A stretch of DNA of 29,396 bases from positions 1-29,396 of IMG/VR virus record IMGVR_UViG_3300017739_000072; one strand, given 5' to 3'. Below the pieces are notes generated by a model that did not search any database, was not told the DNA's origin, and was given only the letters and a program-made list of their open reading frames with translations. This document shows, piece by piece, positions 1 through 29,396 of this stretch (its first letter is position 1; every line of letters begins with the position of its first letter). The stretch is from a virus. A program made the position numbers and the translations under genes.

Positions 1-990
1 ATATATTGCGCAATGTTCACATCTTGTTTCTTCTAAATCTTCAACCCAAATTTGGGTGTCTTCATCTACTGAAACACCACAACACTCGCAAACTATCTGT
101 TCTACATCTGAATATGTTCCACCGGTACAATTCAATTGGTATCTTGTGTCGCTGTCGCTGTCTGTCTGTAAATAATTACCACAAGAAAACTGAAAGGTGT
201 CTAAATATGGAAGTGCTTCTAATTCGTCAACCTCAATATCATTATCAATTTTTACAAATTGAAAAGAAGGATAAGAACGATAATTTGTATTCGAATCCCA
301 ATTTAAAAACCTACAATTATAGGCGTTAATTGGTGTATCTTTGCTTATCTTCTCAACCTCTCGAATCTTGAAAATAATTTTTCTATACATTATTTTACTA
401 ATTTCATCATTCCCAAAGGAATAAATTCTGTCAATATAGATGTCAGTTTTTGTGTGTCTCTCATTGTACCAAACAAGACAACGAGCCAAAAGTTCGCCAT
501 TCTCAATAAGTGCAAATAGTTTAACGGGCAAATGCTCGTAAATCTCAAAATATGATTTATGTTTTTCTTGCATACACGAGGATTCGCCAAACCTGTGGTT
601 ACTCATATTGTAAATCCTTGCAATATCTGTACCCTTAAATACTTTTAAATCTATTTTCTTTTGCTCTATGATATATTGGCTTAATTTGTCTGCAAAAGGT
701 TGTAAATCATCTGAATCTATGTTTATAAATTTAGATAACAATTTACTTGCTGAAGTATGATAAAAATATTTTTTTCTATCTTCCTTTGTAAATTGTTTTA
801 ATTTTACAACATCATTTTTAATTAGTTGGTTTTGTCGCTTTTCTGTAATGTAACTAATTTTTGAAAAGTCAGTTTGACTAAGCCCCAATTTTATTGGTGT
901 AGTTTCTGAGTATTCTTTTTTTCTATATCCTTTTTTAATTAGTTCTAATATAATTGAATCAATTTTCTGTTTTAATGTTTGCTTTTTCAT
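1..990 (-). CDS. Conserved phage protein with C-terminal zinc-ribbon-like cysteines, partial
   Basis: An uninterrupted reading frame of 330 codons starts at ATG 990 and is still open at the left edge, so the C-terminus is missing. I translated it by hand and found no stop. Residues about 137-185 contain ESSCM, YFEIYEHLPVKLFALI, LLARCLVWY and IDRIYSFG. These resemble a hypothetical family I recall from many large phages (pattern SCM-x-YFDIY-P-VKLL-ARALLW-DRIY), whose function is unknown. The visible C-terminal part carries CECCG about 24 residues before CEHC, a likely zinc-binding ribbon. The start lies 4 bases after the stop of the upstream small gene, so the two probably share a transcript. 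Recognition is from motif memory only. Confidence 0.85.
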   Translation of the reverse strand, partial: MKKQTLKQKIDSIILELIKKGYRKKEYSETTPIKLGLSQTDFSKISYITEKRQNQLIKNDVVKLKQFTKEDRKKYFYHTSASKLLSKFINIDSDDLQPFADKLSQYIIEQKKIDLKVFKGTDIARIYNMSNHRFGESSCMQEKHKSYFEIYEHLPVKLFALIENGELLARCLVWYNERHTKTDIYIDRIYSFGNDEISKIMYRKIIFKIREVEKISKDTPINAYNCRFLNWDSNTNYRSYPSFQFVKIDNDIEVDELEALPYLDTFQFSCGNYLQTDSDSDTRYQLNCTGGTYSDVEQIVCECCGVSVDEDTQIWVEDLEETRCEHCAIY

Positions 991-994
991 AAGA

Positions 995-1144
995 TTAAAA
1001 GTTTAATTTAATAATTGCGTTAATGGTAGGTAAAAGAAAAATAAAAATAAATCCTACAAACATTATCACATTAGTGCCACTTGGCTCGATTTCTGTTTGT
1101 CTTTTTACTTTGTCTAATAATTTAGGGTTTGTTTTGTATTTCAT
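995..1144 (-). CDS. Small single-pass membrane protein, 49 aa
   Basis: ATG 1144 opens 49 codons ending with TAA at 995-997. The charged N-terminus (MKYKTNPKLLDKVKRQTE) is followed by one hydrophobic segment at about residues 27-44 (VIMFVGFIFIFLLPTI). This predicts one membrane helix with a cytoplasmic basic N-terminus. It ends 4 bases before the start of the next gene, and a TATATTTG promoter box lies 28 bases upstream of its start. This placement favours a real gene over a chance ORF. No family is recognised and the function is unknown. Confidence 0.6.
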   Translation of the reverse strand: MKYKTNPKLLDKVKRQTEIEPSGTNVIMFVGFIFIFLLPTINAIIKLNF

Positions 1145-1171
1145 AATATATTTATTGGTTAAAAACTTTAG

Positions 1172-1179
1172 CAAATATA
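1172..1179 (-). promoter_or_regulatory. Candidate Bacteroidota -7 box (TATATTTG)
   Basis: Read on the minus strand this is TATATTTG, an exact match to the TAnnTTTG -7 element. TTTTTAACC follows shortly downstream, resembling the ATTAACCC leader seen after other promoters here. No clean TTTG occurs at the -33 distance. It would drive the 49-aa gene and the left-edge gene. Confidence 0.45.
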
Positions 1180-1263
1180 TAAAAAAATTATATAAATACT
1201 AAAAAAGTTTAACCCTTTAATAAATCTTTTTTAATATCCAAGCAAAAACTAAAAAATTTAATA

Positions 1264-1290
1264 CAAATATAAATAAATGACAACTTGTCA
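1264..1290 (-). promoter_or_regulatory. Second -7 box with overlapping palindrome, possible operator
   Basis: Positions 1264-1271 read TATATTTG on the minus strand. The stretch at 1278-1290 is TGACAACTTGTCA, a perfect 6-bp inverted repeat around one central base, sitting between the -7 box and where -33 would be. This is the classic placement of a repressor or activator site. No binding protein is identified, although several small HTH proteins are encoded nearby. No clear -33 TTTG is present. Confidence 0.4.
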
Positions 1291-1354
1291 GAACGGTGTT
1301 TTTTTTTAAAATCTAGGAAAATACACCCACCATATATACTATGGCAGATGCCCA

Positions 1355-1428
1355 GCAGTTACTTAGCAGTTTCTTCAGCAGTTACTTAGCAGTTTCTTGG
1401 CAGTTACTTGAGTGTCGCAGTTTCTTAC
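1355..1428. repeat. Iterated 10-11 bp repeat GCAGTT(A/T)CTT, six copies
   Basis: Six copies of GCAGTT(A/T)CTT begin at 1355, 1366, 1378, 1389, 1400 and 1417. The A and T variants alternate strictly, giving a higher-order unit of 22-23 bases repeated twice and a third diverged copy. The array lies in the gene-free gap between the 49-aa gene and the zinc-ribbon gene, just downstream (in transcription) of a terminator. Iterons of this kind can bind replication initiators or regulators, or simply be slippage products. Confidence 0.75.
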
Positions 1429-1444
1429 AAAAAAAAATTGGCAC

Positions 1445-1487
1445 AAAAAAAAGTAGGTGAGGAAATTACACATAAACCCACCTACTT
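1445..1487 (-). terminator. Rho-independent terminator
   Basis: A perfect 9-bp inverted repeat AAGTAGGTG (1451-1459) / CACCTACTT (1479-1487) with a 19-base loop is followed, on the minus strand, by a run of eight T (1445-1452). It lies about 57 bases beyond the stop of the 110-aa zinc-ribbon gene and would end that transcript. Confidence 0.8.
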
Positions 1488-1543
1488 ACCTGAACTCTAG
1501 ATAAATCTAAAGTCACTAAAAAACAAACACTTTAATCAATCAA

Positions 1544-1876
1544 CTATAAACTTTCTTTACAATAACCACATCTTCTGATGTCTTCGTCAAATGATGCACC
1601 ACAACAGGCTGATTCCTTTTGGTCAGCATCTCTTAGATAATCTATAAACTCAAAGTTCTCATAGCTATCCCAATCCAAGTCGTAGTGTGCATAGAACACA
1701 CCCTCATATGTAAAAGATATATCTAAGTCGTTGTCACCTGTTCTAATATCTACATCATCAAAACCCATAGACGATAAGTAGTTTTCTACTGATGAATCGC
1801 TTGGTCTGATGTCAATAGTATTGTTTTCTCTCCAATCGCTATCGCAATATCCTATGTCACTTCCTGCTCTACACAT
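1544..1876 (-). CDS. Small acidic protein with C-terminal zinc ribbon, 110 aa
   Basis: The protein starts MCRAGSDIGYCDSDW and is rich in Asp and Glu through its middle. It ends with CCGASFDEDIRRCGYC, a short CxC/CxxC pair that should bind one zinc ion. The family is not one I can name, though similar short zinc-tailed proteins are common in phage early regions. It appears to be a single-gene transcript. A strong promoter lies at 1998-2029, an unusual G-tract leader at 1918-1978 and a terminator at 1445-1487. Having its own promoter, leader and terminator suggests separate control from its neighbours. Function unknown. Confidence 0.8.
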   Translation of the reverse strand: MCRAGSDIGYCDSDWRENNTIDIRPSDSSVENYLSSMGFDDVDIRTGDNDLDISFTYEGVFYAHYDLDWDSYENFEFIDYLRDADQKESACCGASFDEDIRRCGYCKESL

Positions 1877-1917
1877 AATTATATTTTTTTTAAGGTTAGT
1901 TTTTTTGGCGTTTTTTT

Positions 1918-1978
1918 GGGGACACCCCCCCCCTGCTATCCCCTAGCATACCCCCCCCCTGAGGAGTACCCCCCCCCC
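1918..1978 (-). promoter_or_regulatory. G-tract 5' leader, possible G-quadruplex or slippage element
   Basis: On the minus strand the leader of the 110-aa gene carries runs of 10, 9, 4 and 9 G (plus-strand C runs at 1969-1978, 1951-1959, 1940-1943 and 1925-1933), then CCCC at 1918-1921. Short inverted repeats sit between the runs: TGCTA/TAGCA at 1934-1948, and TGAGG at 1960-1964 with CCTCA at 1977-1981 or so. The four runs satisfy a G-quadruplex pattern, and CCCC could instead pair with a G run. Such G/C homopolymers are very unusual in this AT-rich genome. Confidence 0.6.
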
Positions 1979-1997
1979 TCACCGTATAAATCTTTTA

Positions 1998-2029
1998 CAA
2001 AGATACAAAATTATTTACAACTATGCAAA
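1998..2029 (-). promoter_or_regulatory. Bacteroidota-type promoter TTTG-N20-TATCTTTG
   Basis: On the minus strand TTTG (2026-2029) and TATCTTTG (1998-2005) are 20 bases apart, matching the Bacteroidota sigma consensus. It overlaps the last codons' edge of the HTH gene and drives the zinc-ribbon gene through a leader of roughly 115 bases. Confidence 0.75.
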
Positions 2030-2227
2030 TTATTTTATATATGTTTTCTTTCTCAGTATCATATTTATGATGGGCTGAGATACATTATACTTTTTAGCAA
2101 GTTGGTTTTGAGAGATGCCCCCCTCGTCATATTCACATCTTATTTCTTCTGCCTCTTGCAAAGTAAACTTACGCTTTGCAAAACCACCACCCCTGCTATC
2201 TTTTCTTTCAAATGGATTAACACTCAT
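2030..2227 (-). CDS. Small helix-turn-helix DNA-binding protein, 65 aa
   Basis: After a basic N-terminus (residues 1-20) the rest is a single HTH: FTLQEAEEIRCEYDEGG, then SQNQLAKKYNVSQPIINMIL, where LAKKYNVSQ is the turn and recognition helix. It resembles the resolvase/HNH-endonuclease-associated HTH that begins LTxEQVxEIR. It is too short to carry a catalytic domain, so it probably acts as a regulator or as a remnant of a larger enzyme. Its start overlaps the end of the DUF3310 gene by 11 bases, placing it last in that operon. It is one candidate to bind the nearby palindromes or repeats. Confidence 0.75.
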   Translation of the reverse strand: MSVNPFERKDSRGGGFAKRKFTLQEAEEIRCEYDEGGISQNQLAKKYNVSQPIINMILRKKTYIK

Positions 2228-2510
2228 TTTCTAATATTTCTAGTTCAAACTTTAAATGTGCAATGGCTTTCTTCAAGTCCTCTATACCCCCATCATTGTG
2301 CTTGTTCTTACTTCTCAAAATGTAAGTTGTAGCAGTTCCACAGTTGTAAGACAAATCAAAGTTAGCTACTACATCTTTAGCCATATATCCGTTCTTACCT
2401 TTGTAGTAATCAGGAATATCAAGGTTGTCATTATCTATTCTTCTGCACAGACAAGCACCCCCACAGGAGCAGTTGCGTGTGTAGTCATAATAGTATTTAC
2501 TTTTACTCAT
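2217..2510 (-). CDS. DUF3310 family protein, 97 aa
   Basis: Residues about 34-95 match the DUF3310 pattern: DYYKGKNGYMAKDVVANFDL, then NCGTATTYILRSKNKHNDGG and IEDLKKAIAHLKFELEIL. DUF3310 proteins are common in phage nucleotide-metabolism and replication regions and are sometimes labelled nucleotide kinase, but their biochemistry is not settled. Unusually, the N-terminus adds a cysteine cluster (CSCGGACLC), a possible zinc site. The start overlaps the stop of the nuclease gene by 4 bases (ATGA type), so translation is probably coupled. Confidence 0.85.
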   Translation of the reverse strand: MSKSKYYYDYTRNCSCGGACLCRRIDNDNLDIPDYYKGKNGYMAKDVVANFDLSYNCGTATTYILRSKNKHNDGGIEDLKKAIAHLKFELEILENEC

Positions 2511-2905
2511 AGTTCTTCGTTTAGATATTTATCAATCAGTTCTTTGCACTCGCTGAAACCTTTTGCACAGGTAGCGTAGTACCCCCTGTCCGAAGCCCTT
2601 GATATAAATTGCTTTTGTTCTGCAGTAGGATAACACTTTCTGTCTCGTTTCAATTCTATAAACAAACCATAGTAACCACCTCTTGGCTCGAATATAAGAA
2701 GGTCTGATACCCCCTTCAAATATCCTGTACGCTTTGCTTTCAACCTTTGTGAGTAGTGTCTTTGAAACTGACCACCCATTGTTGCAGTAAACAACAGATT
2801 TGGATATTGTAGCTTTAAGTATTCTACTATACTTATCTGTATGTTTTCTTCTGTTAACCTTACTTTTATGTCCTTCGATTTCAAGCTTTCTAATTCTTTC
2901 TGCAT
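2507..2905 (-). CDS. VRR-NUC domain nuclease, 132 aa
   Basis: The residues GVSDLLIF (D68) and FIELKRD (E84, K86) form the D-x-ExK core of the PD-(D/E)XK nuclease fold. The downstream TAEQKQFISRASDRGY segment is typical of the VRR-NUC branch. Such standalone nucleases act on branched or structured DNA and are common in phage replication modules. The length fits the family. The N-terminal 130 residues' coding DNA largely overlaps another open frame that begins upstream at 3035. The VRR-NUC frame has clear family motifs and is certainly coding. Confidence 0.9.
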   Translation of the reverse strand: MQKELESLKSKDIKVRLTEENIQISIVEYLKLQYPNLLFTATMGGQFQRHYSQRLKAKRTGYLKGVSDLLIFEPRGGYYGLFIELKRDRKCYPTAEQKQFISRASDRGYYATCAKGFSECKELIDKYLNEEL

Positions 2906-3035
2906 TATACAGAGATGTTGACTTCAATTCATCTATCTGATAATGTAAGTCATTAACCTCTGCAACAATACATCTGTGCTGAAATATAAGGTATAAAGTA
3001 ATAATAGACAAGAAAATTATAAGGATAGTTTCCAT
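2532..3035 (-). CDS. Membrane-anchored coiled-coil ORF overlapping the nuclease gene, 167 aa
   Basis: The ATG at 3035 shares a base with the TAA stop of the peptidase gene (TAATG), which argues for coupled translation. Residues 1-18 (METILIIFLSIITLYLIF) form a membrane helix, followed by a coiled coil to about residue 52. From residue 44 on, the frame lies inside the VRR-NUC gene, shifted by one base, for 374 bases without a stop. That part is very basic and shows no family. The N-terminal third is probably real. Whether the overlapped C-terminal part is functional or fortuitous is open. A spanin-like topology is possible but the position is far from the lysis genes. Confidence 0.5.
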   Translation of the reverse strand: METILIIFLSIITLYLIFQHRCIVAEVNDLHYQIDELKSTSLYNAERIRKLEIEGHKSKVNRRKHTDKYSRILKATISKSVVYCNNGWSVSKTLLTKVESKAYRIFEGGIRPSYIRAKRWLLWFVYRIETRQKVLSYCRTKAIYIKGFGQGVLRYLCKRFQRVQRTD

Positions 3036-4087
3036 TAGTCGTAAGATTGTATCATATCCCTACTTACAAGGCAGTCACATCCATTACAATACCCATAGTC
3101 CTCTCCAATGTCGTTAGAGCCATAGACCTCATCTAAACAATACTCACAGCTACCTATGATTTGTAAATCACCTATGTCTTCTTCCTTGTCTTTTTTTTTA
3201 ACACCAAAGGATTCGTTCCAAGCATCTACATCATCTAACTCATCATACCAATAGCTTGGCTCGTAGTTGAAGTCATAGTCCCAATTATATTTGCTTTTCT
3301 TATTCTTGAATGATATGTTTTTTCTTTTGGCTTTGTGTTGATACAGATTGCAACCAAGAACATCAATTAGATTTGATATGAGGTCAAAGCAGTTGATAGC
3401 ATCTGCAACATCTACAACCTCTTTGTCTGTGTGTGGCGCATAGTAACCACTAGACATATTAGCAACACATACCTCTAAGCCATTGAGCTTGAGCTGATAC
3501 ACATCTGTCAATGCACCTGATGTTTCTTTATAGCCGTGTGTACGAAGTGTCTTGGATATAGCAAGAGAGAAGTCCACGCTGAATAGTTGTACGCCATAGA
3601 TGTCTCTTACAAAGTCACGATTACCTCTACGGTCTGATTGAAAGCAGTAGCCAACATCTTTGAAGAAAGACATATCTGCAGCAGAACTACCAATGCAACC
3701 AACTTCTTCGCTGTGAAAGAAAGCACACTTGACAACATCTTTGTCAAGAAGCATCTGCAAACCAATCCATACACCAACCTTGTCGTCACCACCGATACCG
3801 ACCTGCTGCTCTACATCATTGCTGAAAGCAAATAATACGCCATCTCTGTTGTAGATGCCGAAGTCTTGATACATATCGTGTACCGTATCTGTGTGTGCAA
3901 CGATACAAGGATAGTATTCTGCCTGTCCTTTGGTTACATATACATTTCTGTTTTTTACTTTTACAACTGCATCAGGAACATACTTAGAAACAAACTGCTT
4001 GATGTAAGCAATCATCTTGTCTTCTTTGCCTGATGTAGTCTGAATTGAAAGGGTGTCCTTGAGTAAGGACAAATAAGTGTCTGTCAT
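3035..4087 (-). CDS. M20/M42-like metallopeptidase with C-terminal zinc ribbon, 350 aa
   Basis: The order of metal ligands is that of di-zinc aminopeptidases of the M20/M28/M42 clan: HTDTVH (H65, D67), GGDDKVG (bridging D101/D102), HSEEVG (catalytic E127 and ligand E128), QSDRRG (D152) and APHTDKE (H219). All appear intact, so an active exopeptidase is expected. After about residue 255 comes a charged, Tyr- and Asp-rich linker, then C314xxC317 and C334xxC337, a zinc-ribbon tail not typical of the peptidase family. It is the first gene after the promoter at 4117-4148. A peptidase in a phage early operon is unusual. The substrate is unknown. Confidence 0.85.
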   Translation of the reverse strand: MTDTYLSLLKDTLSIQTTSGKEDKMIAYIKQFVSKYVPDAVVKVKNRNVYVTKGQAEYYPCIVAHTDTVHDMYQDFGIYNRDGVLFAFSNDVEQQVGIGGDDKVGVWIGLQMLLDKDVVKCAFFHSEEVGCIGSSAADMSFFKDVGYCFQSDRRGNRDFVRDIYGVQLFSVDFSLAISKTLRTHGYKETSGALTDVYQLKLNGLEVCVANMSSGYYAPHTDKEVVDVADAINCFDLISNLIDVLGCNLYQHKAKRKNISFKNKKSKYNWDYDFNYEPSYWYDELDDVDAWNESFGVKKKDKEEDIGDLQIIGSCEYCLDEVYGSNDIGEDYGYCNGCDCLVSRDMIQSYD

Positions 4088-4116
4088 ATATTAGTGTTTT
4101 AGGGTTAATAATAGTA

Positions 4117-4148
4117 CAAAGATACGAAATAAATTCGTAACTACCAAA
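4117..4148 (-). promoter_or_regulatory. Bacteroidota-type promoter TTTG-N20-TATCTTTG
   Basis: TTTG (4145-4148) and TATCTTTG (4117-4124) are 20 bases apart on the minus strand. ATTAACCC lies 7 bases beyond the -7 box. The -33 region shares TAAAAAAGTTTGGT with the promoter at 7719-7749. It drives the peptidase operon. Confidence 0.85.
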
Positions 4149-4164
4149 CTTTTTTACATAAAAA

Positions 4165-4398
4165 TTAAAATAATTGTGCCTGTTGATATTGTCTTTGCAA
4201 TGTATATCTAGCGTATTTACAGGGCTCACCAAATCTATTTCTACTTTTTTCTGTGTCAGATTTGATGTTATACCCCTCATCTCTTAGGTTAAATATAATT
4301 GCACTCAATCTCATTATTGCATAGTCTCTAAAGGCATCTAATGGTGTTATAGTACCATAATGCTCAAGGTGTCTTAATACTTTATCTCTTTGTGTCAT
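4165..4398 (-). CDS. Winged-helix protein, HTH_39-like, 77 aa
   Basis: The sequence begins MTQRDKVLRHLEHYGTITPL and continues DAFRDYAIMRLSAIIFNLRD and EGYNIKSD. This is a small winged-helix domain of the kind annotated as HTH_39 in phages, where a first helix and an A-x-RLSA-x-I recognition helix are typical. It overlaps the end of the preceding gene by 17 bases and closes the replication operon before the next promoter. It probably binds DNA, as a regulator or as a replication accessory factor. Confidence 0.75.
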   Translation of the reverse strand: MTQRDKVLRHLEHYGTITPLDAFRDYAIMRLSAIIFNLRDEGYNIKSDTEKSRNRFGEPCKYARYTLQRQYQQAQLF

Positions 4399-4789
4399 CT
4401 ATTCTCTTTGCTTTAGTTATCGTAGCATCAATAAACTTTTGATTTCTTTGATGCTTTTGATAGTCGGTTATTAACTTTTGTTGTCTATTTAATTGTGCTT
4501 TGGACTTGTGTTCTTTTAGCCATATGTTCCAATTACGAACATTGATGAAGCCACCGTGCTCAGAGTTTCTTATACCCTGTTCAAATGCAAATGAAACCTC
4601 ATCCATATCCATAGAGCCATAGTGTCTAGATAAATCATCTACTAAGAACTTGGCCATCATTACAACCTGTTGTGTGTCAGGTCTTTGCCCTAACATCATA
4701 TAACACTTGCTTAACAGGTCAACACAATCTAGATTCAGTTGTTCTATGTCATTACTAAATCTATACCATATCTGTCTAGTCTTATCCAT
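4382..4789 (-). CDS. Replication-associated hypothetical protein, 135 aa
   Basis: No firm family is recognised. The protein is mostly helical, with DMDEVSFAFEQGIRNSEHG and FINVRNWNIWLKEHK in the middle, and a basic Gln- and Lys-rich C-terminal tail. It overlaps the replisome-organizer-like gene by 8 bases and the winged-helix gene by 17 bases, so it is translated with both. By position, directly after an initiator-like protein, it could be a helicase-loader-type partner. That is inference from context only. Confidence 0.6.
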   Translation of the reverse strand: MDKTRQIWYRFSNDIEQLNLDCVDLLSKCYMMLGQRPDTQQVVMMAKFLVDDLSRHYGSMDMDEVSFAFEQGIRNSEHGGFINVRNWNIWLKEHKSKAQLNRQQKLITDYQKHQRNQKFIDATITKAKRIDDTKR

Positions 4790-5441
4790 TGTTTATCATA
4801 TGTCTTGCCTCTTGCCAAGTGTTAAGAGACTGTTCTACCTTACTTTTTGTTTCTTCTTTGGTATTCTTTTCCCAAGTTCTAACTGCAGCTCTCCAATCCT
4901 TCATAGGATTTTTACCTACCTTCCAACCATTACTTTCATAATAGTTAAAGAACTTTTGAATATCAACCTTATTGTTTCTTTCAATACAATAATGTTCTAA
5001 GTCATTTAAAGTTGGCTTAACAAACCTTTTAGCCTTAGCTTTATCTTTAACTATAACCTTATCTTTATCTTGTACGGTATTAGGTAGGGTTTGTAAACCC
5101 TTCACATACCCTTCAAGGTTATATCTTTCTAATAATTGTATTACTGATTTGTGAACATTAGAGTTTGGATTTAGTTCACCATATTGAAAGTCAATGAAGT
5201 CAGGTATAAACCACTTATCTCCATTATCAAATATAACAACTTTGTCAAGAAACTCTTTTGGTAGCATATCATAAACGAGCTCATATCCAACTCTTATTGA
5301 TGCTACCTCTATATCTACTTCCCATATTCCTGCGTGGTTGCAGTCGTCAAGTATATAAAACCACAGAAGTTTGTGTTGTGGTGATAGGTCACGGACAAAT
5401 CTTTTCTTCCACTTGTCCGTATCGGTCATTCTTTTTGCCAT
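4782..5441 (-). CDS. Replisome organizer / DnaD-like replication initiation protein, 219 aa
   Basis: The N-terminal 90 residues (KRFVRDLSPQHKLLWFYILD, then CNHAGIWEVDIEVASI) resemble the winged-helix N-domain of phage replication initiators of the DnaD/replisome-organizer type. A charged Lys-rich linker (about 123-140) follows. The C-terminal helix group ends with WKVGKNPMKDWRAAVRTWEK (about 172-191), a signature I associate with DnaD/DnaT-like proteins. The expected role is to bind the phage origin and help load the host helicase. The middle of the gene contains a 16-base palindrome (5086-5101), and origins lying inside initiator genes are known in other phages. It has its own promoter at 5471. 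Confidence 0.75.
   Translation of the reverse strand: MAKRMTDTDKWKKRFVRDLSPQHKLLWFYILDDCNHAGIWEVDIEVASIRVGYELVYDMLPKEFLDKVVIFDNGDKWFIPDFIDFQYGELNPNSNVHKSVIQLLERYNLEGYVKGLQTLPNTVQDKDKVIVKDKAKAKRFVKPTLNDLEHYCIERNNKVDIQKFFNYYESNGWKVGKNPMKDWRAAVRTWEKNTKEETKSKVEQSLNTWQEARHMINNG
5086..5101. repeat. Palindrome AGGGTTTGTAAACCCT
   Basis: Two 7-base arms flank a 2-base centre. The 18-base string TAGGGTTTGTAAACCCTT around it recurs exactly at 9124-9141. Here it lies inside the replisome-organizer-like gene. Confidence 0.6.
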
Positions 5442-5470
5442 AATTATTTATTTTAGGGTTAATAATTTTA

Positions 5471-5478
5471 CAAAGATA
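5471..5478 (-). promoter_or_regulatory. Bacteroidota -7 box (TATCTTTG) with conserved leader
   Basis: TATCTTTG on the minus strand is followed 7 bases later by ATTAACCC (5456-5463), exactly as at the 4117 promoter. The -33 region falls inside the upstream gene's last codons and shows only GATGGTAG in place of GTTTGGTAG. Confidence 0.65.
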
Positions 5479-5487
5479 GTAAATATT

Positions 5488-5901
5488 TTATATTCCTACA
5501 TCTACCATCTCTTTTTCAATCTTATCTAATCTAGCATTTATATCTGCTCTTGCCTTACTTAATCTTTCAAACTCAACTTCCCAACGCTTCAACATAACAT
5601 CTTGGTCTCCTAAGAACATAGACTTAACCTTTTCATAGTCATCAATGTAGTCTTGATAAAACTTAGGGTATTCGTATGAGTTATTGTGTTGCTTTTGATA
5701 ATGATAGAAACTACTTCTGTCTTTATTAAGATATTGATTCATCTTACCAATAGGTATCTGTAGCTCTCTCATCAATATATTTGAGTATATCACTCTAGCT
5801 CTAACAAACTCTTGTTCTCTACAACTTTTATCTAAAGCACTTCTAGGTATGTTTAGTTGTATAGATATAATTTGTTTTAGCTTTGCTAATTCGTTATCCA
5901 T
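5488..5901 (-). CDS. DnaA domain IV-like DNA-binding protein, 137 aa
   Basis: Residues about 27-71 (CREQEFVRARVIYSNILMRE, then LQIPIGKMNQYLNKDRSSFY and HYQKQH) follow the DnaA C-terminal DNA-binding pattern. It has a conserved R-x-R-x-I helix, an IG turn, and a basic DRSSFYHY stretch in place of the RDHSTVxHA signature. No AAA+ ATPase domain is present. The second half is a predicted coiled coil (about 95-133). A DnaA-like DNA-binding domain on a coiled-coil scaffold suggests recognition of DnaA-box-like sites or competition with host DnaA. The exact role is inferred. Confidence 0.75.
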   Translation of the reverse strand: MDNELAKLKQIISIQLNIPRSALDKSCREQEFVRARVIYSNILMRELQIPIGKMNQYLNKDRSSFYHYQKQHNNSYEYPKFYQDYIDDYEKVKSMFLGDQDVMLKRWEVEFERLSKARADINARLDKIEKEMVDVGI

Positions 5902-5907
5902 ATTTAT

Positions 5908-6075
5908 TTATTTTAACATATTATATTCAATCTCTAATAATCTTTTAAGTAACATTCTGTGTTTTCTTACTAACTCACTACTATCATCTTTATACTGCTC
6001 AAGTTTTATTATAGTTCTTTGAACACTATGTATAAGTAGTGAAACTTCTTCTCGCATTAAAATGTTTTCTTTCAT
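5908..6075 (-). CDS. Small helical protein, 55 aa
   Basis: ATG 6075 opens 55 codons with TAA at 5908-5910. It fills the 188-base gap between the SSB-like gene and the DnaA-like gene, ending 7 bases before the next start. The product (MKENILMREEVSLLIHSVQR through RLLEIEYNMLK) is entirely helical with heptad-like spacing, suggesting a small coiled-coil protein. No family is recognised. Confidence 0.6.
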   Translation of the reverse strand: MKENILMREEVSLLIHSVQRTIIKLEQYKDDSSELVRKHRMLLKRLLEIEYNMLK

Positions 6076-6089
6076 AACTAAATATTTAA

Positions 6090-6395
6090 TTAAAAAGGAA
6101 GACCATCGTCTTTATCTGCCTGAACTTGCTTCGGCTTTGCATCTGCATCAATCTTCCAAGCCACAATGTTATTGTAATATGTTCCTTCCCAAAGCCTACC
6201 ATTTATATTGATAGAGCACTTGATAAAATCACCAACACTTACACCGTCAAGCTTATCTATATTGTCCTTATGTGCTTCTAGTTTTATTGTCTGTGGGTAA
6301 TCACCACCTGTGTTTATCACAAACTCTCTTTTCTTGAAACCACTTTGAAACTTCTTTGTTTCGTATTTAGCCTCTAACTTTCCTTCTAATTCCAT
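6090..6395 (-). CDS. Single-stranded DNA-binding-like protein (DUF3127), 101 aa
   Basis: The protein begins MELEGKLEAKYETKKFQSGF, continues KKREFVINTGGDYPQTIKLE, and has GDFIKCSININGRLWEGTYY in the second half. This matches DUF3127, an OB-fold family common in Bacteroidota and their phages. It ends in an acidic tail DKDDGLPF, the typical SSB C-terminal tip that recruits partner proteins. It probably coats ssDNA during phage replication or recombination. It sits in the replication operon, 1 base after the preceding gene. Confidence 0.85.
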   Translation of the reverse strand: MELEGKLEAKYETKKFQSGFKKREFVINTGGDYPQTIKLEAHKDNIDKLDGVSVGDFIKCSININGRLWEGTYYNNIVAWKIDADAKPKQVQADKDDGLPF

Positions 6396-6396
6396 T

Positions 6397-6612
6397 TTAC
6401 TTTATTAAATAGTTTAATAATTCATTTTCATCACACTCTATCTCATCTGCATTAGCCAAGCATTGTATATGCTTTACTCTCAATAAAGATGGGTTTGCAA
6501 GATACTTATCTACAGTAGTACCTTTTGTTTCTGTGATTTCACCAAATCTTTTCTTTGTTATACCAAGAGTTCTTAGCATAACCTCAAAATCATTTCTTGC
6601 TTTATTTTTCAT
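6397..6612 (-). CDS. Small XRE/Cro-like HTH protein, 71 aa
   Basis: FEVMLRTLGITKKRFGEITE, TKGTTVDKYL and LLRVKHIQCLANADEI resemble the five-helix XRE/Cro domain, with helices 2-3 (KKRFGEITETKGTTVDKYL) as the HTH. It overlaps the upstream gene's stop by 4 bases (ATGA). It is a candidate early regulator. Confidence 0.65.
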   Translation of the reverse strand: MKNKARNDFEVMLRTLGITKKRFGEITETKGTTVDKYLANPSLLRVKHIQCLANADEIECDENELLNYLIK

Positions 6613-6809
6613 TTTTCTATAATTACTAATTCAACATCAAAGGTTTTTTTATACAAGTCCTCTATCTTCTTGTTGTCTAAGTGTATATAAGCATCTATAA
6701 ATGATTGTCTTATACCACTTAACACCTTACCCTCAAGTTCTTTCACTTGATGTCTAGTTATGCAAAGTATTGCACCCTCTTTTGTCATAGCGTGTTTTCT
6801 AATTGCCAT
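6609..6809 (-). CDS. Hypothetical protein, 66 aa
   Basis: No family is recognised. The protein is basic at the N-terminus and then mixed helical, ending with a short beta-like stretch (VELVIIEK). Overlaps of 11 bases upstream and 4 bases downstream with neighbouring genes show that it belongs to the coupled early operon and support its being real. Confidence 0.6.
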   Translation of the reverse strand: MAIRKHAMTKEGAILCITRHQVKELEGKVLSGIRQSFIDAYIHLDNKKIEDLYKKTFDVELVIIEK

Positions 6810-7023
6810 ATCTAAACATTCTTTTGTATTGTTCTTTTGGGTCTCTTGGATTGTCGTTCTGATAAAGATGCTCTATAATTTCTTCTGCTTTTAGTATAGA
6901 AATGTTTTCAAAGTCAATATCTCTATATTCATCTGCAACAGATGAGGTTTGCATCAGACCTTCTATAATGCTAATCTGATACAAATCACATCTATTATCT
7001 AATAAATCATCTATCCAATCCAT
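6799..7023 (-). CDS. Hypothetical acidic protein, 74 aa
   Basis: No family is recognised. The sequence MDWIDDLLDNRCDLYQIS is followed by acidic helical segments (DEYRDIDFENISILKAEEII). Its ATG shares a base with the TAA of the preceding gene (TAATG), implying coupled translation. It lies between the AMAEKRA-motif protein and small HTH genes. Confidence 0.6.
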   Translation of the reverse strand: MDWIDDLLDNRCDLYQISIIEGLMQTSSVADEYRDIDFENISILKAEEIIEHLYQNDNPRDPKEQYKRMFRYGN

Positions 7024-7433
7024 TAGGCATCCATCATTTCGTCTTGACCATATATTCCTTGCTCATAGAATCCTGTAAGCATCAATACTGCTCTAGACTT
7101 AGCTCTTTTTTCAGCCATAGCAACAGGATATTTACCTGCTAAACCCATAGTGTTTTCTTGTGAGCACTCGCCAAAGCTTTCTACTTTAGTCATACCAACT
7201 TCTTTGCCTTTTACCATTTGAGCAACACATCTTAGTACAACCCAATCTCTTTCCATTACAATGGGCTCATACTCAAGTTTTATAGAACGATTGCTTACAA
7301 TCTTATCAATACCTGTTCTTGTAATAATAACAAAGCCACGCTTGTCCTTATACACATCTTCTTGCACAAGACCATTTGCTTCAAACAATCTTCTTAGTGC
7401 TTCTTTTCTAGTTTCTTTTTTAAGTTCTGACAT
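7023..7433 (-). CDS. Conserved phage early protein with YPVAMAEKRAKSRAVL motif, 136 aa
   Basis: The C-terminal part has FGECSQENTMG, then KYPVAMAEKRAKSRAVLML and GFYEQGIYGQDE. I recognise this combination from a conserved family in Bacteroidota phages, and AEKRAxxRAVL motifs also occur in phage single-strand annealing and Rad52/Erf-like proteins. The N-terminal half has strands (GFVIITRTGIDKI) consistent with an alpha/beta DNA-binding fold. Neighbouring SSB-like and nuclease genes make a role in DNA replication or recombination plausible. I would not assign annealing activity without a profile search. Confidence 0.65.
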   Translation of the reverse strand: MSELKKETRKEALRRLFEANGLVQEDVYKDKRGFVIITRTGIDKIVSNRSIKLEYEPIVMERDWVVLRCVAQMVKGKEVGMTKVESFGECSQENTMGLAGKYPVAMAEKRAKSRAVLMLTGFYEQGIYGQDEMMDA

Positions 7434-7434
7434 A

Positions 7435-7689
7435 CTATTTTTTTATTTCTGAGGTTAGTTGTTTTGATAGAATCTCTGTAGATGTAAAGGATAACTCTAA
7501 CCACGCCATATGATATGCGTGTGCCTCATCATACCTTTCCTCGTTATGAGCTTTTGTTTGCAGATTCTTGATTCTATCTTTTGCTTCTTGAATTACTTGC
7601 TCAACATTAGACATATATACATACACCTCTTTGTTTGAGACCTGCTCGTAGTAATTTGGCAGGGATTTTTCGAATAGTTCTTTTAACAT
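7435..7689 (-). CDS. Hypothetical helical protein, 84 aa
   Basis: No family is recognised. It is helical, with a probable coiled coil at about residues 25-60 (NVEQVIQEAKDRIKNLQTKA). It is the first gene behind the strong promoter at 7719-7749, so it heads the early operon that continues through the annealing-like protein and the SSB-like protein. Early, promoter-proximal genes of this size are often host-takeover factors, but nothing in the sequence proves it. Confidence 0.6.
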   Translation of the reverse strand: MLKELFEKSLPNYYEQVSNKEVYVYMSNVEQVIQEAKDRIKNLQTKAHNEERYDEAHAYHMAWLELSFTSTEILSKQLTSEIKK

Positions 7690-7718
7690 AAATTCTGTTT
7701 TTGTGGGTTAATACTCTG

Positions 7719-7749
7719 CAAATATACAACAAATTTACAAACCACCAAA
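7719..7749 (-). promoter_or_regulatory. Bacteroidota-type promoter TTTG-N19-TATATTTG
   Basis: TTTG (7746-7749) and TATATTTG (7719-7726) are 19 bases apart on the minus strand. The upstream TAAAAAAGTTTGGT is identical to that of the promoter at 4117-4148. ATTAACCC (7705-7712) follows 6 bases after the -7 box. It drives the early/replication operon. Confidence 0.85.
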
Positions 7750-7775
7750 CTTTTTTATGTTTTTTTTACTTTTTT

Positions 7776-8537
7776 TTATATGTGTACTATCTTACTTCCT
7801 AAGTCCATAGGAATAAATAATGCAGTTTTTCCTTCGTCAAGAACTACACCACAACCAAGAGTTGGCTTCTTTGGAAAGTTTTTACCGTATGAAAAAGCCA
7901 TAGCATCTACATCAATACCACAGCCCACATTCATACCAAATATCAAATCATTACGAGAAGCCATATAGTTTACACCACCAAATGAGTGACAATGTCCTAT
8001 AACTGTAGATTGTCTGTTAGCAGTAGCTCTGTTAACTGCAGCTCTTGCTCCACTACTTCCTGTTCCGTGTTCATATAATACATTGTCTATTTGCCATTGC
8101 AACTGCCACTTCCAACCTTTTGGTGCGTTCCATATTTCTTCATAAGACTTCATAAATCTTTTAGGAATACCTGCAGTTGTAGCCTGTCTAAATGGTAGGG
8201 CAGAGTGATTACCAACACAAACTTTTACATCAGGAAATGTTTGATACCACTTCTCCATAGCTATTTGCGCCTTCTCTGCTTCGCTTTCAGCGTTTGGCAT
8301 TTCGGTATGTTTTTCGTGATATGATAACGCAGCATTATCCACCTCATCTCCAATGTGTACTATTTGAGTAACACCAAATCTATTGAATACTTCGTAACAA
8401 AAATCTCTGTAATTAGGGTGGCAAAAAGGCTCGTGAGTATCTCCTATAATTCCTACATTGCTAGTGTTTCTATGGTTTTCTACCATTTCAACTTCTTGTG
8501 GTGTAAGTCTTAGTCTTTTACCATAAATTTTTTTCAT
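7776..8537 (-). CDS. Calcineurin-like metallophosphoesterase, 253 aa
   Basis: The family motifs occur in order: GDTHEP (D33, H35), GDEVDN (D64), GNHS (N110, H111), YEHG (H157) and GHCHSFGG (H182, H184). Together they make a complete di-metal phosphoesterase site. Residues 65-100 are a helical insert. Phage members of this family include phosphatases and nucleases, and the substrate cannot be told from sequence. It lies alone between the terminator at 8568-8606 and the early promoter at 7749, separate from both the lysis and replication operons. There is no obvious promoter of its own after the terminator, so it may depend on read-through. Confidence 0.88.
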   Translation of the reverse strand: MKKIYGKRLRLTPQEVEMVENHRNTSNVGIIGDTHEPFCHPNYRDFCYEVFNRFGVTQIVHIGDEVDNAALSYHEKHTEMPNAESEAEKAQIAMEKWYQTFPDVKVCVGNHSALPFRQATTAGIPKRFMKSYEEIWNAPKGWKWQLQWQIDNVLYEHGTGSSGARAAVNRATANRQSTVIGHCHSFGGVNYMASRNDLIFGMNVGCGIDVDAMAFSYGKNFPKKPTLGCGVVLDEGKTALFIPMDLGSKIVHI

Positions 8538-8567
8538 TAAACTGTTTTATTGGTTGTGGCAATATAT

Positions 8568-8606
8568 AAAAAAAAGTGAGAAATCAAACTGAAATCCCAC
8601 TTTTTT
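8568..8606 (-). terminator. Rho-independent terminator after the lysis cassette
   Basis: AAAAAAGTG (8570-8578) pairs perfectly with CACTTTTTT (8598-8606), and pairing continues past one mismatch. On the minus strand the stem is followed by eight T (8568-8575). It ends late transcripts reading from the holin gene and lies 31 bases before the phosphoesterase start. Confidence 0.8.
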
Positions 8607-8661
8607 ACTAACCCTAAAACATTGATAAGCTGAATATAGCTTATTTGGAGTGCCAAATATA
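8607..8661 (-). ncRNA. Candidate short RNA or attenuator between promoter box and terminator
   Basis: A TATATTTG box (8654-8661) starts 155 gene-free bases. Just downstream on the minus strand is a perfect hairpin ATAAGC/GCTTAT (8625-8644, 8-base loop), and about 20 bases later the terminator at 8568-8606. A transcript of roughly 80 bases with two hairpins is predicted. The -7 box also lies in an inverted repeat TTTGG/CCAAA (8644-8657). No clean -33 TTTG is present. It could be a free small RNA or a leader that attenuates the phosphoesterase gene. Confidence 0.4.
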
Positions 8662-8691
8662 AGTATATATTTATAAATAAATTAGAAATTG

Positions 8692-9087
8692 TTAGAGTTT
8701 CTTTTTAATTTTTTCAACAGACCTTCCACCAAAGTATGCACCAAAGGCTGTAAGTGCTAAAAGTTGCCAAAGGTCAATCCAACTGTCTTTAATATGTAGG
8801 TCAACATAACCAAAGTCAACGAGAGTAAATACAGTAAGGATAATAAGCATAAAGGCCAAGCTAAGAGGTCTAATAGACTTAGTGAGCCAATTACCCTGCA
8901 TATCTGCTTCCCAACGCTTTGTAACTTCTTTTTGTATGTTGTAATCATAATCTAATATCTTTTTCCTTATCTCTAATTTTATCAGCTCTTTTTCCTCTGC
9001 ACTTGTATGAATTTTATCTATAGCACTACCAACACTTTCTACTAAATCTTTTGCACCACTACTAAATATTTTACCTAAAATACTCAT
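8692..9087 (-). CDS. 3TM-type phage holin, 131 aa
   Basis: The pattern is typical of the GTA/3TM holin family: an amphipathic N-terminus, RWEADMQGNWLTKSIRPLSL at about residues 58-77, membrane helices at about 77-96 and 103-120, and the closing YFGGRSVEK. The protein would assemble pores in the inner membrane to time lysis. Two clear membrane helices are visible. It is the last gene of the lysis cassette, followed by a gene-free stretch and a terminator. Confidence 0.88.
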   Translation of the reverse strand: MSILGKIFSSGAKDLVESVGSAIDKIHTSAEEKELIKLEIRKKILDYDYNIQKEVTKRWEADMQGNWLTKSIRPLSLAFMLIILTVFTLVDFGYVDLHIKDSWIDLWQLLALTAFGAYFGGRSVEKIKKKL

Positions 9088-9124
9088 ATCTTTATATTTA
9101 ACTTTAACTTTATCTTTATTATAT

Positions 9125-9151
9125 AGGGTTTGTAAACCCTTTGTAAACCCT
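9125..9151. repeat. Second copy of AGGGTTTGTAAACCCT plus an adjoining half site
   Basis: The 16-base palindrome at 9125-9140 is the same as at 5086-5101. It is followed at once by another TTTGTAAACCCT (9140-9151), and a further copy of that 12-mer lies at 9223-9234. All copies share one orientation. They sit in the leader of the holin gene and the end of the DUF5675 gene. Confidence 0.6.
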
Positions 9152-9630
9152 TAAAATTGTTTATCAAAATCTATATATTCTATAGTAACTTCTTTATTGT
9201 TTTCTAATTCTTTAGATATTTCTTTGTAAACCCTCTTGTAGGCGTTGGTAGATTTACCAATAAATCCATCTTTTATTATTTGGTTGTTCTCTTGCGAATC
9301 ACCGAGAAGCAAACATCCTGCAGTATTTTCATCAGTATTACCACAATGTAACAAAATGTAATCAAAGTTTGGAACATCAATAACTTGCAACATTCCTTTA
9401 TGTATATTAGAAAAACGCTTACTATATTTATTATGAAAACCACCTTCTTTTCTGTATTGTATAAAATATTTACCTTTTGGTATTCTTGTTTCACCTTTTA
9501 CCTTTAAAACCCTGTGTTCATCTTCAAGTGTGTAACATAAAAACCGAAGCCCAAAGCTTTCGTTTTTCTCAAATAATAGCCCATTTGTACTGTCTGTTTC
9601 GCTACTAAATCTATACACAACTAAGTCCAT
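9151..9630 (-). CDS. DUF5675 family protein, probable lysis enzyme, 159 aa
   Basis: The family pattern is visible: FLCYTLEDE (about 30-38), RIPKGKYFIQYRKEGG, then YILLHCGNTDENTAGCLLLG with H95, D100, T103 and C106. The His...Gly-Cys arrangement recalls the active site of YkuD L,D-transpeptidase-like enzymes, and DUF5675 genes often lie beside holins. Here it is between a holin and small membrane proteins, and no other endolysin is visible in the window. A peptidoglycan-active role is therefore likely but inferred. No signal peptide is seen, so export would rely on the holin. Confidence 0.75.
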   Translation of the reverse strand: MDLVVYRFSSETDSTNGLLFEKNESFGLRFLCYTLEDEHRVLKVKGETRIPKGKYFIQYRKEGGFHNKYSKRFSNIHKGMLQVIDVPNFDYILLHCGNTDENTAGCLLLGDSQENNQIIKDGFIGKSTNAYKRVYKEISKELENNKEVTIEYIDFDKQF

Positions 9631-9631
9631 A

Positions 9632-9841
9632 CTAACTGTTTTTCTTAATAAACTCTAAGATAATATCTATCTTACTTTTTATATACTGCATATCTTTTGC
9701 ATTGTTTTCGTGATACTTAGAAAATTGAGATTTTACCTCATAGATAGAAAAAATAAAAAAACGATATAGAGCATAACAACTGCCTATAAGTAGAACTAAA
9801 GTTATACCATATGTTTCTACTAATTTTAATACTTCTTCCAT
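9632..9841 (-). CDS. Single-pass membrane protein, UviB/BhlA-type holin-like, 69 aa
   Basis: One membrane helix (about 11-33, YGITLVLLIGSCYALYRFFI) is followed by a charged coiled coil (35-67). This matches the layout of UviB/BhlA holin-like proteins, though I see no decisive motif. It lies 1 base upstream of the DUF5675 gene. Its ATG overlaps the TAA of the tiny upstream ORF (TAATG). Confidence 0.65.
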   Translation of the reverse strand: MEEVLKLVETYGITLVLLIGSCYALYRFFIFSIYEVKSQFSKYHENNAKDMQYIKSKIDIILEFIKKNS

Positions 9842-9936
9842 TATAGCTTACAGTATTTGCAATCACCAAAACAAACTTTTTTAAATGACAATTTATATAC
9901 TAATATACATACAAATGCTTTTAATCTTTCAATCAT
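9841..9936 (-). CDS. Tiny cysteine-containing ORF, 31 aa
   Basis: ATG 9936 opens 31 codons ending in TAA at 9841-9843. The stop overlaps the next start (TAATG), and the start overlaps the end of the preceding gene by 8 bases. These are the linkages used by the certain genes of this genome. The product has a hydrophobic stretch (AFVCILVYKL) and ends CFGDCKYCKL. It could be a small membrane or Rz1-like lysis partner, but no lipobox is evident. Confidence 0.45.
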   Translation of the reverse strand: MIERLKAFVCILVYKLSFKKVCFGDCKYCKL

Positions 9937-10153
9937 TTTTACAATTTTTTATTGTTGCTAATTCTTTTTCTAATTCTACTATTCTGTCTTCACACTCGTT
10001 GATTATCTTAATTTTTTTTTCTAGTCTTTTTTCTAAAACAATTATATCTTCATCAAGTTGTGCTATTTGACTGTAAGCAATACCCATAGTAAATATTATA
10101 CCTATTATCCATATTATATTACCTACTGACAATGTCAAATCTTTTTGTATCAT
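9929..10153 (-). CDS. Membrane-anchored coiled-coil protein, possible i-spanin or holin partner, 74 aa
   Basis: A membrane helix at about residues 11-29 (IIWIIGIIFTMGIAYSQI) is followed by a long coiled coil (31-68, heptads of Leu and Ile, ending in ELEKELATIKNCKND). An N-terminal anchor with a periplasmic coiled coil is the layout of inner-membrane spanins such as Rz. Its ATG overlaps the TGA of the preceding basic protein (ATGA). No sequence family is recognised, so the spanin label is from topology and context. Confidence 0.6.
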   Translation of the reverse strand: MIQKDLTLSVGNIIWIIGIIFTMGIAYSQIAQLDEDIIVLEKRLEKKIKIINECEDRIVELEKELATIKNCKND

Positions 10154-10275
10154 CTGCCCTGCCCTCTGTATTTCTTTCTATATCCTTTTTGTCCTTGAGA
10201 TGAGTTCTTTGAATGAACACCCTTACGCTTGACTTTAGGTTTTGAAAGATAATTATTTACTACCTTTCTTGCCAT
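10150..10275 (-). CDS. Small very basic phage protein, 41 aa
   Basis: ATG 10275 opens 41 codons ending in TGA (10150-10152), which overlaps the next start as ATGA. The product (MARKVVNNYLSKPKVKRKGV then HSKNSSQGQKGYRKKYRGQG) is almost entirely Lys, Arg, Gly, Asn and Ser. Short proteins with KVKRKGVHxK and KYRGQG endings recur in phages of marine bacteria, without known function. It overlaps the end of the preceding 57-aa gene by 23 bases. Confidence 0.7.
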   Translation of the reverse strand: MARKVVNNYLSKPKVKRKGVHSKNSSQGQKGYRKKYRGQGR

Positions 10276-10426
10276 TCTTGTAATCTATAAATCTTTGTGT
10301 AGTATATATGATGGATATACAAAGTAATATAATCTGCAATACCTGCTCAACCTCTGTAAGAGATATAAAAAGAGTTACACTATTCAATCCTAAAACATCT
10401 GCATTTTGAGCAAGTAAAGTTTTCAT
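10253..10426 (-). CDS. Small membrane protein, holin-like, 57 aa
   Basis: ATG 10426 opens 57 codons ending in TAA (10253-10255), only 3 bases after the stop of the structural gene upstream. A hydrophobic segment at about residues 26-43 (EVEQVLQIILLCISIIYTTQ) is followed by a basic tail (RFIDYKNGKKGSK). One membrane helix at the head of the lysis cassette suggests a holin, antiholin or pinholin-like role. No family is recognised. Confidence 0.6.
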   Translation of the reverse strand: MKTLLAQNADVLGLNSVTLFISLTEVEQVLQIILLCISIIYTTQRFIDYKNGKKGSK

Positions 10427-10429
10427 ATC

Positions 10430-11056
10430 TTAATAATCAAAAGTTAATTCTAAAGTTCCATTCCACCAAATAGATTTAGTACCTGCTGTTTGTTTCCTTA
10501 ACACCTGTATCAAAACATCACCTTCAGAAAATGTCAATGTTCCTGTTAATCCCATTTCTACCTTTGTTACAAACTTATTACCACTTGCACTATTTGTTAA
10601 ATTTAATGTTTCACCTAGCTTTGTAGGATTTACATTAGCCCCTGTTCCTGATGTTACAGAAACTTTATATAATTCTAAGTCCCAATCTGCACTAGCACTA
10701 CCACCGTGCATACAAACCCATTTAGTAACTGTACCTGCGTGACAACAAACAAACTCTGAGTGCATATGTGCCCACTTCATACCAAGATTCAAGCTATTAT
10801 TTGTTGCATCTAAAGGGTCAACCTCAACATTAAGATTGTGATAATCTGCAGAAAACTGCTTTCCATAATAAGTACCTGCACTACCACTACCATTATGATA
10901 TCCACCTGTAGATATATAGTGTCTAGTATTGTTGTTTGACCAAACTAATGTGCCACTAGAGTTTTTTGTTAGATATGTATTATTTGCAGCATTAGCAAAA
11001 CCTTTTGGGTTGTGCAACTGACTATCATCTAAACTACTATGTAAATTACTTGCCAT
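10430..11056 (-). CDS. Phage structural protein, possible receptor-binding or fibre tip, 208 aa
   Basis: The start (HSSLDDSQLHNPKGFANAAN, then NTYLTKNSSGTLVWS) is a phrase I recognise from virion proteins of Bacteroidota and marine phages. The rest is Gly/Ser/Thr-rich and beta-rich (MKWAHMHSEFVCCHAGTVTK, then SIWWNGTLELTFDY), like a trimeric adhesin or head-decoration fold. It ends the structural block, directly before the lysis cassette and after two other beta-rich proteins. A receptor-binding role is plausible but unproven. Confidence 0.6.
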   Translation of the reverse strand: MASNLHSSLDDSQLHNPKGFANAANNTYLTKNSSGTLVWSNNNTRHYISTGGYHNGSGSAGTYYGKQFSADYHNLNVEVDPLDATNNSLNLGMKWAHMHSEFVCCHAGTVTKWVCMHGGSASADWDLELYKVSVTSGTGANVNPTKLGETLNLTNSASGNKFVTKVEMGLTGTLTFSEGDVLIQVLRKQTAGTKSIWWNGTLELTFDY

Positions 11057-11057
11057 A

Positions 11058-11522
11058 TTATACTGAAGCTACTAAAATTTCTACATCTACATCATTACCT
11101 GCAGGATTTACCTGAATACTTGCTATATCAGCCATTGTGCCAAAAGAAGGGCTTGTATCTGCTTCTGCTAACATAAGGTCGTCAGGAGCTCCTAAAATGT
11201 GTGATTCACCTGCATTTAGTCTTACCTGATATAATGTTGCAGCACCAACGATAGCTAGTTCTACAGAGTTAGCATCATCTAGATTTGTAACTCTTATGTA
11301 TTTTGCATCTTCTGTATCTATAGCATTATCTGAAGCAAAAGCATTACCACTAAATGTTGCAATAGTTGTTGTTTGATTATTAACACATTTTACTATTCTT
11401 TTGTAAGCCTCATTTATTCCTGTTATTTCAAGTTGCTTTGTGCCACCAAATTGAGTACCACCAAGAGTTATTGATTCTTGTATAGTAACTGTTAATGTAG
11501 CTGATGTTATTGTTGAAGCCAT
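11058..11522 (-). CDS. Beta-rich structural protein, 154 aa
   Basis: The composition is low in Lys and rich in Thr, Ala and Val with regular strands (TSATLTVTIQESITLGGTQF; SIQVNPAGNDVDVEILVASV), typical of virion decoration or fibre proteins. It is linked to the DUF5824 gene by a TAATG overlap and to the next gene by a 1-base gap. I recognise no named family. Confidence 0.6.
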   Translation of the reverse strand: MASTITSATLTVTIQESITLGGTQFGGTKQLEITGINEAYKRIVKCVNNQTTTIATFSGNAFASDNAIDTEDAKYIRVTNLDDANSVELAIVGAATLYQVRLNAGESHILGAPDDLMLAEADTSPSFGTMADIASIQVNPAGNDVDVEILVASV

Positions 11523-12454
11523 TATTTATCTTTTTTTATTAGTTTTATTTCTGTTATTAAATCTTCTTTGAGTATGTTCAAAAACTTAAGAAGCTCTTTC
11601 TCATCTAACTCATTTTTGTAGCCACCACCACCGTGTCTTCTACCACACATCCAAGAGCCATCAGGCATCTTATGTTCATATCCATCAGGACATCTAGAGT
11701 TTTTTCTAGTATGTTGTGCATTATCAGCTTCTTTCATAGCTTTCTTCTGAGGATGTTTTTCAGGTAGTAAATCAGTATCGTGTATGCCACCTTGAAATCT
11801 ACCTTTACGCATCACAAAAAGCCAAGAATTTACACGAGCATATGCCCATTGCTCTGCAGATTTTACATTTGGTCTAACGGATTGTCGATTTGTTCTGTAA
11901 GCACCGATACCCCTGTCAAACACTTTTTCCAACTTCTTGTAAGTTACTCTTGGATTCCAATCAACCTTTAAGTCCTTTACATCTTCATTGTGCTTTTCAA
12001 CCTTACCCTCTAAACCTTTCTTAACTGTTGGAGTAACATTTTTCATATTATCTTTTCTACCTTCTAGTTTTTTAGTTAACTCTAATATTACATCTTTCAT
12101 TCCCTGTACTCCTAAGTTTCCAATCACACCCCACTTTATTTGTGCTACAACACCTGCTACATTTGACAAGTTCGGCTCTGCATCACCTTTAAACTTTTGA
12201 CCATCTCTAAAATGTCTTTTAGCCCAACTCTCTCTTTCTTTTATCCAAGCTCTTATAGATTCAGTATCTTCACCTTTTCTTGCTCTACCCCAAAGCATAA
12301 ATGCATCATTACCACGAATGTTACCACCTGCTTTCCATATCTTTGGCTGCTGTTCTTTTAAGTTCTTTGCAAACTCATAAGGAAACTGCTTTTCCTCACT
12401 ATTACGCAAAGTAATCTTTTTGTCATCACCTTTTTTTGGAAAGTTTGTAGCCAT
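11522..12454 (-). CDS. DUF5824 domain phage protein, 310 aa
   Basis: Two segments are recognisable. The first (residues about 38-84: IWKAGGNIRGNDAFMLWGRA then RAWIKERESWAKRH) resembles a domain found in phage structural operons. The second (about 171-232: LEKVFDRGIGAYRTNRQSVR then QWAYARVNSWLFVMR and DTDLLPEKHP) is the DUF5824 signature. A short CPDGYEHKMPDGSWMC motif near residue 255 may bind a metal. DUF5824 proteins occur in capsid modules of large phages with unknown role. TAATG overlaps link it to both neighbours. Confidence 0.75.
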   Translation of the reverse strand: MATNFPKKGDDKKITLRNSEEKQFPYEFAKNLKEQQPKIWKAGGNIRGNDAFMLWGRARKGEDTESIRAWIKERESWAKRHFRDGQKFKGDAEPNLSNVAGVVAQIKWGVIGNLGVQGMKDVILELTKKLEGRKDNMKNVTPTVKKGLEGKVEKHNEDVKDLKVDWNPRVTYKKLEKVFDRGIGAYRTNRQSVRPNVKSAEQWAYARVNSWLFVMRKGRFQGGIHDTDLLPEKHPQKKAMKEADNAQHTRKNSRCPDGYEHKMPDGSWMCGRRHGGGGYKNELDEKELLKFLNILKEDLITEIKLIKKDK

Positions 12455-12981
12455 TAGTAAAATATTATTCCGTTAAGTTTTGTAGCGTGGTCAACAGTAG
12501 GCATTGACGAATCTCCATCCTGCCCAAACAAAGGATATTTACCTGTTTGGTCTTCGTGTTGTATAAAAGCAATCATATCATCTAGCATTACCTTTGCCTT
12601 TCTATATGTATCTTGCTTCATCTGATTAAACTGCTCTACATTTACAGGATTACTAAATTCTGATATATTAGTAACAAGTCCTGCAGATGTTGTGTTATAC
12701 TGTATCTCGTTCATAACTTCAAATCTTACAAACCAACATAGTGCAGGTTTTAAGAAAACATTTAATAATGTAGAATTATCAGTTGTAAGAGTGCCATTGT
12801 GCCTTTGTATTTTAAGTTCTTCATAAAAGTCTAATCCAAGTTCAGGCTTTATATGAGCTAACTCTGCAATATCTAATATGCTATTACTAATCAAAGCTGT
12901 ATCTGTAGCTTGATTTGTGAAAGAGTTTTGTATTACTTCTGATGCAGTAACAAAATTATTTAAGTTTCTTACATTAGCCAT
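12454..12981 (-). CDS. Head-tail adaptor-like protein (DUF6712-like), 175 aa
   Basis: The N-terminal helices (NNFVTASEVIQNSFTNQATD, then ISNSILDIAELAHIKPELG and LDFYEELKIQ) follow the pattern of gp6-like or DUF6712 neck adaptors, which bind beneath the portal. The middle has a helical LKPALCWFVRFEVMNEI and a long C-terminal helix. It follows the portal by 1 base, the usual place for an adaptor. Confidence is moderate because these families are divergent. Confidence 0.65.
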   Translation of the reverse strand: MANVRNLNNFVTASEVIQNSFTNQATDTALISNSILDIAELAHIKPELGLDFYEELKIQRHNGTLTTDNSTLLNVFLKPALCWFVRFEVMNEIQYNTTSAGLVTNISEFSNPVNVEQFNQMKQDTYRKAKVMLDDMIAFIQHEDQTGKYPLFGQDGDSSMPTVDHATKLNGIIFY

Positions 12982-12982
12982 A

Positions 12983-14275
12983 TTAGTTTCTTGTTATAGT
13001 TTCTTCTTTCTCTACTCTAATCAGTTGTCTGTCTGCTAGTAACATATCACCATCATCTAGCTTAGCTAAATCTTTGTGCAACATAGCTCTTTGCTCGTTT
13101 ATAGTAAGAACTTGTTTTGGGTCTATGTCAGACAAGAATGATATTGGTGGCTCATATATTACAGTTAAATCTTCTGCATCTATACCTAGCTCTTTGTTTA
13201 TCACTCTTTTTATTGGCTCTAACAATATGTTAGTTGTGTCTTTGATTACTGTTGACATAGCTAATTCATAAGCTATTCTAATCTCACTACCTGTGTTGTT
13301 CATCTTTCCTGAAGAAACAATACCACTTAACGCAGGTTGCCATCTGTGAGCAGTAATTATATTTTGGTCAGTTAGCTTTTGTAAATCTAAGAAGTCACCA
13401 TCTTCTTTGTTGTTAAGAATCTGAACATCAGTACCTCTACTTTCATCTGCGTTCTTAACTAAGAATAATATCTTAGAGTTATTACCACTACCTGTTAAAG
13501 TGTCCTTAGCAGTTTCTACAAACTTTTCTGCTTCAGCTTCACCAAAGTCACCATTTACAGTTACAATAGCAGAAGGACTAAATCCATTTTTAAAGTTTGT
13601 ATGATTAAACTTGCCAATTTCAAAATCTATTGCAATGTGTTCTAAGGCAGCTACATAGTCAGGTAAACCATAGAAGCTAAATGTACTTTCATAGTCCTTG
13701 TAGTGTATCACAAAACTACTATTAGACATATTAGGATAAATAGGAATAACCTGCTTCTTTTCAGGATTTCTCTTATAGTTATCCCAATCAGGATGAAAGC
13801 AAATACTTTTCTTGTTTTTGCTAACTCTGGCAGTAGCAGCATCTTTATGATAAAAGTTAATACCACCATCATAGACAACACCTTCTAGGTAGGCGTTACC
13901 ATATGTATAGTAATCATCTGCTAGTTTCTTAAAACAATCCTTAAGAGATTCTCCGTTAGCATTTACATCAGAGATGAACTCTGCTAACCTATCGTTTTCT
14001 GTCTTAAATCCACTACCTGTTGTAAAAGTAGTTTTCTGTGCAAGTACAGAACGGTGTGTTGAAGAATGTCTTTTTAAATCTGCTAAATATTGTGGGAAAA
14101 GATTGTCTTTTCCAAACGGTATATATTCTTCTCTTACCCTATCTATTTGCTTTACCTCTCTATCTACATTAGGTGTACTAATGTTTACGAAAGCATATTT
14201 AGTATTAAAACTACTCTTTGTCTGAACTGTCTTTACTTGACTTCTTTTTGCCTTTTGTTTTCTTTGGTGCTGCAT
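12983..14275 (-). CDS. Phage portal protein, PBSX/HK97-like, 430 aa
   Basis: Portal signatures include KDNLFPQYLADLKRHSSTHR near residues 56-75, DDYYTYGNAYLEGV, FYGLPDYVAALEHIAIDFEI and the FNHTNFKNGFSPSAIVTVNG stretch (about 228-247). This segment is typical of PBSX-family portals. The length fits. The protein forms the dodecameric DNA channel at one capsid vertex. The start overlaps the preceding small gene by 65 bases, unusually long for this genome, yet there is no alternative internal Met before residue 180. It is followed by the adaptor gene. Confidence 0.85.
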   Translation of the reverse strand: MQHQRKQKAKRSQVKTVQTKSSFNTKYAFVNISTPNVDREVKQIDRVREEYIPFGKDNLFPQYLADLKRHSSTHRSVLAQKTTFTTGSGFKTENDRLAEFISDVNANGESLKDCFKKLADDYYTYGNAYLEGVVYDGGINFYHKDAATARVSKNKKSICFHPDWDNYKRNPEKKQVIPIYPNMSNSSFVIHYKDYESTFSFYGLPDYVAALEHIAIDFEIGKFNHTNFKNGFSPSAIVTVNGDFGEAEAEKFVETAKDTLTGSGNNSKILFLVKNADESRGTDVQILNNKEDGDFLDLQKLTDQNIITAHRWQPALSGIVSSGKMNNTGSEIRIAYELAMSTVIKDTTNILLEPIKRVINKELGIDAEDLTVIYEPPISFLSDIDPKQVLTINEQRAMLHKDLAKLDDGDMLLADRQLIRVEKEETITRN

Positions 14276-14411
14276 CTTCTACAAATTCTATGTGTTTTGT
14301 GTGACCAAGTTCATAGGCTTTTTTAAGTTCTTCCTGTGTGGCATCTGCCCACATAAAGCCTTTCATATTATTGAAACGAGCCTCACCTTTTTTTACTTTT
14401 GCTTTATACAT
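14211..14411 (-). CDS. Small structural-module protein with basic tail, 66 aa
   Basis: Residues 1-45 (MYKAKVKKGEARFNNMKGFM, WADATQEELKKAYELGHTKH) form a short domain that I recall in Bacteroidota phage structural operons. The tail (KKTKGKKKSSKDSSDKE) is lysine-rich and lies in DNA shared with the portal start. The gene begins 29 bases after the hairpin at 14440-14457. Function unknown. Confidence 0.6.
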   Translation of the reverse strand: MYKAKVKKGEARFNNMKGFMWADATQEELKKAYELGHTKHIEFVEDAAPKKTKGKKKSSKDSSDKE

Positions 14412-14439
14412 ATTGCAATATATTAAAAAAATACATAGC

Positions 14440-14457
14440 TAGGGGCAAATGCCCCTA
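14440..14457 (-). terminator. Strong hairpin, probable attenuator/terminator after the tube-like gene
   Basis: TAGGGGC (14440-14446) and GCCCCTA (14451-14457) form a perfect 7-bp GC-rich stem with a 4-base loop in the 70-base gap between genes. On the minus strand TATTTTTTTAA follows about 10 bases later. It may reduce read-through or protect the 3' end of the upstream transcript. Confidence 0.6.
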
Positions 14458-14481
14458 ACTTGTGTATCTTAATTACTATAA

Positions 14482-15042
14482 TTATGCTATAGAGTATGAG
14501 CCATCAGAAGCATCAATAGTTACAGCAGGAGTAAGTAAGTATGGTAACTCACCTGACATAGCTGTAAATGTTAATGTAACTCCGTTCTCATCACCTAAAG
14601 CAGCACCTGTTGCAGCTTCAACACCTGATAGTCTAGCATACATTTGGTCATTTGAAATATCTCCTGTAAGAGAATACTTGTTAGATAGACCAACTACATA
14701 AGTAACATCATTGAAGTCAGTAGCGAAAACAACTAAGTTCTCATTACTTAAAGTATCAATAGCAGACATATGTGCATCAGACATATTTGGTATATAAGCA
14801 GAAATAGTGTGTTCAAACATAATTGTTCCACCCTCTTTTGTTCCTGAGCTAGTTAGTGAGCCTGTACCTTGCTTAAGTTCAAATAACTTAACATTTGCTT
14901 CTGTGATAGTAGATATCGTGTGATTTGCAGCAGAGTCAAAAGCTACTGAACTAATATCAGAAAACAAGCAAACACCCAAGTGCTTTAGACCACCTCTCCT
15001 TTCCAAGTCGGAGTGAACAACGCTAATTTTTTCTATTGCCAT
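14482..15042 (-). CDS. Structural protein, possible tail tube, 186 aa
   Basis: The sequence has an alternating strand pattern and conserved-looking phrases (MFEHTISAYIPNMSDAHMSA, NLVVFATDFNDVTYVVGLSN, YARLSGVEAATGAALGDENG, VTLTFTAMSGELPY). These resemble tube or decoration proteins of Bacteroidota phages. It directly follows the major capsid gene and is bracketed by two strong hairpins, an arrangement consistent with an abundant virion protein. Tail tube and head decoration are both possible. Confidence 0.6.
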   Translation of the reverse strand: MAIEKISVVHSDLERRGGLKHLGVCLFSDISSVAFDSAANHTISTITEANVKLFELKQGTGSLTSSGTKEGGTIMFEHTISAYIPNMSDAHMSAIDTLSNENLVVFATDFNDVTYVVGLSNKYSLTGDISNDQMYARLSGVEAATGAALGDENGVTLTFTAMSGELPYLLTPAVTIDASDGSYSIA

Positions 15043-15072
15043 TTTATTTTGGTTTTATTGTGTTAAAAATTA

Positions 15073-15098
15073 TTAGGGGGAGTATTTCATCCCCCTAA
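15073..15098 (-). terminator. Strong hairpin after the major capsid gene
   Basis: TTAGGGGG (15073-15080) and CCCCCTAA (15091-15098) form a perfect 8-bp stem with a 10-base loop, followed on the minus strand by TAATTTTTAAC. It starts 5 bases beyond the stop of the capsid gene. It may be a weak terminator or an mRNA-stabilising structure. Confidence 0.6.
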
Positions 15099-15102
15099 AT
15101 TA

Positions 15103-16122
15103 TTATGCCATATTATCAGGCGTATAGTAAGCAGCTAATTTAGCATCTTTCAAAGCTACAGCTACAGAGTAAGCTACTCTAAAACGATACTCTTTGTTAT
15201 CGTTAGAATACCATTGCTCTACAGAGTTTTCGTTGAAGTCAGTAGCAACAACAAAAGCATCTTTAGTAGTTAACATAGCTCTGTGAGTTTCAGCAGCATT
15301 AGAAGCACCGTTAATGTTTGCAACATTAGAAGCGATAGCCACATCCCAATCTCTACGAACAATAATAGGAATACCTCTATAAGTAAGGCTTTGAACACCA
15401 TTAACCATAGCTCCATATCCTGCAGCAGCAAAACTAGAAGATTCTAAGTTTGTAGCCATATAATCATCTGCTACATCACCTGAAACAAAGTAAACGTGAT
15501 TTCCTGCTTCTAACAATTCAGGAGAAGCAATATCGTAAAGACCTTTAAGAATATCTAAACCACGACCTGCAACTAAAGCTGCATCAGTTGGTTGTTCAGT
15601 AGCTAAAGTTCCACGATTTAATTTGTTAGCAGTTACATTGAAAGCTGCATCAAATAAACCATCATATTGGTCAAAACCACCTGTACCACCTGCAGCACTA
15701 GATAACCACAACTGCTTGTTGAAGTCAGACTTAACGCCTTGTCCGATAAGGTCTAATAAAATATTTTTTACAACAGTTCCATCAACATTATCAAATTCGT
15801 GACCACCTCTCATAAGTTGTCCTTTGATTTTGTTGTATAAAGCGTTACCTGCAAACGCAACCTCTGCTTCTCTACGAACAGGAGTTATTGTTACAGTATC
15901 ACCTATTTCACCTGCTGCTCCTGAGAAAGCCCCAAGAGGAGCAAGAGCTCCTGTAATTCCACCTAATTGCTTAAACTTATCAATAACGATAGTTCCTGCT
16001 ACATTAGGCATTACATCCATATAAGACATATAGTCTTGCCCCATAAATAGAGGCTCAATTATTGATTTACTTACATCATATTTTTCGATGTTAGGTAAAT
16101 TTGCACTTGTTAAAGTCGCCAT
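15103..16122 (-). CDS. Major capsid protein, 339 aa
   Basis: The length, composition and gene position identify it. It is Ala/Gly-rich, begins MATLTSANLPNIEKYDVSKS, has an FVVATDFNENSVEQWYSNDN region near the C-terminus and follows a ClpP-type prohead protease. The VYFVSGDVADDYMATNL and SLTYRGIPIIVRRDW stretches resemble capsid proteins of flavobacterial phages with the HK97 fold. It is followed by a hairpin that could allow separate control of its abundance. Confidence 0.8.
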   Translation of the reverse strand: MATLTSANLPNIEKYDVSKSIIEPLFMGQDYMSYMDVMPNVAGTIVIDKFKQLGGITGALAPLGAFSGAAGEIGDTVTITPVRREAEVAFAGNALYNKIKGQLMRGGHEFDNVDGTVVKNILLDLIGQGVKSDFNKQLWLSSAAGGTGGFDQYDGLFDAAFNVTANKLNRGTLATEQPTDAALVAGRGLDILKGLYDIASPELLEAGNHVYFVSGDVADDYMATNLESSSFAAAGYGAMVNGVQSLTYRGIPIIVRRDWDVAIASNVANINGASNAAETHRAMLTTKDAFVVATDFNENSVEQWYSNDNKEYRFRVAYSVAVALKDAKLAAYYTPDNMA

Positions 16123-16136
16123 AGTTTTTTAATTTA

Positions 16137-17129
16137 TTATTTTAATAATGATTTTGCAAATACATCCCATTCATTAACTACAACATCTGCTTCGTTAATT
16201 GCAGGGTCATTATCTGCCTCTACTTTAGTTTCTGTAGCGTTTAGCTTCGCTAATTCAGCTTCTAATTCAGACACCTTGTTTTCTAATTCAGAGATAGAAA
16301 CCTCTTTGTCAGAAATGATGCTTGATAGTTCTTCTTTCTCGTTTGACAAGTCTGTAAGTTTGTTTACAACTTCCTCGTTATCAGAAAGAACAACGGAAAC
16401 TTCCTCATTAGCAGGGGCTTCAGCTACGCCTTCTCCCTTCACAGCGTTAATGATTTCTTCCTTAACACCGTTAAACCAATTTTTCAATTCGTCAGTCATT
16501 TTCGTTTTCTTAATATTACTAATTAGTTCCAATCTATTTTTAACTTCTTTTTCATCTACATTGGTAAACTTTGAAAAGTTAAAACTAGCAGCTACTTTGA
16601 TAGGCTCTGTTATAGTATCTATAAAACCCATCTCTTTAGCCTCTTGACTTGTCAGCCAAGTCTCTTTATCCATCATATCCGATATTGTCTCATCTGAAAG
16701 TTGAGTTTTGTTGGAATAGATAGACACAAGCTCTTGCTTGATTTTATCTAGTAAATCGGCAGTCTTACGCATATCATCTGCACCACCTGCAGACTTACCA
16801 AAAGGATTGTGTATCATAAAGAAACCATTTTCTGCCATCTCTATATTATCACCTGCTAAGGCAATAATACTAGCTATTGATGCAGATAGTCCTTCAATTT
16901 TAACATTGACATATCCTCTGTGTGAACGCAAAACATTGTAAATTGCAAGGCCATCAAAAACACTACCACCTACGGAGTTCATTCTGATGTTTATATCCTT
17001 GTCACCTGCCGACTTTAAGTCGTCTATAAATCTTTTTGCAGAAGTACCGTAATCACCTATCTCATCATAGATAGATATCTCAACAGTTGCACTTTCTGCT
17101 TCATTCTGAAATTCGTACCAATTATTCAT
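16137..17129 (-). CDS. ClpP-like prohead protease with scaffold-like C-terminus, 330 aa
   Basis: The first 180 residues match S14 head-maturation proteases: EISIYDEIGDYG, MNSVGGSVFDGLAIYNVLR, the nucleophile Ser84 in GLSASIAS and His107 in FMIHNP, with an Asp candidate in the TADLLDKIKQEL to WLTSQEAKEMGFID region. The remaining 150 residues are acidic and coiled-coil (SNEKEELSSIISDKEVSISE), like a fused scaffold, and end in a short hydrophobic tail. It would process scaffold and capsid during head maturation. It lies 14 bases upstream of the capsid gene. Confidence 0.9.
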   Translation of the reverse strand: MNNWYEFQNEAESATVEISIYDEIGDYGTSAKRFIDDLKSAGDKDINIRMNSVGGSVFDGLAIYNVLRSHRGYVNVKIEGLSASIASIIALAGDNIEMAENGFFMIHNPFGKSAGGADDMRKTADLLDKIKQELVSIYSNKTQLSDETISDMMDKETWLTSQEAKEMGFIDTITEPIKVAASFNFSKFTNVDEKEVKNRLELISNIKKTKMTDELKNWFNGVKEEIINAVKGEGVAEAPANEEVSVVLSDNEEVVNKLTDLSNEKEELSSIISDKEVSISELENKVSELEAELAKLNATETKVEADNDPAINEADVVVNEWDVFAKSLLK

Positions 17130-17133
17130 TTTG

Positions 17134-17141
17134 CAAATGTA
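17134..17141 (-). promoter_or_regulatory. Possible -7 box (TACATTTG) immediately before the protease start
   Basis: TACATTTG on the minus strand matches TAnnTTTG, ending 5 bases before ATG 17129, but no TTTG lies at the -33 distance. If used, the mRNA would be nearly leaderless. Confidence 0.25.
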
Positions 17142-17172
17142 ATTATATCAATAATAGGTCTTTAGAAAAAGT

Positions 17173-17499
17173 TTACAAATTCTTTCTAATATTTGTTTTT
17201 GTTAAAAAATTATACTTAGTTTTATATAAAATATTCTGTACTGTTCTTTCCGAAATATCGTATTTAATACCTAAGTCAATCATAGTTACACAAATCTTAC
17301 CATCATTCCTTTTCAAGAAATCAGCGTAATCTTTTATAATCATATAATCTCGTAATCTTCTAGGCTCTATCAGGCCTTTCTCTGCTAGGAACATTAAAAC
17401 ATCTTTTATTCCTGCTTCTTCAGAATGTCTATTTTTGATATCTACATAAGCACTTTCGACAAATTCCTTGACAATAGTAAGCTTATTATTTTTTATCAT
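17173..17499 (-). CDS. Mor-like or terminase-small-like HTH protein, 108 aa
   Basis: An N-terminal helical part (AGIKDVLMFLAEKGLIEPRR) precedes a C-terminal HTH (CVTMIDLGIKYDISERTVQN, ILYK). The LGIKYDISERTVQNIL turn is a clear recognition-helix pattern, like Mor/C-type activators. Its place between the tape-measure and the protease gene is unusual for a regulator. It could control the head genes downstream. A divergent small terminase is an alternative I cannot exclude. Confidence 0.6.
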   Translation of the reverse strand: MIKNNKLTIVKEFVESAYVDIKNRHSEEAGIKDVLMFLAEKGLIEPRRLRDYMIIKDYADFLKRNDGKICVTMIDLGIKYDISERTVQNILYKTKYNFLTKTNIRKNL

Positions 17500-17565
17500 A
17501 TCGCAATATATTCTTTTACAAAAACTATATAATTTTATTAAAAATTATTTATCAACAATCTGTTG

Positions 17566-20500
17566 TTAAAACGAAGCTTGGCTTTCTAAAGACGAAACTC
17601 TGTTCTGTGTTGAGGTAACATCACTCTCCACCATTACAACCTTTTGTTTTAAATTACCACCTGAAACCATCTGTTGTATGTTTGCTAGTTCTCCACCCAT
17701 AGCAAATTTCTCACCTGATGATATCAATCCACCATCTGCAAACTTTACACCATTACCGTTGTAAGAGTTTATAGCCGATAGTATAGGTCTAAATCTAGAG
17801 GTTGACCTTTTGTTTATTATAGCCTCACCACCTTCTGCTTCGTGTATTCTGCCACCTACTGCAAACTTAACACCACCACTAGCGTGTGAACGACCTCTAA
17901 ACATACCACCCTTTGTTAGACCACCCTTAGCAAATCTAACTTCTTCACCCACTTCATCTACATTACCACCACCACCAAGTCCAAATAGATTTAAAGATTT
18001 TGATAGTAATGCAACAACAGCAGCGATAGCAGCAATATTAAATGGTGGTGGAATGGATGTACCTGCGTTAGCAGCAGATTCTCCTGCTTTTGCAAATGCA
18101 GACTTGATTGTAGCAATTATACCACCCTCTTTTGTTTTTATATTTAATTGCTCTGCTAAAGTAGCTATGGAAGTTGCAACAGAAGCAGCTTGTTGTAGTT
18201 TTGTTCCTATCTGAACAAGCTTGTTGTTTTCTCCCATAATACCACCTAGTTCAATCATAGAGCCACCCAAATCATTTACATCTGATATTCTTTGTGCTAT
18301 TATTTCTTTTGATAATTCTGCATCAGTTAGCTCTAGTTGTCTTTGCTCAGATAAAAGCTGTTTCATCATTTCAAAATCACCTACAAATATATCTTTCTTT
18401 GCATCAATAAAATTTTTCTCCAACTCAAGTAGCTTTGCCTTATGCTCTACCTCTGTTATAAGGTTGTCAGCTAATTCCATAGCTAAATTATGCTTGTTTG
18501 TGTCAAAAGATTCTTGTGCCATTTGAAGCTTCAAACTTCTATTTTCATTAAGCAAAGCAAGTTCTTGTTTTTGTATTTTTAAATCCTCTTTAAGACCGTT
18601 TTCTCCCATCTTGATATTAAGGTCTTTCATAGTTTCAAGATGCTTTATTTCTTCTTGTATCTGAAGTATTTTTCTGTCACTTTCAAACTTGTATGACTTA
18701 TTACCTATATCAAGTAGTGCCTTAGAGTGTCTTTGAGCTTCTTCTTCTATTTTAGCAGTAATAGCCTTTATTTTCTCATCTTCGCCTGTGCCACCACTTC
18801 CTGTTGCAAACAAATCTCCGATAGAAAGACTTGTAGATTCTCCTCTTTTTAAAATTAAATCCATTATTTTTTGCTGCTCTTTTTCAAAGTAGCCATCTTC
18901 TAATGTATCTAAAAATTGTTGAAGTGTTAATCCTGACTGCTCTAATAAAGCATCTAACATATCAGCATCTGCATAAAGCTCTTGTTCTGTTCCTGAGCCA
19001 AACATTGACATCATAATATCATAAGCAGTACCACCAACATCTTGTGTTAAGAATTGCATAAAAGAACTCATTTCCTCAAGTTGCTTTTTCGATTCTGCTA
19101 TCTTTTTAGGGTCTAATGTAAAATTCTCTCCTAAAGTTTCTTGTATCATATCAGACTGAACAGTTATACTTATAAGCTCTTTGTTGAGGTCGCCAAACGC
19201 TTCTACTAGCATTTTATTTGTCATAGCATCAATAAGACCACCACTACCTGATATAGCTTCTGTTATTTTGTCTATATTGTCTTTTTCATCTATAAGCTCT
19301 AGGTTATGAGTGTTTAAAAGCTTATTGAGAGATGCTATTTCAGACTTTTCTTTTTTTCGTAGTCCGTCAAGTATTTTTCTTGTTGAAGCATTATCTTTCA
19401 ATAATTTTCCTTCTTTATCTGTAAGCTCATTTATTCTTTCTCTAGTTCTAGCTAAAGATTTAAGATTGTTTTCAGCTTCAGCTATACCTTCATTGCTATC
19501 TTTAGTTGCTTTATTGAATCTTGTAGTTAAGCTTTCGGCTTCTTTTAAACCACCTGCATACTTAACCATTTGTGTAATAGCAGTACCTACAAGAACAATA
19601 AAAGCACCTATACCTGTTTTCATTATAGCGACTGTAAAAGCATTTGCAGATGCAGTAAGCAAAGTCATAGCTGTTGTTCCACTAGCTGCTGCCTTAGTTT
19701 TGAGTGCTAAAAATTTAGTATAAGCAATAGTAGCTATAGAAGCAGCTTTTACACCTAAAGTATATAAACCAACTGCTATAGCTAAAGCTTTAATTGTTTT
19801 AGCTATTTTACCAATTCTCTTAATATTTTTCTCACTTGCTAGAGTATTAAATCCTTTAGCAAAAGAATCTACTACTTTTTGCATCCTTTTGCCCAAACCA
19901 TCCATCAATGCTATTCTAAAACCATCAACAGCCGACTTGAATCGTAGGAAAGCACCCTGTAAACTATCACCAACAATCGCAGCCATAGCTTCTGCAGCTC
20001 CTTCTGAATTTCTAAGTTGCTCTGTTAGTATTTCTACGGATTCTGCACTATCTAGCATCCTACCAAAAGCAGCAGCAGTTCTTCTGTCTGTAATACCTAA
20101 AACATCAGAAAGAGCAATACCTGAATCTTTCAACTGCTTTAGTCTTGGTAAAAGTTCATCAACAGAAGAAACAGAGCCACCTAATCTTTTAGAAAGCTTT
20201 GATGTTGGGTCTGCCAATCTTAACAATACATTTCTTAAAGAAGTACCTGCAATAGAAGCCTCAATACCTGCATCCGTAAGGGAAGCCAATATTGCAGTAG
20301 TGCCTTCAATTTCAAAACCTGCCATCTTTGCAATAGGAGCAACCTTAGTCATTGATGTTTGAAACTTCTCAATATCTAAAGCAGAACTTGTAAAAGCAGA
20401 AGCCATAACATCTGCTACTCTTGTTGCTTCACTAGCATCAAGACCAAAACCTCGTATAGCAGACCCCATTACTGTTGCAGTTCTAGCTAAGTCTTCACCT

Positions 20501-21084
20501 GCTGCAGTAGCAGTCGCAAGTGTTGCTGCTTGTGCTTGTAGTATTTCTTCAGAAGTAAAACCTAATTTAGATAGATTTGTTTGAAGTTCTGCTACTTGAG
20601 TTGCAGTAAAGAATGTTGTTCTACCAAGTTCTTCTGCACTAGATTTTAGTCTTTTAAATTCTAAATCTGTTGCACCACTAATAGCTCTAACCTTAGCCAT
20701 TTGAAAGTCAAACTCCTTGAATACTACAACACTTTCTTTTATTTGGTCGCCAAGAAACTTTGTTGCTTTTTTAAGACCATCTACTGCTAATGATGCTACA
20801 CCAAAAGCAGTAGCCATCTTCATAGTAAAGCTAGTACTCTTTTTGGTTTGTGTCTGAACTTCTTTTTGAACTTTAGAGCCTTCTCTAAATTCTTTTCTTT
20901 GCTGTTTAAGTTTATCAGTAAGTTCAAGAACAGACTTCATATTTTCCTCTTGCCCCTGCTTATCATCTTTAAGAGCTTTTTTCTTCTTACGAAGGTCTTC
21001 AGCGTTCTTTTGTATTTCCTTGTTAAGACCTACAAGTTCATCAATACCTAATACTCTTACTCTATACTTTAATTCTTCAGCCAT
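17566..21084 (-). CDS. Tail tape-measure protein, 1172 aa
   Basis: This is the longest gene of the window. Residues 20-95 are a coiled coil. Residues about 120-400 hold the phage tape-measure core (FDFQMAKVRAISGATDLEFK, MGSAIRGFGLDASEATRVAD, GTTAILASLTDAGIEASIAG). Hydrophobic helices lie at about 430-510, with further coiled coils at 800-960. The C-terminus is Gly-rich with four copies of a (K/R)FAxGG motif (FAKGG, FAVGG, FADGG, FAMGG). The protein sets tail length and leads DNA ejection, and its length fits a long siphovirus-like tail. It overlaps the gp10-like gene by 8 bases. Confidence 0.9.
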   Translation of the reverse strand: MAEELKYRVRVLGIDELVGLNKEIQKNAEDLRKKKKALKDDKQGQEENMKSVLELTDKLKQQRKEFREGSKVQKEVQTQTKKSTSFTMKMATAFGVASLAVDGLKKATKFLGDQIKESVVVFKEFDFQMAKVRAISGATDLEFKRLKSSAEELGRTTFFTATQVAELQTNLSKLGFTSEEILQAQAATLATATAAGEDLARTATVMGSAIRGFGLDASEATRVADVMASAFTSSALDIEKFQTSMTKVAPIAKMAGFEIEGTTAILASLTDAGIEASIAGTSLRNVLLRLADPTSKLSKRLGGSVSSVDELLPRLKQLKDSGIALSDVLGITDRRTAAAFGRMLDSAESVEILTEQLRNSEGAAEAMAAIVGDSLQGAFLRFKSAVDGFRIALMDGLGKRMQKVVDSFAKGFNTLASEKNIKRIGKIAKTIKALAIAVGLYTLGVKAASIATIAYTKFLALKTKAAASGTTAMTLLTASANAFTVAIMKTGIGAFIVLVGTAITQMVKYAGGLKEAESLTTRFNKATKDSNEGIAEAENNLKSLARTRERINELTDKEGKLLKDNASTRKILDGLRKKEKSEIASLNKLLNTHNLELIDEKDNIDKITEAISGSGGLIDAMTNKMLVEAFGDLNKELISITVQSDMIQETLGENFTLDPKKIAESKKQLEEMSSFMQFLTQDVGGTAYDIMMSMFGSGTEQELYADADMLDALLEQSGLTLQQFLDTLEDGYFEKEQQKIMDLILKRGESTSLSIGDLFATGSGGTGEDEKIKAITAKIEEEAQRHSKALLDIGNKSYKFESDRKILQIQEEIKHLETMKDLNIKMGENGLKEDLKIQKQELALLNENRSLKLQMAQESFDTNKHNLAMELADNLITEVEHKAKLLELEKNFIDAKKDIFVGDFEMMKQLLSEQRQLELTDAELSKEIIAQRISDVNDLGGSMIELGGIMGENNKLVQIGTKLQQAASVATSIATLAEQLNIKTKEGGIIATIKSAFAKAGESAANAGTSIPPPFNIAAIAAVVALLSKSLNLFGLGGGGNVDEVGEEVRFAKGGLTKGGMFRGRSHASGGVKFAVGGRIHEAEGGEAIINKRSTSRFRPILSAINSYNGNGVKFADGGLISSGEKFAMGGELANIQQMVSGGNLKQKVVMVESDVTSTQNRVSSLESQASF

Positions 21085-21586
21085 CTTGGTTTGCTTTTTT
21101 TATGGTTTTTGTAAACTGTACTTTTATATTATCTCCAATAGCCTTTTGTAATCTTTTTTTAATCTTAGCTTTTTGAGGATTTATAGCACGATTTATATAA
21201 TCTGTTCTGTGTGTTGCTCCTGTTCTAGCAAAGCTACCTTTCGTTGGAGTTCCTTCTATCTCTATTCTTCTAATAACTGCAGTTGCTATTCTTGCTTTTT
21301 CTGCTTCGTTTGCATAAGCTATGCCCTTATCATCTATCCATTGCATTATTCTGTCAAATGGTGGTGAGTGTGGTCTTGTGCCTTTGTCTATAGCACTCCA
21401 ATACTTTGCCTTTGATGTAATTCGTACTTCTGCTTCAGAGTTACTTACATTAACTTTATGCTTTGTTGTAGCAGCAAGTTTACCTGTAGCAATATGTTTT
21501 TGATTCATCAACTCATTGACAAGTGCCTTCTTGATATCTCTACCAATAATATTTAATTCGTTATTTAGTATTGTTCTTATATCCAT
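21077..21586 (-). CDS. HK97 gp10-like tail-completion protein, 169 aa
   Basis: The central AKYWSAIDKGTRPHSPPFDR and IMQWIDDKGI (residues about 59-88) are the hallmark of HK97 gp10-like proteins, which act at the neck or tail terminator. The C-terminus is basic. It overlaps the tape-measure start by 8 bases and is joined to the LamG protein by TAATG. Confidence 0.75.
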   Translation of the reverse strand: MDIRTILNNELNIIGRDIKKALVNELMNQKHIATGKLAATTKHKVNVSNSEAEVRITSKAKYWSAIDKGTRPHSPPFDRIMQWIDDKGIAYANEAEKARIATAVIRRIEIEGTPTKGSFARTGATHRTDYINRAINPQKAKIKKRLQKAIGDNIKVQFTKTIKKANQDG

Positions 21587-22533
21587 TAGTATGATATTGT
21601 TGAATTTTGTTTTATAAGAGCACTTTCTATTTTATCTAATGATAGGCTCAACGCACCGTTCCAAAACTGAACACCACCAATACTGCCACCAAAAAATTCA
21701 GAGCCATCTATTGCTCTACCTAATGTATTTATTACTAAGTCATTGCCTGTAACACTTGTTTCTGCTTGTTTTACGCCATCAATTCTAGTAGTCAAAACAT
21801 TTGACTTTCTTACCAATGTTAATACATATGGCCTGTTTAATTCTAGTTTTGTTGTAGTTGGTATAATATATGTGTTTCCTGAGCCAAACCCAACGTGAAG
21901 ATTTGAATCTGCATTTTCATTAAAAGTAACAAAAACATCTGCATCAGAATTATTTCCAAGAATTCTTGCTCTTTGTAAAATATCTAAATTAAACAAAGCA
22001 AATATTGTAAAGTTGTTTTGCAAAGTTATGTTAGCAGAGCTTGTCATAAAAGAGCTTCCTTTATCAAAATAAGGTGTTGAAAATCCCACTCTACCACCAC
22101 TTTTACCACCAACATATGGCTGATTTAATGTTGTAGATTGTGTAAAAGATACATCTGATTTTATAGAATTCCATTCACTAACTCTTACACCTGAGTATTT
22201 ACCATCAGAATCATTGCTTAATACACCTCTTTTATATGTAAAAAATGATGAGTTAGTTACAGAAACGCTTGAGCTTGTCGTTGTAGTGCCTTGTGCTGTT
22301 TGATTTATTAAAACATCTAACTCATCAAAATTAGAATTTGAATTGTCTCTATTAAGAATAAGTTGTTGTTTTGTTACTCTTTCAGGGTCGCTTACTAATA
22401 CTTCGCTATAGTAGTAGTCACCATCAGATTCTTGTTGCTCATAGAGCATAGGAGTATATACGCCATCTATAAGTGTGTATAGCTTATTTCTGTTTCTTTT
22501 TATTATTTTTCTTCCTGATATACCTGCTTTCAT
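21586..22533 (-). CDS. Tail protein with LamG/concanavalin-like domain, 315 aa
   Basis: After a short N-terminal section and a Ser/Thr-rich linker (about 70-100), residues about 125-315 form a LamG-like jelly roll: VGFSTPYFDKGSSFMTSSAN, NITLQNNFTIFALFNLDILQ, RPYVLTLVRKSNVLTTRIDG and GGSIGGVQFWNGALS. Such domains bind carbohydrate or cell-surface ligands and decorate virions. A second LamG-type domain lies in the gene ending at 27643. TAATG overlaps link it to both neighbours, so it is part of the tail operon. Confidence 0.75.
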   Translation of the reverse strand: MKAGISGRKIIKRNRNKLYTLIDGVYTPMLYEQQESDGDYYYSEVLVSDPERVTKQQLILNRDNSNSNFDELDVLINQTAQGTTTTSSSVSVTNSSFFTYKRGVLSNDSDGKYSGVRVSEWNSIKSDVSFTQSTTLNQPYVGGKSGGRVGFSTPYFDKGSSFMTSSANITLQNNFTIFALFNLDILQRARILGNNSDADVFVTFNENADSNLHVGFGSGNTYIIPTTTKLELNRPYVLTLVRKSNVLTTRIDGVKQAETSVTGNDLVINTLGRAIDGSEFFGGSIGGVQFWNGALSLSLDKIESALIKQNSTISY

Positions 22534-25283
22534 TATATATTCAATCCATTAACTAAATTCATAACATCTCCATCTAATACATCATCTTTACCTAAATCAA
22601 AAAACTCCATAAGCTCTACCTTTGTAGATTCTTGAAGGTGTGGCTTGTAATCAACTATTTTGTTAATTCTATAGTAAACACCATCTAAGTAAACCAATCT
22701 TCTAAAATCTAATCTTAGTATATCTTGATAGCTTAGTTTAAAATAAGAAATTCTAATCTTTGGTCTTGATTTAAGTTGCTTGAACATTCTATTGTAAAAA
22801 TGATAAAAAAGACCTCTTATTCTATGAGTTTTGTTAGGGTTTGTAGATGCAGTAAAACCATCAGCAAATTCATTACCATCGTCGTGATAATATACAACAT
22901 CATTAAAAGATAGGTTAGGGTCAACCATTATGTGTGTGTTCAATGGCACATTAAATGCTTTTGCAGAAGCATAAGCACCCATACTATACTCTAACCTAAA
23001 TCTACTGCCATTATCAATCTCTCCTAAATTGTCAAATGTTATAAAATTAGCTCTAGTAAATTTAAAAGCAGCAGCATTTGAAGGCTCAAGTTGACTTGTG
23101 TTATTATAACTAAAAACAGTTGCATTACCTGTAAGAGCACTATCATATTGAACTAATTGGCCACCTGAATATATTGGTGCAGCTAGAAGTATTCTACTTC
23201 CTATCTGAAAGTTTTTATCTGACCTATCTGCAAATCTTTCTGCCATAAGGTAGGAGTAGTCTCTATGATATATTGGTATTAAGGGAGCTCTAGCTTTAGA
23301 GTGACCAACATCAGAATCTATATATTCAGGCTCATACCAATTAAATGTTGGGCTAAAAAATTTATTTTCTATAGTATATGTTCCATCTTGAAAAACACCT
23401 GATGTGTTAATTTCTTTGTACTCACCCCAATCTATCAAGTTCCTAGAATTAAATCTTTCTAAAAACGCATCGCTACTAGCATCTTTGTATTTTACCCTTA
23501 TCTCTGATTTTAGTTCGTGTGGAAATTCTTCTACTGTATTTTTACTATAATCAATTTTATCTGACCAATCAAAAGCTTTTAATTTTGAATCATAAAAAAA
23601 GTCATATGGCTCAACAAAAACCTTTTTCTGTATGGGGTCTGTATGAAACTGAAGATTATACATCTGTGCAATTCCCATAACAAAATCAGATTGCTTTCCA
23701 TCAGGAAGAAAAAAGTGTGGATTATCTATTGGCTCTCCAACTGTCATATCTGCTTTTCCACTTATCTGCAAAAAACTGTCAGTTTCAAACTGAAATGTAA
23801 CACTATCCCCATCAGAATTTGAAGGGTAAAGGGGCGTTACAGATAAAGCTATTAAATATTTATTACCCACACCACTTACAGATATAGGACTACTAGGAGA
23901 CCAAGTTCTTACAATGTCTTGAGGTGCATCTGCAGTATAGCTTTGCTGTTGATACCACTTTAGTTTAAAGTTTGCGTGTTCTGAGCCTGAGCCATTATGT
24001 ACGAAATTAGCAGTCTGATATAAACCATTTGCATTATCATCATCATCAGTAACTTCCCAAAGCTCTACTTTTGCTCTAAAAGATAAGTGATAGTCAGTTC
24101 CACCTGTGCTACTATCCCTAACAAACCTTGCTTTTATGTTAAAATCAATTTCGTGGTCACCTGCTTCATTTATACAAACCATAGTTCCACTATAAGAGTT
24201 TGTTATGTTTGAATTATTGGAGCTTGTACCCATCTGCACATTACCTGTGCTTTGTGATGATGGCTCATCGTAATCATCTATAAGCTCATTACCACCAAAA
24301 AGATATCTTGCCTTTGCTCCTGAAGCATTGCCACTAGGTGCATAACTAAAATTACCTGTACTGTCATTTACAGTTCCATCACCAATCATAAAAGATGGTG
24401 TAGTAGATGAACTACCATTATCAAAATATGCGTTCAAAGAAGTTGTTTGTGGTGTAGGAATACTTGTCAAAGATATTTTTCCAAACTTATTATTTACCTG
24501 CTCTGCTCTTTTTTCAAATTCAAAAGGCATTATCAAGCTTTGGAAGTAAGCACTATTACAAAAAGTACTTTCAACTGTATATCCCTGAGCTTCAAATATC
24601 TTATCCCAAATATTTTTTATATAAAAAGCAGGAACAAAATCACCAAAAGTAACTTGATTTCTATCACTTAAACCTTCGCCTACGGACATCAAAGGCCATA
24701 GTATTCTATCAAAGTTGCTTGAGAAATGATGGAAGTCATTACCTATATGATTTAAATCTGTATTACTAGCATTTGTATTGTCACTAGGACTAGATGAGTT
24801 TATATGAAAGCAGTTGTCATAAACATATCCTTGCTCTGCAACATCTGATATTGAGCTAAATCTAAGGTCTTTAAGCTCTAGGTTTTTTATTTCAGAAGCC
24901 CAATCCATATTATCTCCTACAAACTCACAACTATAACCCAATGGATTGTCAGACCTTGTTACTTTAGTAACCCTTAACTTACCTGATATTATTGGTACAT
25001 TATCAGCATATATTACTGCATCTATCTTACCAAACACATTTGTGCTTGTATCGTCATATCCTTGATAAAAAACATTTTTCAGTATTCTATTATTATTATT
25101 AGTTGCAGGTATATCGAATGTTTTAGAAAAACTTCCTGACCTAGAGTTTATGTCTCTTATGTCAAAGCTTTGTATTGTCAAAGACAAAGGAAAGTCTTCG
25201 CTAGATGTTACATCCAACACGCCTATAACCTCTTTAGAGCTTGAAGCGTTAAATCTTCTTAATTCTATTGTAATTTCAACCAT
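22533..25283 (-). CDS. Large tail/baseplate protein, 916 aa
   Basis: The N-terminal domain (SLTIQSFDIRDINSRSGSFS, KTFDIPATNNNNRIL, at residues about 34-68) is a phrase I recognise from tail proteins of Bacteroidota phages. The middle is Ser/Asn-rich with beta strands, and the C-terminus (YFKLSYQDILRLDFRRLVYL, DGVYYRINKIVDYKPHLQES) reads like a baseplate-hub closing domain. Its size and place beside another giant tail gene suggest a distal-tail or tail-tip protein. The exact position in the virion is inferred. TAATG overlaps join it to both neighbours. Confidence 0.65.
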   Translation of the reverse strand: MVEITIELRRFNASSSKEVIGVLDVTSSEDFPLSLTIQSFDIRDINSRSGSFSKTFDIPATNNNNRILKNVFYQGYDDTSTNVFGKIDAVIYADNVPIISGKLRVTKVTRSDNPLGYSCEFVGDNMDWASEIKNLELKDLRFSSISDVAEQGYVYDNCFHINSSSPSDNTNASNTDLNHIGNDFHHFSSNFDRILWPLMSVGEGLSDRNQVTFGDFVPAFYIKNIWDKIFEAQGYTVESTFCNSAYFQSLIMPFEFEKRAEQVNNKFGKISLTSIPTPQTTSLNAYFDNGSSSTTPSFMIGDGTVNDSTGNFSYAPSGNASGAKARYLFGGNELIDDYDEPSSQSTGNVQMGTSSNNSNITNSYSGTMVCINEAGDHEIDFNIKARFVRDSSTGGTDYHLSFRAKVELWEVTDDDDNANGLYQTANFVHNGSGSEHANFKLKWYQQQSYTADAPQDIVRTWSPSSPISVSGVGNKYLIALSVTPLYPSNSDGDSVTFQFETDSFLQISGKADMTVGEPIDNPHFFLPDGKQSDFVMGIAQMYNLQFHTDPIQKKVFVEPYDFFYDSKLKAFDWSDKIDYSKNTVEEFPHELKSEIRVKYKDASSDAFLERFNSRNLIDWGEYKEINTSGVFQDGTYTIENKFFSPTFNWYEPEYIDSDVGHSKARAPLIPIYHRDYSYLMAERFADRSDKNFQIGSRILLAAPIYSGGQLVQYDSALTGNATVFSYNNTSQLEPSNAAAFKFTRANFITFDNLGEIDNGSRFRLEYSMGAYASAKAFNVPLNTHIMVDPNLSFNDVVYYHDDGNEFADGFTASTNPNKTHRIRGLFYHFYNRMFKQLKSRPKIRISYFKLSYQDILRLDFRRLVYLDGVYYRINKIVDYKPHLQESTKVELMEFFDLGKDDVLDGDVMNLVNGLNI

Positions 25284-27640
25284 TATGTAATTATTGCTCT
25301 TTTCTTTCTGCTTTCAACATAATCTACAGTTACTGTTGTAGATTGCTCACTATCATAGCTTGTCAAGTTACCATCTTTTAGTAGAACAGGAACATAGTAG
25401 TTTCTATTCATAGATGAAAACTTTTGACTTTGACTAGGGTCATCAGTAGAATATTCTGTAACCTTTATGTAATCAACAAAAGTCCTACCTGCTGTGGCAT
25501 CGTGATTTAATATAAACATAGGTGCAAAAAAACGCACATCTTTTTGAGCATAAGCGTGATGAATAGGTATATTTCTTTGACCACCATAACTACCACTATC
25601 TTTATAAACACCACTAATATATCCTCTTTGCACTACAAATCTATCATTTGAAGCAGTTGTAACAGCATCAAGTGTTATATAATATTGTGAGGAAAAGCTA
25701 TTAGCTCCTGTTTGATTTACAAAAGTTGTTTTATCTTTTGCAAAACCTGTAAGACCACAATATATTAGGTCACTAGTTCCTTCAGTACTTTTATACCTTA
25801 TCTCTACTTCGTATAATTTATTTTTATCATACTTGAATAAATTTTTACTGTGAGCCCAAACTCGGTCATTACCTGCATTATTACCCTTTCTATAAACTTG
25901 TGTTCCTGTTAAATGTCCTTCATCTGTAAAAAATGCAGCATCTGTATTGAAGTCACCTGCATCAGCAGTCCAATTATTTGATATTTCTGCAACAGAAGAA
26001 TAGCTACTAAAGTCTTCTTTGAATATCTCTTTTGCTCTCCAACCTCTTTCTACCCATACATTAGAGCTCATCATCATATCTTCCACCATCTGCCTTTCAT
26101 CAAAAGTTATGGGTCTTGTTGTTGCACTTCCGTTACCATAAGCATCTACTGTATGTTTTCTTATAGATGGATATTGGTCGTCTGTAAGCCCTGCTATTCT
26201 AGGTATTAAAGCACCACCATTAGCAGTAGCAGTTGTTTGTTGTATGTGACTTCCTTTAAAAAGAGTTGTATTACTATCATTACTTGATATTTGACCTCTA
26301 AATTTAGGATATACTGTCTGTTGATATGTAGATGAGCTTGTTTGCAAACCTCTACTCATAGCACCATCAAAAGTGTAACTATCTATACCACCCAATCTGC
26401 ATTGCCAATGAAATCTAGTGCTTTCATTATAGTTTCTTCTTTTGTGGTCTATAGTATATCTTATTGTTTGACCAATCTGTTCGTGGGGGCTAGAGTTATT
26501 ACGAGTTGTTACTTCATAATAAGCTATATTAGAAAAGTCAGATACAGGTTGATTATTTCTAAATTTACTTGGAGCTGTAAAGCATAACTCCTTAATATTT
26601 CTAGTTCCTACACCTATTTGTATAACTGCATATGAAGGATTTTGATTTCCACCATCACCATAAGAAAACAAACCGTTATTACCTGTATTTGTGCCATCAC
26701 CATCTGCAGTAGCATTTATATTCAAAGCATAGTAACCTTGACCTGATGTGCCTTCTCCATTATCAATTAAATTTCCATTAAAATCATAAAAATGAACAAG
26801 AGCATACACGCCATTCGTTCCATTCTTTGCTGCAAAAGTTAAATATTCACATTCATCAACACCAATTATTCTATTTTGTGGTTTTACGGATAGATACTTC
26901 ATTCTACCATAAAGATTTTCATTATCATTAGAATCGTGTAAGTATATCTTATTTATTACTGAATGTTGTAATTCATTCTCATAAGTTCCATCTACCTCAG
27001 CATAAGATTGTCCGTGATATCCAAATATTTCTTCATTATATGATAAAGCACTATTGATAACTCTTGGATAGCAATAACCTTTTAAATCAGGTCTGACACC
27101 TGTTCCGTTTGCTAAAACTAGCTTTCCTGTAGTGTCTATATACTCAGGAGTATATGCTATTTGATAATAGGTGAATAGGTTATATGCTATTTGTCCTAAG
27201 GTTATATCTCTTAAAACATTGGGGTTTTCAGTATCTTGAGAGCAAGGTCTTAGATTATAACTTAAATAGTTTCTCATTAAAGGGGCACAATCTAAAGTAA
27301 AGTATCTGTAAGTAGCACCTGTACTAGCAGGAGTGTTTTGTGAATTTGGAGTGCTATCAATAGACCATCCGTGAACAAATGGAGTATATGGAACGTGCAC
27401 AGCAAATGTTTCATCAGGTAGTGCAGTATTATCATAAGAACTACTATTATTATTATTTAGCCATTGGTCTGTTGTTTCATTGAATGGAGTAAAATGAAAT
27501 CTACAACTAACAAAATCTTCTACATTACCTGTTAATCCATCTGTATCTCCACCATTAACTCTTATAGTAAGTTTTAAGGGACTATATACGCTATGAAATT
27601 CATTATCTTTTGGAAAATCTACTTTTTGTACTATTGCCAT
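25283..27640 (-). CDS. Large tail protein with C-terminal carbohydrate-binding-like domain, 785 aa
   Basis: The protein begins with a tail-like domain (MAIVQKVDFPKDNEFHSVYS). It has beta-rich, Asn/Tyr-rich repeats through its middle. From about residue 545 a jelly-roll region starts (IFKEDFSSYSSVAEISNNWT, then RVWAHSKNLFKYDKNKLYEV) and closes near residue 755 with TFVDYIKVTEYS, the usual edge strand of CBM-like domains. No catalytic motif is seen. It is joined to the 916-aa protein by TAATG, so the two are co-translated. Confidence 0.6.
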   Translation of the reverse strand: MAIVQKVDFPKDNEFHSVYSPLKLTIRVNGGDTDGLTGNVEDFVSCRFHFTPFNETTDQWLNNNNSSSYDNTALPDETFAVHVPYTPFVHGWSIDSTPNSQNTPASTGATYRYFTLDCAPLMRNYLSYNLRPCSQDTENPNVLRDITLGQIAYNLFTYYQIAYTPEYIDTTGKLVLANGTGVRPDLKGYCYPRVINSALSYNEEIFGYHGQSYAEVDGTYENELQHSVINKIYLHDSNDNENLYGRMKYLSVKPQNRIIGVDECEYLTFAAKNGTNGVYALVHFYDFNGNLIDNGEGTSGQGYYALNINATADGDGTNTGNNGLFSYGDGGNQNPSYAVIQIGVGTRNIKELCFTAPSKFRNNQPVSDFSNIAYYEVTTRNNSSPHEQIGQTIRYTIDHKRRNYNESTRFHWQCRLGGIDSYTFDGAMSRGLQTSSSTYQQTVYPKFRGQISSNDSNTTLFKGSHIQQTTATANGGALIPRIAGLTDDQYPSIRKHTVDAYGNGSATTRPITFDERQMVEDMMMSSNVWVERGWRAKEIFKEDFSSYSSVAEISNNWTADAGDFNTDAAFFTDEGHLTGTQVYRKGNNAGNDRVWAHSKNLFKYDKNKLYEVEIRYKSTEGTSDLIYCGLTGFAKDKTTFVNQTGANSFSSQYYITLDAVTTASNDRFVVQRGYISGVYKDSGSYGGQRNIPIHHAYAQKDVRFFAPMFILNHDATAGRTFVDYIKVTEYSTDDPSQSQKFSSMNRNYYVPVLLKDGNLTSYDSEQSTTVTVDYVESRKKRAIIT

Positions 27641-27642
27641 AA

Positions 27643-28890
27643 TTAAGATATATTGTATTTATGATTTAAGTAATTCATTATTGATGTAGCTTGACTGTCC
27701 GTTACTGCATATTGAAATATCATAACCTCTTGCACATTAAGTAAACCAAAATTTGTTAAATCAGTACCCATTAACATAGCATCTTGACTAGAATAATCTA
27801 CAGGATTTAAATAATCACTATTAGTCACACTTGTTAAGGTTGCACCATTTAAAAAATATGTTAATGTTTGACCACTAACTTTATGACCTCTGATAGCTAC
27901 CTTTGTGCTTCCTGAAGCAACATCTGATGACAAAATTAGGGCATCTGCACCTGAAGCAACAACATCAATAACTTGACTTTTAAACTGTTTTTCACCACTA
28001 AAATCTTTTATAGTTATATCCATTGTAGCTGCATTAGGAGTTCCAAAGCCCAAACTTAAAATAGGAGCATCTGTTTCATTAGAATCTGTAGTTTTTGCAA
28101 CATAGAATATAGTGTGGTCGCCCTTCAAGCTTCTAGTATTTGCTGGGTTTCCTAAAGTATTTTCATCACATATAAGATTATCATCAACACCATCAAAGCT
28201 TAAAAAAGGATATCTGTTGTTTACATTTACAGAATCTGACATCTCATATTTGTATTCAGGCTGCTTTGTAGATGTTGATTGTGAAAAGTGATTGTTAAAG
28301 ACACTTTGGTCTTTCCATTGACTAACAACCTCTTTACCACCAAAGTATTTTGTTTTTACACCAATATCACTTCTGAGCCAAAGTTGTGGGCTAAGGTCTC
28401 TGATTGATTGGTCATCAAAAGCAGCAAAAGCGTGTGAGAAGCAATCTACAGTAAAGTTCATTCTAACTTGAACAACTCTATCGTTTTGTTGATTTGTTTC
28501 TCTTTCTATAGTTATTGGAACAGGAACAAGTGTCACCTGTTTGTTTGGATAACTGTCAAGAAAGCTTTGCAACCAAAAATGTGCTTCTGATTCCAAAAGT
28601 GTATATATCACATCAAGATTTGCATTTGTGTCATTAGCACCTGTGTTGCTATCACTTGTTCTATATGGTTTAGCAAAGATAACCTCAAACTCATACTCCT
28701 CTTTCAAATGTGCGTTTATTGGGTCTTTTTCCGTAGCAGGAAGCGTTGAGGTTGGTGGCATAACTAAAAGCAAAGGATAGTCAATGTTATGCAACTCATT
28801 GATATCATCTTCATAACCAAAAACAAACTGCCCACTAGACCATTTGCTTTCCATTCTATCTCTTATGTCTCTTAATCTGTTAAATGCCAT
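27643..28890 (-). CDS. Tail-terminator-like domain fused to a LamG domain, 415 aa
   Basis: Residues 1-155 (MESKWSSGQFVFGYEDDINE, PLLLVMPPTS, YEFEVIFAKPYRTSD, VQVRMNFTVDCFSHAF) look like a tail-terminator or neck domain. Residues about 166-415 are a LamG/concanavalin-like domain with LSPQLWLRSDIG, WKDQSVFNNHFSQSTSTKQP, YPFLSFDGVDDNLIC and the closing EVMIFQYAVTDSQATSIMNY plus LNHKYNIS. That opening and closing is characteristic of adhesin-type LamG modules. A carbohydrate-binding module fused to a structural neck or tail domain suggests surface display. TAATG overlap with the upstream frame. Confidence 0.75.
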   Translation of the reverse strand: MAFNRLRDIRDRMESKWSSGQFVFGYEDDINELHNIDYPLLLVMPPTSTLPATEKDPINAHLKEEYEFEVIFAKPYRTSDSNTGANDTNANLDVIYTLLESEAHFWLQSFLDSYPNKQVTLVPVPITIERETNQQNDRVVQVRMNFTVDCFSHAFAAFDDQSIRDLSPQLWLRSDIGVKTKYFGGKEVVSQWKDQSVFNNHFSQSTSTKQPEYKYEMSDSVNVNNRYPFLSFDGVDDNLICDENTLGNPANTRSLKGDHTIFYVAKTTDSNETDAPILSLGFGTPNAATMDITIKDFSGEKQFKSQVIDVVASGADALILSSDVASGSTKVAIRGHKVSGQTLTYFLNGATLTSVTNSDYLNPVDYSSQDAMLMGTDLTNFGLLNVQEVMIFQYAVTDSQATSIMNYLNHKYNIS

Positions 28891-29198
28891 TATTTAATAT
28901 TTTTTTGACTTTCTTCTTTTACAGCTATTTCAAAATCAGACTTGGATGTTTTCCAAGCTATGTATGTTAAAACCTTATATAGTTTTTCGTCTTTAACGCT
29001 TTGTATGGCATCTTTACCGTCTTTTGTAAACAAACCATCCATAGCAACATCATAAAGGCTGTTAAGCCACCCATATGGCTTCATAATCCTACTAGCCTTT
29101 ACGACTGCAACAGACTTTGAGTTTCCTGCTCTGAAAACATTCGGATAGCGTTCAGACACATTGTTGTTCGTTTGTTCAAAAAAAAACTGAACTCCCAA
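28890..29198 (-). CDS. Downstream frame of tail-chaperone-like gene, probably expressed by -1 frameshift
   Basis: This frame has no ATG at its head. Its first possible start is a TTG at 29198 and its first ATG comes 33 codons later, while the -1 frame is open from 29219. It overlaps the upstream frame across a run of nine T (29178-29186). After the slip the product continues FEQTNNNVSERYPNVFRAGN and includes YGWLNSLYDVAMDGLFTKDG and LYKVLTYIAWKTSKSD. I recall similar segments as the C-terminal half of single-frame proteins in related phages. It is therefore best read as the extension of the 29099-29396 gene, by programmed frameshift or through an indel. Confidence 0.65.
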   Translation of the reverse strand: MGVQFFFEQTNNNVSERYPNVFRAGNSKSVAVVKASRIMKPYGWLNSLYDVAMDGLFTKDGKDAIQSVKDEKLYKVLTYIAWKTSKSDFEIAVKEESQKNIK

Positions 29199-29396
29199 AC
29201 GATATCCATTGTAAGTTGTCTAAATTTAGCGACTTTATCGTCTATATTATCTAAATCTACTTCCTCATCAACTGCTTTGCACATTATAGCCATTTGTTCA
29301 GGCAAAATGTCAAACCTTCCGTTTTTCAAATACTCAACTCCCATCTCTAGCTGATTTGCTTCAATGTATTCTCCAAATGTTCCTTCGCTAAAGAAG
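29099..29396 (-). CDS. Tail-assembly-chaperone-like protein, upstream frame, partial
   Basis: The frame is open to the right edge (FSEGTFGEYIEANQLEMGVE at the visible start), so its true start is outside the window and the ATG at 29344 is internal. The visible product has FGEYIEANQLE, ILPEQMAIMCKAVDEEVDLD and KFRQLTMDIVWEFSFFL, then terminates at 29099 after the T9 run. The layout resembles phage tail-assembly chaperones (gpG/gpGT type), in which a -1 frameshift gives a longer product. The family call is tentative. Confidence 0.6.
   Translation of the reverse strand, partial: FFSEGTFGEYIEANQLEMGVEYLKNGRFDILPEQMAIMCKAVDEEVDLDNIDDKVAKFRQLTMDIVWEFSFFLNKRTTMCLNAIRMFSEQETQSLLQS
29178..29186 (-). 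other. T9 slippery run, candidate -1 programmed frameshift site
   Basis: In the upstream frame the run reads AGT TTT TTT TTG AAC. A one-base backward slip gives TTT TTT TTT GAA, which is the frame of the 28890-29198 ORF. P- and A-site codons re-pair perfectly. A homopolymer indel would give the same appearance. Confidence 0.6.

Follow-up and report, generated by a model that had tools for sequence, protein, structure and literature searches.

A conserved nine-T run as a probable -1 recoding site in a putative tail-chaperone gene of a Bacteroidota phage

In phage lambda, the gpG and gpGT pair follows the gene for the major tail protein and precedes that for the tape-measure protein, and a ribosomal slip at G GGA AAG gives rise to a short product and to one that is extended in the -1 frame. 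Long runs of A or T stand where two product lengths part in several cellular genes, among them Thermus dnaX (A9), Shigella mxiE and Citrobacter tssM1 (A11) as these have been described, and for Citrobacter tssM1 and Yersinia tssM3 the cited part of PMC4256274 describes one mechanism that lengthens one product and shortens the other. Long-tailed phages widely conserve the recoding of their tail chaperones, and the part of PMC5009743 cited here takes it to be ribosomal. The locus that we describe resembles the lambda pair in following a major tail protein, in preceding a tape measure and in its predicted short and -1 extended products, and it differs in its T9 or T10 homopolymer, in the several tail genes that come before the tape measure and in having no sequence-family match. 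Lambda's slip is ribosomal and the three cellular genes have been studied at the bench, whereas ours is a phage tail gene known from sequence alone, from which its probable slipping machine is likewise read. A further comparison is offered by the phrog_8914 family (in Bacteroides phage B124-14, Flavobacterium phage FPSV-S2 and Croceibacter phage P2559Y, for example), which PHROGs names a virion structural protein and several records annotate as a tail assembly chaperone, and whose genes adjoin the tape-measure gene wherever that gene is annotated; like our locus these genes carry a long mid-gene run (A9-A11), but unlike it they form a single open frame, such that a slip would shorten the product.

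The window analysed here comes from a marine phage and is the whole of virus record IMGVR_UViG_3300017739_000072 (positions 1 to 29,396; 29,396 bases), and the features on which the argument draws are the following.

29099 to 29396, minus strand: 3' part of the upstream frame (G), 98 codons and a TAA, the gene start lying beyond the window's right edge
29196 to 29198, minus strand: TTG codon in the -1 frame, a possible yet unlikely independent start for T
29187 to 29196, minus strand: GGGAGTTCAG, immediately 5' of the run and almost invariant in nucleotides within the T9 clade
29178 to 29186, minus strand: the T9 slip run, read in frame 0 as AGT TTT TTT TTG
29099 to 29177, minus strand: overlap in both frames, with 25 codons of the G tail past the slip codon plus the stop, together with T
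28890 to 29177, minus strand: downstream part (T) in the -1 frame, 95 codons and a TAA
27643 to 28890, minus strand: next gene, 415 aa, with a virion structural protein family match (phrog_10356), its ATG overlapping the T stop
25283 to 27640, minus strand: tail protein, 785 aa (phrog_5911, tail)
21077 to 21586, minus strand: tail completion or neck-like protein, 169 aa (phrog_5)
17566 to 21084, minus strand: tape-measure protein (PHROG match, E 5e-61)

Frame 0 around the run reads TGG GAG TTC AGT TTT TTT TTG AAC, and the -1 reading after a slip continues TTT GAA CAA. The layout is as the original prediction had it: the upstream frame enters from the right edge and stops at a TAA (29099-29101), while the -1 frame, open from 29219, reaches its stop at 28890 and overlaps G across the T9, with no ATG at its head but a TTG at 29198. 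The distance of about 8 kb to the tape measure also holds up, at 7.8 kb, with PHROG matches marking tail or structural genes in between. The start of G was read from relatives as the first ATG, which lies 187-206 codons 5' of the site in loci of sufficient length. Normal decoding would yield G, which is 217 aa in near-identical relatives, and a programmed slip on the T9 would fuse the T of the -1 frame to G, for a total of about 287 aa. Across 28 diverse loci, lengths range over 213-239 aa for G and 285-313 aa for the fusion, the exceptions being a truncated locus (L064) and one that reads on into the next gene (L045). In the latter, the T frame at 10001-11173 has no stop before the next gene and gives a joined reading of 574 aa, through either a small indel or a true fusion. 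Elsewhere in the window, an A9 run in the sense strand of gene 3035-4087 (at 3191-3199) may likewise be slip-prone.

Relatives were collected by scanning viral contigs, at first with the -1 part as query (63 loci) and later with T and G alignments (the best 80 kept out of 206 and 178, respectively), for a set of 221 sequences made up of 220 loci, one of which (L001) is the window's own copy, and the window itself. G was matched in 220 of these 221 sequences and T in addition in 217, and an uninterrupted T9 or T10 is present in all 217 that have both parts (window and L001 counted). T lies in the -1 frame in 215 of them; the exceptions, L049 and its duplicate L114, retain the T9 and owe a second frame change to a base missing downstream of the run. 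In those scans, some patterns overlap the run or its border. Two extra scans used only the patterns TFGDYIE and EQMAILC, which lie off the run (the best 80 kept out of 225 and 214, respectively), and among their 159 loci 121 have T9, 36 have T10 and 2 end before the site. The run is thus T9 or T10 in 157/157 site-reaching loci, 156 of which place T in the -1 frame while the remaining one gives no T match, and none of the loci from these run-independent scans has fewer than nine or more than ten T's, or has G and T sharing one frame. Because the scans share many contigs and each is represented by its best 80 loci, these locus counts are neither independent nor complete.

This constancy bears directly on the alternative that a homopolymer error in sequencing or assembly has broken one continuous gene in two. 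Long T runs are prone to such errors and single-frame homologs do exist, but the identical run and frame relation recur across relatives, including the isolates P12024S and P12024L, and the two exceptional loci keep their T9 with the change downstream of it. Error would also have to accommodate a frame-0 stop that falls 22-39 codons from the slip codon in 38/38 sequences, and an overlap with a two-frame substitution pattern (below). With run length and frame constant in the examined relatives, isolates included, we rejected homopolymer error as a most improbable explanation.

The two-frame pattern emerged from pairwise comparison of 28 T9 sequences, pairs more than 35% different being excluded. 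Before the run, 72% of substitutions hit third positions of frame 0; past the overlap, 64% hit third positions of frame -1; and within the overlap the pattern across codon positions is flat. The +1 frame, for its part, meets a stop directly after the run in 38/38 sequences and 75/75 contexts, so that slippage by RNA polymerase would predict a third, short protein truncated at the run.

Codon choice at the site is equally restricted. Removal of three truncated loci left 97 distinct contexts, the window's among them (81 T9, 16 T10), in 37 clusters, with NNT TTT TTT TTR as the register of the window family. The two Phe codons of the run are never TTC in these 97 contexts, while the Phe codon before the preceding residue is TTC in 92 of them, and across the 37 clusters none of the run's 74 Phe codons is TTC, where the codon use of the same genes would predict about 14.5. 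The codon that precedes the run's Phe codons ends in T in 75/75 contexts, and encodes Ser, Ala, Val, Ile, Leu or Gly. Restriction extends upstream in the T9 clade, where the codons 5' of the run are GAG in 78/81 and TTC in 81/81 contexts (the same genes overall use GAG at 32% and TTC at 20%), and where a second count for GGGAGTTC 5' of the run found GAG in 55/57 and TTC in 56/57 contexts; GGGAGTTCAG as a whole uses codons that are minority choices elsewhere in the same genes. GAG occurs 5' of the run in 0/28 T10 contexts, and GGGAGTTC looks like an element that may aid a nine-base run and be dispensable with ten.

Upstream codons also bear on a second alternative, in which T is a separate gene that starts at an NTG codon 12 nt 5' of the run. 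An NTG is found there in 37/37 cluster representatives (26 TTG, 6 GTG, 5 ATG), but it arises from conserved frame-0 Val/Ile/Ala-Trp codons, and C-ending Val codons number 6/327 in twelve window genes. A start of its own would furthermore leave the fixed run unexplained, and single-frame homologs have both parts joined. As the Val/Ile/Ala-Trp codons account for the NTG and the single-frame homologs fuse G and T, we rejected an independent start, which we hold to be very unlikely.

Homologous families came to light when a Foldseek search against predicted viral proteins picked out Nonlabens phage P12024S and Flavobacterium phage 6H. The layout of the window recurs at gp38 of P12024S, where about 81 codons of T follow a T9 in the -1 frame; in that genome (L221, 23136-23830) gp38 corresponds to G and gp39 to a shortened T of one recoded gene with a T9 junction, and P12024L is arranged likewise. 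Among IMG/VR relatives of this family (63 loci, 17 contexts) the run is T9 in 62 and T10 in 1, and although one of the search patterns spans FFYH, TTC was permitted there yet is absent. The register of this family is NTT TTT TTT TAY, which amounts to a shift of one T from the 3' to the 5' side of the Phe codons. Because the two homologous families differ in codon register while the total is still nine, it is the length of the run that appears to be the invariant.

Single-frame counterparts of 259-301 aa are encoded by the Duneviridae phages 23T, FPSV-F7, laban6-1 and Ingeline_1, by Polaribacter phage Leef_1 and by a Microcystis phage, so that a comparison with single-frame homologs, which the original prediction had proposed as a check, came out in its favour. 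In hhalign, the joined window family (36 sequences) aligned with five single-frame proteins over 227 columns spanning the slip site at a probability of 98%, and with the joined P12024S family over 234 columns at 99%, reversed controls for both comparisons giving 0.1%. Because these profiles align across the slip site, the -1 product is taken as the counterpart of a protein that is elsewhere encoded in one frame. A run of at least nine A or T at the junction is kept in recoded homologs and not in single-frame ones, where the junction run is T6 at most and exceeds six in 0/6 genes; the notion that every such chaperone carries a long run was rejected on this count, since evidently not every such protein relies on one. 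Local sequence differences, possibly a sequencing artefact, shorten the gene in Flavobacterium phage 6H (L222, 10352-10927) relative to 23T and FPSV-F7, in which it is continuous and 293 aa long. Other searches added little: nothing relevant among 50,697 phage records came up when the site, T and G were queried by BLAST and tblastn, two pattern scans of cellular genomes found no relatives, and a PDB sequence search with both alignments had best rows at E 0.6 or worse.

The conserved run, the two-frame substitutions and the single-frame homologs together support the programmed -1 join at the T9, into one fused protein, that was proposed originally, and to this reading of the locus as one recoded gene we would assign a probability of about 0.95. 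Conservation and architecture fit recoding near the 3' end of G that would yield a longer fused product.

Turning to what the products might do, the gene order in one near-identical relative (L004) is terminase large subunit, a major tail protein match (phrog_341, E 2e-5), a gene of 145 aa and then G/T, which places G between the major tail protein seen in L004 and the tape measure that lies 7.8 kb downstream in the window. A structural model of G (pLDDT 77) has the HK97 tail chaperone 2ob9 as the top of 22 rows (Z 4.0, rmsd 3.8, 73 residues, all within model residues 1-100; next Z 3.4 and 3.2), a likeness in fold that comes with 12% identity and with a Z so low that it can reflect a common arrangement; the other rows were taken to be common helical arrangements and set aside. 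Plain Foldseek of the same model gave no PDB match at E ≤ 0.001 and did not have 2ob9 among its ten matches, and the T-domain model is poor (pLDDT 58). PHROGs and Pfam returned no family for the window group, whether the query was G, T or the joined GT, and for a distant relative (L052) they returned weak rows (E 0.081 in PHROGs; E 0.0034 and 0.062, below the cut-off, in Pfam), with no chaperones among them. The described resemblance to tail chaperones therefore rests on gene order and on a weak fold match and not on Pfam or PHROGs, and on that balance the role is likely; G/GT is in our judgement a good candidate for the tail chaperone. If lambda is a guide, G would be expected to bind the tape measure and GT, the scarcer product, to recruit tail-tube subunits.

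As for the host, the L004 terminase has its best matches in phages of Croceibacter, Chryseobacterium and Cellulophaga and in one phage of unstated host, and a Shine-Dalgarno (SD) core stands upstream of 0/30 window genes against a background of 10%. Ribosomes of Bacteroidia fail at SD recognition according to the cited part of PMC9976891. Because the terminase matches and the SD-less genes both point to Bacteroidota, the carrier is probably a siphophage of that phylum, and probably a flavobacterial one.

The original prediction had spoken of a frameshift in the ribosomal sense, of which the -1 recoding stands while transcriptional slippage explains the run at least equally well. In the transcriptional case, RNA polymerase would insert one extra U on the T9, and a minority of mRNAs would then yield GT by normal translation. 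In the ribosomal case, the ribosome would itself slip by -1 at T TTT TTT (or at T TTT TTG), in the manner of lambda gpG/gpGT. Either machine would leave nearly the same residues at the junction, FFF-E, or FFL-E where the ribosome used T TTT TTG. The codon data speak partly for the ribosome, as a heptamer T TTT TTT, read NNT TTT TTT, is in phase in every context, the T that precedes the Phe codons is invariant despite five to six amino acids at that position, and most T9-clade sites have a GGGAG 5 nt 5' of the run; moreover, the tail-chaperone shifts described in the cited parts of PMC5009743 and PMC3711429 are all ribosomal. Against this, the host apparently makes no use of SD, GGGAG is missing from the T10 clade, and six or seven T's would suffice for a ribosome, yet the minimum is nine in two families.

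Downstream stem-loops lend the ribosomal case no help either. Stem-loops are in no excess over shuffles in eight windows around the run (38 sequences); in the three windows from 4 nt past the run the mean z is -0.18, -0.53 and -0.23, and per window 0 to 3 of the 38 sequences have a downstream stem-loop at z < -2. Rfam gave a single sub-threshold match, located inside the next gene. A hairpin that would loop out the run (GTTC..GAAC in the window) was rejected as well, being disrupted in relatives with GACA past the run and having energies no better than shuffles. Because tail-chaperone shifting can run at low efficiency (6 and 7% in the cited part of PMC3711429), such missing stimulators count for little as evidence for the polymerase.

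More discriminating is how runs are distributed in other genes, for which 320 genes of 38 loci were compared with synonymous shuffles, the T9 site left out. In these genes, which are related to each other, and against shuffles that do not preserve codon-pair bias, runs of A9 or longer number 7 versus 31.7 expected, runs of T9 or longer 0 versus 4.6 and T7 runs 24 versus 46.7, with A9 or longer and T7 both depleted in all three codon phases. T7 in heptamer phase is scarce as well (20 versus 31.1), which favours the ribosome in that it leaves room for a ribosomal cost, but in-phase heptamers from runs of six are tolerated (T 62 versus 63.4, A 151 versus 127.8), which does not. Nine A or T is, in the cited parts of PMC1088944 and PMC5009743, the length at which selection against slippage appears in a large proportion of bacterial genomes.

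The polymerase reading has difficulties of its own beyond the in-phase T TTT TTT and the ribosomal precedents. The last T's of the run encode conserved residues, Leu in frame 0 and Phe in frame -1, so that part of the T9 could be a protein constraint, and the six single-frame genes have at most T6 at the junction. In the open-access literature, searched by title and abstract, we found no tail chaperone made through transcriptional slippage and no frameshift reported in these phages. We favour the polymerase because of the T9 minimum, the avoidance of long runs in any phase, the site's lack of an evident stem-loop or usable SD stimulator and the A9-A11 runs of the phrog_8914 family. On sequence grounds RNA polymerase is slightly likelier than the ribosome to be the slipping machine, with a little better than an even chance of being so, and ribosomal frameshifting stays a serious contender at somewhat under even odds. 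The chaperone role, the ratio of products and the polymerase as slipping machine are all points that we infer.

In the phrog_8914 family, 77 records were matched and 14 named phage genes examined; 13/14 of the latter, and 6 IMG/VR loci, carry A9, A10 or A11 at the same lysines within one open frame. The fourteenth gene of this type, that of Croceibacter P2559S, has an A8, with its second part in the +1 frame, and such a short run counts against polymerase slippage, as does the fact that profile comparison detected no homology between this family and the window family. The lysine runs (L223 11040-11049, and mid-gene in L303-L314) are A9-A11 in phages whose hosts are Bacteroides, Parabacteroides, Alistipes, Flavobacterium, Elizabethkingia and Croceibacter. 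Lys codons in the 13 A-run genes number 240 AAA to 80 AAG, the run counted. A +1 slip at the A run would end the protein at once in 9/13, the mean being 5.5 codons against a background of 12.2, while -1 stops past the run are no closer than background (9.5 versus 10.9 codons); because only the +1 stops are closer and the sequences are related, these stop positions lend slight support. A second part in the +1 frame at an A run is seen in Cellulophaga phi12:1 (L225, 30496-30525; A9) and in P2559S (L224, 14742-14760), each of them one lineage, of which phi12:1 gp56 has its own ATG and P2559S could be a sequence error.

The best reading of the locus is that of a putative G/GT-type tail-chaperone recoding site in a Bacteroidota phage. 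This reading bears on annotation too, in that the T part of P12024S is annotated merely as a shorter separate gene and G and T of the window fall outside PHROGs and Pfam. More broadly, we put forward, tentatively and at just short of an even chance, that many Bacteroidota phage tail chaperones set the ratio of short to long product by polymerase slippage on runs of about 9-11 A or T and not by ribosomal frameshifting, with an offset that would vary between -1 (the two homologous families), in frame (phrog_8914) and +1 (phi12:1 and P2559S) while the long run stays constant. Polymerase slippage may have been taken up in these phages perhaps because the ribosomes of their hosts ignore SD stimulators. 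The strict T9 or T10 in phages of hosts that do not use SD provides a clean system for testing if a slipping polymerase can stand in for a slipping ribosome in making the same pair of proteins.
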